From assembly GCF_014705715.1 (NCBI RefSeq), contig NZ_JACXLC010000001.1, positions 1,904,457 to 1,968,456 of the forward strand: 64,000 nt of DNA, written 5' to 3'. Positions 1-64,000 of the stretch are shown in pieces; positions within the stretch are counted from its first letter, which is position 1, and each line of letters opens with the position of its first letter. Under the pieces are notes generated by a model. That model was not told where the DNA came from and did no database searches. It worked only from the letters and a program-made list of their open reading frames with translations. This DNA comes from Erythrobacter rubeus. GTDB lineage: Bacteria > Pseudomonadota > Alphaproteobacteria > Sphingomonadales > Sphingomonadaceae. A program made the translations under genes and the position numbers.

Positions 1-181
1 CCAGGATCCCGAAGAGGGCATCGCGAACATTCGATCCGACGTCTACATGCGGATGTGGCAGCTGTTCAAAGAGAACGACATCGAAATCCCGTTCCCGCAA
101 CGCGATCTCAACCTGCGCGCGAGCGAGCAGATGGACCGCCTGATCTCAGCCCTGGCGGATCGCGAAACCAAGGCGAGCTGA
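1..181 (+). CDS. MscS-family mechanosensitive channel, C-terminal end (partial)
   Basis: Only the last 59 codons are in the window, reading in frame from base 2 to a TGA at 179-181. The segment contains an acidic helix with RSDVYMRMWQLF, followed by IEIPFPQRDLNLR. That 'IPFPQRD' stretch is the typical end of the cytoplasmic C-terminal domain of small-conductance mechanosensitive channels, where the gene product would sit in the inner membrane and release solutes on hypo-osmotic shock. The pore and membrane segments lie outside the window, so the subtype cannot be given. It is followed after 79 bases by cobA on the same strand. Confidence 0.75.
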   Translation, partial: QDPEEGIANIRSDVYMRMWQLFKENDIEIPFPQRDLNLRASEQMDRLISALADRETKAS

Positions 182-260
182 TCCACCGCGAAAGCTTTCC
201 TAACGCACTGCAAATCCATTCTCGCTGGTGTTGCCGCGCGCTCCTCGCCATCTCGTCACC

Positions 261-1019
261 ATGAGCAAGCATGGAACAATCTATCTCGTGGGCGCTGGCC
301 CGGGCGATCCCGATCTGCTGACCCTCCGCGCCGCGCGTCTGATCGAGAGCGCCGAAATCATCGTTCACGATGGACTGGTAAGTAAGGATATCCTCGCGCT
401 CGCATCGCCGGATGCCCGGCTGATTTCGGTCGCCAAGCAGCGCTCGAAGCACACGCTTCCGCAGGACCAGATCAACGCGCTGCTCATCCGCGAAGCGCTC
501 ACCGGACAAGACATCGTTCGCCTTAAGGGCGGTGACCCGCTGATCTTCGGGCGCGGCGGCGAAGAAGCCGAAGACGCGAAGGCTGCCGGTCTCCGGGTCG
601 AGATCGTTCCTGGCATCTCCGCCGCCAATGGCGCAGCCGCCGCATCGCATATCGCGCTCACCCACCGCAACGCATCGAGCATCGTCAGCTTCGTCGCTGG
701 CCAGTGCAAAGGGTTGTCTGACCAGGATTGGTCCGGGCTGGCCGGCAAGGGCCGCACTTTGGTGATCTATATGGGCGTAAAGACCGCGCCGCAGATCGCG
801 GAGAAATTGATGGCCGACGGTCTGGCCCCGGAGGTCCCGCTCGCCGTGATCGAGAACGGCGCGCGCCCGGAAATGCGCGTGGTGCGGGGGATGCTTGCCG
901 GGCTGCCGGACCTCGTAATGCAGCACGCGATCAAGAGCCCCGCGCTCATCGTGATCGGCGAGGTCACCGCTCGTGACGATATCGCCCTTGGCAAGATCGC
1001 AGCGGAGGTTGCGCAATGA
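261..1019 (+). CDS. cobA: Uroporphyrinogen-III C-methyltransferase
   Basis: Makes precorrin-2 from uroporphyrinogen III using two S-adenosylmethionines, the first step toward siroheme (and B12). The 252-residue protein has the family's N-terminal glycine loop GAGPGDPDLLT and the KGGDPLIFGRG motif, and matches single-domain SUMT enzymes in length (no CysG-type fusion). I chose ATG 261 because the protein homology begins right there (MSKHGTIYLVGAGPG); the upstream in-frame start at 228 adds 11 unrelated residues. The stop overlaps the next gene by 4 bases (ATGA). Its position at the head of a sulfite reductase operon says its product is used for the siroheme of CysI. Confidence 0.93.
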   Translation: MSKHGTIYLVGAGPGDPDLLTLRAARLIESAEIIVHDGLVSKDILALASPDARLISVAKQRSKHTLPQDQINALLIREALTGQDIVRLKGGDPLIFGRGGEEAEDAKAAGLRVEIVPGISAANGAAAASHIALTHRNASSIVSFVAGQCKGLSDQDWSGLAGKGRTLVIYMGVKTAPQIAEKLMADGLAPEVPLAVIENGARPEMRVVRGMLAGLPDLVMQHAIKSPALIVIGEVTARDDIALGKIAAEVAQ

Positions 1020-1315
1020 AAATACTCACCGGAAACGATCTCAAGACCGGCGCTGTCGTCTGGTGGACCGGCAATGACTGGTCGATCTATGTCGACGATG
1101 CAGTCGATGTGGGCGATCAGGCCGAAGAGATCATGGCCCGCGAAGAAGCCGCGCGACGGGTCAATGTGCCCTACTCGCTCGATGCCGAGCGCGAGGATGA
1201 CGGCAAGGTCAGGCCCGCACACATAAAGGACCGCGTGCGTGCGCTAGGGCCCACTGTGCGACCCGATCTGACACTCAAACCCCAATCCCCCGAAGCGATC
1301 GACTGGGTAATCTGA
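1016..1315 (+). CDS. DUF2849 domain-containing protein of the sulfite reductase operon
   Basis: A 99-residue soluble protein with no signal peptide or cysteines. It begins MKILTGNDLKTGAVVWWTG and has an acidic middle followed by DVGDQAEEIM, the pattern of the DUF2849 family, which in alphaproteobacteria sits between cobA and cysI. Its biochemical role is unknown to me. It overlaps cobA by 4 bases and shares one base with the start of cysI, so the three are almost certainly co-translated. The context suggests an accessory or regulatory part in sulfite reduction, which is an inference. Confidence 0.8.
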   Translation: MKILTGNDLKTGAVVWWTGNDWSIYVDDAVDVGDQAEEIMAREEAARRVNVPYSLDAEREDDGKVRPAHIKDRVRALGPTVRPDLTLKPQSPEAIDWVI

Positions 1316-2949
1316 TGTATAAGTACGATAATTATGACCAGCAGATGGTCGACGCCCGCGTCGAGGAATTCCGCGGCCAGGCGAAACGGCGGCTCGAAGG
1401 CAAGCTGACCGAAGACCAGTTCAAGCCGCTGCGGTTGATGAACGGGCTTTACTTACAACTCCACGCCTACATGCTGCGGGTCGCCATTCCCTATGGCACG
1501 CTGAACAGCGCGCAGATGAGCGCGCTTGGCGACATCGCGGACAAATATGATCGCGGGTACGGGCATTTCACCACCCGCCAGAACATCCAGTACAACTGGA
1601 TCAAACTGGAAGACGCCGCCGACATCCTTGCCGACCTGTCCAAGGTCGAAATGCACGCCATTCAGACCAGCGGGAATTGCATCCGCAACATCTCGTCGGA
1701 CCACTTCGCGGGTGCCACGCACGATGAACTCGTCGATCCGCGCCCCTATGCCGAGCTGCTGCGCCAGTGGTCGAGCTTCCACCCGGAATTCACCTACTTG
1801 CCGCGCAAGTTCAAGATCGCCGTGATCGCTGCGGAGAAAGACCGCGCAGCGATGCGGCTTCACGATATCGGCATTCAGATTGTGAAAAATGACGCAGGCG
1901 AGATCGGTGCGCGCTTTTTCGTGGGTGGCGGTATGGGCCGCACGCCGATGATCGCGCCGATGATCCGCGATTTCGTGCCGCTCGATCAGCTGGTGACCTA
2001 TGCCGAAGGGTGCCTGCGCGTTTACAACCGCTACGGTCGCCGCGACAACAAGTACAAGGCGCGCATCAAGATCCTCGTCCACGAACTCGGTGCGGAGGAG
2101 TACACCCGGCAGGTCGAAGAAGAGTTCGCTCATTTGCTCGATCAGGGAGTCGAACCGCCCAGACCCGAACTGGAGCGGCTGAAACCGTTCTTCGCCGATC
2201 CGCCTTTCGAGGACGGTCCGAAAACGGTCGACCGCTCCGATCCCGATTTCGCATTATGGGTCGATCGCAACACGCACCGGCACAAGCATGACAGCTATGT
2301 CAGCGCAGTCATCTCGCTAAAGCCCGTCGGCGGCATTCCCGGCGATGCTACGGGTGAACAAATCCGCACGATGGCGAGGCTCGCCAAGCAGTACAGCTTC
2401 GACGAATTGCGGGTGATGCACACGCAGAACATCGTCCTTCCGCATGTGAAAATCGCCGATCTCCACGCGCTCTGGACCGAGCTGGATGCAGCCGAGCTGG
2501 GCGCGCCCAATCTCGACACGATCGAGGACATTATCGCATGTCCCGGTCTCGATTATTGCGCGCTCGCCAATGCCCGCTCGATCCCTCTTGCCCAGCGCAT
2601 TTCGGAGCGATTCGACAAATCCGGCAAGACTGCCGAGCTTGGCGAATTGAAGCTGAAAATCTCGGGCTGCATCAACGCCTGCGGGCATCACCATGCCGGC
2701 CATATCGGCATCCTCGGCGTCGATAAGAAGGGCAAGGAAAACTACCAGCTGTCCCTCGGCGGCAGCGAGGCGGAGGATGTCAGCCTTGCCAAGATCACCG
2801 GCCCCGGTTTCGACGAAGACGGTGTGATCGAAGCGGTCGAGACCGTGACCGACGTCTACATCGCACAGCGCGAAGACGGGGAGCGGTTCCTCGACACCTA
2901 TCGCCGCATCGGCATGTCCCCATTCAAGGAGGCGCTTTATGGGAAATGA
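1315..2949 (+). CDS. cysI: Assimilatory sulfite (nitrite/sulfite) reductase hemoprotein
   Basis: Six-electron reduction of sulfite to sulfide on a coupled siroheme-[4Fe-4S] centre. The 544-residue protein has the two-repeat nitrite/sulfite reductase architecture. The cluster ligands are visible as C-x5-C (Cys409 and Cys415, in CPGLDYC) and C-x3-C (Cys452 and Cys456, in CINAC). The region YGHFTTRQNIQ near residue 82 is the usual siroheme-pocket signature. No flavoprotein CysJ gene is adjacent, so the electron donor (ferredoxin, or another reductase) is not encoded here. A 2Fe-2S ferredoxin gene lies at 37221-37538, but a link is speculative. The gene overlaps the DUF934 gene downstream by 11 bases. 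Confidence 0.93.
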   Translation: MYKYDNYDQQMVDARVEEFRGQAKRRLEGKLTEDQFKPLRLMNGLYLQLHAYMLRVAIPYGTLNSAQMSALGDIADKYDRGYGHFTTRQNIQYNWIKLEDAADILADLSKVEMHAIQTSGNCIRNISSDHFAGATHDELVDPRPYAELLRQWSSFHPEFTYLPRKFKIAVIAAEKDRAAMRLHDIGIQIVKNDAGEIGARFFVGGGMGRTPMIAPMIRDFVPLDQLVTYAEGCLRVYNRYGRRDNKYKARIKILVHELGAEEYTRQVEEEFAHLLDQGVEPPRPELERLKPFFADPPFEDGPKTVDRSDPDFALWVDRNTHRHKHDSYVSAVISLKPVGGIPGDATGEQIRTMARLAKQYSFDELRVMHTQNIVLPHVKIADLHALWTELDAAELGAPNLDTIEDIIACPGLDYCALANARSIPLAQRISERFDKSGKTAELGELKLKISGCINACGHHHAGHIGILGVDKKGKENYQLSLGGSEAEDVSLAKITGPGFDEDGVIEAVETVTDVYIAQREDGERFLDTYRRIGMSPFKEALYGK

Positions 2950-3415
2950 CTCGTTCGACAGCGAAGCAGGCTCGCTCGGCGTATCGCCTGACGAGGTACA
3001 GTTTCGTTTCCGCGACGACGAAGTGGCCGACCACGGCACCGTCACCGTCGATGCGTGCTGCGACCAGACCAACGCAACAGCCGTGCGGATCGAACCCGGC
3101 GACGATGCGCGCGCTCTGCTGCCCTTCCTCGACCGGCTTGCATTGGTCGAAGTCAACTTTCCGACCTTCGGCGATGGCCGCGGCTATTCGGCCGCGCGAA
3201 TCTTACGCGAAGCCGGATATACCGGCGAATTGCGCGCGGTGGGTGACGTCCTGATCGATCAGCTTTCGCACATGCGTCGCTGCGGTTTCGATGCATTCGC
3301 GCCGGACAAGCGGCTCGATGAAGAGGACGCCGTCAAGGCATTCGCGACCTGGGACAACGTCTATCAGAGCGCTGCCGATGGCCGCAAAACCATTCAGGAA
3401 TTACGCCATGAATAA
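2939..3415 (+). CDS. DUF934 domain-containing protein, sulfite reduction accessory
   Basis: A 158-residue soluble protein. The C-terminal two-thirds carry the DUF934 pattern: VEVNFPTFGDGRGYSAARIL followed by RAVGDVLIDQLSHMRRCGFDAF. The family is found almost only beside cysI and cysH in proteobacteria and is described loosely as an oxidoreductase or accessory factor of sulfite reduction; no reaction is established that I know of. ATG 2939 lies inside the end of cysI, and the stop overlaps the start of cysH by 8 bases, which fits tight translational coupling. The first 45 or so residues are acidic and less recognisable. Confidence 0.85.
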   Translation: MGNDSFDSEAGSLGVSPDEVQFRFRDDEVADHGTVTVDACCDQTNATAVRIEPGDDARALLPFLDRLALVEVNFPTFGDGRGYSAARILREAGYTGELRAVGDVLIDQLSHMRRCGFDAFAPDKRLDEEDAVKAFATWDNVYQSAADGRKTIQELRHE

Positions 3416-4205
3416 GCCGGAAAGCTCCGCTCCTTTCAATCAGCACGAGGCGCTGGACCGCGCGATCGACCGTATCGACACCAGCCCACGCTTTTCGGAT
3501 CACGACGCCGTTCGCCTGAACCGGATGTTCCGCGGCAGCTCGACGGCTGAAATGCTCGAGGGCGTCATCAAGGGCAATCTCGCAGGAGATGTCGCCGTCG
3601 TGTCCAGCTTCGGCGCTGAAAGCGTGGTGCTGCTGCGCCTTATCGCTCAGGTCGATTCCAGCGTGCCCGTACTGTTCCTCGATACCGGCAAGCATTTCGC
3701 CGAGACGCTGCGTTACCGCGACGAAGTCGTAGAGCGGCTTGGCCTTACCAATTTGCAAGTACTCACGCCGGATGCCGCCGAAGTCATCGCGAAAGATGAA
3801 AGCGGCCTGCGCTGGTCATACGATCCGGACGGGTGCTGTGAGATTCGCAAGGTGAAACCGCTGGCCAAGGCGCTGGCGCAGTTCGATGCGAGCTTTACCG
3901 GGCGCAAGGCGTTCCAGTCGGAAACGCGCGCGAACCTGCCGCGCTTCGAAGTCGACACTTCGGACGAGCAGGGCCGGTTGAAGATAAATCCACTGATCGA
4001 CTGGTCGGCTAGCGATGTGCAGGCCTATCTCGAAGAGCACGACCTGCCGCGTCATCCGCTCGTCGCGCAGGGGTTTCCCTCGATCGGCTGCGAGCCCTGC
4101 ACCAACAAGGTCGCCGATGGCGAGGATCCCCGCTCAGGCCGCTGGAAGGGCTGGGACAAGACCGAATGCGGCATCCACAAGCCCGGCGAAGAGCCGTTCC
4201 TCTAA
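3408..4205 (+). CDS. cysH: Adenylyl-sulfate (APS-type) reductase, thioredoxin-dependent
   Basis: Reduces activated sulfate to sulfite for assimilation. The 265-residue protein has the PAPS-reductase fold, with SSFGAESVVLLRL near the N-terminus. The cysteine set marks it as the iron-sulfur APS-reductase branch: Cys143-Cys144 (CCEIRKV), Cys228 and Cys231 (CEPC), which bind [4Fe-4S] in characterised enzymes, and the catalytic Cys254 in ECGIH. E. coli-type PAPS reductases lack the first four cysteines. So no PAPS (and no CysC) need be used by this operon. ATG 3408 was chosen because homology starts there; the longer in-frame extension overlaps DUF934 entirely. Confidence 0.93.
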   Translation: MNKPESSAPFNQHEALDRAIDRIDTSPRFSDHDAVRLNRMFRGSSTAEMLEGVIKGNLAGDVAVVSSFGAESVVLLRLIAQVDSSVPVLFLDTGKHFAETLRYRDEVVERLGLTNLQVLTPDAAEVIAKDESGLRWSYDPDGCCEIRKVKPLAKALAQFDASFTGRKAFQSETRANLPRFEVDTSDEQGRLKINPLIDWSASDVQAYLEEHDLPRHPLVAQGFPSIGCEPCTNKVADGEDPRSGRWKGWDKTECGIHKPGEEPFL

Positions 4206-4212
4206 GACAAAA

Positions 4213-4241
4213 GCGCCGCCCCGATATCGCCGAGGCGGCGC
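4213..4241 (-). terminator. Rho-independent terminator between convergent genes
   Basis: A GC-rich stem of 8 bp (GCGCCGCC at 4213-4220 with GGCGGCGC at 4234-4241) around a 13-base loop. On the minus strand it is followed by TTTTGTCTTA, a good U-tract for ending the 4273-4695 lipoprotein transcript. On the plus strand the tail is weaker, but the hairpin could still help end the cys operon. Confidence 0.7.
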
Positions 4242-4272
4242 CTGTCATTTGGTTCTCAGAGCCTCAGCCGTA

Positions 4273-4695
4273 TCAGGCTGTTTCCTCGTCGGTAACGCGC
4301 TCGACGGTTGATGTTTCGCCATCATCCGGGTCGGTCGAGGTCCAGACACCCTCTGCATTCACCTCTTCGGCGTAGCATTTCATTTCCGCTTCATCGTCGT
4401 CCTTTGAACAGAATTCGTTGGGCGATCTCTGTTCGTACGTGCCGGTCGTTACCTCGCCATCTTGATCGGTGGCAGTGAAAGTTCCGTCTTCCGCGAGTTC
4501 CTCGATGATGACGTCGCCATCGGCCTGAGTGATGCGGAAAGTGCCATGCGATGGCCCGCCATCGGCAGCGGTGGTTTCGGCCACGGCTTCCGTTTTGTCG
4601 ACAGCCGCAGCGTCGGCGGCCACGGTCTCTTCGGTTTCGGCAGGCGAGCAGGCGGCAACAGCGGCAAGCGCCGCCAACAGTGCGATATTTCTCAT
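4273..4695 (-). CDS. Small acidic lipoprotein of unknown function
   Basis: A 140-residue protein. The N-terminus MRNIALLAALAAVAAC is a lipoprotein signal with a lipobox ending at Cys16, so it is probably anchored to the outer membrane or periplasmic face of the inner membrane. The mature part starts with a Glu/Ala-rich linker, then a segment of short beta-like strands (GTFRITQADGDVIIEEL) resembling small periplasmic beta domains. I recognise no family. It stands alone between the terminator at 4213 and the SDR gene, whose transcript starts elsewhere. A GGGGGAA-like ribosome site precedes the ATG. Confidence 0.65.
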   Translation of the reverse strand: MRNIALLAALAAVAACSPAETEETVAADAAAVDKTEAVAETTAADGGPSHGTFRITQADGDVIIEELAEDGTFTATDQDGEVTTGTYEQRSPNEFCSKDDDEAEMKCYAEEVNAEGVWTSTDPDDGETSTVERVTDEETA

Positions 4696-4801
4696 GGAAT
4701 TCCCCCAAGCATAACCGGACCGGCAAAGCTCGCACGGTCCGAAAGTTATGCGACCCGCTGAGGGTATAGTCGCAAGGCTGCCCGCGTCAAAGCGGGATCA
4801 C

Positions 4802-5713
4802 CTAGAGCCAACCCTGTGCCTTGTACCATTCAGCGGTCATTTTGAGGCCGTCTTCGCCCGACCATACGGCCTGCCACAGCGAAATCGGCGGGGCCTTCTT
4901 CATGTCGCACACCCAATCGGGATGCAGCATGTAGCCGACACGGTCAGGGGTCAGCTTTGCCTTTGGCCCGCGAATGGCCTGATCCGCTTTCGCTGCAAAT
5001 TGCAGGACTCCCGCTGGAAGCTTGGGCGCGATCGCATTCGGATTGCCCACCGCCTCGGCAATCATCTTGCCGAGTTCGGAATGCTCGTAGCCGAATGCAT
5101 TGTCGTCCCACGGTTCGAAGATCTTTCCGGTGACCTTGTGGCTGGACGGAACAAGCGCGATCAGCAGCCGCGCCAGATCCTCGACATGGATGATCGAAGT
5201 GCGGCCTTCCGGCGGGACCGGCACGATCCCGTACTTTGCCGTGCGAAACAGCTCGAACATGTCCGTGTCGCGGGGCCCGTAAACAGCAGGCGGACGCACG
5301 ATGGTCCAGTCGAGCTCGCTCGCCTTGACCAGCTCCTCCGCGCGCGCCTTCGATCCGCCATAGGCGGAGAGATCGGGTTCGCGGGCAGAAAGCGAAGAGA
5401 CGAACACAAATCGCTGCACGCCTTCCGCCTTCGCAGCGGCGATCATGTTGGCGGTGCCGGTAACATTTGCTGCTTCGAACCGCACCGGATTGGGCGTGTT
5501 GGTCAGACCTGCAATGTGGATCACAGCATCGGTGCCCCGGATGAGGTCTCGAAGGGTGCTCTCCTGGTCGAGAGTGCCCTTGATCCACATCACCCCCGCG
5601 CGCTCCGCCTTTGGTGAACGCGTCAGAGCGCGCGCGTCCAGCCGCTTCTGCCGCGCGGCATCCATGACTGCACCGCCAACGAAACCCGTCGCCCCGGTAA
5701 CCGCGATGCTCAT
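4802..5713 (-). CDS. Atypical SDR / NAD(P)-dependent epimerase-like protein
   Basis: A 303-residue Rossmann protein with the atypical-SDR glycine motif GATGFVGG at residues 7-14, a conserved AVIHIAGLTN strand-turn and the catalytic-type YGGSK motif. It resembles the NDUFA9-like and nucleoside-diphosphate-sugar epimerase groups. The substrate cannot be read from sequence. Its start codon overlaps the stop of proB by 4 bases (ATGA), so it is the last gene of an obgE-proB-SDR operon; that link looks like shared expression and does not suggest a role in proline synthesis. Confidence 0.8.
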   Translation of the reverse strand: MSIAVTGATGFVGGAVMDAARQKRLDARALTRSPKAERAGVMWIKGTLDQESTLRDLIRGTDAVIHIAGLTNTPNPVRFEAANVTGTANMIAAAKAEGVQRFVFVSSLSAREPDLSAYGGSKARAEELVKASELDWTIVRPPAVYGPRDTDMFELFRTAKYGIVPVPPEGRTSIIHVEDLARLLIALVPSSHKVTGKIFEPWDDNAFGYEHSELGKMIAEAVGNPNAIAPKLPAGVLQFAAKADQAIRGPKAKLTPDRVGYMLHPDWVCDMKKAPPISLWQAVWSGEDGLKMTAEWYKAQGWL

Positions 5714-6831
5714 GACCGCACCATATGATCGCGGTGCACCACTGCGGCGCGCGGGACGTATCCCAGCTGCGCTTCCTGTTCACCTTCGCGCATACCCATT
5801 ATGGCTCGGCATTCCTCCGCGTTATACTCGACCAAACCCTGCCCCAATCTTTCCCCATCAGGACCATCGATCTGTACGAGGTCGCCGCGCTGAAAATCAC
5901 CCTCGACCCGCGTCACTCCCGCTGCAAGCAGGCTTGCCCCGCGCGCAAGCGCAGATACGCAACCGGCATCTACGGTCAAAGCCCCCTCGCACGCCAAACG
6001 CCCTCCCAGCCATGCCTTGCGTGCGCTGTCCGAGCGGACCGGCAAGAACACCGTGCCGCGATTGGCCGCGACTGCGCTCGCGATCGGCGGCAGGCGAGTG
6101 CCGTTGACGATTGCGAGCATGATCCCTGCGCGCCCGGCAATCTTCGCTGCCTCGAGCTTCGAGGCCATCCCGCCCGACCCGATACCCGAAGACGAGCCGG
6201 TATCTGCCATCGCCAGTATTTCGGGCGTCACGCCCTCGACCCGCTCGATCAAAACCGCGCCTTCCTGATCCGGGGGCCGATCAAACAGTCCGTCGACATC
6301 GGATAGCAGCAATACCGCATCGGCCCGCGCTGCCTGCGCCACCCGCGCCGCGAGCCGGTCATTATCGCCGAAGCGGATTTCCTCTGTTGCCACGCTGTCA
6401 TTCTCGTTCACGACCGGAACCGCACCGGTTTCGAGCAAGCGCTCGATCGTGGCGGCCGCATTGAGATACCGCCGCCGATCTTCGAGATCGCCAAGCGTCA
6501 CGAGCATTTGGGCCGCCAAGAGATCGTGCTCGCCCAGCGCCTCTGCCCAAAGCTGCGCCAGAGCGACCTGTCCCACCGAAGCGGCGGCCTGCGCATCGGC
6601 AAGGCTTGCGCGCCCGCCTTTCGGCAAGTCCAGCCGTGCAGCGCCCAGCGCGATCGCCCCTGAGCTGACAACGATAATCTCTGTGCCCCGCTCTCGCAGT
6701 TCTGCCAGATCGCGGGCGAGCGACTTCAGCCGATCCGAAGCGGGCTTGCCGTCTTCCACCAGCAGCGCGCTGCCGATCTTGACGACCAGCCGGCGTGCCG
6801 AGCCCAAGTCACTGATAGCCTGAATGCGCAT
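5710..6831 (-). CDS. proB: Glutamate 5-kinase
   Basis: Phosphorylates L-glutamate to gamma-glutamyl phosphate, the first step of proline synthesis, and is usually feedback-inhibited by proline. The 373-residue protein has an amino-acid kinase domain (VVKIGSALLV near the start, IIVVSSGAIALG, VVNENDSVATEE) and a C-terminal PUA domain from about residue 275. ATG 6831 is preferred over an upstream start because it lies 4 bases after the obgE stop and begins at the conserved region. proA is not in the window; proC is at 12326-13138. Confidence 0.93.
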   Translation of the reverse strand: MRIQAISDLGSARRLVVKIGSALLVEDGKPASDRLKSLARDLAELRERGTEIIVVSSGAIALGAARLDLPKGGRASLADAQAAASVGQVALAQLWAEALGEHDLLAAQMLVTLGDLEDRRRYLNAAATIERLLETGAVPVVNENDSVATEEIRFGDNDRLAARVAQAARADAVLLLSDVDGLFDRPPDQEGAVLIERVEGVTPEILAMADTGSSSGIGSGGMASKLEAAKIAGRAGIMLAIVNGTRLPPIASAVAANRGTVFLPVRSDSARKAWLGGRLACEGALTVDAGCVSALARGASLLAAGVTRVEGDFQRGDLVQIDGPDGERLGQGLVEYNAEECRAIMGMREGEQEAQLGYVPRAAVVHRDHMVRS

Positions 6832-6835
6832 CGCG

Positions 6836-7894
6836 TCAGATGGGCGACCACTCGCCATCGGCCTCATCTTCGCTTTCGAGTTCGGCGGCGTTCGTTTCGG
6901 TCGACGTTTGGTCGGGCAGATAGCCGAGCACCGCGTCGAGCAAATCCTCGATCCCTTCGCCAGTGGCGCCCGACACGTTGAACACCTTGTCCGCGCCAGC
7001 TGCGATGAGTTCGTCAGCGAAGGCCTGCCCCAATTCCTTGTCGGCGAGGTCCATCTTGTTGAGCGCGACCAGCTGAGGTTTGTCAGCCAGCCCTTCGCCG
7101 TACGCCTCCAGCTCCGCGAGCACCGTGCGCATTGCTTCTGCCGGATCCTCGCCGGCGATATCGATCAGATGGATCAGCACGCGGCAACGCTCGATATGAC
7201 CAAGGAAACGGTCGCCGATCCCCGCGCCGTCAGCCGCCCCTTCGATCAGGCCGGGAATATCGGCCAGCACGAATTCGCGGCCCTTGTGCCGCACCACGCC
7301 AAGCTTGGGAATGAGCGTGGTGAAGGCATAGTGCCCGACCTTCGCACCGGCATTCGAAACCGCGTTGATGAAGGTCGACTTGCCGGCATTGGGCAGCCCG
7401 AGCAGCCCGACATCGGCAAGCAATTTCAGCCGCAGCCAGACCCACATTTCCTCACCCGGTTCGCCCGGCTGATGCTGGCGCGGCGCGCGATTTGTCGAGC
7501 TTTTGTAGGACGCGTTGCCGCGCCCGCCCATGCCGCCTTCGAGGAAGGTCACTTGCTGGCCGACTTCGGTGAAATCGGCGAGCACCTCTTCCTTGTCCTC
7601 GGACAATACCTGCGTGCCAACCGGAACCTCGATGACGAGATCGGGTGCGCCCGCACCAGTCTGGTTGCGGCCCTGCCCGTGATTGCCGCGTTTCGCCTTG
7701 AAATGCTGGGCGTAGCGAAAGTCGATGAGGGTGTTCAGGCCCTGCACCGCTTCAAAGATGATATCGCCGCCTTTCCCGCCATTGCCGCCATCCGGGCCGC
7801 CAAACTCGACGTACTTTTCACGGCGAAAGCTAACCGCGCCCGGCCCGCCCGCACCCGATTTGAGATAGATTTTGGCCTGATCGAGAAAATGCAT
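6836..7894 (-). CDS. obgE: Obg-family GTPase
   Basis: Essential GTPase linked to late 50S ribosome assembly and stress signalling. The 352-residue protein has the glycine-rich Obg domain at the N-terminus (MHFLDQAKIYLKSGAGGPG and repeated GGxGG turns to about residue 158), then the G domain with GLPNAGKST (G1), DIPGLIEGA (G3) and NKMD (G4), and a short acidic tail. ATG 7894 has an AGGTGG ribosome site; the GTG three codons upstream is less likely. It is the first gene of a set with proB and the SDR gene. Confidence 0.95.
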   Translation of the reverse strand: MHFLDQAKIYLKSGAGGPGAVSFRREKYVEFGGPDGGNGGKGGDIIFEAVQGLNTLIDFRYAQHFKAKRGNHGQGRNQTGAGAPDLVIEVPVGTQVLSEDKEEVLADFTEVGQQVTFLEGGMGGRGNASYKSSTNRAPRQHQPGEPGEEMWVWLRLKLLADVGLLGLPNAGKSTFINAVSNAGAKVGHYAFTTLIPKLGVVRHKGREFVLADIPGLIEGAADGAGIGDRFLGHIERCRVLIHLIDIAGEDPAEAMRTVLAELEAYGEGLADKPQLVALNKMDLADKELGQAFADELIAAGADKVFNVSGATGEGIEDLLDAVLGYLPDQTSTETNAAELESEDEADGEWSPI

Positions 7895-7956
7895 GGCTTC
7901 CACCTATGCATTTTCCTGAAAAAAGCGAGAGTTCTTGGACTACCGCACGGAGTTTG

Positions 7957-9876
7957 TCAGAACCGTGCGCTCAGGCCGACGACTGCGGTGCGCCCGGGTG
8001 AGACGAAGCTGAACACCTGCTCGAAGGTTTCGTCGAAGATGTTCTCGACCCGTCCGAACGCCTCGACCTGGTCCGTCAGCTGAACCCGCGCGTTAAAGTT
8101 GACGAGCGTGTAATCGTCCAGCGTCACGCGCACGGGGATGAAGCTCGGATCGGTGAACGCCAAATCCTCCGCTTCGCCATTATGGCGCACGACCAGAGTC
8201 GCCGACGCGATGTCCCTTGGGTGCGTCCAGTTGAGCGCCGCGCTGGCGATGTCATCCGGCCTGCGGACTTCCTCAATCCCGTCCTCTTCCGCGTCGAGGA
8301 AGCTGTACGCCGCATCCACGCTGAACCCGCCGCCCAGCTGTGCGCTGGCCGAGACCTCGACACCGCGCTGGGTGCTTTCCGTCTCCCGGTTTGCCGGCGT
8401 CGCGATGAAGTCTGGCGGAGGGAAGGTAGTGAAAATTTCGTTTTCCAGCTCACTGTCGAAATAGGTCGCGGACAAAAGGATCGCTCCGTTTGCAAGCCGC
8501 TGGTCGATGCCGACTTCCCAGCTGTTCGATTTTTCGGGCGCAAGGTCTTCATTGCCGATGAATTGTCCGTCGAAAAATCCGAACAGTTCGAAAAAGCCCG
8601 GGTTCTTGATCCCCGATCCGGCGCTTGCCCTGATCCGCGTGCTCGCCGTGACATCGAACCCCGCACCGACGCGAAAGGTGGTCTCATCGGCGAAACGATC
8701 GTTGATGTCGTGACGCACCGCAGCAGCGAGATCGAAACGGTCTCCGCTGAAACGGTACTCCCCGACAAGGCCGACATTCTCGATTTCCTGGCGCATGTCC
8801 GATGCGAAGCCGAACGGATCATCGTTGCGGAACCTCTCGCGTTCCCAATCGGCGGCAAAGGTCAGGCTGTGGCGGTCGTCGATCGCGAAAGCGCTGACAT
8901 AGGACGCCTTCAACCTGTCGCCCTCGCTACCGCTGGTGCGTCCGAACGGGCCGAAGGTGTCTCGGTCTATATCGGCGATCTGGCCTGAGAGATCATGCGT
9001 CCAGCGGTCATCCAGGACCGAAAACCGCGCGCCGATCAACGCATAGATCGCATCGTTTTCGAAACGGGTGTCCGGGCTGTCGATGATCAGTCCGAATGTC
9101 GGCGATGTGGGATCGAAATTGCTATCGTTGAAATCGCCCTCGGTGCGGATGTACCGACCGGTTGCACGCAGTTCGAAACCGGGCGCGACTTCGACTGCCC
9201 CCTTCCCTGACACGGTGTAGCTATCGCGGCCGATGTCCCTAGTGCCGCCTCTCGCATTCGGCTCGCCATCGGTGCTGACCACAGTTGCAGAGAGCGCTGC
9301 GTCCCATGCGGAGCCTGCCAGGCCAATCCTAGCCGAACCGTTGATCGTGTCCTCGGTGCCGCCCTCGATCCTCGCGGCGAAGCCTTCAAGATCGCGTCCG
9401 CTCGCGCTTTCATAGGCGACCACGCCGCCAATTGCATCATTGCCGTAGAGCGCCGATTGCGGACCGCGCAGGACCTCCAACCGGCTGCCGATTTCCGCCT
9501 GCAATGTCCCGATATCGAATTCTCCGGCGAACGGATCGGATACCTCGATGCCGTCGACCAGCACCAGCACGTGATTGGCTTCCGAGCCGCGCAAGCGGAT
9601 CTGCGTTTGCCCTGCGACCGAGCTTACGGCCACGCCGGGCACGTCGCGCAAGACATCCGCGATATCGCGCACCTGCCGGTCGATCAGATCCTGGGCAGAG
9701 ATGACTGAGGCAGAGCCGGTGTAGTTTTCCAGTGCGACCGAGGTGTCGGTGCGGCTCGCCGTCACCAGAACCTCGTTTTCATCAGACGGGTTTCCACCCG
9801 CATCCTGCGCCAATATCGGCGTGCACCAACCAAGCGCCGCAACCGCGACGCCGTACAAATACAAATTTTTTCTCAC
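7957..9876 (-). CDS. btuB: BtuB-like TonB-dependent receptor, probable cobalamin transporter
   Basis: Outer-membrane active transporter. The 639-residue protein has a signal peptide (hydrophobic stretch to about residue 24, ILAQ cleavage), a TonB box (EVLVTASR), a plug domain with VRDIADVLRDVPGVAV and LRGPQSALYGNDAIGG, and a 22-strand barrel ending in phenylalanine (VVGLSARF). The cobalamin riboswitch directly upstream makes vitamin B12 or another corrinoid the likely substrate. I use the GTG start at 9876 because the upstream ATG would add ten unrelated residues and because GGGAGG sits eight bases before the GTG. Transcript direction is away from the riboswitch as expected. Confidence 0.88.
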   Translation of the reverse strand: MRKNLYLYGVAVAALGWCTPILAQDAGGNPSDENEVLVTASRTDTSVALENYTGSASVISAQDLIDRQVRDIADVLRDVPGVAVSSVAGQTQIRLRGSEANHVLVLVDGIEVSDPFAGEFDIGTLQAEIGSRLEVLRGPQSALYGNDAIGGVVAYESASGRDLEGFAARIEGGTEDTINGSARIGLAGSAWDAALSATVVSTDGEPNARGGTRDIGRDSYTVSGKGAVEVAPGFELRATGRYIRTEGDFNDSNFDPTSPTFGLIIDSPDTRFENDAIYALIGARFSVLDDRWTHDLSGQIADIDRDTFGPFGRTSGSEGDRLKASYVSAFAIDDRHSLTFAADWERERFRNDDPFGFASDMRQEIENVGLVGEYRFSGDRFDLAAAVRHDINDRFADETTFRVGAGFDVTASTRIRASAGSGIKNPGFFELFGFFDGQFIGNEDLAPEKSNSWEVGIDQRLANGAILLSATYFDSELENEIFTTFPPPDFIATPANRETESTQRGVEVSASAQLGGGFSVDAAYSFLDAEEDGIEEVRRPDDIASAALNWTHPRDIASATLVVRHNGEAEDLAFTDPSFIPVRVTLDDYTLVNFNARVQLTDQVEAFGRVENIFDETFEQVFSFVSPGRTAVVGLSARF

Positions 9877-9889
9877 GGAGGATCCCTCC
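9877..9889 (-). promoter_or_regulatory. Ribosome-binding-site hairpin at the receptor start
   Basis: Read on the minus strand, GGAGG (9885-9889) is followed by GAT and then CCTCC (9877-9881), immediately before the GTG start. The ribosome-binding sequence can therefore pair perfectly with its own spacer in a 5-bp stem. This is a plausible expression platform for translational control by the riboswitch upstream; the switching mechanism itself is inferred. Confidence 0.5.
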
Positions 9890-10000
9890 CACTCGAGCAA
9901 AACCAAAGACCGCGCGGGATGCCCCCTGCACGGCCAGCTAGTCGTCGCTCGAAACGAAAGGTATTTCGCGCCGGATCAATCCCTGAACCTGGCAACAAGC

Positions 10001-10190
10001 GACACGCCTCGGTCGGTCTCCTGGCTTACGGTTCAACATGTCTGGTCCTCACCTTCCCAAGGTTTCCCTCAGTGGCTGCAGCCCGGAGCGAGCCGCGCGA
10101 ACCAAACACTCACCGCTTACAGTTGCAGGGACAGCCGCGGATTTGCACCGCGTTCCCGTTACCGAAGTGATTGGGCAGCGTTAGCGTGGC
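10001..10190 (-). promoter_or_regulatory. Cobalamin (AdoCbl-type) riboswitch
   Basis: On the minus strand the region holds the hallmarks of the cobalamin aptamer: the conserved core GGTGCAAATCCGCGGCTG near 10131-10148, the following CCCTGCAACTGTAAGCGG, and the B12 box AAGCCAGGAGACC near 10016-10028. The ends can pair as CACGC (10184-10188) with GCGTG (10003-10007), giving a P1 stem. The aptamer lies about 125 bases before the BtuB-like receptor. No intrinsic terminator separates it from the gene, so control is more likely translational. Confidence 0.93.
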
Positions 10191-10197
10191 GAAAACA

Positions 10198-10230
10198 AAT
10201 GGGCAAGCGGCGACAGACCGCTTGCCCATT
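10198..10230 (-). terminator. Strong rho-independent terminator
   Basis: A perfect 13-bp stem (10198-10210 with 10218-10230) around a 7-base loop. On the minus strand the stem is followed by TGTTTTC. It ends the transcript of the polyproline lipoprotein gene just upstream and isolates it from the riboswitch. Confidence 0.85.
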
Positions 10231-10259
10231 GCATTGCTATCGATCTGCTAGAGCGTGCC

Positions 10260-11234
10260 TCAGCGAAGACCCTGAGGGGTGCGAGTGGGAGCTGCCGCCT
10301 GCGTCTCGCCGCTTGGGACAGGTTCCACCACTGGCTGAGAAACAACGCCTTCCTGAACCGGCACGACTGGCACCTCCGCGCCAGTTTCGTTCTGCACCAC
10401 CGTACCGCTCACTGTGGAGGGCGATGCCAGCGTTTGGGCCGGTGCACTCGCACCCACTGTAGGAATAACAACGCCGTTGGCGCGAGCCTTCTGTACGGCG
10501 ACCCAGCCCGGCTGCGAAGGACCGTATTGCTGGCCGTATTTCGCATCCCAGTCCGCTGAAAGACGGCGATACTCCTGATAGTCCGCAAAGAACTTTTCGA
10601 ACGGAGCCTCAAGCGTGTCGAAATTGGCCATCGCGAAAGCCACCGGATCGCTCGGCGGCGCGGCCATCGCCTGGTTCGACATGTCCAGCGCGGCGCGGCA
10701 GAAGCCGGCACGCGCAGGCGGAAGCGCCCAGTAATTGTATACGCTGGTCATCTGCGCCTCACGTGCGCGAACGGCCTGACGCCGCGATGAGGCTTGCTGA
10801 CGATAGCCTCGGTCGATGCGGTCGTTGATCCTTTTAAGCGTCCTGGCGTGATCCTTGATGAAGGCGCTGTAGCCGTCGAGGATCGGTTGATATTGCGGCG
10901 CGGTGCAATTGAGTGCTGCGACATTCCAGGCGGAACGGAAATGCCAGACCTTCTCGTCATCGGACACATTGCGGTGCACGGTCATGTGCATCCCGTCCGC
11001 CCCGCGCTGCGGAATGTTCATCACATAGGCTGCGCCACCCGGGGGAAGCGGGCGATAGGGCACTGCCTCTGCCTGCGGCGGCGGAGGGGGCGGCGGAGGT
11101 GGTGGTGGAGGCGGCGGCGTTGCGCACGCGCCCAGCATGGCTGTCGCAATTGCGACCGTCGTAATTCGAAGTCCCGAAGGTGATTTTCCGTCTTGTTGGA
11201 AGGCACTTGCTGAGCGACCGTCTGCACCTGTCAT
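10260..11234 (-). CDS. Lipoprotein with a 14-residue polyproline linker
   Basis: A 324-residue protein of no family I recognise. A 21-residue polar leader precedes a hydrophobic helix (LRITTVAIATAMLGAC) with a lipobox at about Cys37. Directly after the cysteine comes a run of 14 prolines, then a folded domain with many aromatic residues and a helical middle (about residues 130-250, rich in Ala/Arg/Tyr), and a Pro/Val/Gln-rich tail. The proline run implies a rigid spacer holding the domain off the membrane, and would need EF-P for translation. Flanking terminators make it a single-gene transcript. ATG 11234 has only a weak GAGAG ribosome site, and a later start is possible. Confidence 0.7.
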   Translation of the reverse strand: MTGADGRSASAFQQDGKSPSGLRITTVAIATAMLGACATPPPPPPPPPPPPPPQAEAVPYRPLPPGGAAYVMNIPQRGADGMHMTVHRNVSDDEKVWHFRSAWNVAALNCTAPQYQPILDGYSAFIKDHARTLKRINDRIDRGYRQQASSRRQAVRAREAQMTSVYNYWALPPARAGFCRAALDMSNQAMAAPPSDPVAFAMANFDTLEAPFEKFFADYQEYRRLSADWDAKYGQQYGPSQPGWVAVQKARANGVVIPTVGASAPAQTLASPSTVSGTVVQNETGAEVPVVPVQEGVVSQPVVEPVPSGETQAAAPTRTPQGLR

Positions 11235-11330
11235 GTTCTTACTCTCTCATTGTCGATGCCGGATCATGCCCGACGCCGCATTACCATGATATTAGGGCTG
11301 TTTTTGATAGTCCCAATCGCGGGCAAAGAA

Positions 11331-11363
11331 AATGCCCGGTACCCCGCTAAGGGCCCGGGCATT
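11331..11363 (-). terminator. Rho-independent terminator after the BI-1 gene
   Basis: AATGCCCGG (11331-11339) pairs with CCGGGCATT (11355-11363), with further partial pairing in the loop. On the minus strand the stem is followed by TTTCTTTG. It lies 69 bases past the stop of the Bax-inhibitor-1 gene. Confidence 0.75.
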
Positions 11364-11431
11364 CGAGATGTCACCAGTTTGATCGAGGAACCGTGCCTCT
11401 GATCAGATCAGTGCCACTCGGTTAACCGATA

Positions 11432-12181
11432 TCAATCGCGGTTGCCGAGGAATTGAAGCAGGAACATGAACATGTTGACGAAGTCGAGATACAGGCTCGT
11501 CGCGCCCATGATCACGGCCTTGCCCGCAAATTCCGTTCCGCGAACGTACTGATATTCGTTCTTCAGTCGCTGCGTGTCGTAGGCGGTCAGCGCTGCGAAA
11601 ACGAGCACGCCGATGCCGCTGATCACGAACGCAAAGGTTTCGGACTGCAGGAAAAAGTTGATCACCATCGCGATGATGAGCCCGATAACACCCATGATCA
11701 GGAAGCTGCCGAAACCGGACATGTCCTTCTTCGTGGTGTAGCCAAACAGCGAAAGGCCAGCGAACGCACCCGCCGTTGCGAAGAACGTGACCGCGATGGA
11801 TTCACCGGTGTAGACAAGGAAGATCGTCGACAGCGAAAGTCCCATGACGGTCGCGAAAGACCAGAACACGATCTGAAGCGTGGACTGGCTCATCTTGTGC
11901 AGGCCAAAGCTCATGGCAAGCACGAATGCGAGCGGCGAAAGCTTCACCACCCACAGCAGGATGCCGCCATTGATGGCGAGCCAAGCCGCGGGAGACTCCA
12001 TTCCGCCCCAAGAGAACAGGATGGCAACTATGCCGGTCCACAGCACGCCCGAGGCCATGTAATTGTAGATCGAGAGCATGTGCTTGCGCAGGCCCTCGTC
12101 ATAGGTGACACCAGCGACATCGCCGCCGGCGCGCGGCACCGAACCAAATCCGGTGCGCTGTGTGTTCTTCCAATCAGCCAT
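11432..12181 (-). CDS. Bax inhibitor-1 / YccA family membrane protein
   Basis: A 249-residue inner-membrane protein with seven predicted hydrophobic segments after a 35-residue soluble N-terminus. The family pattern is clear: YNYMASGVLWTG in the first helix, GLSLSTIFLVYTG, and the C-terminal AYDTQRLKNEY loop followed by LYLDFVNMFMFLLQFLG. Family members act as pH-dependent calcium leak channels or as FtsH-interacting proteins in bacteria; the role here is not known. It has an AGGGA ribosome site 7 bases before the ATG and its own terminator. Confidence 0.92.
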   Translation of the reverse strand: MADWKNTQRTGFGSVPRAGGDVAGVTYDEGLRKHMLSIYNYMASGVLWTGIVAILFSWGGMESPAAWLAINGGILLWVVKLSPLAFVLAMSFGLHKMSQSTLQIVFWSFATVMGLSLSTIFLVYTGESIAVTFFATAGAFAGLSLFGYTTKKDMSGFGSFLIMGVIGLIIAMVINFFLQSETFAFVISGIGVLVFAALTAYDTQRLKNEYQYVRGTEFAGKAVIMGATSLYLDFVNMFMFLLQFLGNRD

Positions 12182-12325
12182 ATTGGATCCCTAACTCCAT
12201 TACCGGCGCGACATACCGCGCCCTTCCCGAAGAATATCGGTGTTTTGCATCGAAATTTCAAGTGAAACCGGTCTGAAGGTATTGACGAAGGTTAACCCTG
12301 ACCGGTCCGCTCTTATGCCTAAGAT

Positions 12326-13138
12326 TCAATCACTTCCGGCTGAAAGTTGCGCACCGCGCTCTGCAGTCGCCCTAAGGGTTTCGACGAGCAACTTGTGCAG
12401 TGCGTCGTCCCGGTCGAGCACATTGAGCCCTTCGCGCGTCATACCGCCGGGGCTTGCGACCCGGTCCGCCAGTTCCCCGGGAGAGAGAGTTTCTCCGGAT
12501 GCAAGCGAAGACGCGCCGTCCACCATGGTGAGTGCCAGTGCTTCGGCTTGGTCGCGCTGCAAACCCAGCTGGGCTGCAGCCCCGGCGAGCGCATCGATGA
12601 AGCGGTAGACGAAACCCGGTCCCGAGCCCGCCAAGGCAGTGACTAGATCGAACTGATCCTCCTCCTGAAGCCACAACGCCGTCCCTAGGGCGTTGAAAAG
12701 TTCGAAAGCGCCGCCGCGTTCGCCGCTCGAGAGGCCCTTTTCCAGCAGGATCACCGGCGATTTGTTTATGCGAGAGGCGAGGTTCGGCATCACTCGCACA
12801 TGCGCGTCCGCATTTGGAAAAGCGGCTTGAAGCTGTGCGAGCGTCAGCCCCGCGAGCAGCGAGTAAACCGTCACACCATGGGACGCGACACTTTGCAATC
12901 CCGGCGCGAGCTTGCCGAGTTGTTGCGGTTTGAAACCGAGCAGCACCGCGTCATGATCGCCAGCGACCTCGGCTTCGTCCGGCGACCGATAGAGCGCAAC
13001 GCCCTCCGGTGCGTCCTCCAGCGCCGGATCCAGCACCGCAAATCGCTGAGGGTCGAATCCCAAGGCAAGCCATCCGGCCAGCATCGCGCCGCCCATATTG
13101 CCGCATCCGATGATGAGAAGCTTGTTAATACCGGCCAT
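12326..13138 (-). CDS. proC: Pyrroline-5-carboxylate reductase
   Basis: Last step of proline synthesis: NAD(P)H-dependent reduction of 1-pyrroline-5-carboxylate. The 270-residue protein has the Rossmann motif IIGCGNMGGAML at residues 8-19, the VRVMPNLASRINKSP segment, and the C-terminal family signature from ALAGSGPGFVYRFIDAL to SPGGMTREGLNVLD. ATG 13138 is used because homology starts there; a start four codons upstream is possible. It lies 32 bases downstream of the YbjN gene on the same strand and is probably co-transcribed with it. Confidence 0.94.
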   Translation of the reverse strand: MAGINKLLIIGCGNMGGAMLAGWLALGFDPQRFAVLDPALEDAPEGVALYRSPDEAEVAGDHDAVLLGFKPQQLGKLAPGLQSVASHGVTVYSLLAGLTLAQLQAAFPNADAHVRVMPNLASRINKSPVILLEKGLSSGERGGAFELFNALGTALWLQEEDQFDLVTALAGSGPGFVYRFIDALAGAAAQLGLQRDQAEALALTMVDGASSLASGETLSPGELADRVASPGGMTREGLNVLDRDDALHKLLVETLRATAERGAQLSAGSD

Positions 13139-13170
13139 GCAGGAAACCACCTTTCGGTGACGGCCTTTGC

Positions 13171-13677
13171 CTATGCTTCGCCGGCTGCGTCAACCATTGC
13201 CGCGTCGAGCGCATCGCGTGGGTCCTTGTCGCCCCACAGCACGAATTGAAAAGCCGGGTAGAAACGGTCGCATTCATCGATCGCATTCTCCACCAGAGAT
13301 TGCGCCTGCGTGAGGCTCAGCATTCCGTCATCGCCCAGCAGGGCCCCGTGACGGTACAGCAGGACCTCCCCGTTCGACCAGATATCGAAATGGCCGAGCC
13401 ACATCTGTTCGTTGACGAGACTCAGAAGCTCATAAGCTCGCTGCTTCTTGTCATCCTGCACCCTGATATCGGGCAGGCAAAGGAACTGCAGAACGTTGTC
13501 CTGCGCCCGCCAGATGGCGCGCAATTGATACTTGGCCCAGCTCCCTTGGACTTCGCCAACCATCTCGTCATCGGAGACGACCTCGCACGTCCAGTTACGC
13601 GCTTCGAACAGCGCGGCCAGCATGTCGACAGGTGCTGCGTCGTCCTGCGCTGAGAATTCCTGTTCGCGCGGTCTCAT
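13171..13677 (-). CDS. YbjN domain-containing protein
   Basis: A 168-residue soluble protein with the YbjN (bacterial sensory transduction regulator-like) fold: DMLAALFEARNWTCEVV, then LQFLCLPDIRV, ELLSLVNEQMWLGHFDIW and the terminal FVLWGDKDPRDAL. The fold resembles the type III secretion chaperone fold, but the function in alphaproteobacteria is unknown. The ATG at 13677 is used because the upstream in-frame extension has no homology. It sits just ahead of proC, an arrangement I believe is common in sphingomonads. Confidence 0.82.
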   Translation of the reverse strand: MRPREQEFSAQDDAAPVDMLAALFEARNWTCEVVSDDEMVGEVQGSWAKYQLRAIWRAQDNVLQFLCLPDIRVQDDKKQRAYELLSLVNEQMWLGHFDIWSNGEVLLYRHGALLGDDGMLSLTQAQSLVENAIDECDRFYPAFQFVLWGDKDPRDALDAAMVDAAGEA

Positions 13678-13821
13678 CGGATTGGGGGCTCGTTCGTCAT
13701 CGATTGCAGGGATGCCCGCACAACCTGTCTCTTGGCAATCCGGCCACACTGCGCGGCTGGGGAGAACGCTCTTCGCCTGTTCAAAGCTTGTGCACAGAAA
13801 GCGGGGGATGACCCACCGGCT

Positions 13822-15150
13822 CTATTTTAACTCTTTGATTTCAAGGCCTTCAATGCTCTCGAAGCGAAAAGTGTCGATACCCTTTTCCTTCAGCGCATTG
13901 ATCAGGTCGCGCGCGGCATTGCGATCGGCGACCGGGCCCGCGAGCAAGCGATTGGCTTGTCCCCACGGCGTCACGTGCGGATCGAGATTTCCGAGCAAAT
14001 CGGGTGCCTGCTCGGTCAGGCGACGCCAATCGAATTTCAGCGCGGCGACGTCGCGGCCCGTGGCGACCTGCACCCAGATGCGGCTGGGATGTGACGGCTT
14101 TGCAGGCTCCTGTGCCTGTTCGACCTCACGCGGGATTTCGAGCGCGGCGAGATCGACGGCATTGCTCCCTGCTGCGGCATCGGGGAGCGACCCGCCGCCC
14201 ATATCGGCAAAGGCATCCGCGACACTTGCGGATTGCGACTGTGCACCGAGCGGCTCGCCTGCCGGCTCAAGTCTGCTCGACGCATCGGAGCGCGGACCGC
14301 CTTCTTGCGCTCCGGCGGCGCTCACGAATTCCCTGATCCGCGGATCTTCGCGGCCAATATCGGCAGCTCGCGGAAAAATGCCGAGATTGGCGGCCGCGGC
14401 CTGCTGCGCACGGGTCAATCGCGGCATATAGGCAAGATAGGGAGTTATTCGCCCGGCGAGATCGCGCGGCATGACTGCATCGACGATCGCGGCTGCTCTG
14501 TCTTGCTCGCCCATGATTGCGAGACCAAAGGCTCTGGTGCGGAAGGATGCCAGGTCGCGCCGGTCGAGCATCGGGCGCAGCATGTCTTCAAACCCGGTAC
14601 GGTTACCGGTGATTGCATAGCTGAGCGCAAGGCGGCGGCGCACTTCGACATCATCGGGATTGAGCGTGATCGCACGTTTGTAGGCGGCCTGCGCGCTCTC
14701 GGAATCGCCGACCAGATCGAAAGCCAACCCCCTGTCGCTCAACAGGTCGCGGGCCTGCGCGCCCGCGCTCTGCGCCGCTGCGAAAAGCGGTAGCGCATCA
14801 ACTGGCCTGCCCGAGCGCAGGTAGACACTCGCCATACCCAGTTTGATGCGTGGATTGTTAGGGGAAAGATCCTCCGCCCGGCCATAGAACCCGATCGCCG
14901 CGTCCAGATCGCCGACTTTGACCGAAGCTTCGCCGGCATCGATCAAGGCGTCGACGCTCTTCGGGCGCTTGGCGAGCCTCATGAGCGCGCGGTTAAGGTC
15001 CTGCATCTCCTGTGTCGGCAGCGGCTGGACCACCGCGCGCGCTGTGGAATCCTGCGCAGCGACAGGAGCAGCTCCGGCAACCGCGCTCATCAACGCTGTC
15101 GCGAAAAGAAGCGACAAATTACTCAAGGCCTTGGGTGCCGGATATATCAT
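13822..15150 (-). CDS. Periplasmic TPR protein with C-terminal SPOR domain
   Basis: A 442-residue exported protein. A signal peptide ends near residue 33 (VAAQ). Residues 50-235 hold tetratricopeptide-like repeats (DAAIGFYGRAEDLSPNNPRI and AQAAYKRAITLNPDDVEVRR are clear examples). After a Gly/Ser/Ala-rich linker, residues 355-430 form a SPOR domain (RIWVQVATGRDVAALKF and ANRLLAGPVADRNAARDLI). SPOR domains bind denuded septal glycan, so the protein probably localises at the division site. It lies 130 bases downstream of ftsZ on the same strand, which supports a link to division. The start has a poor ribosome site. Confidence 0.85.
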   Translation of the reverse strand: MIYPAPKALSNLSLLFATALMSAVAGAAPVAAQDSTARAVVQPLPTQEMQDLNRALMRLAKRPKSVDALIDAGEASVKVGDLDAAIGFYGRAEDLSPNNPRIKLGMASVYLRSGRPVDALPLFAAAQSAGAQARDLLSDRGLAFDLVGDSESAQAAYKRAITLNPDDVEVRRRLALSYAITGNRTGFEDMLRPMLDRRDLASFRTRAFGLAIMGEQDRAAAIVDAVMPRDLAGRITPYLAYMPRLTRAQQAAAANLGIFPRAADIGREDPRIREFVSAAGAQEGGPRSDASSRLEPAGEPLGAQSQSASVADAFADMGGGSLPDAAAGSNAVDLAALEIPREVEQAQEPAKPSHPSRIWVQVATGRDVAALKFDWRRLTEQAPDLLGNLDPHVTPWGQANRLLAGPVADRNAARDLINALKEKGIDTFRFESIEGLEIKELK

Positions 15151-15280
15151 ATCAATCGATCAGCTAGTCGAAATTTCACGCTGCGCTAGGACGACCTGCC
15201 TGAATGCGAGGCGAATAGCACTGAACGTCCGCCAAACCGATGACAATTCCGCACCCTCTACGCAGGCGCGGAAATGCCGA

Positions 15281-17032
15281 TCACTGGTTGTTTTGGCGGC
15301 CGAGGAAACGCGGGATGCTGAGAGCGGGGCCATCATCATCTCCGTCCTCGTCATCATCGCCCTTGTCATCCGAACCGCTGCGAGAGAGGTTGGCCATACG
15401 TTCGAACAGGGTGCTGCCCCCGGCGGCTGCGCCTCCGGCTTTTTCCGATGAACCATCACCGGAACTGCCGCCGCCTCCTGCTGGGCCATCACCTGCTCCG
15501 CCCGCAGAACCGCCTCCGAACAAGCCGGTCTTGCCTTCTCCGCCCGAGCGCGCTTCGACCGGTTTGTCCTCGGCTGCGAGGCGGTCGGCATTACCGAGCA
15601 GATCATCGTCCACGCCAGCTTCGGAAGTCTCCGCATACTCACCGCCGAGTTCGAGCGGCTCTTCCTCTCCGTCAGCATTTCCCGACGCGCCGGAAAAACC
15701 ACTCTCGCCCGCGGAACCGAAATTGCCGTCTTCGGCAGGTTCGGCAAGCTCACCGCCGAGTTCGTACTCGTCTTCCTCCGCATCGCGCAGACCGGCAAGC
15801 GGATCGACGATGTCATCGACGTCGTCTCCATCTTCCCCCATGTCGTCGCCCGCCTGCATTCCCGTGAGGTCGAACGGCTCCGCCTCGTTGGCTGGCTCGG
15901 GCATGGTTTCGGCGGCTGGTTCCGGCTCAGGCGCTGGCTCGTCCAGATCGAGCGGCGCTTTGGTAGCCGGCTCTTCGCTGCTCGCGCCCAAATCGAGGAT
16001 CGGGCGTTTGGGCGCGCGGGCATTGGAAAGCGATACCGGCTGAGACCGCTCCGCCTTTGCCGCAGCGCTTTGCTCGATACCTGTGGCGACGACCGATACC
16101 CGGATCTTGCCTTCCAAGTCAGGATTGAACGCGCTGCCCCAGATGATGTTCGCATCTTCATCGACCAGCTCGCGAATGTGGTTAGCAGCTTCGTCCACTT
16201 CGAGCAGCTTCATGTCTTCACCGCCGAGGATCGAGATGATGACGCCTTTCGCGCCCTGCATGCTGACACCATCGAGCAGCGGGTTGGCGATCGCCTGTTC
16301 GGCAGCATCGAGCGCACGGTTTTCGCCTTCGCCCTCGCCCGTGCCCATCATCGCCTTGCCCATTTCGCTCATGACTGATCGGACATCGGCAAAGTCGAGG
16401 TTGATAAGGCCCGGCATCACCATCAGATCGGTGATCGAGCGAACGCCTTGTTGCAGCACTTCGTCCGCGAGGCCGAAAGCCTCCTTGAAAGTCGTCTCGG
16501 GGCTGGCGATCAGGAACAGGTTCTGGTTCGGGATCACGATCAGCGTGTCGACGTGATTCTGCAGTTCCTCGATGCCTGCTTCTGCAGCGCGCATCCGGCG
16601 TGTACCTTCGAACAGGAACGGTTTGGTCACGACACCCACCGTCAGCACGCCCTTACGACGCGCGGCCTCGGCAATAACCGGCGCAGCGCCAGTGCCGGTC
16701 CCGCCGCCCATGCCGGCGGCAATGAAAACCATGTTCACGCCGTCTAGCGCTTCTTCGAGTTCGGCTACTGTTTCTTCGGCTGCGGCCTTGCCCACTTCGG
16801 GCCGCGCCCCTGCGCCCAGGCCGCCGGTGATATCCGGGCCGAGCTGAATGCGCTTCTCCGCCGGGCTGCTGCTAAGCGCCTGAGCATCGGTGTTTGCCAC
16901 CAGGAAATCGACACCCTCGATATCCGAAGCGATCATGTTGGCGATTGCATTACCGCCCGCTCCACCGATACCGATCACGGTAATCCGGGGGCGCATGTCG
17001 TCGCTGGCTGCTGGTCCGATATTGATGCTCAT
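15281..17032 (-). CDS. ftsZ: Cell division GTPase FtsZ
   Basis: Tubulin-like GTPase that forms the Z ring. The protein has 583 residues, well over the E. coli length of 383, because of a long linker. The GTP-binding T4 loop [10 protein letters not shown] is at 109-118 and the GTPase core ends near residue 335. Residues 340-570 are an acidic, Gly/Ser/Ala-rich disordered linker, and the conserved C-terminal peptide that binds FtsA is IPRFLGRQ at 573-580. Long linkers are typical of alphaproteobacterial FtsZ. It is the last gene of the dcw cluster, 179 bases after ftsA, with its own regulatory gap containing a DnaA box. Confidence 0.97.
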
Positions 17033-17147
17033 CTGGTTCTTCCTTTAAGCAGGCGGGGCGTCCCTGTTTTATTTACCACCTGGCCTTGCCATTTATTCAG
17101 TTCGCTTGTGACACATACGTCATCAAGCCCGTATACCGCAGAAATCC

Positions 17148-17156
17148 TTATCCACA
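17148..17156 (+). promoter_or_regulatory. Perfect DnaA box upstream of ftsZ
   Basis: The nonamer TTATCCACA matches the consensus high-affinity DnaA site exactly. It lies 116 bases before the ftsZ start, in the ftsA-ftsZ gap. In Caulobacter crescentus DnaA activates ftsZ transcription, so the position is meaningful; binding here is an inference. Confidence 0.5.
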
Positions 17157-17211
17157 GTGGTTTATAACACTCCGGCACCGCTCTGCCCACGCAGTAGAAC
17201 GTAAGCGCGCG

Positions 17212-18555
17212 TCAAAAGTATTCCTTGAGCGCGCGGAACAGGCGTCCCACCGCGAAAGTGCCGGGAGCAGATGGGCTGAAGCCGTGCGCTTCGTTGTACC
17301 GCCCCCCGATAGCGCGGATGTCGACAGGATCGTCCGCGGCGTAAAGGCACAGGCCAGCCAGCGTAGCGAAGCCCGGCGTGGCATGAGCCTCTGGCAAACC
17401 GGTCAAGGAAGGCGCGCGCCCGATCCGCACCGGCATGCCGAGCGCACTCTGAGTGAATTCGGCGAGACCTGCCAGCTCCGCGCCGCCGCCTGTCAGTACG
17501 ACCTGCCCGGCTCGCGAACCTGAAAAACCCATTTCCTTGAGCGATTTGCCGATTTCGCGCGTGAGCTCGGAAAGCTGCTGAGTCACGACGGAGACAAGTT
17601 CGGCGCGGGCGATACGGTTCTTGTCGTCGGCGCCGCGCGCGACCGGGCCGGACTTGCCCTCTTCCCAGCCGTCGTTGGGGCCGTTGACCGGGATCATCTC
17701 GCGGTGATCGCTCGGACTCGCGATTGCCGAGCCTGAGACGCATTTCAGCCGTTCGGCCTGGAACCGGCGGATGCCGAACGCGCTGGCGACCGCATCAGTG
17801 ATGTCGCCCGAGCCAATTGCGGCTGCGCGCAGGCCCAGCAGCATTCCGCCTGCAAAGACAGACACATTGGTCACGTCCGATCCGATCTCGACAAGCGCAA
17901 CGCCCAAATCGCGCTCCTCTTCAGAGAGGCACGCATATCCCGCGGCAAGCGGCGCTGCGACAACGCCCTCCACTTCGAGGTGTGCGCTTTGAACGGCTTC
18001 CATCAAATTGCGAACAGGCGCGCCGTCCGCAAGCATGACGTGCACGTCCACTCCCAGCCGTTCGGAATGGAGACCGCGCGGATTGGCGACACCATGCGCG
18101 CCGTCCAGCGTGTAATGGGCAGGCTGCGCGTGCAATACTGTGCGTCCGTCGGGTTGGATGGTGTCCCGAGCCGCGATCAGCAGGTGCTCGACATCTTCCT
18201 CTTCGATCCGTCTCCCGCCGATTTCAATTTCGACCTTGGACACCGTGCTTTCGAGGCCCGCACCCGAACATGCGATCCAGACGCTCTGCACGCTTTGCCC
18301 TGCGCTTTTCTCCGCCCTCTCCACCGCATCGCGAATGGCATAGGTGGCCGCGCGCATGTCGGTGACATATCCGCGCTTGACCCCTGCACTAGCCCGGTGG
18401 CCGGAGCCGAGCACGAGCAGGTCTCCGGTTTCGGTCTCACCCATGATCATGGCGGAGATGCGGAAGCTGCCAATATTGACGGCACCGAAAACCTTGGCGA
18501 GCCGCGCTTTTGATGGCGGCGTCTTGGTGCGGGGGCCGGTTCTGGAATTCGGCAT
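17212..18555 (-). CDS. ftsA: Cell division protein FtsA
   Basis: Actin-like ATPase that tethers FtsZ filaments to the membrane. The 447-residue protein has the phosphate-binding segment KVFGAVNIGSFRISAMI, the 1C-domain region with KRGYVTDMRAATYAIRDAV, the adenosine motif VVLTGGGAELAGL and a C-terminal amphipathic tail (VGRLFRALKEYF) that serves as the membrane-targeting helix. About 30 residues of basic N-terminal extension precede the core. Its start overlaps the ftsQ stop, so the two are translationally coupled. Confidence 0.96.
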   Translation of the reverse strand: MPNSRTGPRTKTPPSKARLAKVFGAVNIGSFRISAMIMGETETGDLLVLGSGHRASAGVKRGYVTDMRAATYAIRDAVERAEKSAGQSVQSVWIACSGAGLESTVSKVEIEIGGRRIEEEDVEHLLIAARDTIQPDGRTVLHAQPAHYTLDGAHGVANPRGLHSERLGVDVHVMLADGAPVRNLMEAVQSAHLEVEGVVAAPLAAGYACLSEEERDLGVALVEIGSDVTNVSVFAGGMLLGLRAAAIGSGDITDAVASAFGIRRFQAERLKCVSGSAIASPSDHREMIPVNGPNDGWEEGKSGPVARGADDKNRIARAELVSVVTQQLSELTREIGKSLKEMGFSGSRAGQVVLTGGGAELAGLAEFTQSALGMPVRIGRAPSLTGLPEAHATPGFATLAGLCLYAADDPVDIRAIGGRYNEAHGFSPSAPGTFAVGRLFRALKEYF

Positions 18556-19466
18556 CAGGGCGCGTTCTCGGCAAGCGTTTGCACAGCATCTGCGCGCCCC
18601 GGAATGCGCATATAGATGCGCGGCGGATCGCGCATGTCGAAACTGGCGACCTTGCCTCCGATCAGGCGGTTCTGCCCGTCCATCCGCGCGAACTTGACCA
18701 GCGCGGAGGCGGCTTCATCGTCGCCTTCGGGAAGCGCAAGCACTTGGTCGCTCTTGAACGTCACGTTCCAGCGGCGATTGCCGATCCACTCGGCGGACAC
18801 GACCTGCGGCTGAAGCGCGGGCGCTGCCGCGAGCAAACGGTCGAGACTGCCAACCTGTTTGGCCGAACCCGGCCCGGAAATCTTGAGCATGCCCGCAGCG
18901 GCCTCACGCGAGATAGGCGCAAGCTCGTGCCCGCCTGCATCGATCAGCATCAGCTTGTCGGGCTGTTCGAGCACGGCGTGCGGTTCCCGCTCGACGATGT
19001 CGATGGCGAGCGTTTCGGGCAGCTGCACCGAAACTCTCGCATCGGCAACCCATGGCAGTTCAAGCAGGTCGGCGCGCAGCTGCTCGATATCGACTTGCGG
19101 CATTGGCTGGTCGCGCCGTGCAAGTGCGCGGGCGTAAACCTCGCGCTCGTCCATCCGGTCGGTCCCGGTCACGCGCACATGGCGCACTTCGAAACCGGCG
19201 TCGGAGGCCATGTGTGCAACCTGTGCCTGCGCCATAGCGGGCACCCCGGCGAGATTAGCGATCACCCATGCGAGCGCAACCGCGCCGCCGATGATGATGG
19301 CGAGCCAGATGCGGCTCCACTGATCCTCGGTAAAGGGCAAGATGCCCATCGCGCTGTCAACGAACCCGGTCGTCTTGGCCTTGGCCCGGCGCGCTCCAGC
19401 GGCGCGACCCTGCGATTTGGCTGCGCGGCGGACGCCTTTGCTTCCGGAACGCTTGATCCTAGCCAT
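18555..19466 (-). CDS. ftsQ: Cell division protein FtsQ
   Basis: Bitopic inner-membrane divisome protein that bridges cytoplasmic and periplasmic components. The 303-residue protein has a very basic N-terminus of about 55 residues, one membrane helix (about 56-74, WLAIIIGGAVALAWVIANL), a POTRA domain (FEVRHVRVTGTDRMDEREVY onward) and the FtsQ beta domain to the end. ATG 19466 is preceded by AAAGGAGG six bases upstream, an unusually strong ribosome site within the cluster. It overlaps ddl by 8 bases and ftsA by one base. Confidence 0.93.
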   Translation of the reverse strand: MARIKRSGSKGVRRAAKSQGRAAGARRAKAKTTGFVDSAMGILPFTEDQWSRIWLAIIIGGAVALAWVIANLAGVPAMAQAQVAHMASDAGFEVRHVRVTGTDRMDEREVYARALARRDQPMPQVDIEQLRADLLELPWVADARVSVQLPETLAIDIVEREPHAVLEQPDKLMLIDAGGHELAPISREAAAGMLKISGPGSAKQVGSLDRLLAAAPALQPQVVSAEWIGNRRWNVTFKSDQVLALPEGDDEAASALVKFARMDGQNRLIGGKVASFDMRDPPRIYMRIPGRADAVQTLAENAP

Positions 19467-20430
19467 TATGCCCTCCTTTCGCGGCGTGCACCCGTAGTGC
19501 CTCGAGTACGATCATCTCGCATAGCTGCGGATAGTCGATCCCCGTATGCTTGGCCTGCTCCGGCACGAGGCTTAGCGGGGTCATGCCCGGCTGGGTATTC
19601 GTCTCGAGCACGAACAGCCCATCCTCACCCGCCTCGTCATCCCATCGGTAATCGGTCCGGCTCGTGCCGTGACAGCCAAGGACTTGGTGGGCCTTGATAG
19701 CATATTGTTCGCACAGCCGCGCGATCTCCGCCGGGATGTTTGCGGGGCAGACGTGCTGCGTGCGTCCTTCGGTATATTTGTGCTCGAAATCGTAGAAGCC
19801 GTTGTCGATGATGAGCTCGGTCACACCGAGCGCGCGCGGACCGTCCGCACTGTCGATCACGGCGGTCGTCAGTTCGCGCCCCCGGATGAAGGGCTCGGCG
19901 AGCAGCTCGGAGAAGTCCTGCCACGGACCCGCCGCATCGCGGGCAATCGGGTTGCCGGCATTGCTCTCTTCCGTGACGATGGCGACACCTACCGATGAGC
20001 CTTCATTGACCGGCTTAAGCACATATGGACGCGGCATTGGATCGCGTTCGAAGAGGTCCTCCGAGCGTACGATCCGCCCGCCGGGCATGGGGATGCCATG
20101 CGGGACGAGCGCCTGTTTGGTGAGCTGCTTATCAATCGCAATCACCGAAGTCGCGACCCCGGAATGGGTGTAAGGAATGCCCATGAGATCGAGCATGCCT
20201 TGCACGGTACCATCTTCCCCCGGCACGCCGTGCAGCGCGTTGAAGACGACATCGGGCGCAGCCTCCGCAATCCGCGCAGCAACATCGCGGTCCATATCAA
20301 TCTGGGTTACGCGGTGACCCCGGCTTTCAAGCGCATCGGCAACGCCATGTCCGGACATGAGCGATACCTCGCGCTCATTCGCCCAGCCGCCCAACAGGAC
20401 TGCGATGTGGAGGGGGTTGTCGGTGCTCAC
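19459..20430 (-). CDS. ddl: D-alanine--D-alanine ligase
   Basis: Makes the D-Ala-D-Ala dipeptide used by MurF. The 323-residue ATP-grasp protein has HIAVLLGGWANEREVSLMSG at the N-terminus (the D-Ala-binding site), VLKPVNEGSSVGV, and FVLETNTQPGMTPLSLVPEQ near the C-terminus. The GTG at 20430 is used because it overlaps the murB stop in a GTGA junction; the long upstream in-frame extension is an artefact of reading into murB. Confidence 0.95.
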   Translation of the reverse strand: MSTDNPLHIAVLLGGWANEREVSLMSGHGVADALESRGHRVTQIDMDRDVAARIAEAAPDVVFNALHGVPGEDGTVQGMLDLMGIPYTHSGVATSVIAIDKQLTKQALVPHGIPMPGGRIVRSEDLFERDPMPRPYVLKPVNEGSSVGVAIVTEESNAGNPIARDAAGPWQDFSELLAEPFIRGRELTTAVIDSADGPRALGVTELIIDNGFYDFEHKYTEGRTQHVCPANIPAEIARLCEQYAIKAHQVLGCHGTSRTDYRWDDEAGEDGLFVLETNTQPGMTPLSLVPEQAKHTGIDYPQLCEMIVLEALRVHAAKGGHNG

Positions 20431-21401
20431 GGTCGGCCAACCCGTTGGATTTCCCATTCCAGCGCGATGCCGGAATTCTTGAACACGCGCTCGCGCACTT
20501 CCTCGCCCAGCCCTTCGATATCGGCGCTGGTTGCTTCGCCTGTGTTTATGAGGAAGTTGGTATGCTTCTCGCTCACCTGTGCGCCGCCCTTTGTCATGCC
20601 GCGGCACCCGGCCTCATCGACCAGCTGCCACGCTTTTTGTCCTTCCGGGTTCTTGAAGGTCGATCCGCCCGTCTTTGTGCGCAGCGGCTGCGAGTTTTCG
20701 CGGGCTTCGGCAATACGGTCCATTTCCGCGCCGATCTCGTCGGGATTGCCCGGCGTTCCTTCGAACCGAGCGGACACGACGACCGCACCATCGGGCAAAG
20801 CAGAGTGGCGGTAGGTGTAATGGAGATCGGCATTGGGGAGCGTGACCAGCTCACCATCGGGCATGATGACATCGCAGTCGATCAGAATGTCGGAAACCTC
20901 GCGGCCATAGGCGCCGCCGTTCATCCGCACGAACCCGCCGACAGTGCCCGGAATGCCGCGCAGGAATTCCAGACCCGCAATTCCGGCATCGCGGGCAGTC
21001 GATGCAGCGAGGATGCCGGGTGTCCCTGCCCCGCAGGTAAGCGTGTTTTCGCCCGTCACCTCGCATTCGGAGAACGGTTTTCCCAACCGGATCACGATGC
21101 CCGGCACGCCGCCGTCGCGGATAATCAGATTGGACCCGAGGCCAAGCGCCATGACCGGCATCGAGCCGCCAAGCCGCTCCATGAAAAGTCTCAGATCGCC
21201 GAGATCGGCGGGCTCGAACAGCCAGTCTGCCGCCCCTCCGCTTTTGAACCAGACCAGCTTTTTCAGCGGCGCTTCGCGGGTCAGATCGCCGCGAATGCCC
21301 TCGATTGGCACGGGCGCGTCCACTCCGCCCTCGACCGCGCAGGTCGGTGCAGATCCATCGTCTCTGTCGAACCAGTCGCCGGGTTGAACCATATCGCTCA
21401 T
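20427..21401 (-). CDS. murB: UDP-N-acetylmuramate dehydrogenase
   Basis: FAD-dependent reduction of UDP-GlcNAc-enolpyruvate to UDP-MurNAc. The 324-residue protein contains the FAD-binding signature [14 protein letters not shown], the [18 protein letters not shown] loop and the C-terminal [10 protein letters not shown] with the catalytic serine region, as in type II (UDP-MurNAc) enzymes. ATG 21401 overlaps the murC stop (ATGA), which sets the start; earlier in-frame starts fall in murC. Confidence 0.95.
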
Positions 21402-22834
21402 GCACCCCGTTCTGAGTCGATTGCGCTCGCAAGGCCAGCGGCCCACCGGGTGATATCCCCCGCGCCGAGGCATACAATCATGTCACCTGCGCCGATTTCG
21501 CCTGCGAGCGTGCGCGCAAGGTCACTCTCATCCTCGATCGTCGCCGCGGATCGGTGCCCGCGCGACTTGAGACCGGATACCAGCCCGGCTGCGTCCGCGC
21601 CTTCGATCGGGTCCTCTCCCGCTTCGTAAACCGGCGTCACGTAGACGATGTCGGCGTCATTGAAGCAGGTCTGGAAGTCGTCCATCAGATCGTTCAGCCG
21701 GGTGTAGCGGTGCGGCTGCGCGACAGCGATCACCCGCCCTCCTGCGCCGGCGGCATCAACCTGTTCGCGCGCTGCGCCGAGCACCGCGCTGATTTCGACC
21801 GGGTGGTGCGCGTAATCGTCGATAATCGTGGCAGCGCCCGTGTCGAATGGCACTGTACCGACCTTGGTAAACCGGCGGCGCACCCCGCCGAAGCTCGCAA
21901 AGCCGTTGCAGATCACATCGTCGGGGCAACCCATCTCGACCGAAACCGCGATTGCCGCCAGCGCATTCTGGACATTGTGCTTGCCCGGCATCGGCAGGTG
22001 GACGCCTTCGATCCGGCGATCCTCTTCGCCGCGCTGGCGAACGATGACGTCGAACGTGTTGCCGCCATCCTTTGGGCGAATGTTGACCCCGCAAATGTCC
22101 GCTTGCAGCGAAAAGCCGTAGGTCAGCACCTTGCGGTCGCGAACCTGGCTGATCACGGCCTGCACTTCAGGGTGGTCGATACAGAGGATCGCTGCGCCGT
22201 AAAACGGCACATTGTGAATGAATTCGACGAAGGCCTTCTTCACACCGTCGAAATCACCGTAGTGATCCAGGTGCTCGGGATCGATATTGGTGACGACCGC
22301 GATGGTCCCGTCGAGCCTCAGAAAACTGCCGTCGCTTTCATCCGCCTCGACCACCATCCAGTCGCTGTCGCCAAGCCGCGCGTTGGATCCGTATTGCTCA
22401 ATGATGCCGCCATTGATCACCGTCGGATCGATACCTCCGCAATCAAGAAGGCTGGCGATCATGCTCGTCGTGGTGGTCTTCCCATGCGTCCCCGCGACCG
22501 CAACCGTCGATTTCAGCCGCATCAATTCGGCGAGCATCTCCGCCCGCCGCACCACCGGCGTACGGGTCTCAAGCGCGTGCGCAACTTCGGGATTGGTCCG
22601 GCGCACGGCGCTTGAGGTAACGACCACGCCTGCCCCTTCGACGTTCTTCTCATCGTGGCCGATCTTGACCGAAATGCCCTGCTCTCGCAGCCGATCGACG
22701 GTCGGGCCCTCCTTAATGTCGCTGCCCTGGACCGTGTAGCCAAGGTTGTTCATGACCTCGGCGATGCCGGACATGCCGATCCCGCCGATGCCGACGAAGT
22801 GGACGACACCAATATCGGTGGGAACACCCTTCAT
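21398..22834 (-). CDS. murC: UDP-N-acetylmuramate--L-alanine ligase
   Basis: Adds L-alanine to UDP-MurNAc. The 478-residue Mur ligase shows [17 protein letters not shown] at the Rossmann N-domain, the P-loop [16 protein letters not shown], and the conserved [18 protein letters not shown] and [10 protein letters not shown] segments in the C-terminal domains. ATG 22834 overlaps the murG stop (ATGA). Regulated as part of the dcw transcript; no separate promoter is visible. Confidence 0.96.
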
Positions 22835-24054
22835 GCTGCGCGGTCTTTCGTGGTTCCCTGACCAGCAGGAGCGCCCTGTGTCGCTCCGCGCGCATTGTTT
22901 CCGCCGACGCGGATGACGTCCATCAGATCGATGCCGCTCATGCTTTCGACGAGATCGGCAAGGTCGCGCGCTGCATGCGGGCGGCCGCAATTCCACGCGC
23001 CGTGGGCGGCGTTTGCGAGGCTTGCCGGGTTCTGCGCCATGGCTTGGATTTGCTTTGCCAGTTCTTTCGGCGTGAATTTCGCCTGCCGGATCATGCGCGC
23101 GCCGCCCGCCTTGGTGATTTCGCGGGTATTGACCGCCTGGTGGTCGTCGGTCGCGATAGGCAGCGGAACCAGTATGCCCGGTCGGCCGACGGCGGTGAGT
23201 TCCGCGATGGTCGAAGCGCCAGCTCGCCCGATGAATAAATGGGTGTCGGCCAGCCGATCGTCCATATCTTCGAAATAGGTGCCAAGCTCGGCGGGGATGT
23301 CATGATTGGCGTAACGTTCGCGCACGCGGTCGACATCTTCGCTGCGGCATTGCTGCGTGACCTGCAGGCGTTGGCGGATCGCGGGAGGCAGCATGGCCAA
23401 CCCATCGGGCACCACATCGGAAAGGACGCTCGCCCCCTGGCTTCCGCCCGTCACAAGTACCCTCAGCAGACCATCCTCTGTAAAGGGCGGGAATTCCTCA
23501 TCGCGCAGGGAAAGCAGCGCCTCGCGCACCGGATTGCCGACTAGGTGAGCCTTATCGAGATGCTTGGCATCGAGGCGTTCGACTTCGGGATAGGACGTGG
23601 CGATCGCGTCCACCCGGCTTGCAAACAACCGGTTGACCCGGCCCAGCACCGCGTTCTGCTCATGGATCACGGTGGGGATGTTGGCGGAGGTCGCCGCGAG
23701 CAGCGCAGGCAGCGCCGGATAGCCACCGAAACCGATCACGGCGGCAGGCTCGAAACTTTCGAACAGGCGGAGCGCCATATTGCGCCCTTCCCAGACCAGC
23801 TTGGCGCCTCGGAACCATTGCAGCGGGTTCTTGCCGAACCGGCCTGCGGGAAGGACATGCGCTGTGAGTCCGGAGGGCTTGCCGGGAATGTTAGCCCCGC
23901 GCGCATCGGTTATAAGAGCGACATGATGCCCGCGGGCCTGCAATTCGGTGGCAAGCGCGAAAGCGGGTATCAGGTGTCCGCCGGTCCCGCCCGCTGCGAG
24001 CACGAAATGGCGGCTTGCGCCGGTGGGCACATGCTGTTTCGTTTCACCGCTCAT
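22831..24054 (-). CDS. murG: UDP-GlcNAc:lipid I N-acetylglucosaminyltransferase
   Basis: Peripheral membrane glycosyltransferase that turns lipid I into lipid II. The 407-residue protein has the GT28 glycine loop [30 protein letters not shown], a second loop [15 protein letters not shown], and the sugar-binding segment [17 protein letters not shown]. It is roughly 50 residues longer than E. coli MurG, with a C-terminal Gly/Ala/Gln-rich tail. The start overlaps the ftsW stop (ATGA). Confidence 0.95.
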
Positions 24055-25295
24055 GCTCGGTCCTCCCTCGCGCCCGATTTCGGGCGCTCGAACAAGTCTT
24101 TCAATCCGCTGCTTTCCCGTTCAAGAAACGGGTTTCGCCGAGTGATCGCCAAAAGCAGCCCGATGGTGAAACACACGGCAAGCGTAGACGATCCGCCATA
24201 ACTGATTAGCGGCAAGGTCATGCCCTTCGATGGGAACAGTTGCAGGTTCACCAGGATGTTGATGAACGCCTGACCACCGATTTGCGTGACCAGCCCCGCG
24301 CCCGCGAGCAGCGCGAACAGATTGTCTTCATCGACCAGCCGCATGAGCGCCTTGCCGATGATCGCGAGATACACCAGCACGATGAGCCCGCACATTAACA
24401 GCCCGAATTCCTCGCCGACGACCGAGAAGATATAATCGGTGTGCGCCTCCGGCAGGTTCATTTTTCGGATGCCCAACCACAATCCGCTTCCTGTCCAGCC
24501 GCCTGCCAACAATGTCCGCTGTGCGAGGTCCACCTGGTCGAACGCGGTCCCGCCGCCTAGGAATGAATCGATCCGGTAGCGCGCATTGTCATAGAAGAAA
24601 TAGGCCGCCGTAATCGACACGAGGCCGAGGCCGATCAGCGCGCCGATACGCTGGATCGAAACGCCAGCAAGCAGCACCAGCACGAACCAGATTCCGCCAA
24701 ACAGGATCGTCGCGCCCAGGTTCGGCTGCATCATCAGCAGGCCAGCGACCAGCGCCATGATCGCGGTGACGAAAGTCAGCACGGGAAGGTTCTGATCCCG
24801 CAGACGCCACGACAATATCCACGCGAGCATGATCGCAAAGCCTGGTTTCAGGAACTCCGATGGCTGCAGGGACATGCCGAATTCAAGCCAGCGCCGCGCG
24901 CCGTTCTTTTCAACGCCAATGAACGGCACTAGGAACAGCAAGAACAAGAAACCACCGAAAGCGAGAATGCCTAACCTCCGCGCGGAGTCCCGATCGAGGA
25001 AGGACACGCCGATCATCCCGACAATGCCCAGTGCCTGCCACATCACGTGCTGGCGCAAGTAGTAGAACTCGCTCACCGTGACACCGCGCCGGCCTAGCTG
25101 TTCTGCCGCAGCGGGCGCTGCCGCAGCAACCGCAACCGTGCCGAGCGCCATGAGAAGCAGGACCAGCAGCAGCAGCCCCTTGTCCACTTCGCGCCACCAA
25201 ATGCGCGCATGTTCGCTCCACGCGCGCCGCGACACCATTCCTGCGCGGCCCGCGCTATCTGGGCGCGTCGGGGCGAAAGTGCCCGCGCCGCTCAT
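24051..25295 (-). CDS. ftsW: Lipid II polymerase FtsW (SEDS family)
   Basis: Septal peptidoglycan glycosyltransferase with about ten membrane helices, working with FtsI. The 414-residue protein has a soluble N-terminus of about 38 residues and the SEDS motifs GARRWLEFGMSLQPSEFLKP and VGEEFGLLMCGLIVL, ending with FPSKGMTLPLISYGGSS. These distinguish FtsW/RodA; cluster context assigns FtsW. The start overlaps the murD stop (ATGA). Confidence 0.95.
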   Translation of the reverse strand: MSGAGTFAPTRPDSAGRAGMVSRRAWSEHARIWWREVDKGLLLLVLLLMALGTVAVAAAAPAAAEQLGRRGVTVSEFYYLRQHVMWQALGIVGMIGVSFLDRDSARRLGILAFGGFLFLLFLVPFIGVEKNGARRWLEFGMSLQPSEFLKPGFAIMLAWILSWRLRDQNLPVLTFVTAIMALVAGLLMMQPNLGATILFGGIWFVLVLLAGVSIQRIGALIGLGLVSITAAYFFYDNARYRIDSFLGGGTAFDQVDLAQRTLLAGGWTGSGLWLGIRKMNLPEAHTDYIFSVVGEEFGLLMCGLIVLVYLAIIGKALMRLVDEDNLFALLAGAGLVTQIGGQAFINILVNLQLFPSKGMTLPLISYGGSSTLAVCFTIGLLLAITRRNPFLERESSGLKDLFERPKSGAREDRA

Positions 25296-26677
25296 GACCC
25301 GTTCACCGCATCAGGGTCGACTGAGCATTCAACGTTTTCCGCCATCACGCCGACAAGCTGTCGAAAGTGCTCGCCGCGCTTTTCGTAGTCACGGAACTGG
25401 TCGAAGCTGGCGCAGGCCGGCGAAAACAGCACGATGTCGCCGGGCTGCGCGGCGGCGCGGCTACGGCTGACCGCTTCACTCACAAGCTCGCAGCGTTCGA
25501 CATTGGGGATCTTGTCAGACAGAAGGTCGGCGAACATCGGCCCGGCTTCACCGACGGTGTAAGCGGCGGCGATATTGCGGAGATGATCGGCGGTTTCACC
25601 GAGCCCCTCCTCCTTGGCCAGCCCGCCCACGATCCAGTGAATCCGCCGCTCGCCGCCGCGAATGTCCGGCTTTGGCGGAAAAGCGGCGAGCGCAGGCGCA
25701 GCCGATGCCGGATTCGTCGCCTTGCTATCGTTGATGTAGAGCACCCCGCCTTCTTCGCACACGATCTCCATCCGGTGCGGAAGATTTCGGAAACGGGGCA
25801 GTGCGTGGCGCCATTGCGTTTCGGTAACGCCAAGTTCTTCGGCGAGCGCAACCGCGACGGCCACATTCTCGAGATTGTGCGGCCCCTGCAGACCCGGCCA
25901 CTCGGCCTGCATCTCGGCGAAGCGTTCAAGATTTGCAGCGACAGCGCGGCCCGTCGGCCTGCGCGACTGCTCGGCCCGCATGATCGCGCCAGCAGGTTCC
26001 GCCGTGGAGCCGAACACCGCAAATTGCCCCGACCCCTGCATCGCGAACAGACGGCCCTTGGCAAAGGCGTAATCCTCAAAGCCATCATAGCGGTCGAGAT
26101 GATCGGGCGTGATGTTGGTGAGCGCCGCCGCCTCGCACGCCAGCGAGCGCGTCAGGTCGATCTGATAGCTCGACAGTTCGAGAACATAGACGCCGACGCC
26201 CTGCTCATTCGGTTGAAGCGGTTCCTGCGCAAGGATCGGCTCGCCTATATTGCCGCCCAGCACTGTGGGGATGCCTGCCATTTCGAGGATATGATGCAGC
26301 AGCGCGACAGTCGTCGATTTGCCATTGGTGCCTGTCACGCCGACGACCTTGTGCTCGGTCAGGTCACCGCGCGCCATGGCAAACAGTTCGACGTCACCGA
26401 TCACGGGAACGCCATATCTCCCGGCATGCGGTTTGATTGGATGGGTATTGAGCGGGACACCAGGGGAGACGACGATCCCGTCATATCCGGTGAGGTCGAG
26501 CCCGAGCGGGTCGGCAAGCGTGCAGCGCCCCTCGAATGGTTCGCGCGCTACGTCTTGACGGTCCCAGGCGGTGACCTCGGCTCCGCTTGCCAGCAGTGCC
26601 TCGACCGCTGCCGCACCCGATCGCGCCAGGCCGAGCACGGCGTAGCGTTTGTCGGCAAAGGCGGAGGAGGTGATCAC
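25292..26677 (-). CDS. murD: UDP-N-acetylmuramoylalanine--D-glutamate ligase
   Basis: Adds D-glutamate to UDP-MurNAc-L-Ala. The 461-residue ligase contains YAVLGLARSGAAAVEALL, the P-loop GVTGTNGKSTTVALLHHIL, the NITPDHLDRYDGF motif, and INDSKATNPASAAPALAAF, as in MurD. Translation begins at a GTG (26677), ten bases after the mraY stop, one of the few non-overlapping junctions in the cluster. Confidence 0.95.
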   Translation of the reverse strand: MITSSAFADKRYAVLGLARSGAAAVEALLASGAEVTAWDRQDVAREPFEGRCTLADPLGLDLTGYDGIVVSPGVPLNTHPIKPHAGRYGVPVIGDVELFAMARGDLTEHKVVGVTGTNGKSTTVALLHHILEMAGIPTVLGGNIGEPILAQEPLQPNEQGVGVYVLELSSYQIDLTRSLACEAAALTNITPDHLDRYDGFEDYAFAKGRLFAMQGSGQFAVFGSTAEPAGAIMRAEQSRRPTGRAVAANLERFAEMQAEWPGLQGPHNLENVAVAVALAEELGVTETQWRHALPRFRNLPHRMEIVCEEGGVLYINDSKATNPASAAPALAAFPPKPDIRGGERRIHWIVGGLAKEEGLGETADHLRNIAAAYTVGEAGPMFADLLSDKIPNVERCELVSEAVSRSRAAAQPGDIVLFSPACASFDQFRDYEKRGEHFRQLVGVMAENVECSVDPDAVNGS

Positions 26678-26687
26678 GGTCGCCGCT

Positions 26688-27758
26688 TCACCTCAGCTTC
26701 AAGGTAGAGAGGCCGATCATCGCGAGGATGATGGCGATGATCCAGAACCGGATGACGACCTTGCTTTCGCTCCAGCCGAGCTGTTCGAAATGGTGATGGA
26801 TCGGCGCCATGCGGAACACGCGCCGCCCCGTTCGCTTGAACCAGAACACCTGCACGATCACCGAGACCGCTTCGAGCACGAACAGACCGCCGACAATCGC
26901 GAGCACCACCTCGTGATGACTGGCAACCGCGATAGCTCCAAGCGCTCCGCCGAGCGCGAGACTGCCGGTATCGCCCATGAACACCGCCGCCGGCGGCGCA
27001 TTGAACCAGAGGAAGGCGAGGCCCGCCCCCATGATCGCGGCGGCAAACACTGCCAGTTCGCCTGCCCCTTCGACATGCGGAATGCCGAGATATTCGGAAT
27101 AGTCGACCCGGCCAACCAGATAAGCGATCAGCGCGAAGGTGCCTGCCGCGATGATCACCGGCATGATCGCAAGGCCATCCAGCCCGTCAGTCAGATTCAC
27201 CGCATTGCCCGCGCCGACGATTACAAAGGCGGCAAACACATAATAGAAGGGCCCCAGCGGGATTTCGACGTCGGAGAAAAACGGTACGTAAAGGTTCGTG
27301 CTGATCTGGCTGACGATCAGGTACGAAGCGATGCCTGCCACGATGAATTCGAACAGCAGGCGCACCTTGCCGGAAAGCCCTGCATGGCTGTTCTTCGAAA
27401 CCTTGTCGTAATCGTCGAGAAATCCGATGAACCCGAAACCGATCGTGACCGCGAGACATGCCCATACAAACGGGCTGCGCAAATCCATCCACAGCAGCAG
27501 CGCAAATGTGAGAGCGATCAATATCATCAGCCCGCCCATGGTCGGCGTGCCGCGTTTGGCGAGGTGGCTCTGCGGCCCGTCTTCGCGAATTGGCTGCCCC
27601 TTGCCCTGACGCACGCGCAGCATGTTGATGAAGCGCGGCCCGATGATGAGCCCGAAGATCAGCGCCGTCATCAACGTCGCGCCGAAGCGGAACGTCTGAT
27701 AGCGCACGAGGTTGAGTGCCCCTTCGAAGCCCAGCCATTCAGCGAGTAGATAGAGCAT
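26688..27758 (-). CDS. mraY: Phospho-N-acetylmuramoyl-pentapeptide transferase
   Basis: Integral membrane enzyme that moves phospho-MurNAc-pentapeptide to undecaprenyl phosphate, forming lipid I. The 356-residue protein has about ten helices, the catalytic aspartate pair in [28 protein letters not shown], and the cytoplasmic loop [16 protein letters not shown]. All are diagnostic. It begins 18 bases after the murF stop. Confidence 0.97.
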
Positions 27759-27776
27759 CCAGGTCCTTCGCCCCGC

Positions 27777-29237
27777 TTAGCCCGAGGCGTTCGTAAAGTG
27801 TGTCACCAATTTGCCGAGACCAAGGAAGTTCGAGCCCTTGACGAGTACCGCATCACCATGGGTCAAGCCGAATTGCTCGAGCTGCGCGATGGCCTGAGCG
27901 CTGTCTTCGCAATGCGCGAAGCTCGGTGCAAAGCCAAGCGGGTCGGCGGCTGCTTTCCCCAATTCCGCAGCGAGGTGACGCATCTCGTCGCCGACCAGGA
28001 TCGCATGGTCGATCTTTGCGTCGGCGAGCGGTTCGGCGAGCTGCCGGTGGAACCGGGCCGAAAAGTCTCCGAGTTCCCCCATCGTGCCGAGCACTGCCAC
28101 CCTGCGATGCGCGGGCGTCTGACCCAGCTGCCTGAGTGTCGCGCGCATGGATGCGGGGTTTGCGTTGTAGCTTTCATCGAGCATCAGCGCCTTCCCGCCG
28201 GGCACCGCGATATCGAAGCGCGCCCCGCGTCCTTTCAGGCCGCCCATCTCCGCGAGCGCCAGTCCCGCCGCAGCGAGATCGCCGCCGGCAGCGCGGACCG
28301 CCGCCATCACGCCGAGCGAATTGTCGATCCAGTGCTCGCCCGGCTCGGCCACGGTGTAGCAGACGCGGCGGTCGCCGAGCTCGGCAGTCACTAACGACCC
28401 GCCATGCGCGCTCGGGATAGCATCGAGCAGCCGCACATCGGCATCGGCGCTGCGGCCGAAAGTCACGAAATTGAAGCCGAGCGCCTTGGCATGATCGATC
28501 AGCCGCGGCGTATGCGCATTGTCGGCTGGGATGATGGCGGTGCCGCCCTCAACAAGGCCCGTGAAAATCTGCGCCTTCTCATCGGCGATCGCCTCTTCAC
28601 TACCGAGATGCTCGATATGAACCGGCGCAATCGTGGTGATAAGTGCGACATTGGGCCGCACATGATCCGCCAGCGGAGCGATCTCGCCCGCGTGGTTCAT
28701 GCCCATTTCGAACACGCCGAATTTGGCGCGCGAGGGAAGCCGTGCGAGGCTCAGCGGGACACCGACATGGTTGTTGTAGCTGCGAACGCTGCGATGCGCG
28801 GCGCCGCGGCTCGACCGGTCGAGGCTGGTGAAGATCGCTTCCTTCACCCCGGTTTTGCCGACCGATCCGGTGATGGCGATCCGAACGGCAGACGAGCGCT
28901 CTCGCGCGGCGTGCGCGAGATCGTGCAGCGCCTTTGTCGTATCTTTAACGAGCACATGCGGATAATCGATGGGGCGATCGACAATCGCCGCAACCGCGCC
29001 TTTCGCAAAGGCAGCGTCGACGAACTTATGCCCGTCCATGGCCTCGCCTTTCAGCGCGACGAAAATGTCGCCAGGCCGCACATCACGAGAGTCCATTTCG
29101 ACGCCGGATGCACGGAAAGCGTGGCTCGCTCTCCCGTCCGTCGCCGCTTCGACTTCCGCGGCGCTCCATAGCGCCAAAGGCAGCTGGTCGCGCGGATCAG
29201 CAGGCCATGCCCGCAACAGCGCCTGCGCCGCGCTCAT
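27777..29237 (-). CDS. murF: UDP-MurNAc-tripeptide--D-alanyl-D-alanine ligase
   Basis: Completes the cytoplasmic pentapeptide by adding D-Ala-D-Ala. The 486-residue ligase carries GVEMDSRDVRPGDIFVALKG in the N-domain, the P-loop ITGSVGKTGVKEAI, FEMGMNHAGEIAPL and DESYNANPASMRATL. The P-loop reads GSVGKT where MurC-E have GTNGKT or GTHGKT, which is normal for MurF. The start overlaps the murE stop (ATGA). Confidence 0.95.
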   Translation of the reverse strand: MSAAQALLRAWPADPRDQLPLALWSAAEVEAATDGRASHAFRASGVEMDSRDVRPGDIFVALKGEAMDGHKFVDAAFAKGAVAAIVDRPIDYPHVLVKDTTKALHDLAHAARERSSAVRIAITGSVGKTGVKEAIFTSLDRSSRGAAHRSVRSYNNHVGVPLSLARLPSRAKFGVFEMGMNHAGEIAPLADHVRPNVALITTIAPVHIEHLGSEEAIADEKAQIFTGLVEGGTAIIPADNAHTPRLIDHAKALGFNFVTFGRSADADVRLLDAIPSAHGGSLVTAELGDRRVCYTVAEPGEHWIDNSLGVMAAVRAAGGDLAAAGLALAEMGGLKGRGARFDIAVPGGKALMLDESYNANPASMRATLRQLGQTPAHRRVAVLGTMGELGDFSARFHRQLAEPLADAKIDHAILVGDEMRHLAAELGKAAADPLGFAPSFAHCEDSAQAIAQLEQFGLTHGDAVLVKGSNFLGLGKLVTHFTNASG

Positions 29238-30733
29238 GCAGCGCCGCCTGCGGCGATTTCAGCCGAGCATTCACGTGCGACTTGCACGTCGTTGAAGGGC
29301 AAGACCCGCATATCGTCTCCCGAACCGATTATCTGACCCTCTTCGTGGCCCTTACCTGCGATGAGTATGATGTCGTGCTCCCCTGCCTGCTCGATCGCGG
29401 CGGCAATGGCATCGCGCCGCCCGCCGATTTCCGAAGCGTTCCCGTCCGCACCTGAGAGCACCGCCTTGCGAATAGCTGCGGGGTCTTCGCCGCGCGGATT
29501 ATCGTCTGTCACGATCACCACATCTGCGTTGCGAGAGGCTGCGCCCCCCATCGGCGCGCGCTTGCCCTGGTCGCGATCCCCGCCCGCGCCGAAGACCGTG
29601 ATAAGTCTGCCGCCCTTATCGGCGTTGACATGCGGGCGCAGTGCGACGATCGCCGCTTCCAGCGCATCCGGAGTGTGCGCATAATCGACATAGACCGGCG
29701 CACCGCTCGCGCTGATGACCGCGCGTTCCAAGCGTCCGCGAACCGGCTGCAAGCGGCCCACCGCATCGAAAACCTGCGCGGGGTCGGAACCGGTGGCGAG
29801 AGCGAGCCCTGCGGAAACCAGCGCATTCGCAGCCTGGTATGCTCCGATCAGGGGCAGCTTGATTGTCTGGCTTTCGCCGCCATGCTCGATGGTCAGCGTC
29901 TGCCCGAGCTGCGTCGCCTCGCGCGCGGTGAGGCGCAGGAAATCGCCTTTCGCACCGACCGTCAACACATCGAGACCGCGCTCTTTGGCATGGCTCAGCG
30001 CCTTGTCAGTCCATTCATTAGCATCGTCGCCGGTCCATATGATCGCCGGCGCACCGTCGTTCACCACCTCTCCGAACAAGCGCATCTTGGCGGCGAAATA
30101 CTCTTCCATCGTGCCATGATAATCGAGGTGGTCGCGGCTGAAATTGGTAAAGGCGCAGGCGGTGACCGGCAAACCCTCATTGCGGAATTGCGAGAGGCCG
30201 TGGCTTGACGCTTCGTAAGCGACATGGGTCACACCTTCGCGCGCCAGCCCGCTCATATTCGACAGAAACGTCACGATGTCAGGCGTTGTCAGCCCGGTCG
30301 ATACGCTGCCATCGGGCGTCGTAACGCCAAGCGTGCCGATACTCGCCGCGCGTTCTCCGCACATGCGCCAGATCTGGCGGGTCATTTCAGCGGTCGATGT
30401 CTTCCCGTTGGTACCGGTGACCGCAACGATGGTTTCGGGCACGGGAGTGAAGAAACCCGCGGCAAGGTTGGCAAACGCGCGCCGCGGCTCGCTCGCTGCG
30501 ATGTGGATGGCGCCGGAAACCTGCGCTTCAGGCCGCGCAACCACGGCGACCGCACCGGCTTCGATAGCGGCGGGGATGAAGTCCTCAGCATTGAAGTTCG
30601 TGCCTTGGAATGCGCCGAACACGGTGCCGGGCGCGACTTTGCGATGGTCGATAGCGAAGCCCGTCACGCGGATGTCCTCCGCCGATCCCTGCGACGCCAG
30701 ACCCGCACCCTTGATGAGCTGCGCGAGCTTCAT
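29234..30733 (-). CDS. murE: UDP-MurNAc-L-Ala-D-Glu:meso-diaminopimelate ligase
   Basis: Adds the third stem-peptide residue. The 499-residue ligase has the P-loop VAVTGTNGKTSTAEMT, FTNFSRDHLDYHGTMEEYF, and the substrate motif DNPRGEDP, in which DNPR marks meso-diaminopimelate enzymes and argues against lysine-adding ones. So the organism should make DAP-type peptidoglycan. The start overlaps the ftsI stop (ATGA). Confidence 0.96.
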   Translation of the reverse strand: MKLAQLIKGAGLASQGSAEDIRVTGFAIDHRKVAPGTVFGAFQGTNFNAEDFIPAAIEAGAVAVVARPEAQVSGAIHIAASEPRRAFANLAAGFFTPVPETIVAVTGTNGKTSTAEMTRQIWRMCGERAASIGTLGVTTPDGSVSTGLTTPDIVTFLSNMSGLAREGVTHVAYEASSHGLSQFRNEGLPVTACAFTNFSRDHLDYHGTMEEYFAAKMRLFGEVVNDGAPAIIWTGDDANEWTDKALSHAKERGLDVLTVGAKGDFLRLTAREATQLGQTLTIEHGGESQTIKLPLIGAYQAANALVSAGLALATGSDPAQVFDAVGRLQPVRGRLERAVISASGAPVYVDYAHTPDALEAAIVALRPHVNADKGGRLITVFGAGGDRDQGKRAPMGGAASRNADVVIVTDDNPRGEDPAAIRKAVLSGADGNASEIGGRRDAIAAAIEQAGEHDIILIAGKGHEEGQIIGSGDDMRVLPFNDVQVARECSAEIAAGGAA

Positions 30734-32526
30734 TGGTCCTTCTCGACCAGATAGCGAAGGTCCGAAATATCGACATCGCGGTTTGCATCGGGGCGGACCC
30801 CCAGCATCGGGCCGATACGCGGCACCAAGCGCCCAACCACCGGCGCGGCGTTGAAGGCCGCGGTGCGCTGGAACGAGCTCGCAACCGTACCGCGCGGCTC
30901 ATCGATCATGGCCACGACCACGAAGCGCGGGCGATCCATCGGGAAAGCGGCGGCGAAGGTGGAAATGATCTTCCGGCGGCTGTACCCGCCCTTGCCCGGC
31001 TTCTCAGCCGAGCCGGTCTTGCCGCCAACCCGGAAGCCCGGCGCATCGGCGCTGCGGCCCGTACCGTAGATCGAGATCATGCGCAGCATCTGCCGCATGC
31101 GCGCCGAGGTCGATGCCTTGAACACCCGCTTGCCGCGCGGAACATCGCTTGCATCAAGCTTGTGCAATGTCGCCGGGCGCCAGATGCCGCCATTGACCAT
31201 CGCCGCATAGGCGTTCGCCAGATGCAGCGGCGTGACCGCGAGCGAGTGACCATAACCGATCACCATGTTCGTGTGCCGGTTATCGGGGTTCTGAGGCCAT
31301 AGCGGTTTGCCGCGTGCGGGCAGCTCGATAAACGGCCTTTGATTCATGTTGAGATCAACCAGCATTTGCTGGAGCCGTTCCGTACCGAGCTTGTCGGCGA
31401 CCCGCGCGGTGACCGTGTTCGACGAATAGATCAGCGCCTGCGGCACGTTGAGAAGATCACCCTTGGGCTTGAGATCGCGAATACGCCGGTTGCCGACCTC
31501 GACCGTGGTCGCATCCCAATCGCGCCCGAGATTGCGCACCACGCCGGCATCGATCGCAGCAGCCACCGTCAGCGGCTTGAAGGTCGAACCAAGTTCATAA
31601 AGCCCGTTGGTTGCGCGGTTGAAGACGTTGGGCGCGCCATCCGCACCGACCACGTTGGGATCGAATTCGGGGAGCGAGGCCATCGCCATGATCTCGCCGG
31701 TGTCGACGTCGAGCACGATGCCTGCCGCGCCCAGCGCGTCGGTGGCGAGCATCCCGCGCCGCAGCTCATCTTCGAGCGCGCCCTGCACGCGGACATCGAT
31801 CGACAGCGCCACCGGATCGCCGCGCAGTTCCGGATCGGACAGCCGCTCTTCGAGCACTTCTTCCATCCCGATCTTGCCGCCCTGCTGTTCGACAACATAG
31901 CCGAGCACATGCGCGGCGAGCGAGCCCTGCGGATAATGGCGGTCCGCCTCCTGCGGGAACTGCAACGCAATCTCTCCCAGCTCGAACACGCGGTTGGCGT
32001 CTTCGGGCAGCACCCGGCGGCGCAGATAGCCCGCGCGCCCGCTAGTGAGCCGCTCTGCCGTTTCCGTCTCGTCCATGTCGGGAAAGATCGCGGCGAGCTC
32101 TGCTGCCACTTCCGCAGGCTCCGCCACCAGCGGATCACCGCCATCGCCCATCGCCTTGGGATCGAACCACAGCGCATAGGCGGGGAAAGCTCTGGCGAGC
32201 GGCGCGCCGTTTCGATCGGTTATCTCCCCGCGCGGTGGCAGCAGCCGGTCGGCAAGGCTCGAATGCGTCGGCGCAGAGCCTGCAAAACCAAGCCACGTGA
32301 TCCTCAGCAAGGCCGCAGCCGCGACAGCGGTGAAGATCGCAGCGATGAAGAGTATTCGCATCCGCGCGGTGAGCAGCGATTGAAAGCGCAGCTGCACCAG
32401 CTGAATGCGTCCGACCGGGATCGCCGGTCCTTGCACAGCCTTCAGCGGAGGACGCGTCGAAGCGCCCGGCGCGGTCTGCGGTTGTTCTGCGAAAGCTAAT
32501 CCAAATTGCGGACTGAGAGCATTCAT
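30730..32526 (-). CDS. ftsI: Septal transpeptidase FtsI (class B PBP)
   Basis: Cross-links septal peptidoglycan in the periplasm together with FtsW. The 598-residue protein has a cytoplasmic tail of about 55 residues, one membrane helix (about 58-77), a pedestal domain starting ADRLLPPRGEITDRNGAPLA, and a transpeptidase domain with active-site Ser314 in STFK, SSN (YSSNTVTARVA) and KTG beginning at Lys503. The C-terminal end lies shortly after the transpeptidase core, with no PASTA domain. The start overlaps the ftsL stop (ATGA). Confidence 0.96.
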   Translation of the reverse strand: MNALSPQFGLAFAEQPQTAPGASTRPPLKAVQGPAIPVGRIQLVQLRFQSLLTARMRILFIAAIFTAVAAAALLRITWLGFAGSAPTHSSLADRLLPPRGEITDRNGAPLARAFPAYALWFDPKAMGDGGDPLVAEPAEVAAELAAIFPDMDETETAERLTSGRAGYLRRRVLPEDANRVFELGEIALQFPQEADRHYPQGSLAAHVLGYVVEQQGGKIGMEEVLEERLSDPELRGDPVALSIDVRVQGALEDELRRGMLATDALGAAGIVLDVDTGEIMAMASLPEFDPNVVGADGAPNVFNRATNGLYELGSTFKPLTVAAAIDAGVVRNLGRDWDATTVEVGNRRIRDLKPKGDLLNVPQALIYSSNTVTARVADKLGTERLQQMLVDLNMNQRPFIELPARGKPLWPQNPDNRHTNMVIGYGHSLAVTPLHLANAYAAMVNGGIWRPATLHKLDASDVPRGKRVFKASTSARMRQMLRMISIYGTGRSADAPGFRVGGKTGSAEKPGKGGYSRRKIISTFAAAFPMDRPRFVVVAMIDEPRGTVASSFQRTAAFNAAPVVGRLVPRIGPMLGVRPDANRDVDISDLRYLVEKDQ

Positions 32527-33089
32527 TCGCGGACTCTTGCCGCATCACCGACAAGTCCGGAGCTCGCCGCCGTGCGCGCATTCGCGGCGCGGATCGGAGA
32601 AGCTTCAATCAGGAAATCGCCAAAGGCGCTGGCGAAAACAGTGCTGGCGTCTTCATCGCTCGAAGCGGCGGCGAGGGTAATCGGCGCGCCGGTAATTGGG
32701 GACACCATTTCACGAACCTGCGGTTCGGCTCCCGGGGCATCCGATACATCGGCGCGCGCAACGCGGATCTGACGCGGTGCGTCTGGCCCGAGGGGTTCGC
32801 CAAGACTGGCAAGCTGGCGTTCGCCTTCGAGATATTGATCCGCCCGCGGCGCTTCGAAACCGAATTCGACCGAATTCCAGTTGGCAAGCTGCCGCTGGCT
32901 CGCGCGGGTTTCGAATTCCGTTTCAAGCAATTTGGTCTGGCGTTCGAGCGAGACGATCTGGCGTTCGGCGAGCAGCACCTCGCTCTTCACCGCGTGAACG
33001 CGCAGGCTGAGAAGCACGAACAGCCCGAGGCACACCGCGAGAACAGCAGCCCAACCGAGCGAGCGAATCTGAGTGCGGGTAACGATCAT
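32523..33089 (-). CDS. ftsL: FtsL-like divisome protein with long C-terminal tail
   Basis: A 188-residue bitopic protein placed exactly where ftsL belongs, between rsmH and ftsI. A short cytoplasmic N-terminus is followed by one membrane helix (about 12-31, [20 protein letters not shown]) and a heptad-rich segment (about 35-75: [23 protein letters not shown]), as in FtsL. The ending [11 protein letters not shown] resembles the end of the FtsL coiled coil. After that, about 110 extra low-complexity Ala/Ser/Pro residues have no counterpart in classical FtsL (about 120 residues). Assignment rests on position and topology; sequence identity in this family is very low. Confidence 0.75.
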
Positions 33090-34024
33090 GCTGCCAAGTC
33101 CCTTGCTGGTGCGGCGGTGCGGATGGCGTGGCGCAGCGTGGATGAGCGCGCGCGCGGATTGCGGTCGATCTCCGCCTCGGACGGGCGGATCGCCTTGGAA
33201 ACCTTCGTAAATACCGGGGCAGGCCCAGGCACCTCGCCGGGGAGATGCCGCGACACAGCACGGCCCGCACCGGATGCTTCTTTAAGGAAGCGTTTGACGA
33301 TGCGATCCTCGAGGCTGTGAAAACTCACCACCGCGAGCACACCGCCTTCTTTCAGGAGCGCCTCTGCCGCGAGCAATCCTGCTTTCAGCTCGCCCAGTTC
33401 ATCATTCACGTGGATGCGAACCGCCTGGAATGTCCGAGTTGCAGGGTCTTTCTTGTCGTGGGGCTTGTGACCGAGAGCCTTGCGCACGACGCGGGCTAGT
33501 TCGCCGGTCGTTTCCAGCGGACGCGCAGCGACGATTGCACGAGCAACGCGGCGCGACTGCCGCTCCTCTCCGTATTGGTAAAGCACGTCCGCGATCGCCG
33601 CTTCGTCGGCGGTGTTGAGGAAGTCCGCCGCGCTCTCGCCTTCCTGGCTCATCCGCATGTCGAGCGGCCCGTCGCTGGAAAACGCGAACCCGCGCTCTTC
33701 CTGATCGAGCTGCATCGACGATACGCCGATATCCATCACCACGGCATCGACCTGCGGCACTCCGATGCGCTCCATTTCTTCGCGCATGCGCGAGAAACGT
33801 TCTGCGTGGAGCGAGAGCCGACCGTCGCTCTTCTCGGCCATGGCCGCACCGTCGCGGATCGCATTCGGATCGCGATCGAACGCATACACGCGCGCGCCGC
33901 CTTCGAGCAGCGCGGCCGTGTAACCGCCCGCGCCAAAGGTCGCGTCGATGATTTCCATGCCGGCTCGCGGATCGATAGCGGCGATTACTTCGTCAAGCAG
34001 GACAGGCACGTGAGGCGCGCTCAT
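33086..34024 (-). CDS. rsmH: 16S rRNA (cytosine-1402-N4)-methyltransferase
   Basis: Methylates the P-site cytosine 1402 of 16S rRNA using S-adenosylmethionine. The 312-residue protein contains [10 protein letters not shown] at the start, the SAM loop [44 protein letters not shown] and the C-terminal [16 protein letters not shown]. It is also called mraW. Overlaps mraZ upstream and ftsL downstream by 4 bases each. Confidence 0.97.
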
Positions 34025-34536
34025 GATTTGCCGCCCCCTTTCTTGGCGGCTTTTGCCGCGGCTTCCTTGACCATGCTGGCGCAGGTGACCTGCGCTCCGC
34101 GGAAACTCTTATCCATGCGCGCCAGTTCTTCGGGGTTCCAGACGAAGAAAAACTCGCCCGCCCCGTGGTAGTAAAGACCGTCGCCCACCTTGCCGAGATC
34201 GCGCAGGTGATCGGGCATCACGAAGCGGCCGCTATCGTCGAAGGGAAGCTGTTCGAAGCCGAAGAGCTGCTGGGCGCGGATATCGCGGTCGAATTCGGCG
34301 AGGTTCATCCGGATCGCGCGCTCTTCTTCGCGGTCGAGCTGTTTGTGGAGCTCATCGATCCGCGAAAGGCCGAAACCGATCAGGCAATCGAATTTCTCGT
34401 GTGCGGCCAGGCACAGCGTCTTGCTGCCGCCGGAGCCTTCCTTGACCGCTTTGCGAAACGCAGGGGGCAGAACAAAGCGGCCCTTATCGCCAGCGGGCGA
34501 ATAGGCTTTACCACTGTATGTCCCAAGCGCAGACAC
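34021..34536 (-). CDS. mraZ: Division/cell-wall cluster transcriptional regulator MraZ
   Basis: AbrB-like DNA-binding protein with two SpoVT-AbrB repeats; in E. coli it represses the dcw promoter. The 171-residue protein begins [20 protein letters not shown] (repeat 1) and has [21 protein letters not shown] as the second repeat, each with the family's G-R-F-V-(L/M)-P core. The C-terminal Lys/Ala-rich extension is longer than in E. coli (152 residues). I take the GTG at 34536 as start, because the upstream in-frame extension is Arg/Gly-rich and unlike the family. It heads the cluster; a candidate operator lies 164-209 bases upstream. Confidence 0.93.
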
Positions 34537-34903
34537 GCTTCCCAATCCCCTTATCCCTGACCGGCCACTCCTCCTTGAAATAGCCGCCGCACCAGACACA
34601 CCTTCCCCGTCGCCGCCACCGCGCGAGCGGTCACGACGCGCCAACCGACCAAGGTGACGCGGGGCAAACAGATATGTTTGATGGAACCCGGTAATATCGG
34701 GGATACGAGCGGGATGAAAGGGATTTTTACGGGAGATCTAGGGATTAAACGTTAAAATACTGATTTATAGCATTTTTTACGATTGGATACCGCTGCTCCT
34801 ATGACCTTAAAGGCCTCTCTCAATCCGTAATTTCCCGCAGGAACGCGCTGAAATCGTGCCGTTTCCCCAAATATCCCGCCCGAGTCCCTTGCCGGAGTCG
34901 CTA
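34537..34903. other. 367-base leader and promoter region of the dcw cluster
   Basis: No gene is supported here. Read toward mraZ, it starts with an AT-rich stretch around 34746-34790 (including CTATAAATC, a possible minus-10 element), then the repeat array at 34700-34745, then about 160 GC-rich bases before the GTG. If transcription begins in the AT-rich part, the mRNA has a leader near 200 bases. An AAGGAGG at 34573-34579 is followed by a GTG that opens only a five-codon frame, which I do not call as a gene. Confidence 0.5.
34700..34745 (+). promoter_or_regulatory. Candidate MraZ operator: five GGGA(T/G) direct repeats
   Basis: GGGAT occurs at 34700 (as GGGGAT from 34699, where the fourth G gives GGAT register), 34711, 34720 and 34741, with GGGAG at 34731. 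Start-to-start spacings are 11, 9, 11 and 10 bases, so the repeats fall on one face of the helix. E. coli MraZ binds TGGGN repeats with 5-base spacers (10-base period) upstream of mraZ. The size, period and position fit, although here the G-rich strand is opposite to mraZ and the T before GGG is not conserved. Confidence 0.55.
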
Positions 34904-35749
34904 TCAGGAAAGGCCGTCCCCACTTTTCCCCGATGAGATCTGTCCGAAGGTGAAGTCCATGACATCGCCCAATCCGTTCGGTTCCTTTTGCGCATGCTCG
35001 TGATCCGCATGGCCTTCGAAGATGAGGGCATCTGCGATCAGGACGACTTGCCCTTCACCGATCCGGCACCGCGCGACGACAGCGTCGGCCAATATCTCGC
35101 ATTCATTTGCGCCCTCTTCCCGCAGGCCGACCTTGCCTGCGAGAGCGACGGAAAACTGCGTGTCGTCCATGGCAACGGTGCGCGGCGCCGTGGGCTGATT
35201 GTCGTCGAAAGTGATCTCGAGGCCCCACCGGGCGACCACCGGAGGGATCAATGCAATATCGACCGGGCGCCGAGGATCGCCGAGCGGCAGATCGTGATGC
35301 GCGGTCAACATGGGATCGAGCACAAGCAGCAACTTGCCGCCCGCCGTCACCCATTCATCCAAAGCGACATTGTCCGCCGGGGACAAGCCGCGCGGCTGAA
35401 CGATCGCAAGCTTCTCAAGCCCCTCCAGCGGATCGATCTCGGGATCGCTTTCGGTAAGGCCGGCAATAGGCGAAAGGGTATCCAGCGGAAGCAGCTCGAA
35501 CTGCGCCTCGATCACCTCACGCTGATGCGACACCGGCGCTTCCGCCTTGAGGATTTCGCCTAGACCGGCCCCAAGTGGCCAGTAGAGCGGCAAGCTCGTC
35601 ATCAATCCGAGGCGAGGTTTGTCCGCGAAGTCGAGGGAACCCGGCTGCTCAACTGGTTCGGCCTCGGCAGTTCGCGCTTCACATCCCGAAAGGCTGCACT
35701 GCACGGCGATGAGGATCGCCATCGCTGACATTCTGCACCGAGAGCGCAC
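34904..35749 (-). CDS. GldG-like (ABC-transporter auxiliary) lipoprotein
   Basis: A 281-residue protein. The N-terminus (through SAMAILIAVQCSLSGC) is a lipoprotein signal with a lipobox at Cys23 if the GTG at 35749 is used. The mature part resembles the GldG / ABC_transp_aux fold: LAIVQPRGLSPADNVALDEW, then VTAGGKLLLVLDPM and VVARWGLEITFDDN, the usual 'open the window and read the DP loop' order of that family. In other bacteria such proteins go with an ABC permease; none is encoded here. The GTG overlaps the upstream stop by one base (TAGTG), so the two genes are coupled. An internal ATG at 35731 is the alternative start. Confidence 0.65.
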   Translation of the reverse strand: MRSRCRMSAMAILIAVQCSLSGCEARTAEAEPVEQPGSLDFADKPRLGLMTSLPLYWPLGAGLGEILKAEAPVSHQREVIEAQFELLPLDTLSPIAGLTESDPEIDPLEGLEKLAIVQPRGLSPADNVALDEWVTAGGKLLLVLDPMLTAHHDLPLGDPRRPVDIALIPPVVARWGLEITFDDNQPTAPRTVAMDDTQFSVALAGKVGLREEGANECEILADAVVARCRIGEGQVVLIADALIFEGHADHEHAQKEPNGLGDVMDFTFGQISSGKSGDGLS

Positions 35750-36144
35750 TAGGGGAATTCCACATCGCCCGGCGGAGCGGAGCTTTCCGGCTGAGCTCCC
35801 GAGCCAGCGCCGCCCTCGCCGCTCTCCTCTGTATCCGGAGAAGGCTCGGCCGGGATATCGGGGACGACCCCCGCATCGACAAGCGGATCGCGCTGCGGGG
35901 CCGCCTCGGTCGGCTCGGTGGTCGGCGCGGCCTCGGGCACGGCGGTCTGGTCGTTCAGTTCGGCCTGCCCGCCAATGATGCTCGCCAGCCCGACCAGCAG
36001 AACCATCGCAAAAAGTCCGAAAAAGCCGATTTGCAGACGCTGGATCGCCTCGGCGCGCGTTCCCCCGAGCGGAGCGCCTTCGGGCGGAAAGCCTTGCGCC
36101 GATTTTTCACCGTTCGCGCGTCCAAGTAAGTTCTTGTCTGCCAT
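35749..36144 (-). CDS. Single-pass membrane protein with acidic Pro-rich periplasmic tail
   Basis: A 131-residue protein of no recognised family. About 36 cytoplasmic residues precede one hydrophobic helix (about 39-58, IGFFGLFAMVLLVGLASIIG); the rest is a disordered Pro/Glu/Ala-rich tail ending GDVEFP. It is translationally coupled to the GldG-like lipoprotein, which suggests that the pair works together at the cytoplasmic membrane. It starts 12 bases past the stop of the cysteine synthase gene. Confidence 0.65.
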   Translation of the reverse strand: MADKNLLGRANGEKSAQGFPPEGAPLGGTRAEAIQRLQIGFFGLFAMVLLVGLASIIGGQAELNDQTAVPEAAPTTEPTEAAPQRDPLVDAGVVPDIPAEPSPDTEESGEGGAGSGAQPESSAPPGDVEFP

Positions 36145-36156
36145 GGCCGCAGACTA

Positions 36157-37179
36157 TCAGGCGGCCGCGTCCTGTACCAGCCAGTCGAAAACCGGCAGGT
36201 CTTTCGAGGCCAACCATTCGGCGTTGTACAGCGTCGAAAGATAGCGGAAGCCGGTGTCGCAAAGGATGGTCGCGACCTGCGGCTTTTCCCGACCTTCCGC
36301 GACCAATTGCTTGCCCAGCGCGATCGCTCCGGCAACGTTGATGCCCGATGACAGTCCCAGGCACAGCCCTTCCTTGCGGAGGAGATGCTCGACCCAGACG
36401 AGACCATCCTCGTCGGAAATGCGGAACTGCGTATCGATCGGTGCGCCTTCGAGGTTGGCGGTTATCCGGCCCTGCCCGATCCCTTCGGCGACCGACGATC
36501 CCTCGCCCTTGAGTTCGCCGTGCGCGTAATAGTTGTAGAGCGCCGCACCGTGCGGATCGGTGAGAGCGATGCGGACGTTCTCGTTCTTCTCCTTGAGCCC
36601 CATGCCGACCCCGGCGATCGTGCCGCCCGTTCCCGCAGCGCAAGTGAAGCCGTCTATCCTGCCGCCGGTCTGCTCCCACAATTCCTGTGCGGTCCCCTCG
36701 ATATGCGCCTTGCGATTGGCGACGTTGTCGAATTGACCCGCCCAGATCGCGCCTTCGGTCTCTTCCGCCATCCGGCGCGAGACATGCTGGAAATGCGCAG
36801 GATCGGCATATTTTGTGGGCGGCACGAGCACGAGCTGCGCGCCGAGTGCCCGCAGCGTGTCCATCTTTTCCTTGGACTGGTTGTCGGGCATGACGATGAT
36901 GGTCTTGTACCCGAGCGCGTTGGCAACCAGAGCTATGCCGATGCCGGTATTGCCTGCGGTTCCTTCGATCACGGTCCCGCCGGGTTTGAGCTCGCCGCGT
37001 TCTTCCGCATCGCGGATCATGTAAAGCGCAGCGCGATCCTTCACCGATGAACCCGGATTGGCAAACTCGCACTTTCCCCAGATGTCGCAGCCAGCCGCCT
37101 CGCTCGGCCCGGCAAGGCGCACCAGCGGGGTATTTCCAATAAGGGCGAGCGGATCGCCGAAAGGTTGGGTAATGTTCAT
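36157..37179 (-). CDS. cysK: Cysteine synthase A (O-acetylserine sulfhydrylase)
   Basis: PLP enzyme that joins sulfide to O-acetylserine, the last step of cysteine synthesis. The 340-residue protein has IGNTPLVRL, the PLP lysine in NPGSSVKDRAALYMI (Lys46), the substrate loop EGTAGNTGIGIAL, and the phosphate-binding GTGGTIAGVGMGLKE. Note that the loop reads GTAGNTG where classical CysK has PTSGNTG; this form is common in alphaproteobacterial paralogs and leaves open cystathionine-beta-synthase-like specificity. It uses sulfide from the cys operon at 261-4205. Confidence 0.87.
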   Translation of the reverse strand: MNITQPFGDPLALIGNTPLVRLAGPSEAAGCDIWGKCEFANPGSSVKDRAALYMIRDAEERGELKPGGTVIEGTAGNTGIGIALVANALGYKTIIVMPDNQSKEKMDTLRALGAQLVLVPPTKYADPAHFQHVSRRMAEETEGAIWAGQFDNVANRKAHIEGTAQELWEQTGGRIDGFTCAAGTGGTIAGVGMGLKEKNENVRIALTDPHGAALYNYYAHGELKGEGSSVAEGIGQGRITANLEGAPIDTQFRISDEDGLVWVEHLLRKEGLCLGLSSGINVAGAIALGKQLVAEGREKPQVATILCDTGFRYLSTLYNAEWLASKDLPVFDWLVQDAAA

Positions 37180-37220
37180 GGCCGGGATTTAGAGCCTTCG
37201 CCCCGCCCCCGCAAACAACA

Positions 37221-37538
37221 TTAATCTTCTTCGGCGATAGTTACCTTCAGCCCGTCAAGCTCAGGCGTGAACGGGATCTGGCAGGACAGGCGCGAATTCT
37301 CTTTGCGATGCTCGGACGATTCGAGCAGGTCGTCTTCGTCTTCACTCATCGGCGGCAGCTTGTCGGTCGCGCCGTCATCGATGTGGATGTGGCATGTCGC
37401 ACAGGAGCAGCATCCACCGCACAGCGCCAGAAGCTCATCGAACCCGTTGTCGCGAATGGCTTCCATCACCGTCAGGCCGTCTTCGACTTCGATCTCGCTC
37501 GTTTCGCCTTCGCGATTGGTGACGACCAGCTTTGGCAT
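37221..37538 (-). CDS. 2Fe-2S ferredoxin, adrenodoxin type
   Basis: A 105-residue soluble electron carrier. The cluster motif C-x5-C-x2-C lies in LCGGCCSCATCHI, with the fourth ligand in LSCQIPFTPELDG. The sequence after the motif (VHIDDGATDKLPPMSEDEDDLL) is typical of ISC/adrenodoxin-type ferredoxins. Two extra cysteines sit between the ligands. The ATG at 37538 is used because the 12 residues upstream are not conserved. Partner enzymes are not encoded next door. Confidence 0.88.
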   Translation of the reverse strand: MPKLVVTNREGETSEIEVEDGLTVMEAIRDNGFDELLALCGGCCSCATCHIHIDDGATDKLPPMSEDEDDLLESSEHRKENSRLSCQIPFTPELDGLKVTIAEED

Positions 37539-37648
37539 GGATCCGAATTCCTCTTTGACACGGGTTGAGCGCAAGACAGCGCGCTATCGATAAAACAGCC
37601 GCGCTGCTAGGACGTTCCGAATTCCAACGCAAGCTAAGGAAATTATGA

Positions 37649-38266
37649 GTGGGGCTGACAGCGGAGCAGATCAAACACGGGCTGGACGAACTGGCGAGCG
37701 ACGATGCAAAGATCGCCGCAGCGCTGCAGCGCGTTGGCTATCCCGAACCGCGGGTGAGGGATCGCGGGCACATGACTTTGCTGCGCACGATTGTCGGCCA
37801 GCAGGTTTCGGTCGCCGCTGCAAGCTCGATGTGGAACAAGCTGGAGGCTGAGCTGGGCGAAGGATTTGCGCCAGCCGATCTCCTCAAGCGCGATTTCGAC
37901 ACGCTGCGTGCATGCGGCCTGTCGCGCCAGAAACAGGGCTACGCCCGGAGCCTTTGCGAGCTGGTGGATGCTGGTGAAATCGACTTTCACTCTCTCCCTG
38001 CGGGCGACGAAGCCGCGATCGAGGAACTGACCAGGATCAAGGGGATCGGCCGCTGGTCGGCGGAGATCTACCTGCTGTTTGCAGAAGGCCGCGGCGACAT
38101 CTGGCCCGCCGGTGACCTGGCGGTTCAGGAGGGCGTGAAAAGACTGCTGGAACTCCAAGAACGGCCCAAGGAAAAGGAAGCGCGCGAAATCGGTGAAAGG
38201 TGGTCCCCGCACAGGGGCGCGATGGCTATCTTCACCTGGCATTACTACGCCAACCCTGCGCTTTAA
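37649..38266 (+). CDS. DNA-3-methyladenine glycosylase II family protein
   Basis: Base-excision repair glycosylase of the HhH-GPD superfamily. The 205-residue protein has TLLRTIVGQQVSVAAASSMW, the helix-hairpin-helix RIKGIGRWSAEIYLLF, and the catalytic aspartate in PAGDLAVQEG. It is the short AlkA type, without the N-terminal domain of E. coli AlkA. The start is GTG 37649, with AAGGA nine bases upstream; an ATG four bases earlier is in another frame and gives a 68-residue read-through of no interest. Confidence 0.85.
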   Translation: MGLTAEQIKHGLDELASDDAKIAAALQRVGYPEPRVRDRGHMTLLRTIVGQQVSVAAASSMWNKLEAELGEGFAPADLLKRDFDTLRACGLSRQKQGYARSLCELVDAGEIDFHSLPAGDEAAIEELTRIKGIGRWSAEIYLLFAEGRGDIWPAGDLAVQEGVKRLLELQERPKEKEAREIGERWSPHRGAMAIFTWHYYANPAL

Positions 38267-38365
38267 CGAATTGCCTTCAACACTTGCAGCGCCGGAACGG
38301 ACATGTAGGTATACCTCCAGCAGTTCACCCTGAATTCGCAGGCCTGTTTGGAGTGTATCACAGCA

Positions 38366-40450
38366 ATGCCGAAACTTTCGAAAGCTTCCCGCATACTCGC
38401 CGCATCTGTCGCGGCGAGCGCACTGACTGTCCCGGCCATTTTGTCGGCTGACAACAGTTCGAATTCATCTGCCCAAGACGGAGCCTCAATGACATCCACC
38501 GCCGAAGCCGCCCCGCTCATCCCGCGTGAAGCGCTGTTTGGAAATCCAACCAAAGCACAGGGCCGTTTGAGCCCGGACGGCGAGTGGCTGAGCTGGCTCG
38601 CGCCGAAGGACGATGTGCTCAACATCTACATCGCTCCCGCAGACAATCCCGACGCAGCAAAAGCCGTTACCAACTCCACCGACCGCCCGATCCGGCAGCA
38701 TTTCTGGTCACCCGATTCCAGCGCGGTGATGTACATTCAGGACAAGGGCGGCGACGAGAACTTCCTGCTCTACAAGATCGACGTCGAAAGCGGTGAGGAA
38801 ACGACCCTTACGCCCTTCGAAAATACGCGCGTGCAGATCGTCGGCTCGTCCGAAACGATCAAGGACCGGATCCTCATCGGTCTCAACAACCGCAATCCGC
38901 AATTCCACGATGTCCACCTGCTGAACCTCGAAACGGGTGAGACCGAGCTGCTGCTCGAAAACAATGGCTATGCCGGGTTCATGGCCGACGACACGCTGAC
39001 CGTACGCATGGCGTTCCGCCAGAACGCGGAAGGCGGCACCGACTATTTCGAAGTGACCGACAATGTGGTTGCCCAAACCCCGTCCGAAGCGACCGCCATG
39101 GAGGATTCGCTAACCACCAGCCCCGCTGGCTACACCACCGATGGCTCGACCCTTTACTGGATCGACAGCCGCGGGCGGAACACCGCAGCGCTCTATGCAC
39201 AGGACACTGCGACGGGTGAAAAGACAATGATCGCCGAGGATGACAAGGCCGATCTGGGCGGCACGATCCGCGATCCGAAAACCGGCGAGGTCGAAGCATA
39301 TTCGGTCAATTATCTTCAGAACGAATGGGTAGCGATCGATCCCGAACTCAAGGCTTCGATGGACTGGCTCGATGAACGGCTGGACGGTGAGTTCGGCATT
39401 TCCAGCCGCACTGATGACGACCAGACCTGGATCGTCTGGAACGACCCGCTGACCGCGCCGAGCGCGACCTATATCTATGATCGCGCGGCAAGCACGCTGA
39501 CGCCGTTCTATACAAGCCGTCCGGAGCTTGAAGGCGCACCGCTTCAACCGATGCATCCGGTCGAGATCACCAGCAGGGATGGACTGACATTGCCATCCTA
39601 CCTCACCCTTCCGCCTGGCTCGGATTCCGATGGCGATGGCCGGCCCGACGAGGCGGTTCCGATGGTGCTGCTCGTACATGGCGGTCCATGGGCGCGTGAC
39701 GATTACGGGTTCAACTCGGCGCACCAGATGCTCGCCAATCGCGGCTATGCAGTGCTGAGCACCAATTTCCGCGGCTCGACAGGCTTCGGCAAGGACTTCC
39801 TCAATGCCGGAAACAAGCAATGGGGCCTGAAGATGCACGATGACCTGATCGATGCGACCGATTGGGCCATTTCCGAAGGTATTACGGGCGCGGATCAGGT
39901 CGCGATCATGGGCGGTTCCTATGGCGGCTATGCAACGCTCGCAGGCCTCACCTTTACGCCGGACAAGTTCGCTTGCGGCGTCGACATCGTCGGGCCGTCC
40001 AATCTGGAAACGCTGCTCGAAACCATCCCGCCTTACTGGGCGCCCTTGGTGAAGCTCTTCCACGAGCGGATGGGCGATCCCAACACGGAGGAAGGCCTCG
40101 CGCTGCTCAAAGCCGCAAGCCCGCTCTACAAGGCGGATCAGATCACCAAGCCGCTGCTGATCGCTCAGGGCGCCAACGATCCGCGCGTGAAGCAGGCCGA
40201 AAGCGACCAGATCGTCGGCGCGATGAAGGAAGCAGGCATTCCCGTTACCTACGTCCTCTATCCCGATGAAGGACATGGTTTTGCCAAGCCGGCGAACAAC
40301 ATCGCGTTCTTCGGCATCGCTGAAAACTTCCTGTCCGAATGCCTTGGCGGCCGGGCCGAGCCTCTCGGCGATGTGCTCGAACCATCGACAACACAGATCG
40401 TCGAAGGCGCCGAGCACGTGAGAGGCCTTACGGAAGCGCTCGGCGAATAA
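38366..40450 (+). CDS. S9 family (prolyl oligopeptidase) exported peptidase
   Basis: Serine peptidase for peptides with an internal or terminal proline or alanine. The 694-residue protein has a signal peptide (to about residue 26), a seven-bladed beta-propeller (about 45-370) and an alpha/beta-hydrolase domain with Ser518 in GGSYGGY, Asp605 (GANDPR) and His637 (DEGHGF), the complete triad. A dipeptidyl aminopeptidase / acylaminoacyl peptidase role is possible. ATG 38366 is preferred to an upstream GTG because it gives the clean signal sequence. It is followed by a strong terminator. Confidence 0.92.
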   Translation: MPKLSKASRILAASVAASALTVPAILSADNSSNSSAQDGASMTSTAEAAPLIPREALFGNPTKAQGRLSPDGEWLSWLAPKDDVLNIYIAPADNPDAAKAVTNSTDRPIRQHFWSPDSSAVMYIQDKGGDENFLLYKIDVESGEETTLTPFENTRVQIVGSSETIKDRILIGLNNRNPQFHDVHLLNLETGETELLLENNGYAGFMADDTLTVRMAFRQNAEGGTDYFEVTDNVVAQTPSEATAMEDSLTTSPAGYTTDGSTLYWIDSRGRNTAALYAQDTATGEKTMIAEDDKADLGGTIRDPKTGEVEAYSVNYLQNEWVAIDPELKASMDWLDERLDGEFGISSRTDDDQTWIVWNDPLTAPSATYIYDRAASTLTPFYTSRPELEGAPLQPMHPVEITSRDGLTLPSYLTLPPGSDSDGDGRPDEAVPMVLLVHGGPWARDDYGFNSAHQMLANRGYAVLSTNFRGSTGFGKDFLNAGNKQWGLKMHDDLIDATDWAISEGITGADQVAIMGGSYGGYATLAGLTFTPDKFACGVDIVGPSNLETLLETIPPYWAPLVKLFHERMGDPNTEEGLALLKAASPLYKADQITKPLLIAQGANDPRVKQAESDQIVGAMKEAGIPVTYVLYPDEGHGFAKPANNIAFFGIAENFLSECLGGRAEPLGDVLEPSTTQIVEGAEHVRGLTEALGE

Positions 40451-40475
40451 TCGCCGGTCCTACGCTGACAAACGG

Positions 40476-40511
40476 ATCGCCCGGGGCTAAGGCTCCGAGC
40501 GATTTGTTTTG
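40476..40511 (+). terminator. Rho-independent terminator after the S9 peptidase
   Basis: ATCGCCCGGGGC (40476-40487), a TAA loop and GGCTCCGAGCGAT (40491-40503) form a stem of about 12 bp with one mismatch and a G-U pair. TTTGTTTTG follows. It separates the peptidase from the SDR gene that begins 15 bases later. Confidence 0.75.
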
Positions 40512-40526
40512 AGGAAGAGGGATCTC

Positions 40527-41342
40527 ATGAGCGCAGCAGAACAGCGTCGCAGCATTTTCATCACCGGCGGGGCGTCAGGTATCGGCCGGGCCACGGCGCG
40601 CTATTTTGGTGAGCGCGGCTGGTTTGTCGGAATCGCCGACGTCAATGAAAGCGGTATGGAAGACACGCTCGGCCTGATCCCTGGCGGCTACAAATACATG
40701 CACAAACTCGATGTGCGAGACCGCGAGGCGTGGGACGTTGCGCTCGAGGCGTTCAGTACGGCTGCGGGCGGACGGATTGACGCGGTGGTCAACAATGCCG
40801 GCATCGGCACTGGCGGACCGCTGGCGGAGCTCGAGCAGGACGAGATAGAGCGCTGCCTCGACATCAACCTCAAGGGCGTGCTCTGGGGCGCGCAGGCGGC
40901 TTATCCGCACCTGAAGAACATCGCGCCGGGATCATGCCTGGTCAATATCGCCAGTGCTGCCGGCATTACCGGCGGCAGCGGAATGAGCGTCTACAGCGCC
41001 ACCAAGTTCGCCGTGCGCGGGATTGCGGAAAGCCTCGATGCCGAATGGGCGCCCGACGAGATCACGGTGTGTTCGATCTGCCCCAGCTTCATCGAGACGC
41101 CGCTGCTGGACGGGACCGGCAACCGCCATTCGAACGAGGCCGTGCGCGACCGGGTGCGGGCAGCAGGCCTGGAGATTACGCCGGTGGAGGAGGTTGCCGA
41201 GACGATCTGGCGCGCCGTCCATGGGCACGAAATGCACTACATTGTCGGCAAGACCGCTCGTCAGCTCAATTTTGCCAAGCGCTGGATGCCGGGCAAGATC
41301 CGCAAGCAGCAACGCAAGGCCGCCTCGCTGCTGGGCAAGTAA
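40527..41342 (+). CDS. SDR-family oxidoreductase
   Basis: A 271-residue classical short-chain dehydrogenase with the cofactor loop TGGASGIGRATA at about residues 14-25, NNAGIGTGG, and the catalytic YSATK motif (serine upstream at IASAAG). An NAD or NADP preference is not evident. The C-terminus is basic (KRWMPGKIRKQQRK), which may aid membrane association. Substrate unknown. The stop is immediately adjacent to the stop of the convergent pterin dehydratase gene. Confidence 0.85.
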   Translation: MSAAEQRRSIFITGGASGIGRATARYFGERGWFVGIADVNESGMEDTLGLIPGGYKYMHKLDVRDREAWDVALEAFSTAAGGRIDAVVNNAGIGTGGPLAELEQDEIERCLDINLKGVLWGAQAAYPHLKNIAPGSCLVNIASAAGITGGSGMSVYSATKFAVRGIAESLDAEWAPDEITVCSICPSFIETPLLDGTGNRHSNEAVRDRVRAAGLEITPVEEVAETIWRAVHGHEMHYIVGKTARQLNFAKRWMPGKIRKQQRKAASLLGK

Positions 41343-41648
41343 TTAGCCGAGCAAATTATCGATGGCGCGTGCAAGTTTGGTGTCACGGTGCGACAATCCA
41401 CCGTTGGTTCCGGCATCGTGGGTGGTCAGCGTGATCTCCACCTTGGCGTAGACATTGAACCATTCCGGATGATGATCCTGTGCGTCCGCCAGCAGCGCAA
41501 CGCGGCTCATAAAACCCCACGCCTCGGAAAAATCGCCGAACTGGAATGTGCGCGTGATCGCCTTGCCTTCACGGGCCAGTTCCCAATCCGTACGGTCCGA
41601 CAACAGGGTTTCGCGTTCTTTATCGTCAAGCTCGGGAACATTGGCCAT
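41343..41648 (-). CDS. phhB: 4a-hydroxytetrahydrobiopterin dehydratase
   Basis: Recycles the pterin cofactor of aromatic amino acid hydroxylases (pterin-4a-carbinolamine dehydratase, PCD/DCoH family). The 101-residue protein matches the family length and has the histidine cluster in [27 protein letters not shown]-like order, plus [13 protein letters not shown] at the C-terminus. No phenylalanine hydroxylase is in the window. A GGAAACTCCTAGGGGAG leader precedes the start. Confidence 0.9.
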
Positions 41649-41708
41649 TGGGAAACTCCTAGGGGAGAGTGTTGTTAGCAGGGTTGCTTTTGCCTAACGC
41701 ACATCTCG

Positions 41709-42320
41709 ATGCAAGGTTCTGCCGCTCCTTCACTTTCCGCTAGAGACCTCGCCTGTCGCCGCGGCGACAGGGTGCTGTTTCGCGGCCTGTCGTTCGAACT
41801 CGGCCCAGGCGCCGCGATGCATGTCACCGGCGCGAACGGGACGGGCAAGACCACGCTGATCCGCGCGCTAGCGGGGCTGAAAACGCCCTTTATCGGCCAG
41901 GTGCTCTCCAGCGGGGCGATAGGCTTGCTCGACGAGCGCACCGGGCTCGATCCGGACCAGCCGCTGGGACGGGCGCTGCAATTCTGGCAGAGCGTGGATG
42001 GATGCGGCGATCCTGCCGAGACCGTCACTCTTTTGGTCCTGGGCCCGCTGCTCGATGTGCCGGTCCGGTACCTTTCGACGGGCCAGAGGAAACGCGCGGG
42101 GCTGGCCGCTCTGCTTGGTCGCAACGTGCCGATCTGGCTGCTTGATGAGCCACTCAGCGGGCTGGACGCGCGCGCCATGGAGCAGGTCACTGCGCTGATC
42201 AGCGAGCACGTGACGGGCGGAGGAATAGCGCTGATCGCCTCGCACCAGCCGCTCGCGATCGAAGGGCTAACCACTCTCGCAATCGAGGATTATGCGCCTG
42301 CTGCGGAGCGACTGCCATGA
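41709..42320 (+). CDS. ccmA: Heme exporter ATP-binding protein
   Basis: ATPase of the CcmABCD complex in c-type cytochrome maturation. The 203-residue protein contains Walker A GANGTGKTTLIRALAG, the ABC signature LSTGQRKRAGLAAL, and Walker B IWLLDEPLSGLD with a short, CcmA-type C-terminus. It overlaps ccmB by 4 bases. ccmC, ccmD and ccmE are not downstream. Confidence 0.93.
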   Translation: MQGSAAPSLSARDLACRRGDRVLFRGLSFELGPGAAMHVTGANGTGKTTLIRALAGLKTPFIGQVLSSGAIGLLDERTGLDPDQPLGRALQFWQSVDGCGDPAETVTLLVLGPLLDVPVRYLSTGQRKRAGLAALLGRNVPIWLLDEPLSGLDARAMEQVTALISEHVTGGGIALIASHQPLAIEGLTTLAIEDYAPAAERLP

Positions 42321-42967
42321 TCGGCACTCTCCTCAAACGCGACCTGGGAAAGTTCTTCCCTTTCGCCGGAGGAGGAGCCGCGCTGCCGGTCGTGTTCTTC
42401 GTCGCGGTGGCAATGCTGTATCCCTTCGCCGTTGGACCGGACCCGCAAATGCTCGCCCGAACCGGCGGCGGCGTCGTCTGGATCGCAGCGCTGCTCGCCG
42501 CGATCCTGCCGCTCGAAAAACTGGTCGCGCAGGATATCGAGCTTGGCGTGTTCGATCAGCTCAAACTGCGTGGCCTGACCGAGGAAGCGATAATGGCGGT
42601 GCGCCTTCTCGCGCATTGGCTCAGTTTCGGCCCGCCGCTGATCCTCGCTGCTTTCCCCGCCGCGGCCTTGCTTGCTCTCGACGGTCCGACGCTGCACCTG
42701 CTGCTGCTCGGTCTGCTTGCGGGCACTCCTGGCCTTGCCGCAATCGGATTGATGATCGCTGCGCTCACCGCATCCCTGCGCGCAGGCGCGGCGCTTTCCG
42801 GTCTTTTGCTCATCCCTCTCGCCTTGCCGATCCTCATATTCGGCGCGGGCGCGCTGGCCCGTCAGGATCAAGCGAGCCTCGGCTTCGTTGCAGCTACAAG
42901 CCTTCTGCTGGTGGCAATCGCGCCATTTGCGGCCGGCGCCGCCATCAGGGCTGCCAGAGATATCTAG
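42317..42967 (+). CDS. ccmB: Heme exporter permease CcmB
   Basis: Inner-membrane permease partner of CcmA. The 216-residue protein has six hydrophobic segments, a start MIGTLLKRDLGKFFPF and the ERKLV-like segment PLEKLVAQDIELGVFDQLKLRGL after helix 2, which is characteristic of CcmB. The stop is followed at once by the seven-helix gene. Confidence 0.93.
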   Translation: MIGTLLKRDLGKFFPFAGGGAALPVVFFVAVAMLYPFAVGPDPQMLARTGGGVVWIAALLAAILPLEKLVAQDIELGVFDQLKLRGLTEEAIMAVRLLAHWLSFGPPLILAAFPAAALLALDGPTLHLLLLGLLAGTPGLAAIGLMIAALTASLRAGAALSGLLLIPLALPILIFGAGALARQDQASLGFVAATSLLLVAIAPFAAGAAIRAARDI

Positions 42968-42980
42968 GGGTGACGCGACA

Positions 42981-43643
42981 TTGCTTGAACCAAGGGACCA
43001 GATCGCCGCCAATATAAGACTGCGGCGGATCGGCAACGGGCTGCTGCTGTTCACGGTGCTCGCTTTTGGCGCAAAGGCGCTGATCCACACCGAGGTGCAG
43101 GCGCGCTACACCCCGATCGTCATCTTTCATGCGGCAGTCATGCTGGCGTGGCTCGCCCTGTTCGCCAATCAGGCTTCGCTGGCCGCTTGGAAACGGTTCA
43201 GCGTGCACAAGGCTCTGGGCCGCGCATCGATCATCCTCGTGGCTGCCATGGTGGTGTCGGGCGTTATCATCTCCTGGAATATCGGGCAGGAGCTTGGCCG
43301 GTTCGAAGTCACCATCGTCAACGTCGCGGCGTTCGTCACCTTCGTCCCGCTGTATGTTGCAGGCATCCATTTCGCCAGGCAGCGGCGAATCCATCCGCAC
43401 CGGCAGGCTATGCTGATCGGCACGCTGGCGCTGATGACACCTGCCTATGCCCGCGTCATTCAGGTGATTGGCCTCCCCGACCCAGTCGCGATTGCGGTGC
43501 AGCTGCCGATCACGGTTTTGATGACGCTGAGCTATGAATGGCTGACGATGCGCCGCCTTACGCGCGAAGTGCGCGACATGCTGATCTACTCGGTCGCTGT
43601 CATCGTCGTCATGGTTGCGGTGCTGGCGGTGTTTTTCGTTTAG
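42981..43643 (+). CDS. Seven-helix inner-membrane protein of unknown function
   Basis: About 220 residues if translation starts at TTG 42981, which follows AGGGGTG and begins just after ccmB ends; an earlier ATG at 42888 would overlap ccmB heavily. Seven hydrophobic helices are visible, with His-containing motifs typical of DUF2306-like proteins (YTPIVIFHAAVMLAWLALF, VHKALGRAS, RRIHPHRQAM). It lacks the WWD motif of CcmC. Paired histidines near the membrane suggest a heme or metal site, which is speculative. The stop overlaps the convergent phosphatidyltransferase gene by 4 bases. Confidence 0.6.
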   Translation: MLEPRDQIAANIRLRRIGNGLLLFTVLAFGAKALIHTEVQARYTPIVIFHAAVMLAWLALFANQASLAAWKRFSVHKALGRASIILVAAMVVSGVIISWNIGQELGRFEVTIVNVAAFVTFVPLYVAGIHFARQRRIHPHRQAMLIGTLALMTPAYARVIQVIGLPDPVAIAVQLPITVLMTLSYEWLTMRRLTREVRDMLIYSVAVIVVMVAVLAVFFV

Positions 43644-44209
43644 GCGCCCGCACCGCGCCCGTCCCCGCCGAGACGGAAGACACTGCCGATGTCGGCGCGA
43701 AATCGCTGGAGGCGCAGCGTCGTGATGATGGATTCAAGATTGGCGGCAATGCCGACGGCAAACACCGCAATCAGGAAGCCGCGCGAATATCCAAGCACGT
43801 AAAGCGCGACGATAAACAGCCCGGCCAGAACAGCTCCAAGCTTCGACAAATAAAGATGATAGGCGGGCAACACTCGAAATTTTGCGAGGCAGACCAATGC
43901 TGCCGCAGCATAGCTCGCTAGAAAAGCGTAGAGCCACACAATATCGGGCTCGATCGTCGTACGCTCGAAAATATAGAGGCCCAACAGGGCGGCAATGGTG
44001 GTCAGCGCATCGGCGATAGTGTCAAGCCGCGCACCCCGCCGGGATGCAGTGCCCGTCCACCGCGAAATGGGGCCGTCAGCCGCATCTGTTGCAAGGCTGA
44101 TGATGAGCAGGATAAAAAACGCATCGCGCTGTCCGGCAATTGCCATGGCCGCAACGACGGGCGCGGCGACTATGCGATAGATAGTGAGCAAGTCTGCAAA
44201 CGACCGCAT
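43640..44209 (-). CDS. CDP-alcohol phosphatidyltransferase family protein
   Basis: Membrane enzyme that moves a phosphatidyl group from CDP-diacylglycerol (or CDP-alcohol) to an alcohol. The 189-residue protein has the family motif D-x2-DG-x2-(A)R-x8-G-x3-D-x3-D as DAADGPISRWTGTASRRGAR followed by LDTIAD; the usual A before R is S here. About six hydrophobic segments are present. Head-group specificity (glycerol phosphate, serine or other) cannot be read. Confidence 0.85.
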   Translation of the reverse strand: MRSFADLLTIYRIVAAPVVAAMAIAGQRDAFFILLIISLATDAADGPISRWTGTASRRGARLDTIADALTTIAALLGLYIFERTTIEPDIVWLYAFLASYAAAALVCLAKFRVLPAYHLYLSKLGAVLAGLFIVALYVLGYSRGFLIAVFAVGIAANLESIITTLRLQRFRADIGSVFRLGGDGRGAGA

Positions 44210-44243
44210 ATGATCCTGCCCGCGCCTCTATCGGATCAGCGGA

Positions 44244-45074
44244 TCACGAATAAGGCGGCTTGTCGCGCCCCGTAGGACTCTTGGTGAATATCTCCACCCC
44301 ATCATCGGTAATCGCAAGGCTGTGTTCGAACTGCGCGGAGAGCGATTTGTCGCGGGTCACCGCGGTCCAGCCATCGCCCAGGACCTTGGCCCACGGCTTA
44401 CCGAGATTAATCATCGGTTCGATTGTGAAGAACATGCCCGGCTTCAATTCCGGCCCGGTGCCCGCTTTGCCAGCATGGACCACTTCGGGCGCGTCGTGGA
44501 ACAACCGCCCGAGCCCGTGGCCGCAAAACTCGCGCACAACCCCGTAGCGGAACTGCTTCGCATGCGCCTCGATCGCAGCACCGATATCGCCGAGCCTCGC
44601 GCCCGGTTTGCTGGCAGCCTCGATACCGAGCATCAGGCAGTCATAGGTCACATCGACCAGCCGCTTTGCCTTGATCGAAGGTTCGCCGGCAAAGAACATA
44701 CGGCTAGTATCGCCGTGCCACCCGTCCAGCAGGGGCGTGACATCCACGTTGAGGATATCCCCTTCCTTCAGCACTTTCTCGCTCGGGATACCGTGGCAGA
44801 TCACATGGTTGATCGAGATACAGCTCGAATGGGTGTATCCGCGGTATCCCAACGTCGCCGGAACCGCGCCCGCATCGAGCATCATTTCGCGAATGCGATC
44901 ATCGATTTGCGCGGTCGTAACGCCCGGTAAGACCAGGTCCGCCACTTCGTCCAGGATCGTGGCGGCAAGGCGTCCTGCCTTGCGCATCCCCTCAAAGCCT
45001 TCTTCAGTGTGCAGCTTGATCGTGCCGTCGCGATAGACGGTGTCGCTGCTCTCTACGAGTTGGTATTCTGTCAT
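44244..45074 (-). CDS. map: Methionine aminopeptidase, type I
   Basis: Removes the initiator methionine, using a dinuclear metal centre. The 276-residue protein shows CHGIPSEKVLKEGDILNVDV (first aspartate), GDTSRMFF (second), the GHGLGRLFHDAP histidine region and FTIEPMINLG and the terminal EHSLAIT glutamate ligands. A short N-terminal extension of about 15 residues is normal in this group. It is a single gene on this strand. Confidence 0.95.
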   Translation of the reverse strand: MTEYQLVESSDTVYRDGTIKLHTEEGFEGMRKAGRLAATILDEVADLVLPGVTTAQIDDRIREMMLDAGAVPATLGYRGYTHSSCISINHVICHGIPSEKVLKEGDILNVDVTPLLDGWHGDTSRMFFAGEPSIKAKRLVDVTYDCLMLGIEAASKPGARLGDIGAAIEAHAKQFRYGVVREFCGHGLGRLFHDAPEVVHAGKAGTGPELKPGMFFTIEPMINLGKPWAKVLGDGWTAVTRDKSLSAQFEHSLAITDDGVEIFTKSPTGRDKPPYS

Positions 45075-45124
45075 GTCAGCCCATGTAGCGAAGCTGGCGG
45101 AAGATTTCCACTTCGCGGGAAATT

Positions 45125-45901
45125 CTACTCCGGCACTGCGAACGCACCGCGGTATTCCGGCTTCACAGCCTCGAGTATTTGGGGCGTCACCGGAAGCGCG
45201 ATCTCGTACGGACCTTCGGCGAAGGACCCCGCAACATAGGGCGCCGCTATCAGGATCAGGCCGTCGATCGCGGCACCTTCTGCAGAGCTGGCCGACAGCG
45301 TCAGTTCGGACAGCGCAGGACAGCCTGCGAACAAATCTCCCTCATTGACGAAGCCCTCGCCCAGGCGTTTCTCCTGCGCCGCGAGCAGTCCTGCGCAATA
45401 GGGTTCGCGAAGAGCGTTTTCGATCGCTTCGGATGCATTGAACAGCGCGAGCGGAGCCAGCGCCAGCTCCGCCTCGCGGTCCCACACGATTGCACCGAAG
45501 TCGGTATTGCCGTGGGCACCGCCGGTGTAGAAATAGGTGCTTGCCGAGAGCCAGAGCAGGCGCGGCGTATCGGCGGCAACCGCCCACTTCGTTTCGCGCG
45601 TGTAGCTGCGGAAGGGATAGCCGAATTCGTCAGCGTCAGACTTCGCCTCGCGGGCAGCCTCGTTCAGCGCCGCTTGATCTTCCTCGGCCAGCGTCCGCAT
45701 CAATTCTCGCAAAGCCGGGACAGCGGCAGCCTCACGCGGCCAGGAATATTCGAATTCATATTCGCCGGTAAGACTGCGCAAACCCTCGGCTTCGACACCG
45801 TTTGCCAGCTTGACGCCCACATCCTCGCCAACCTCGGCGGGCGACGAACACGCGGTCAACGCCATCGCAGCCAGTGCCGCGCATACTCCCGTGGCTTTCA
45901 T
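45125..45901 (-). CDS. DUF3298/DUF4163-type lipoprotein
   Basis: A 258-residue protein with a lipoprotein signal (MKATGVCAALAAMALTAC, lipobox Cys18). The mature part has the DUF4163-then-DUF3298 order seen in RsiV-like and PdaC-like proteins: SLTGEYEFEYSWP and AADTPRLLWLSASTYFYTGGAHGN (the 'TGGAH' turn is diagnostic), then FGAIVWDREAELAL. It binds peptidoglycan or small ligands in related proteins; its role here is unknown. It is divergent from the M17 aminopeptidase, with starts 62 bases apart. Confidence 0.82.
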   Translation of the reverse strand: MKATGVCAALAAMALTACSSPAEVGEDVGVKLANGVEAEGLRSLTGEYEFEYSWPREAAAVPALRELMRTLAEEDQAALNEAAREAKSDADEFGYPFRSYTRETKWAVAADTPRLLWLSASTYFYTGGAHGNTDFGAIVWDREAELALAPLALFNASEAIENALREPYCAGLLAAQEKRLGEGFVNEGDLFAGCPALSELTLSASSAEGAAIDGLILIAAPYVAGSFAEGPYEIALPVTPQILEAVKPEYRGAFAVPE

Positions 45902-45963
45902 GCAGCCCTCCCCGCCGCGAAACTTTGCGTGACATGCCGCGTGCGCTCACTAATTGGAAGGGC

Positions 45964-47361
45964 ATGACCGATATTAAAGACCTGATCCAGCCCGACCGCG
46001 GGCAAGACGCCATTGCCATCCATCTCGTCAACGCCGACGGCTTCGACGAATTCGCCAAGACATTGAGCGCCGCTCAGCGCGCCAGCCTGACCGGCCAGAA
46101 ATTCGAAGGGCGCGGCTATCAGGTCGGGATTGTCCCTGACGGCGATGGCTTTTTCGCTGTCGGCGGGGTTGCCGATCCGGGCGAGCTTTCCAGCTGGTGC
46201 CTCGCCAAACTCGCTGACGAGCTGCCCGAAGGGACATACCGCCTTGTCGGCAAGGCTGCGGAAACGGGCGCGGGTCCGGCCATGTTCGGATGGCTTACCG
46301 CACAATATCGCTTCACTCGCTACACCGAGGATGAGAATGCCGCAGGGCCGCGCATCCTGCTCACCGACCAGCCGGGCCGGATCGACGCGGTCATGGCCGA
46401 GGCGCAGGCGGAAATGCTTGTCCGCGATCTCGTCAACACGCCCGCCGAGGACATGGGACCGGCCGCACTGGAGGCTGAATGCGAGAAACTGGTCAAAGTG
46501 CATGGCGGCGAGCTCAACGTGACCAAGGGCGATGCGCTGGAGCAGGGATACCCAATGGTGCACGCCGTGGGCCGCGCCGCCGATCGCAAGCATGCACCGC
46601 GCATAATGCATCTGACCTGGGGCTCGGAGAGCGATCCGGTGCTCGCGATTGTCGGCAAAGGCGTGGCGTTCGATTCTGGCGGTCTCGACATCAAACCGGG
46701 ATCGGGAATGCGCCTGATGAAAAAGGATATGGGCGGCGCAGCGCATGCCATCGCCCTTGCGGGCCTGATCATGGGCGGCAGATTGAAAGTGCGCCTGCAT
46801 CTGCTCGTGCCGGCGGTTGAAAATGCGATTTCCGGAAACGCATTCCGCCCCGGTGACGTGCTTAACAGCCGCAAGGGGTTGACCGTCGAGATCCACAACA
46901 CCGATGCGGAAGGGCGGCTGATCCTCGGCGATGCCCTGACGCGGGCGAGCGAGGAAAATCCAGAGTTGATCATCGATTTCGCAACCCTGACCGGAGCGGC
47001 CCGAGTGGCGCTCGGCCCAGATTACGCCGCGATGATGGCGCGTAAGGATGACACTGCACAGGCGCTGGTCAAAGCGGGCAAGGCGAACGACGATGAGCCG
47101 TGGCGTCTGCCCCTGCCAGAGGCGTACCGCGAATACCTCAAATCCGATATTGCCGACATCGCCAACGCCCACACCAATCCTTATGCTGGGGCAAGTGTAG
47201 CTGGCCTGTTCCTCGACCGCTTCGTCGGTGAAGACATCGACTGGGTGCACTTCGATACCTTCGCATGGCGCCCTTTTGCGAAACCCGGTCGCAGCAAAGG
47301 CGGGACGGCGTATGGTCTGCGGGCGGCGTGGCACATGCTGAAAAATCGTTTCGGCAACTGA
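45964..47361 (+). CDS. Leucyl aminopeptidase family (M17) metallopeptidase
   Basis: Cytosolic zinc aminopeptidase that removes N-terminal residues from peptides. The 465-residue protein has the family's NTPAEDMGP segment, GKGVAFDSGGLDIKPGSGM (metal and substrate loop), KKDMGGAA and the signature NTDAEGRLILGDAL. ATG 45964 was chosen from the conserved MTDIKDL beginning and a GGAAGG site just upstream; a start ten codons earlier is possible. It is followed by the SH3-domain gene. Confidence 0.9.
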   Translation: MTDIKDLIQPDRGQDAIAIHLVNADGFDEFAKTLSAAQRASLTGQKFEGRGYQVGIVPDGDGFFAVGGVADPGELSSWCLAKLADELPEGTYRLVGKAAETGAGPAMFGWLTAQYRFTRYTEDENAAGPRILLTDQPGRIDAVMAEAQAEMLVRDLVNTPAEDMGPAALEAECEKLVKVHGGELNVTKGDALEQGYPMVHAVGRAADRKHAPRIMHLTWGSESDPVLAIVGKGVAFDSGGLDIKPGSGMRLMKKDMGGAAHAIALAGLIMGGRLKVRLHLLVPAVENAISGNAFRPGDVLNSRKGLTVEIHNTDAEGRLILGDALTRASEENPELIIDFATLTGAARVALGPDYAAMMARKDDTAQALVKAGKANDDEPWRLPLPEAYREYLKSDIADIANAHTNPYAGASVAGLFLDRFVGEDIDWVHFDTFAWRPFAKPGRSKGGTAYGLRAAWHMLKNRFGN

Positions 47362-47490
47362 CGAACGTCTTGCGCCGGGACGTTACAAAACGGCGACTTG
47401 CCCGTGCATCCGCTTGCCGCTAAGCGCGCAGGTTCACTGCGGCTGCCTCTTTGGCATGGCAAATTGAACGGGGCGGAAGGTTCTTCCTGA

Positions 47491-47844
47491 ATGAGCGGCA
47501 CAGAGGTGCAATCAGGCGATTACGGCATACCGGAGGGCATTCTCGGCCTGACCGGCCCTGTCGCCAAGCCCAGGCCCGGCAGCCTGCCGCTACGCGGTGA
47601 TCTCGCCCATATCGCACTCGCCGGAACCCATTTGGCCGCACATTACGTAGTCCCGCATCTGCGCACGATCGGCGATCAGGGCGCGGACCTATACCTTGCG
47701 GCGCGCGACGACAGCGAGGTCATGCATCATCTGGCTGCGGGCACGCGTTTCGAACTGCTCGACTTCGCCGGCGAGTGGGCCTGGGGCTGCGTTGGTCCCG
47801 AGGGGCCGAGCGGCTATTGCAAGGCGAGTTGCCTTACCGATTGA
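47491..47844 (+). CDS. Stand-alone SH3 domain, remnant of a C40 peptidase
   Basis: A 117-residue protein without a signal peptide. Residues 34-115 look like the N-terminal half of the sphingomonad SH3 / NlpC-P60 (C40) peptidase that usually follows the M17 gene: LRGDLAHIALAGTHLAAHYV, then VMHHLAAGTRFELLDFAGEW and AWGCVGPEGPSGYCKASCL. The C40 catalytic domain (Cys-His-His) is absent: the frame ends at TGA 47842 and argC starts 32 bases later. It is either a truncated derivative or an independently useful cell-wall-binding domain. No frameshift relic of the missing domain is visible. Confidence 0.6.
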   Translation: MSGTEVQSGDYGIPEGILGLTGPVAKPRPGSLPLRGDLAHIALAGTHLAAHYVVPHLRTIGDQGADLYLAARDDSEVMHHLAAGTRFELLDFAGEWAWGCVGPEGPSGYCKASCLTD

Positions 47845-47875
47845 ACGCCGGTGTGAAGCAGGTAGAACGCTTCCC

Positions 47876-48811
47876 ATGACGACACGTATCTTCATCGACG
47901 GAGCGGCTGGTACGACCGGTCTGGAAATCCGCGAGCGGCTGGCCGGGCGCAGCGAATTCGAACTGATCGTGCTGGATGATGCGCAGCGCAAGGACGTGGA
48001 TGCTCGAAAGCAGGCTCTAACGGAAGCGGAGGTGGCAATTCTCTGCCTCCCTGACGATGCCGCGCGAGAGGCGGTGGCGCTCGCGAGCGGCAGCGACACC
48101 CGCATTATCGACGCCTCGTCCGCTCACCGCGTGGCGCAAGGCTGGGCCTACGGCTTCCCGGAGTTAACCGGCCGGGACGCGATCGCATCGGCACAATATG
48201 TCGCCAATCCCGGCTGTTATCCCACCGGCTTTCTCGCGCTGGTCGGGCCATTGGTGAAGGCCGGTCTATTGCCGGCAGACTGGCCCTACACCGTCAACGC
48301 CGTCAGCGGATATTCGGGCGGCGGGAATGCGCTCATCGGCAGGTTCGCTGAGGAAAGCGACATCGCATTTCGCGCCTATGGGCTCAGTCTAGGACACAAG
48401 CATTTGCCCGAGATGCAGCAAACGATCGGGCTCGCGCATCCGCCGGTTTTCTCGCCCAGCGTGGTCCACGCGCACCGGGGCATGGTGGTCGACGTCCCGC
48501 TTCCGCTATCGGCGATGACCGGCGCGACCTCTGCGGCATTCCTTGAAGGGGAGCTAACCGGCTTCTACGAAGACAGCGAAATCGTGACGGTGCGGAAAGC
48601 TTCCGATCTGCCATCCGAATTGCTCCTGCGCGAAGGGGCAACGGCCTGGGACGGGATGGACCTCTATGTGTACGATTCCGGTGACGGTTCTCAGGCGCGG
48701 CTTGTCGCCGTGCTCGACAATCTTGGCAAAGGCGCATCGGGCGCTGCGATCCAGAATCTCAACATCATGTGCGGCCTTCCCGAAACGACCGGATTGGCCC
48801 TGGCGCGCTAA
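47876..48811 (+). CDS. argC: N-acetyl-gamma-glutamyl-phosphate reductase, type 2
   Basis: Third step of arginine synthesis, reducing N-acetylglutamyl phosphate. The 311-residue protein has the short (type 2) architecture with FIDGAAGTTGLEIRERLAG at the Rossmann start, VANPGCYPTGFLALVGP with catalytic Cys114, and the terminal KGASGAAIQNLNIMCGL. ATG 47876 is used; the long upstream in-frame extension overlaps the SH3 gene. Confidence 0.93.
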   Translation: MTTRIFIDGAAGTTGLEIRERLAGRSEFELIVLDDAQRKDVDARKQALTEAEVAILCLPDDAAREAVALASGSDTRIIDASSAHRVAQGWAYGFPELTGRDAIASAQYVANPGCYPTGFLALVGPLVKAGLLPADWPYTVNAVSGYSGGGNALIGRFAEESDIAFRAYGLSLGHKHLPEMQQTIGLAHPPVFSPSVVHAHRGMVVDVPLPLSAMTGATSAAFLEGELTGFYEDSEIVTVRKASDLPSELLLREGATAWDGMDLYVYDSGDGSQARLVAVLDNLGKGASGAAIQNLNIMCGLPETTGLALAR

Positions 48812-48825
48812 CGCCTCCGCAGGCG

Positions 48826-48848
48826 GCCTGCCCAATTTTTAGGCAGGC
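48826..48848 (+). terminator. Weak candidate terminator after argC
   Basis: GCCTGCC (48826-48832) pairs with GGCAGGC (48842-48848) around a loop that contains five Ts. No U-tract follows the stem on the plus strand, so it is only a modest candidate for ending argC. Confidence 0.3.
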
Positions 48849-48965
48849 ACAGTGCGGAAACTGGGCAGCGCACGAAGCAGCAGCATTTTCTTGCTCAATC
48901 TCGCTCAGGCGCAGCAAGACCCTTGCGCCCGCGCGAGTATCAAGTAACTCGGTGTTGCTCATCAC

Positions 48966-48982
48966 TTGGCACGATTCTTGGT
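48966..48982 (+). promoter_or_regulatory. Sigma-54-like promoter of glnB-glnA
   Basis: The sequence TTGGCACGATTCTTGGT has the minus-24 GG at 48968-48969 and a GG at 48980-48981 in the minus-12 position, with exactly 10 bases between the two dinucleotides. The minus-24 half (TGGCACG) matches the RpoN consensus; the minus-12 half is TTGG where TTGC is expected. It lies 44 bases before the glnB start, as expected for a nitrogen-regulated promoter. An inverted repeat at 48914-48926 is a possible activator site upstream. Confidence 0.5.
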
Positions 48983-48989
48983 ACATTAA

Positions 48990-49364
<375 letters not shown>

Positions 49365-49446
49365 CGCGCACCTTTTGAACGAAACCCGCTCTCGCTCGTC
49401 ATAGAGACGAGCTTTCCTCTCGAACTACCAGCTGGAGAATACCACC

Positions 49447-50856
49447 ATGGCTAGCACCAAAGATGTCCTCAAGAAGATCAAGGATGAAGAGATCGAATGG
49501 GTCGATCTGCGTTTCACCGACCCCAAGGGCAAATGGCAGCACCTGACCATGGCCGCCGGGGTCATGGATGAAGACGCGCTGGAAGACGGCCTGATGTTCG
49601 ACGGCTCCTCGATCGAGGGCTGGAAGACGATCAATGAAAGCGACATGATCCTCAAACCGGATATGGACGCGGCATACATCGATCCATTCAGCGCAACGCC
49701 GATGCTCAGCCTGTTCTGCAACATCGTCGAGCCATCGGACGGCCAGCTTTATTCGCGCGACCCGCGCTCGACCGCGACGCGCGCAGAAGCTTATCTCGCC
49801 TCCACCGGAATTGGCGATACCGTTTATGTCGGGCCGGAGCCTGAATTCTTCATGTTCGACGATGTCCGTTTCGAAGATGGCTATGCCGGTTCGGGATATG
49901 CGATCGACGACATCGAGTTGCCGACCAACACAGGCAAGGAATACGAGATGGGCAATATGGGGCACCGACCGCGCGCCAAGGGCGGCTATTTCCCCGTCGC
50001 GCCGGTTGACAGCGCCATGGACATCCGCGGCGAAATGGTCGCGACGATGCTCGAAATGGGCCTCAACATGGACAAGCACCACCACGAAGTGGCCGCTGCG
50101 CAGCACGAGCTTGGCATCACCTTCTCCTCGCTGACGACAGCAGCCGACCAGGTGCAGATCTACAAGTATGTCGTGCAGCAGGTAGCCCATGCATATGGCA
50201 AGACGGCAACCTTCATGCCCAAGCCGATCAAGGACGATAACGGCAGCGGCATGCACAGCCACATGTCGATCTGGAAGGACGGCAAGCCGACCTTCGCCGG
50301 CAATGAATACGCCGGCCTGTCGGAAACCTGCCTCCACTACATCGGCGGTGTCATCAAGCACGCGAAAGCGGTCAATGCCTTCACCAACGCCACGACCAAC
50401 AGCTACAAGCGTCTGGTTCCCGGCTTCGAAGCGCCCGTGCTGCTCGCCTATTCGGCGCGCAACCGGTCGGCATCTTGCCGTATTCCATATGGCGCGGGCG
50501 AAAAGGCGAAGCGCGTCGAATTCCGCTTCCCCGATGCTCTGGCCAACCCATACCTCGCTTTCTCGGCGCTGCTGATGGCGGGCCTCGACGGGATCGAGAA
50601 CAAGATCCACCCGGGCGATGCGATGGACAAGAACCTCTACGATCTGCCTCCGGCCGAGCTTGCCGATGTGCCGACCGTGTGCGGCAGCTTGCGCGAAGCA
50701 CTTGAAGCGCTCGAGGACGATCACGAATTCCTGCTCAAAGGCGATGTCTTCTCGCAGGATCAGATCGTCGCTTATTCCGAGCTCAAGTGGGAAGAGGTCA
50801 TGCGCCTCGAAACCACGCCGAGCCCGGTCGAGTTCGACATGTATTACAGCGCCTGA
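49447..50856 (+). CDS. glnA: Glutamine synthetase type I
   Basis: Assimilates ammonia into glutamine with ATP. The 469-residue protein matches GSI-beta size and carries FDGSSIEGW near the start, the metal loop [13 protein letters not shown], the histidine-rich [13 protein letters not shown], and the adenylylation tyrosine Tyr398 in NLYDLPP, which implies control by GlnE together with P-II. A GGAG ribosome site precedes the ATG. The gene ends at a strong bidirectional-looking terminator. Confidence 0.97.
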
Positions 50857-50878
50857 TCGCTACGCTTACGCACAAAAA

Positions 50879-50913
50879 AAGGGCCGTCCGGAGCAATCCG
50901 GGCGGCCCTTTTC
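50879..50913 (+). terminator. Rho-independent terminator after glnA
   Basis: A 14-bp stem (50879-50892 with 50897-50910, one G-U pair) around a GCAA tetraloop, with flanking A and T runs on the two sides. It ends glnA on the plus strand and can serve the DUF1501 gene (minus strand, stop at 50952) in the other direction. Confidence 0.9.
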
Positions 50914-50951
50914 ATATGGCATGATCGATTTTCCCTCCCGCTACGTCGGCA

Positions 50952-52388
50952 TCACGGCGCGGGGGTTCTCTCTTTCATAAAGCCGAGGTTCGGCGCGGCG
51001 AAGCGGCCAATATTGGGCGAGATGATCGGCAATTCCGAATCCGAGACGCCGAACCAGCGCGCCAAGGTCGCGGAGTATTCGTCGACCGAGGTCGTGGGAA
51101 GCAGGCGCCCCCGCCCGACCTGGTCGTCCGTCTCCACCGAGATTTGCGGCGCGCGGCCATAGAACCGTCCGCCATTGACGTCCCCGCCCATGATGAAGTG
51201 AAAGCTTCCCCAGCCGTGATCGGAGCCATCGCCATTCGAAGCGAGCGTCCGGCCGAAATCGGATGCGGTGAAGGTCGTGACCTTGTCGGCGACGCCCAGT
51301 TCGATTGTGGCCCGGTAAAAGGCATCGAGCGCGAAATCCACCTGCGCCAGCCGTCCCTCATGCTGTCCAATCAGCCCATCGTGGTTATCGAAACCGCCGA
51401 TCGATACCATGAAGACTTGGCGCGTCACGCCCAGCGATCCGCGCGCCGCGATCAAGGAAGCGACAGCGCGCAACTGCCCGGCAAGCGAGTTGTCCTCGCC
51501 GAAATCGGTCGTGAGCGTTGTCGACGAAATTGCGTCGTTGACGAAGGTGCCGTACTGGATCGAGCGATCGTTGACCAAGGCATGATCGGCGGCGAGCACG
51601 TTGCCGGTTCCGGTCCGCAGGACCGTCTCAAGCGCTCCGGCAGCCGCCTCGGAGCGAAACAGACGCCCATTCCGCAGTGGTCGGAACAGCGTCGCCCCGT
51701 TGGCCGAGACCTGATAGGGAACTGCTTGCTCACCGCTCAGAAAAACCGCGTTCCCCGTCGCGTTAATCGCTGTGAACATCATATTGGTGTTCGAAGATTG
51801 GGCGAGATCACCCATGCGCCCGCCCCATCCGGTACGCGACCCTTCCGGCTGAGAGCTTTGCCACGTCGATTGCTGGTCGTTATGCGAAAACAGCTTCGCC
51901 GGCCGCGGCACACTGCGATCATCATACTGCGCCCGTGTCAGTGGGGCCTCCAGCGGGCCGACATTGAGCAGCGGCGCCATCACCCCTTCGTCGTAGCGCG
52001 ACTTCAGCAGCGGCATCGTGGGAGCAAGCGAGTAGGTGATATCGTCCGTCAGCGTCTGATCGTCCGGGGTCATCAACATGGTCGAGGCCAAGCTGTCGCG
52101 TGCCAGCGCAATACCGCCACCCGCTTCCGAACCGCCACCGCCGCGGATGTTCGAATAGAGCGCGTAGTTTACGGGGTCGAATGGGATCAGCGTGTTCCCA
52201 TGATCGTTGCCGCCATAAAGGAACACGCAAACCAGCGCCTTGTAGTCGCCGTCCGTAGAAAAAGCCGCAGCCTCACCGATCCCTGCGAGACCCAGTGCGT
52301 AAGCCGAGGCGCCGCCCATGGCTGCCAGCTGACTGGACCGGCGCATGAACGCACGGCGAGACAATTCGATATCTTTGCCGATATACAT
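50952..52388 (-). CDS. DUF1501 domain-containing Tat-exported protein
   Basis: A 478-residue protein with a twin-arginine signal (SRRAFMRR at residues 10-17 followed by a hydrophobic stretch to about 42). The mature part shows the DUF1501 pattern: ALVCVFLYGGNDHGNTLIPFD near the start and TTFTASDFGRTLASNGDGSDHG near the end, like a sulfatase/phosphatase-type fold whose family has no proven activity. It sits 10 bases downstream of the DUF1800 gene and forms a two-gene operon with it; the two families co-occur widely. It is probably periplasmic or secreted. Confidence 0.85.
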   Translation of the reverse strand: MYIGKDIELSRRAFMRRSSQLAAMGGASAYALGLAGIGEAAAFSTDGDYKALVCVFLYGGNDHGNTLIPFDPVNYALYSNIRGGGGSEAGGGIALARDSLASTMLMTPDDQTLTDDITYSLAPTMPLLKSRYDEGVMAPLLNVGPLEAPLTRAQYDDRSVPRPAKLFSHNDQQSTWQSSQPEGSRTGWGGRMGDLAQSSNTNMMFTAINATGNAVFLSGEQAVPYQVSANGATLFRPLRNGRLFRSEAAAGALETVLRTGTGNVLAADHALVNDRSIQYGTFVNDAISSTTLTTDFGEDNSLAGQLRAVASLIAARGSLGVTRQVFMVSIGGFDNHDGLIGQHEGRLAQVDFALDAFYRATIELGVADKVTTFTASDFGRTLASNGDGSDHGWGSFHFIMGGDVNGGRFYGRAPQISVETDDQVGRGRLLPTTSVDEYSATLARWFGVSDSELPIISPNIGRFAAPNLGFMKERTPAP

Positions 52389-52398
52389 TTTTGCGCCC

Positions 52399-54252
52399 TT
52401 ATTTCTGAATGAGGTAATCGGTGGAGGCCATTGTCAGCAATACGCCGATATGGACCCTGCGAAGTCTGTCTTCGTCCGTGCTGGTTTCATCGAGAACCAC
52501 ATCGTCCATCGCCGCCTGGATGACATCGCGGACCTCCTGCGACAGCTGGTTCGCCGTAAGCAGCAGATCGAGCCGGTCCAGCAATTGCAGGCTGTCATCG
52601 GCAATGGCGACCTCTTCCGAGTAATCGAGCTCGAGGTCGCGAAAACGATAACCGCGCATCTCGATCGCGCGCTCCATGAAATTCACGTAGCCGGCGACGG
52701 AGGTCTCGTTGACGAGCTGAAATTCGGGCGCGAGAAGCCCATTGTCCGCCGCCTGAGAACCGGTCGGGAAATAGGTCGGTCTGAAGAAATTGAACACCGA
52801 CGGTGATCGCAGGGGCGATTGCCCAAGCTGGTTCGAGGCGTCCGAGAAATTGCCGACTTCCCAGTCGCCCGTGATTGAGCGGACGCCGAAAGTCCGGCCC
52901 AGCTGGACGAAGCGGAGCATCGGCTCCCGCAATTTACCGAAACCGGCTGCCGACACGTTGGCCGGATCGAGCGCTTCGTCATCCAGCAAGACGGCTTTGA
53001 ACACTGCTTGCAGATCGCCTCGCGTCCCGCTGCCATTATCGTCGAACGCCGCCGCGACGCGCTCGACATAACCCGGACTGGGGTTGCTGGTAACCAGCCT
53101 CTGGATCATTTGCTTTCCGAAGAATGGTCCAACGTTTGGATGTTCGAAAAGATGATCGAGAGCCATTGCCAGGCTTTCCGACGCACTCGTCCCGGCGGGG
53201 ATCGTCAGGCCCAGAAACTGTTTCTCTTCGTCCGAGTGAAATGATTCGTCCCGCGGATATCGCCAACGGGTCGAATCCGCTGTCATCGGCTGACGCGTAT
53301 ATCGAGCGTCCGGGATTTCGCGGGTACCACCCACCTCCACCGTAAATCCGATGTCGGTAAAATCGTAATCGTATCCGGTGAAGACCTTGGCAATGCCGGT
53401 CACGTCTTCGTTATCGTAAGTCTCAATCGGTTCACCGCCAGACAGGCGCTGCGTTCCATCCGGGTTGAGTTCGTAAAGGCCGATCGAAAACAACTGCATG
53501 ATTTCGCGGCCGTAGTTTTCGTCCGGGACTCGGCCGGTGCGTGGATCCGCCTTTCGGTTCCCGCGCGTGTTGAGAAATACGCCCATGGCCGGGTTCAAAG
53601 AGATGTCTTCGATCAGGTCCCGGTAATTACCGAAGGCGTGCCGATTCAAAATATCCCAGTATTCCCCAATGGCAGGCGACCGCCATGTCATATTGACCGA
53701 ATTCAAGGAGACCACGAAGAACTCGGAAAGGGCCAGCGCCGCCCGTTTCCGCACGCTGCTGCCCCCGATCATGAGCTGCGACCAGATCATCCCGTCGCCG
53801 GTCTGGGCCGAGTTGTAATGGCGTTCGTCATTCACCTGATCGAAACTGCGGCTGGAAAAGAATTCCTGCGCGCTTTGTGAATTCGAACTCGCCATCTGCC
53901 GATCCAGCCATGGCTCATAGCCTTCACTGGTCACCTGATCGATCGCGCCCGGGCTTACCGCAAATGAGGATTGCAGGAGGAAGCGAGCGGCCTGCGTGTC
54001 GTTTTCAGGGCGCCGTATCACGGGCGGTGGGGGGGATGGTGGGGGCGTGCCGCTCGTGACCGTGGGACTGCCGCTCGATCCGCCGCCGCTACCACCACCG
54101 CCGCACGCAGCGGTGGCGATTGCGAGCCCTGCTACCGCAGCGCTTTTCTGGAAAGGAACCGATGCCGACGCATCCCCGCTGTCGGCGGCCTTTTCGGCCT
54201 GTCGATCAGCAACGCAGGCGTCCTCAGACGCACGATCGATAGTTGTGCTCAA
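52399..54252 (-). CDS. DUF1800 domain-containing lipoprotein-like protein
   Basis: A 617-residue protein. An N-terminal segment of about 32 polar residues precedes a hydrophobic helix and a lipobox-like AAC followed by a Gly/Ser/Pro-rich linker (about 50-85). The rest has the DUF1800 features: ARFLLQSSFAVSPGAIDQV, an ALALSEFFVVS segment, RKADPRTGRVPDENYGREIMQ, and GLYELNPDG. Function unknown; the pairing with DUF1501 is consistent across many bacteria. Whether the cysteine is really lipidated, given the long n-region, is uncertain. Confidence 0.8.
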   Translation of the reverse strand: MSTTIDRASEDACVADRQAEKAADSGDASASVPFQKSAAVAGLAIATAACGGGGSGGGSSGSPTVTSGTPPPSPPPPVIRRPENDTQAARFLLQSSFAVSPGAIDQVTSEGYEPWLDRQMASSNSQSAQEFFSSRSFDQVNDERHYNSAQTGDGMIWSQLMIGGSSVRKRAALALSEFFVVSLNSVNMTWRSPAIGEYWDILNRHAFGNYRDLIEDISLNPAMGVFLNTRGNRKADPRTGRVPDENYGREIMQLFSIGLYELNPDGTQRLSGGEPIETYDNEDVTGIAKVFTGYDYDFTDIGFTVEVGGTREIPDARYTRQPMTADSTRWRYPRDESFHSDEEKQFLGLTIPAGTSASESLAMALDHLFEHPNVGPFFGKQMIQRLVTSNPSPGYVERVAAAFDDNGSGTRGDLQAVFKAVLLDDEALDPANVSAAGFGKLREPMLRFVQLGRTFGVRSITGDWEVGNFSDASNQLGQSPLRSPSVFNFFRPTYFPTGSQAADNGLLAPEFQLVNETSVAGYVNFMERAIEMRGYRFRDLELDYSEEVAIADDSLQLLDRLDLLLTANQLSQEVRDVIQAAMDDVVLDETSTDEDRLRRVHIGVLLTMASTDYLIQK

Positions 54253-54683
54253 AGCTAATTTTTCCCGCCAAGTGACCCCGACGACGGATTAGATATCCGC
54301 CGCCCTCCAAACTCGCCGACAATGCTTAAGCTGGCCCTTCGAACCGTAGTTAATTCGAATGGATCACCCCGCTCACCGACTTGCGTGGGGTATCACGCAG
54401 GTTGAGATATGCACCCGCTCGGCGGCAGACTGCATCGTGAAAAAGGTGACCTGAGTCGGGGGTTTGCACGGTAGCTAACAGGAACAATTCGTTTCGATAG
54501 AAGCGTAAGATAACGGTAAACATACTCAGATTTATCATGCGCGCTGCACCCTGAGACGAGATCGCCTGGAGCAATGCGGCGTATGTGCCAAATCGGCAGT
54601 GCGGTTGGTTGGAAGACTATTTTCCTACTCAGACATTTTATGTCTAATTGCCCGGTCTCCCATGAATTCAAGGAGGCCAGTTT
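54253..54683. other. 431-base divergent intergenic region
   Basis: This lies between the DUF1800 gene (leftward) and the lysozyme gene (rightward). I see no supported gene; the short frames are unsupported. It holds two TTCGAA palindromes 16 bases apart (54338-54343 and 54354-54359) and an inverted repeat AGACAT-TTT-ATGTCT at 54631-54645, 38 bases before the lysozyme start. No convincing sigma-70 boxes could be assigned by eye. AAGGAGG lies just before the lysozyme ATG. Confidence 0.4.
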
Positions 54684-55352
54684 ATGCCTGCAACCAATTC
54701 CCGAAAAATCCTGTTCGACACCATTCGCGCGATATTGCGGCGCGGTTTCCGTCAATCCGAAGTGAAGGCAATCGACGGTGCCTTGGATGCGCTCCATGGA
54801 AGCGAACCGGATACCGAGCGCGATAGTTCGGTCCAGGACCGTGTAACATGCGGTCCATGTCTCGATGAAAGCCCCCCCGCAATCGGGCCAAGGGGCACTG
54901 CGCTCATAAAGCGGTTCGAGGGGTGCGCGCGGTTGCGCCCGGACGGCCTGATCGAAGCCTATCCGGACCCTGGAACAGGCGGCGACCCATGGACCATCGG
55001 ATGGGGAGCAACAGGGCCGGACGGCACCGGAGGCCGCATCGCCGCGGGAACCGTCTGGTCACAGGACCAATGCGACACGCGGCTTGAGAACGACCTGAAA
55101 CGCTACGCCCAGGGTGTGGCGCGCGCGATAGGCGATGCTCCGACGACGCAGAACCAGTTCGACGCCATGGTCAGCTTCCACTACAATACAGGCGCAATTG
55201 CCCGCGCCACGCTCACGCGGCGGCACGTGGCCAGCGACTACGAAGGGGCAGCAGCGGAGTTCGCTCGCTGGAACATGGCCGGGGGCCGCGTTCTGAAAGG
55301 GCTCGTCAGGCGCCGCTCAGAAGAGGCGGCGCTGTATAGGCGGGCTGACTGA
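54684..55352 (+). CDS. GH24 (T4-type) lysozyme, chromosomal
   Basis: Muramidase that cuts MurNAc-GlcNAc bonds. The 222-residue protein has a helical N-terminal part of about 60 residues (ILRRGFRQSEVKAIDGALDAL), a Cys-containing linker, and a GH24 domain from about residue 72: the catalytic glutamate in IKRFEGCARL, and the paired Asp/Thr of AYPDPGTGGDPWTIGWGA, followed by QFDAMVSFHYNTGA. No signal peptide or holin is evident, so it is either an endolysin relic or a domesticated enzyme. No other phage genes are nearby. A strong AAGGAGG lies seven bases before ATG 54684. Confidence 0.85.
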   Translation: MPATNSRKILFDTIRAILRRGFRQSEVKAIDGALDALHGSEPDTERDSSVQDRVTCGPCLDESPPAIGPRGTALIKRFEGCARLRPDGLIEAYPDPGTGGDPWTIGWGATGPDGTGGRIAAGTVWSQDQCDTRLENDLKRYAQGVARAIGDAPTTQNQFDAMVSFHYNTGAIARATLTRRHVASDYEGAAAEFARWNMAGGRVLKGLVRRRSEEAALYRRAD

Positions 55353-55428
55353 GCTCGCGACGCTGAGGTGTCGTCGGGACGGAACCTGCCTTCGCCGCCG
55401 TAGTTGTCTCTTCCAAGGAGAAATTTGC

Positions 55429-56442
55429 ATGATGAGATGGCTCGCGAGCGCAGCAGCAATCGCGCTTATCGCCAGTCCTGCAGCACTTGCGCAGGGACAG
55501 GGAAACGGCAAGGGTAAGGGCAATGGCGGGCCGCCATCGGCTGCCGAGAGAGGCAATCCCGGCAACGGCGGCGGCAATGGTCGCGGTCGCGGCAATGCCG
55601 GGAATCGCGGTGGCCCGCCGATCCAGGCGCAAGGCGGCGGGGGAAATGGCAACCGCAATGCAGGAAATCGCGGAGGTCCCCCGCGTCAGGTCAATCGGGG
55701 CGGCGGGAATCGCGGCGGCGGCCCCGGAATCGTGCGCGGTAACGGGAATGGCATTGGTTCCGCTGTCGTACGCGGCAACGGAAATCGCGGCAATCAAGGT
55801 CGCGGTGGCGGCAACGGGATCGACATCGATATCGGGTTCGCACCTGCCCTGCCGCGCGACACATTCGGCACCCGGACGCGTCTTATCGGCGGCTGCCCGC
55901 CCGGCCTTGCGAAGAAGCGCAATGGCTGCCTTCCGCCTGGTCAGGCCCGCCAGCGCTTCCGCCGTTACGATCCGGGCTTCTTCGGCCTGTTCGGCGGCGA
56001 TGGCGGACGTTTCTTCTACAACGACGGCTATCTGCTGAGATACCGGGCAGATGGGCTCGCCGGGTTCGTCCCGCTTCTCGCAGGAGCGCTTGGCATCGGC
56101 AACATCTGGCCCAGCACTTACGAGGCACGCCGCCTGCCGCGCTATTACGAGGATTACTACGGTTTCGATGACCCGCGCGGCTATCGCTATGCCGACAATG
56201 TCATTTACCGGGTCAATCCGGAAACGGCGGCAATCACGTCGGTAGCGGCGCTGCTCACAGGCGATGATATCGTCGTCGGTCAGCCCATGCCGCGTGGCTA
56301 CGACGTTTACAACGTGCCCTATGCCTATCGCGATCGCTATTACGACCGCCCGGGCGCACGGTACCGATACGCTGATGGCTACATCTACGAAATCGATCCG
56401 GAAACGGCCTTGGTCGCCGCGGCAATCGACCTCGCGATCTGA
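55429..56442 (+). CDS. Secreted Gly/Asn-rich protein with CPPG motif and YRYADxxIY repeats
   Basis: A 337-residue protein. A signal peptide ends near residue 21 (AALAQ). Residues 22-130 are a low-complexity Gly/Asn/Arg domain made of irregular NGNGG and GNRGGPP repeats. Next comes CPPGLAKKRNGCLPPGQA (about 162-179), seen before tyrosine-rich RcnB-like domains, and a Tyr-rich C-terminal part with the repeated YRYADNVIYRVNPETA and YRYADGYIYEIDPETA units about 70 residues apart. An RcnB-like periplasmic role is possible, but I cannot assign it. AAGGAG precedes the start; a second ATG is the next codon. Confidence 0.7.
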   Translation: MMRWLASAAAIALIASPAALAQGQGNGKGKGNGGPPSAAERGNPGNGGGNGRGRGNAGNRGGPPIQAQGGGGNGNRNAGNRGGPPRQVNRGGGNRGGGPGIVRGNGNGIGSAVVRGNGNRGNQGRGGGNGIDIDIGFAPALPRDTFGTRTRLIGGCPPGLAKKRNGCLPPGQARQRFRRYDPGFFGLFGGDGGRFFYNDGYLLRYRADGLAGFVPLLAGALGIGNIWPSTYEARRLPRYYEDYYGFDDPRGYRYADNVIYRVNPETAAITSVAALLTGDDIVVGQPMPRGYDVYNVPYAYRDRYYDRPGARYRYADGYIYEIDPETALVAAAIDLAI

Positions 56443-56455
56443 GGGGAAAATACAA

Positions 56456-57043
56456 ATGGCTCAACAGACAAGGAAAACTGCTCTGCTTGCCGGTATCGCG
56501 CTAATGCTAGCAGCGTGCGGCAGCGAGACCGACGACATCGAAACTGCGAACGGCGTGACTGATCGCTCCGGCGATGCGCTCGCTGAAATCGTCGGCGACG
56601 TCGGCACGATTTCGATAGCGGCAGACGCGTTCGAGCGGACCGGCCTCAGCGGCGTGCTCGAAGGCGAAGCAAGCTATACGATCATGGCACCGACCGATGC
56701 GGCGTTCGAGAGGCTCGGCGAGAACGCGCAGGAAACCCTCGAAAACGAGGAACGGGGCGCGATCGTCGCCGCCGTATTGCGCGACCACATGGTCCCCGGT
56801 GCGCTAACCCCTGACGCGATCCGGACCGCCATCGAAGAGAATGGCGGCGAGGTGAGCATGGCGACCTTTGGATCGGGTGCCCTCACCCTTTCACTCGATG
56901 GTGAGACGATAGTGGTCAGCAACGGTGCCGGGCAGAGCGCGAATATCGCAGGCGATCCGGTTGTCGGACAGAACGGCGTTGTCATTCCGATCGACGGAGT
57001 GCTCGTTGACCCTGAAGCGTTGCTCGGCGCAGACGGCGGCTAG
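56456..57043 (+). CDS. Fasciclin (FAS1) domain lipoprotein
   Basis: A 195-residue protein with a lipoprotein signal (KTALLAGIALMLAAC, Cys at about 21). Residues 45-185 form one FAS1 domain: SYTIMAPTDAAFERLG (the H1 motif), LRDHMVPGALTPDAI and the final GVVIPIDGVLVDPEAL (H2-type ending). FAS1 domains mediate adhesion in many secreted proteins. ATG 56456 is used because it begins the signal; the upstream frame overlaps the Gly-rich gene. It lies 13 bases after that gene. Confidence 0.88.
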   Translation: MAQQTRKTALLAGIALMLAACGSETDDIETANGVTDRSGDALAEIVGDVGTISIAADAFERTGLSGVLEGEASYTIMAPTDAAFERLGENAQETLENEERGAIVAAVLRDHMVPGALTPDAIRTAIEENGGEVSMATFGSGALTLSLDGETIVVSNGAGQSANIAGDPVVGQNGVVIPIDGVLVDPEALLGADGG

Positions 57044-57047
57044 TCGG

Positions 57048-60000
57048 TCAGTAGTCCCGGCTGATCTCTGCCAGCACGCTGTCGCGGCCGATCGTGGACA
57101 CTGTGCCGAGGAGAGCCAACCAGCGCGTTACACGGTACTCCACCGATGTTGCGCTGTAGCCTCGTCCGTCGGTTACGATCTCGACATAGACACGGCGACC
57201 CAGGTTCTTGCCCAGCGCCACGCCGGTCTGCCGGCCAAGCGCGGGGTCGGCGCTGACGATGCGGAGCTGATCGAGCCCGATTGAACGCCTCAGATTGCCG
57301 ATTGGGTCGATGCCGCCGCCTCCGCCTCTCAGCGATGCGAGCGCAGCGCCCAGCTGGACGGCATCGGTCGCGGAAAGTGAGGTGACCGATCCTCCAAAGA
57401 GCAGCTGCGCGAGGATTTCCTCCTCCGGCAGCGAGGGCTCGGAGGAAAAAGCGATTTCGGGCGTCTGCGCGTTGCCGGTGATCGATACCGTGACATTGGT
57501 GCCGTTGGCGCTGGTCTCCGCTTCGATATTCAGCCGCGGATCGATCGGGACATTGGCATCGAACGCGATGCGGCCTTCGGTCAGGTCGAAGCGTGTCCCG
57601 GCAAAGGTGTAGTCGCCGCGCACAAGCCGCGCCTCGCCGCCCAAGCGCGGGTCATCCACTGTTCCCCGCAAGGCAATGTCGACGCCCCATTCGCTTTCCA
57701 GACCCAAGCCGTCGACCGACACACGGCTCGGCGCCGACGCATTGATGAGGTAACGCCACGAGGCGGATGCCGTTCTGGTCTGAGCGCCAAGGCCATCTGG
57801 CCGGTTGACCTCCCGCGTTTCGATCTGCGGCAGGGACATGTCTTCAGCCGCGATTCCCAGCTTCCAGGTCGCCCGGTCGATCGAGACACGGCCTGCAATG
57901 GTTCCGCCGGACCCATTCGAAACGATCCGCAACGGTCCGGTGATCGTCGCATCCAGACCGTTCGCCGCCAGCAATCTCGCATCGCTCGCAGCGGCGCGCA
58001 AATCGATCTGCGGACCGCGACCGGCGCCCATAGAGCCAAGATCAACGGTACCGCTGCCGCTCACGGTGCCGCCGCCACGTGTGGTCCCTGCGAAGCGCGA
58101 AAGCACGAGCCGCGAGCCGGCAAAGCGTCCCCGCACCGTCACATCCTCGATATCGGTTCCCGAAATCGCGCTCTGCAGGCGCAGGTCGTCGCTCGCCAGT
58201 GCTCCGGTGATCCGCGGGTTTGCGAGCGTCCCGGTCGCGCTTGCGTTAACGGTGATCGGGCCGGTCAGGTCGAAGGTTTCTATCGCAGCGAGGCGCCAAA
58301 GCGCGGTGGCACTTCCGTCATAGGCGAAATCGGCATTCAGCCTTCCGCGCATCAGCCGGTCGGCGAGGCCGTTATCGCCGCTGAGGCCCGTAATGCGAGC
58401 ATCCAGCCTTCCCAGCGGATCATCATCCACACGCAAACGCGCTCCCAGAGTGAGACGCTGAGCGGTCAGATCGGCGACGGCGAGAACGTCGATCGGCGTC
58501 GATGACAGGAGAAGACCCGACCGCGTGAAATCATCGATACGCACGCGCGCATTTGCCGTTGGAGGAGCCCCGGCGCTCTGATTCCATGTCAGGATGCCAG
58601 ACAGCCGTCCGCCGAGCCCCAGGTCGGCACCAGCAAGATCGGCGAGCCGGAGCGGCATTTGCGCCAGTTTGGCGCTCAGCTCGGTTTCGTTCCCGCCAAG
58701 CTGCCCTTCGAGAATTGCGAAACCGCGTGCAAAACCGATCTGGGTCGGAGCGAGCCGCCATCCGCCATCTTCCTGTGCAGTAAGCACCGCGCGCCTCGGC
58801 ATGGTGATCTCGCGCCCGCCATATTCGCCCCGCGCGTACAGCGCGATGCGTTCAGGCGCGATATCGCCGTCCAGCTTGAGCGCAAAGCCATCGCTTCGCC
58901 GTCCGGCGATCGATGCGACCACGTCGCCGACCCCGTTATCGATCGAGGCGGTCGCGGCGAAATTGGCGATACTCAGCGCGCCGTATTCCAGCCCGGAGCC
59001 TTCGATATTGGCGCTGATCTGGTTGCTGCCTTCGCGGAAGGTCCCGGACGCATCAATATCCGCGAAAGCGAGGCCGATCGGCGTCTCTCCGCCGAACTGC
59101 GCCTGCCGCGCTTCCACATCGACGTCGAAACTCTGAGCGCCATTGGCAGCAGGTGAGAGCGATAAAGTGCCATCGAGACCGCCGCCCGCCAGGGCCAGCT
59201 CGCCTGCTATTCCCGCATCGCGCAGCGTCAGTGCGCCCGTCACATTGGTCCGGTAAATTCGCATGCGATTGACCGCGATGCGTGTGGGCGCATCGGCAGG
59301 AAGGACGAGGCCCAGCGAGCCGTCGAACGGACCGAGCAGCGACTCTCCCGATGTGTCGATGGCGAAACCGTTTTCGCTCGGCGCGATCGCGAGATTCACA
59401 TCGCGCAGGCCCGCGGCGGGCAGCGGGTCTGCCAGCACCAGATTCGCGCGCGGACCCTCTCCGCCGATCTCGGCATCCACGGTAAAGGGGCCGTATTGCA
59501 CATGGCTTCCGCCACCCTCGATCGACGTCAAACCGCTGGCGACCCGGGTGTCGAATTGCGCGGTCAATCGTTCGCTTTCGAGAGAGACGTCGCGCAGGAC
59601 TATCGGCTGGTCGGCTGCCACCCCGAATGCACCGTCGAATGACAGCGTCTCCCCTGCGATGCTCGCCACGCTCGCATTGGAAACGCTGCCCAGCTCGCCA
59701 CTGAGATTTGCGCGCACACTCCAAGGGACAGCGCCGAAACGCGCCACAAGATCGGCTGTGGCGTCGATTGTGCCGATGCTGTCGAGCACCAGATCACTCG
59801 CTCTTACGGGCCCGGCCACAGCATAGATCCCCTGCGCGGTGTTGCCCCTCAGCGCGAGAACAGCGTTCAGCCCCGGGAAGGTGATACGCGCGTTGTCCGC
59901 GTTCAGCTGGGTGCCGGCAAAGGTCAGGGTGCCGGTAAGAGTGCCGTCCGTCAGCCTGGGATCGACCAGCTCGATGCCGCTCGTAATCCGCTCAACGCGC

Positions 60001-61259
60001 GCGTCGAGCGGCAGCAAGAACCGTTCGCCATCAAAAGTTGCTGTGCTCGATTGGTAAAGCCCATCGATAACTGTTGTACCCAGCGCGAATTGCTCGGCAG
60101 AAAGCTCGTGCGCGATTCTAAGGTCGCGAAAGGGACCATCGATTGTCGCCGAAAGCTGCGCAGCCTGAAGGGCAAATGCTTCGCCAAGCAGTTCGGGATC
60201 GCGTAGCACAGTGCGCGCTTCGAAATCGTCGAAGCGATTGCCGGCGAGATCGACGCCCCCACTGCCGCGAACATCCAGAGCCGATGTGATCGCTGCAATC
60301 CGCCCATCAAAGATACTCTCTTCCAGAGTGCCTACCAATGCGAGCGACACCGCATCGCCGAGCGCGCGATCGACTATCCTGCCGCCTTCGACCGGGGCGT
60401 TGATCTGGCCCAGAGCGCTGTAGGTGCCAGCATTGTTGGTCAGCCTGAGCGCCGCAATCCGCTCTTGTTCGGCATCCCTGCGCTGACGGGTCACCAAGGC
60501 ATAGCCGATCCACTGCGACCAGGTGCCGTCGCCCTCTATCTGCGCGTCATAGGCCGCGTCGAGACCGGCGATCAGCGCGATCGGTCCGTCCGCCGCGGCA
60601 TGGTAATCGAGCGAGATATCGAACTGGTCACCGTCCGGCTCCGCGTCGAGCAGCAGCGCGAGGCGATCTTCCGGACCGACGCGCCCATCGGCTTGCACAA
60701 GCGCCCGCCCGGAACGGATGTCGACCCTGCCGCTCAAATCGACCGTATGGGCCTGATCCCCGGCGATGCCCGGCGCGAGCACGAAGTTGTCGATGACAAG
60801 CTCATCGACGCGGATATCGAAATCGGGAAGTAACGGGGCGTCCGGATCGCCGGGCAGGAGCTCGGGAAGCCGCTCCAGCCTGCCGCGCCGCGCGGTCAGT
60901 TCGCGCACATCGATCCCGCTCCAGAGGAATGTGAGCGGGTGCCAATCGAGAACCACTTCCGGGATGGTCAGGAATTCTCCATTGGGATCGCTGAAGATGA
61001 CATCGTGCAGGACCGCCTGTCCGTATATGTCGCCTTCAATCCGCCCAACCTGAAACCGAAGGCCCGATGCCGGCGCGACCTGAGCTATCTGTTCGGTCAC
61101 GAAGCGTTTGCCGATGGGCGAGCTCAGGAAGAGGGCAATGAGCACCAGCGGCAGCAGCACAATGGCCATGGCCCAGCCCGCACGCTTGGCCCAGCGGCGC
61201 TTCCGCTTGCGGACAGGCGTGTCGGCCTCTTCGGGGCTCATGACGTCATCTTCCGCCAT
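57048..61259 (-). CDS. tamB: Translocation and assembly module protein TamB
   Basis: Very large inner-membrane-anchored protein (about 1,403 residues) that spans the periplasm, working with TamA and now also linked to phospholipid transport. One membrane helix follows a basic cytoplasmic stretch (about 27-46, WAMAIVLLPLVLIALFLSS). The rest is long, repetitive beta-strand sequence of the AsmA-like/TamB type. The C-terminal DUF490 domain is at about 1,050-1,403, with ALRGTVDDPRLGGEARLVRG and IAFDANVPIDPRLNIEAET, ending in GLDQLRIVS and LAEISRDY. Start ATG 61259 overlaps the tamA stop by one base. Confidence 0.93.
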   Translation of the reverse strand: MAEDDVMSPEEADTPVRKRKRRWAKRAGWAMAIVLLPLVLIALFLSSPIGKRFVTEQIAQVAPASGLRFQVGRIEGDIYGQAVLHDVIFSDPNGEFLTIPEVVLDWHPLTFLWSGIDVRELTARRGRLERLPELLPGDPDAPLLPDFDIRVDELVIDNFVLAPGIAGDQAHTVDLSGRVDIRSGRALVQADGRVGPEDRLALLLDAEPDGDQFDISLDYHAAADGPIALIAGLDAAYDAQIEGDGTWSQWIGYALVTRQRRDAEQERIAALRLTNNAGTYSALGQINAPVEGGRIVDRALGDAVSLALVGTLEESIFDGRIAAITSALDVRGSGGVDLAGNRFDDFEARTVLRDPELLGEAFALQAAQLSATIDGPFRDLRIAHELSAEQFALGTTVIDGLYQSSTATFDGERFLLPLDARVERITSGIELVDPRLTDGTLTGTLTFAGTQLNADNARITFPGLNAVLALRGNTAQGIYAVAGPVRASDLVLDSIGTIDATADLVARFGAVPWSVRANLSGELGSVSNASVASIAGETLSFDGAFGVAADQPIVLRDVSLESERLTAQFDTRVASGLTSIEGGGSHVQYGPFTVDAEIGGEGPRANLVLADPLPAAGLRDVNLAIAPSENGFAIDTSGESLLGPFDGSLGLVLPADAPTRIAVNRMRIYRTNVTGALTLRDAGIAGELALAGGGLDGTLSLSPAANGAQSFDVDVEARQAQFGGETPIGLAFADIDASGTFREGSNQISANIEGSGLEYGALSIANFAATASIDNGVGDVVASIAGRRSDGFALKLDGDIAPERIALYARGEYGGREITMPRRAVLTAQEDGGWRLAPTQIGFARGFAILEGQLGGNETELSAKLAQMPLRLADLAGADLGLGGRLSGILTWNQSAGAPPTANARVRIDDFTRSGLLLSSTPIDVLAVADLTAQRLTLGARLRVDDDPLGRLDARITGLSGDNGLADRLMRGRLNADFAYDGSATALWRLAAIETFDLTGPITVNASATGTLANPRITGALASDDLRLQSAISGTDIEDVTVRGRFAGSRLVLSRFAGTTRGGGTVSGSGTVDLGSMGAGRGPQIDLRAAASDARLLAANGLDATITGPLRIVSNGSGGTIAGRVSIDRATWKLGIAAEDMSLPQIETREVNRPDGLGAQTRTASASWRYLINASAPSRVSVDGLGLESEWGVDIALRGTVDDPRLGGEARLVRGDYTFAGTRFDLTEGRIAFDANVPIDPRLNIEAETSANGTNVTVSITGNAQTPEIAFSSEPSLPEEEILAQLLFGGSVTSLSATDAVQLGAALASLRGGGGGIDPIGNLRRSIGLDQLRIVSADPALGRQTGVALGKNLGRRVYVEIVTDGRGYSATSVEYRVTRWLALLGTVSTIGRDSVLAEISRDY

Positions 61260-63496
61260 CAAAACGCCTGCCCCAGACTGACATAGACGACCACCGGCGC
61301 ATCGAATTCGGTCGGGTTGAGCGGCGCGCCGACATCGACCCGGATCGGTCCGAAGGTGGTTTTGTAGCGGATGCCGACACCTGCGCCGTACTGGATTACG
61401 CTGAAATCCGGCCGGGAGCTGCGCGCAACAGAACCGGCATCGATAAAGGGAACGACTTCAATCGCGCCGTCGAGAAAACCCGTCTGAATGCGCGCCTCAA
61501 GCGACAATTCGACCACCGAACCGCCACCAAGCGCTTCGCCGAACTCGTCCCTCGGCCCGATAGCCTGAAAGGCATAGCCGCGCACGGAACCGCCGCCGCC
61601 GGCATAGAGCCTGCGCGATGGCGCGATTTCAAAAGCCTCTGCACCCACGATCGCCGCAGCGCGAACCCTGCCCGCGAGCACGGTTGTGCCGACCTCTTGG
61701 TAATAGCTCGCGTCGGCCTGGGTCCGCACGTAATAGGTCGTTTCTCCAAGAGACCGCGAAACCTCAGGCGCTGCAAAGCCGGTAATCCGGTATCCGCTGG
61801 TCGGGTCGAGCAGATCGTCGCTCGCATCTAGGGTCGCGCTGCCGAACACGCTGCCGATTGTGTAGACCTGGCGCGGGCCCGGCTCGCCATCTTCGACACT
61901 ATTGCGCTCATCCGTGTAGAGTATCTCGGCGCCGGCCTGCCAGCTCAGCGGCTTCTGAAACAGCAGATTGGAAACCCGCTCGAAGGTTCCGCGCAGCGCA
62001 ATGGTGCGCGCCTCGACCGCTTCGGTTTCGATATCGCTCGCATAGGTATCGATGGTCAGCACCTGATCGCGATCACGAAAGTTGTTCTTCTTGTAGGTTA
62101 CGCTGGCGAGCTGTTCCCGCGTCCCCAGAATACCGCGCAGTCTCAGCGCACCTTCGGGCGGAAACAGATTGCGATGCTCCCAGCTCGCCTCGACCTTCAC
62201 GCCGTCTTCCGTACCGAACCCGACGGCTCCCGCTATCGTCCGTGCGGGCGCGCGTTCGAACTCGACATCCATGGCCACCTGTCCGGGCTCGCCATCCTGC
62301 GGCGGCTCGATCTCGCGCGGCGTCACGGCGACGCTGGTCACAAGGCCGGTCGCGATGACAGCGCGGCGCAAATCGGCCTGAAGGGTTGCCTGATAGACGT
62401 CGCCGTCCTCGAACCGGGCAATGCGCGATAGATGCCGCCCCGAGAGGAAGTCCGGATCGGAGCTCTGCACGCCGCCGAAGACGTATTTGCCGCCCGGCTC
62501 GACAGGAAGCGACAGATCGCCTTCGCTCCTCGCATGATCGATCAGCAGCGACGGGGCATCGACCTCGGCGAACGGATATCCGCTTTCACCAAGAGCGACA
62601 CGCAAATCCTGCTCTTCTTCGATGATCCTGTCCGATTGCAGGGGATCGCCCGTTTCGATCCCGAAGCTCGCCCGCAGCTCTTCGCTATCAGGCGCATCGT
62701 AAAGATCGCCGAGATCAATCTCGCCAAAGGAATACCGCTCGCCTGGCAGGATATCGAAGCGGACCTGCGGATCGATATCGGCCCCTGCGACATCGCCATT
62801 GTCGCCCCGCCTCCCGCCTGAAAGCTGACGCGCCACCTCGCCGCTGTAATAGCCGTAGGTCCGCAGCATTTCGAGCAGGAGTTCCTCATCCGCCCGCGCG
62901 CGCGCGGCAAGCTGCGGCACGGTGTCATCGCCGCTTTCCAGCGCCTCGACCGTCGAAAGCATTTCAAACCGTTCGAGGAAGTTCGTACGCTCCGGGAACG
63001 CATCGTTATCGGCTGGAAAAGCGAGTATCAGTTCGTCGCTGACTTGGAACTCTTCCAGCTCGGGGAATTCGATCAGATCCGGAGCATCGATTTCGGCCAG
63101 CGCCTCAACTTCAGGGTCGGGCTCCAACCTCTCCGGCTCAGGGATCTCGAAACCATCAAGCGTGGCTGCGATCGCCGGATCGGGACCTTCTTCGAGGCCA
63201 TCCTGCGCTGCTTCTGCCACGGCTTCGGGTTGCGGCCCGGGCTGCTGCGGTCCATCCACACCCTGCGCGGCCCAATCCTCGGCATCGCCCACGGCGCTCT
63301 GGGGGATCAGATCATCGAGCGTCCGGCTGGGAGGAATTTCGGTGCGCAGCGGGGTCTCCTGAGAGGGTGCTGCGGTCTGCTCCTGCTGAGCGGATGCGTC
63401 TTCCGGCTGTACCTGCGCATCGGTCCCGTCCTGAACGAACGCGCCTGCTGCGCAGAGCCCGCCCGCCAGGAGAAGATCCAATTGTAAAAGTGGCAA
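61259..63496 (-). CDS. tamA: Outer-membrane assembly factor TamA, with acidic N-terminal extension
   Basis: Omp85-family outer-membrane protein that partners TamB. The 745-residue protein has a hydrophobic signal-like start, then an unusual low-complexity acidic/Gln/Pro region (about 25-155), then POTRA domains (VRFDILPGERYSFGEIDLGD is a typical POTRA beginning) and a 16-strand barrel ending YVSLGQAF. It is about 170 residues longer than E. coli TamA because of the extension. Translation begins at TTG 63496, three bases after the upstream gene's stop, with no Shine-Dalgarno; coupling to the upstream gene is likely. A later start is possible. Confidence 0.88.
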   Translation of the reverse strand: MPLLQLDLLLAGGLCAAGAFVQDGTDAQVQPEDASAQQEQTAAPSQETPLRTEIPPSRTLDDLIPQSAVGDAEDWAAQGVDGPQQPGPQPEAVAEAAQDGLEEGPDPAIAATLDGFEIPEPERLEPDPEVEALAEIDAPDLIEFPELEEFQVSDELILAFPADNDAFPERTNFLERFEMLSTVEALESGDDTVPQLAARARADEELLLEMLRTYGYYSGEVARQLSGGRRGDNGDVAGADIDPQVRFDILPGERYSFGEIDLGDLYDAPDSEELRASFGIETGDPLQSDRIIEEEQDLRVALGESGYPFAEVDAPSLLIDHARSEGDLSLPVEPGGKYVFGGVQSSDPDFLSGRHLSRIARFEDGDVYQATLQADLRRAVIATGLVTSVAVTPREIEPPQDGEPGQVAMDVEFERAPARTIAGAVGFGTEDGVKVEASWEHRNLFPPEGALRLRGILGTREQLASVTYKKNNFRDRDQVLTIDTYASDIETEAVEARTIALRGTFERVSNLLFQKPLSWQAGAEILYTDERNSVEDGEPGPRQVYTIGSVFGSATLDASDDLLDPTSGYRITGFAAPEVSRSLGETTYYVRTQADASYYQEVGTTVLAGRVRAAAIVGAEAFEIAPSRRLYAGGGGSVRGYAFQAIGPRDEFGEALGGGSVVELSLEARIQTGFLDGAIEVVPFIDAGSVARSSRPDFSVIQYGAGVGIRYKTTFGPIRVDVGAPLNPTEFDAPVVVYVSLGQAF

Positions 63497-63499
63497 ATA

Positions 63500-64000
63500 T
63501 TAGCTCGCGGGAAATTTGACCGGTTGCCCGTCTTTACCCCTTGCGCCGCCTAAGGTTCCAGCCTTTTCACCGCGAGGTGCAGTCGCCTTGGCGATTAGCC
63601 TGCTCTGCTCCTCGCTATCCATCCGCTGCCAGCCATCCCGCGTCAGTCGTTCAAGCGGGCGATAGCGAACTTTGTACTGCATTCGCGGCGAGCCCTCGAC
63701 CCAGTAGCCGAGATAAACATATGGCAGCCGGTCATGCGCCGCGCGCTGGATATGGTCGAGAATGATGTAATTGCCGAGGCCTGCGCGGCCTTCGTGATCC
63801 GGATCGTAGAACGAATAGATCATCGACAGTCCGTCGCCCTGACGGTCGGTTAGACACGCACCCACCAATTTGCCCGGCTCGCCATCTTTCGTCGGCTCAC
63901 GGTATTCGATCACCGTGCTCGTCACGGGTGTGTGTTCGATCATGTCCGCATAATCGAGCTCATCCATGGCGGACATGCCGCCATCCGGATGGCGCACACT
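63500..64000 (-). CDS. bpt: Aspartate/glutamate leucyltransferase, C-terminal part (partial)
   Basis: The frame is open at the right edge, so the N-terminus lies outside the window. The visible 166 residues form the C-terminal half of the bacterial ATE/Bpt aminoacyl-tRNA-protein transferase family: [49 protein letters not shown] and RPLERL. These enzymes attach leucine to proteins with N-terminal Asp or Glu, marking them for ClpS-ClpAP. The gene is directly followed by tamA. Confidence 0.88.

What the first reader, a model, noticed from the sequence alone, without database searches (positions are those of the whole stretch)
34699..34745. Candidate MraZ operator: five GGGA(T/G) repeats at helical spacing
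Five near-identical pentamers start at 34700, 34711, 34720, 34731 and 34741, with spacings of 11, 9, 11 and 10 bases. They lie upstream of mraZ, the only place such an array occurs in the window as far as I could read. E. coli MraZ is known to bind TGGGN repeats with a 10-base period upstream of its own gene. Here the G-rich strand is opposite to mraZ and the leading T is lost, so the lineage may use a variant site (GGGAT) or a reversed orientation. The array also lies about 165 bases from the start codon, implying a long leader.
Basis: partly seen in the sequence, partly recalled or inferred. Interest (0 to 1): 0.6.

Follow-up and report, generated by a model that had tools for sequence, protein, structure and literature searches.

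The report
Paired MraZ operators before cell-division genes
A row of short DNA repeats in front of a bacterium's main cell-division genes is very probably the docking site of the repressor MraZ, and comparison of many relatives uncovered a second, reversed docking site whose distance varies in whole turns of the DNA helix, as if the repressor ties the DNA into a loop.

Summary
The five GGGAK repeats (34700-34745) are real and far from chance: three or more such boxes at 9-11 bp spacing occur upstream of mraZ in 66 of 110 family loci, against 1 of 2200 shuffles. They best fit the MraZ operator. The G-rich strand opposite mraZ is the rule in the class (28 of 28 scored loci); E. coli has it on the mraZ strand. 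The change from TGGGA to CGGGA/NGGGA belongs to this family. Likely mechanism: autorepression.

(1) A second, inverted operator (GGGA-N6-GGGA on the mraZ strand) lies mostly 90-190 bp further upstream. Its distance changes between species in steps of about 10.5-11 bp: R=0.69 in 56 loci, 0.90 in 26 held-out loci, 0.885 in 52 further loci; controls are flat. This points to MraZ looping the DNA. (2) The region after the array encodes a conserved RNA structure (30 pairs, strong covariation) without an Rfam match.

No binding, looping or transcript end was measured; the promoter is a weak prediction. New variant of a known kind.

The parts
34700..34745 (+). Main operator array: five GGGAK boxes (34700, 34711, 34720, 34731, 34741), spacing 11, 9, 11, 10; antisense to mraZ
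   Evidence: conserved in 66 of 110 family loci
34864..34888 (-). Second, inverted operator: three GGGA boxes at 34864-34867, 34874-34877, 34885-34888 on the mraZ strand; the pair 34874/34864 begins 133 bp from the first main box
   Evidence: helical phasing
34917..34930 (-). Distal GGGA-N6-GGGA pair (34917-34920, 34927-34930), 186 bp from the first main box, inside the 3' end of the upstream gene
34714..34719 (-). Guessed -35 element TTTCAT between boxes of the main array; only 2 of 6 bases of TTGACA
   Evidence: column conservation in 69 loci (T 84%, T 83%); not found by the consensus scan
34691..34696 (-). Guessed -10 element TATTAC, 17 bp further; start of transcription would be near 34683
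   Evidence: T 88%, A 87% at its first two columns; not found by the consensus scan
34577..34684 (-). Conserved RNA structure in the presumed leader: closing stem, inner stem and two hairpins (model R1)
   Evidence: window hit 65 bits, but this sequence is in the training set
34021..34536 (-). mraZ, GTG start at 34536, next to rsmH; divergent sequence, MraZ fold
33086..34024 (-). rsmH (mraW), next gene of the cluster

Best explanation
The GGGAK array is the operator of MraZ in an Erythrobacter (Sphingomonadales). MraZ binds the five boxes as a ring oligomer, one box per helical turn, over or beside the mraZ promoter, and so represses its own gene and the genes transcribed with it (rsmH and onward). 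A second set of boxes in opposite orientation sits on the same helical face, mostly 90-190 bp upstream; MraZ bound at both is proposed to be joined, bending the DNA between them into a repression loop. Transcripts that escape would start near 34683 with a conserved structured leader. Shown by sequence: conservation, orientation, box change, inverted partner, helical phasing, MraZ fold of the protein, RNA covariation. Inferred: binding, repression, looping, promoter, the leader's role. The confidence given is for the core claim (MraZ operator, autorepression); looping carries the probability of the novel case. It was lowered from 0.85 because the co-occurrence test and the promoter turned out weaker on rechecking.
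For: Array conservation; near-uniqueness (one hit in each of 52 genomes of 397, backwards-pattern control 1 hit). Absence from all 10 usable rsmH loci of genomes in which two or three searches found no mraZ (Fisher p 8e-5 for all, 0.075 for the family alone). 10-bp box period as in E. coli, read in L066. Top 16 PDB fold matches all MraZ, including MraZ-promoter complexes. Second operator: GGGA chains of two or more on the mraZ strand within 400 bp in 70 of 110 loci against 122 of 2200 shuffles. Phasing: R(10.5)=0.687 in 56 loci, median 0.688 with one locus per genus over 34 genera, phase 7.3; held-out set 26 of 26 loci with a pair, R=0.903, phase 7.75; 52 of 73 further new loci with a pair, R=0.885, phase 7.4. 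Controls: array to start 0.13, pair to start 0.11, seven other words 0.04-0.26 (p 0.058 or more). Within one genus the distance jumps by about a turn (genus 78: 123, 133, 145, 155; genus 47: 112, 123, 135, 144).
Against: No binding, expression or transcript end was measured. 44 of 110 family loci have fewer than three perfect TCCC boxes, also L002-L004 of the own genus (2, 1, 2), and 31 of 73 new named loci. 345 of 397 family genomes lack the exact 4-box pattern. Two family genomes, G094 and G156, keep a mraZ beside rsmH but have at most two boxes. A consensus scan of 34500-34960 found no sigma-70-type promoter. PMC5089854 (section read) reports leaders of 70 nt or less for most species outside Rhodobacteraceae, which speaks against a long leader by analogy. 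28 of 84 anchored loci have no perfect second pair. Part of the phasing could come from boxes gained and lost along one long array. Related loci are not independent, so p-values overstate. Pfam scores this MraZ below its cut-off (20.8 against 23 bits).
Confidence: 0.82

Rival explanations
1. The upstream boxes and the main array are the two ends of one long MraZ filament on a single helical face; intermediate boxes have decayed, and no loop forms.
For: Pairs inside one locus are themselves mostly spaced near whole turns (22, 33, 42-43, 53 bp; also 38 and 40); two loci have pairs at 167, 145 and 123.
Against: The boxes switch strand between the two arrays; no perfect pair starts closer than 79 bp to the main array in the 56 loci, 90 bp in the 26 and 92 bp in the 52; the best-fitting period (11.0, bootstrap 10.36-11.11) is nearer the helix repeat than a 10-bp box unit.
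Confidence: 0.3
2. The array is bound by another regulator of the dcw cluster, such as NtrX or CenR, rather than by MraZ.
For: In Rhodobacter sphaeroides NtrX acts directly on mraZ-mraY (PMC7240162, passages) and CenR was detected at the mraZ promoter (PMC9275681, passages).
Against: The NtrX site is given as GCA-N9-TGC and the CenR site as TGA-N8-TGA, and the CenR paper found no such motif near the mraZ start; neither is a GGGA array. The array was not seen in 10 usable loci without a detected mraZ and has the period and GGG core of MraZ sites elsewhere.
Confidence: 0.08
3. The repeats are a chance or mutational feature of G-rich DNA without function.
For: GGGAK is a short word, 197 times in the window.
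Against: GGGAK is rarer than expected (197 against 299); position and spacing are conserved across the family, 66 of 110 against 1 of 2200.
Confidence: 0.01
4. MraZ bound here activates rather than represses the promoter, since three boxes lie upstream of the guessed -35.
For: Box positions relative to the guessed promoter.
Against: Two boxes lie within the guessed promoter, and MraZ is described as a repressor in E. coli (PMC8475190, passage). The promoter itself is uncertain.
Confidence: 0.1

Closest known systems
MraZ operator of Escherichia coli (L066, NC_000913)
   Same: Direct repeats of a GGG core at 10-bp period in front of mraZ (GTGGGA-GTGGGG-GTGGGA, read)
   Different: There on the mraZ strand and downstream of a TTGACA sequence; here on the opposite strand, with CGGGA/NGGGA boxes and an inverted partner upstream
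MraZ operators of other genomes of the same class (L036-L065)
   Same: Same antisense orientation, 28 of 28 scored loci (one, L062, with a single CCCA only)
   Different: The base after CCC is A (TGGG on the other strand) in 97% of 90 boxes; no sense TGGG chain of two or more in any of the 28; by eye the array often begins right after TTGAC(A)
MraZ operator of Burkholderia cenocepacia (PMC7761207, section 2.1.3 read)
   Same: Four repeats of seven bases with 3-base spacers in a fragment that MraZ shifts
   Different: Downstream of the -10 and over the start of transcription; MraZ did not bind the upstream fragment (-386 to -136)
Mollicute MraZ site AAAGTG[T/G] (PMC8475190, passage) and MraZ-promoter structures (PDB 9r4j, 9sz7, titles)
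   Same: Direct repeats; the protein fold matches
   Different: Other core sequence; I know of no inverted distant array there (recalled)
sRNA UpsM in the dcw leader of Rhodobacter sphaeroides (PMC5089854, sections 8 and 9 read)
   Same: A structured leader in front of mraZ
   Different: UpsM ends in a strong terminator and was called special to Rhodobacteraceae; no terminator-like site was found in 34500-34960, and the model of the leader found nothing in 114 other genomes of a class sample

Membership tests
MraZ operator | Direct repeats with a GGG core at about 10-bp period upstream of mraZ | tested here: met
MraZ operator | TGGGN core (leading T present), as in E. coli and the rest of the class | tested here: not met
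   the bases before the five own boxes are G, C, A, C, A; A after TCCC in 2 of 187 boxes of closer and 9 of 64 of more distant family loci, against 97% of 90 in the class
MraZ operator | Occurs with mraZ and is absent without it | tested here: inconclusive
   0 of 10 usable mraZ-less rsmH loci have three boxes (p 8e-5), but within the family there are only 3, of one genus (p 0.075), and two family genomes with mraZ also lack the array
MraZ operator | Bound by the MraZ protein | not testable with these tools
   needs gel shift or footprint
MraZ protein family | MraZ fold | tested here: met
   AlphaFold2 pLDDT 88; top 16 PDB matches all MraZ, E 7.5e-8 to 4.9e-5
MraZ protein family | Sequence model over its curated cut-off | tested here: not met
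   Pfam 20.8 against 23 bits; NCBIfam 48 against 162
MraZ protein family | Next to rsmH, at the head of dcw | tested here: met
Repression loop between two operators | Two operators whose spacing is held to whole helical turns | tested here: met
Repression loop between two operators | Both operators needed; half-turn insertions relieve repression | not testable with these tools
   reporter assay needed
UpsM-type dcw leader sRNA | Strong intrinsic terminator in the leader | tested here: not met
   no terminator-like site in 34500-34960 (a simple consensus scan)

The most novel reading that the evidence does not exclude
In Sphingomonadales MraZ controls the dcw cluster through a DNA loop between two inverted, helically phased operators, a mode I did not find described for MraZ, and the transcript starts with a new family of structured leader RNA that adds a second layer of control over cell-division genes.
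Probability: 0.55. Interest if true: 0.75.

Novelty: new variant of a known kind. Interest (0 to 1): 0.62.

Why it matters
MraZ is a very widely conserved bacterial transcription factor at the head of the cell-division cluster, yet in my view it is unclear why it forms large rings. Two inverted arrays locked to the same helical face over a spacing that varies from about 90 to 190 bp are the signature expected of a loop, and make a concrete, cheap test possible (5-bp against 10-bp insertions). The change of strand between classes and of box sequence in one family, together with a strongly diverged MraZ, offers a natural case of a regulator and its operator changing together. The leader adds a possible new regulatory RNA in front of essential genes.

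Tried and rejected
Chance: rejected. Known RNA family in the leader: none at gathering threshold there, and in 33900-35000 only two chance-level matches at E 3 and 3.7, neither over the leader on its strand. Alternative hairpin of the leader's 5' strand (switch-like): helix lengths hardly better than shuffles, mean 4.32 against 4.02; dropped. RNAalifold on the first leader alignment A1 (41 rows) gave only 11 pairs; the 26-row A2 was used, leaving out 15 rows chosen by eye for misalignment. NtrX and CenR as binders: sites differ. Phmmer against the PDB did not find MraZ; the fold search did. A consensus scan found neither promoter nor terminator in 34500-34960. Corrected on rechecking: I first counted 13 mraZ-less genomes; a model search showed that G094 and G156 do have a mraZ beside rsmH, which my crude motif scan had missed, and in G267 rsmH is split between contigs, so its upstream is not seen; 10 are left.

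Papers: the E. coli MraZ paper is not held. Ten searches (two of them with no paper, the others showing 8-20 rows of longer lists) showed no title or abstract start on an inverted or looping MraZ operator or on this leader; most subscription papers are not held.

Dropped rows: 2 of 30 class loci without a located start; 26 of 110 family loci not anchored by the box patterns; 17 of 73 new named loci not anchored and 7 of 80 already seen. The 110 family loci are part of 192 genomes with a match; some of the same genus were skipped by hand. Model R1 was run on 100 of the 110 family loci and on 44 of the 80 named loci.

Full report
What is there. The window lies in a 3.04-Mb genome. mraZ runs 34536 to 34021 on the minus strand, followed by rsmH. 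Five GGGAK boxes start at 34700, 34711, 34720, 34731 and 34741 on the plus strand; on the mraZ strand they read TCCC.

Is it more than chance? In the window no other chain of three or more GGGA at 9-11 bp exists on either strand except an inverted one at 34864-34888. In the whole genome the three-box pattern has five hits, four at this locus. I took 110 mraZ upstream regions of the family (30 loci and 80 stretches; 192 of 199 genomes had a match). 66 of 110 have three or more TCCC at 9-11 bp spacing and 45 of these four or five; 1 of 2200 dinucleotide shuffles has three. An exact four-box pattern occurs once in each of 52 of 397 family genomes and not in the other 345; the same pattern read backwards gave 1 hit in all.

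Strand and box. In 28 of 28 scored class loci outside the family (the 30 best of 321 matched genomes, two without a located start) the CCCA chain on the mraZ strand is longer than the TGGG chain; 23 have three or more boxes, and one (L062) only a single CCCA. In 30 loci from other classes of the phylum (best of 93 matched genomes) 19 were sense, 10 tied and 1 antisense by the same measure, which misses GTG boxes without GGG. E. coli is sense. The base after CCC is A in 97% of 90 class boxes, but after TCCC in 2 of 187 boxes of closer and 9 of 64 of more distant family loci (5% and 21% with a looser box). The lost T is a family change. It goes with a divergent MraZ: Pfam 20.8 bits against a cut-off of 23, yet an AlphaFold2 model (pLDDT 88) has MraZ structures as its first 16 matches in the PDB.

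Link to MraZ. I looked upstream of rsmH in 13 genomes thought to lack mraZ. A recheck with another model found mraZ in two of them, G094 and G156, and one more (G267) has a split rsmH. In the remaining 10 (3 of the family, one genus) no three-box chain lies within 900 bp upstream. Fisher p is 8e-5 for all and 0.075 for the family alone. G094 and G156 keep mraZ with at most two boxes. This is support, not proof.

Second operator and phasing. GGGA-N6-GGGA pairs on the mraZ strand lie upstream of the main array. The distance from the start of the pair to the first main box ranges from 79 to 268 bp, mostly 100-190, and falls into clusters near 101, 112, 123, 133, 144, 155, 166, 175 and 185. For the nearest pair in 56 of 84 anchored loci the mean vector length at 10.5 bp is 0.687, by exp(-nR^2) about 3e-12 (my arithmetic; the formula printed there breaks down at that size). 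One locus per genus (34 genera, table typed) gives a median of 0.688 and a minimum of 0.584. In 12 loci with only a half-degenerate pair R is 0.755 with the same phase. Distances from array or pair to the start of the match are flat (0.13 and 0.11), as are seven other words (0.04-0.26, p 0.058 or more); single GGGA, which includes the pairs, gives 0.44. I then fetched 26 loci not used before, chosen for a perfect four-box array: 26 of 26 have a pair, R 0.903, phase 7.75 against the predicted 7.3. Of 73 further new loci from named genomes, 42 have three or more boxes, 56 were anchored and 52 have a pair: R 0.885, phase 7.4. The first two sets pooled, taken as 66 different genus-distance values, have a best period of 11.0, 10.36-11.11 by bootstrap over genera; distances jittered by up to 5.5 bp never exceed R 0.40 in 1000 draws against 0.78 observed. 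Related loci are not independent, so the numbers are descriptive, but the distance shifts by about a turn within single genera. The nearest relative (L226) has pairs at 186 and 92, the window at 186 and 133. A-rich and T-rich columns about 33, 21 and 10 bp before the array, again some 11 bp apart, hint at curved DNA. In the 28 class loci no sense TGGG chain of two or more was seen, so the second operator looks specific to this family.

Promoter and leader. Conserved columns in 69 loci could be a promoter with TTNNNN between the third and fourth box and TANNNN 17 bp on; here TTTCAT and TATTAC. It is a guess: TTTCAT keeps 2 of 6 consensus bases, and a consensus scan found no promoter and no terminator in 34500-34960. 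Just after it, 26 aligned sequences share a structure of four helices and 30 pairs: 85.8% of cells paired against 78.2 in shuffles, 64 cells changed on both sides against 22.6 (none of 500 shuffles as high), and slid versions at 40-54% paired; the structure was derived from these sequences, which favours it in the slid control. Its model finds 73 of 100 family loci on the mraZ strand at E 0.01 or better, 47 of the 74 not used to build it (one locus, L021, also matches on the other strand), and 43 of 44 named loci, the miss (L304) being L013 seen before. In whole genomes it hits 25 of 147 of the order, once each, and in a class sample of 115 only the own genome; these scans use stricter filters that lose weak matches. 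For the 17 of 25 genomes where one search gives the place of mraZ, the hit lies directly upstream of it in 17 (compared by eye). What the RNA does is unknown; a role in translation or stability of the cluster's message is my guess.

How it most likely works. MraZ rings read the five boxes on one face of the helix and cover or neighbour the promoter: autorepression, as described for E. coli (passage in PMC8475190). The inverted upstream boxes on the same face are best explained by a loop closed by MraZ. The steps from sequence to binding, repression and looping are inference. The main rival is a long one-sided filament, which predicts the same phasing but no need for the strand switch.

Known or new. 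The operator is of a known kind in period, place and partner, and a variant in box and strand. The paired, phased arrangement and the leader RNA did not appear in the titles and abstract starts that my ten paper searches listed; the library lacks most subscription journals, among them the E. coli paper, so absence from print is not shown.

Noticed in passing
9994-10198 (-): Cobalamin riboswitch, 88.5 bits, the only Rfam match at gathering threshold in the window.
   Followed up: no
34904-35749 (-): Gene directly upstream of mraZ and read in the same direction, weakly like the ABC_transp_aux family (28.8 bits, below cut-off); the distal boxes lie inside its 3' end.
   Followed up: no
L038, L039, L044, L050, L065 upstream of mraZ: Sequence resembling the 3' end of RNase P RNA (recalled motif, not tested) lies upstream of mraZ in several class genomes; PMC2704228 lists RNase P RNA next to mraZ in Pelagibacter (passage).
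   Followed up: no
L002-L004, L227-L233: Several species of or near the own genus keep only one or two perfect boxes although mraZ and the leader structure are kept: the main array seems to drift there.
   Followed up: partly
L217, L220: Three GGGA pairs at 167, 145 and 123 bp, that is 22-bp steps, a longer upstream array.
   Followed up: no
G094 and G156 (L196, L195): Family members with a mraZ beside rsmH but at most two boxes: either another operator or lost control.
   Followed up: no
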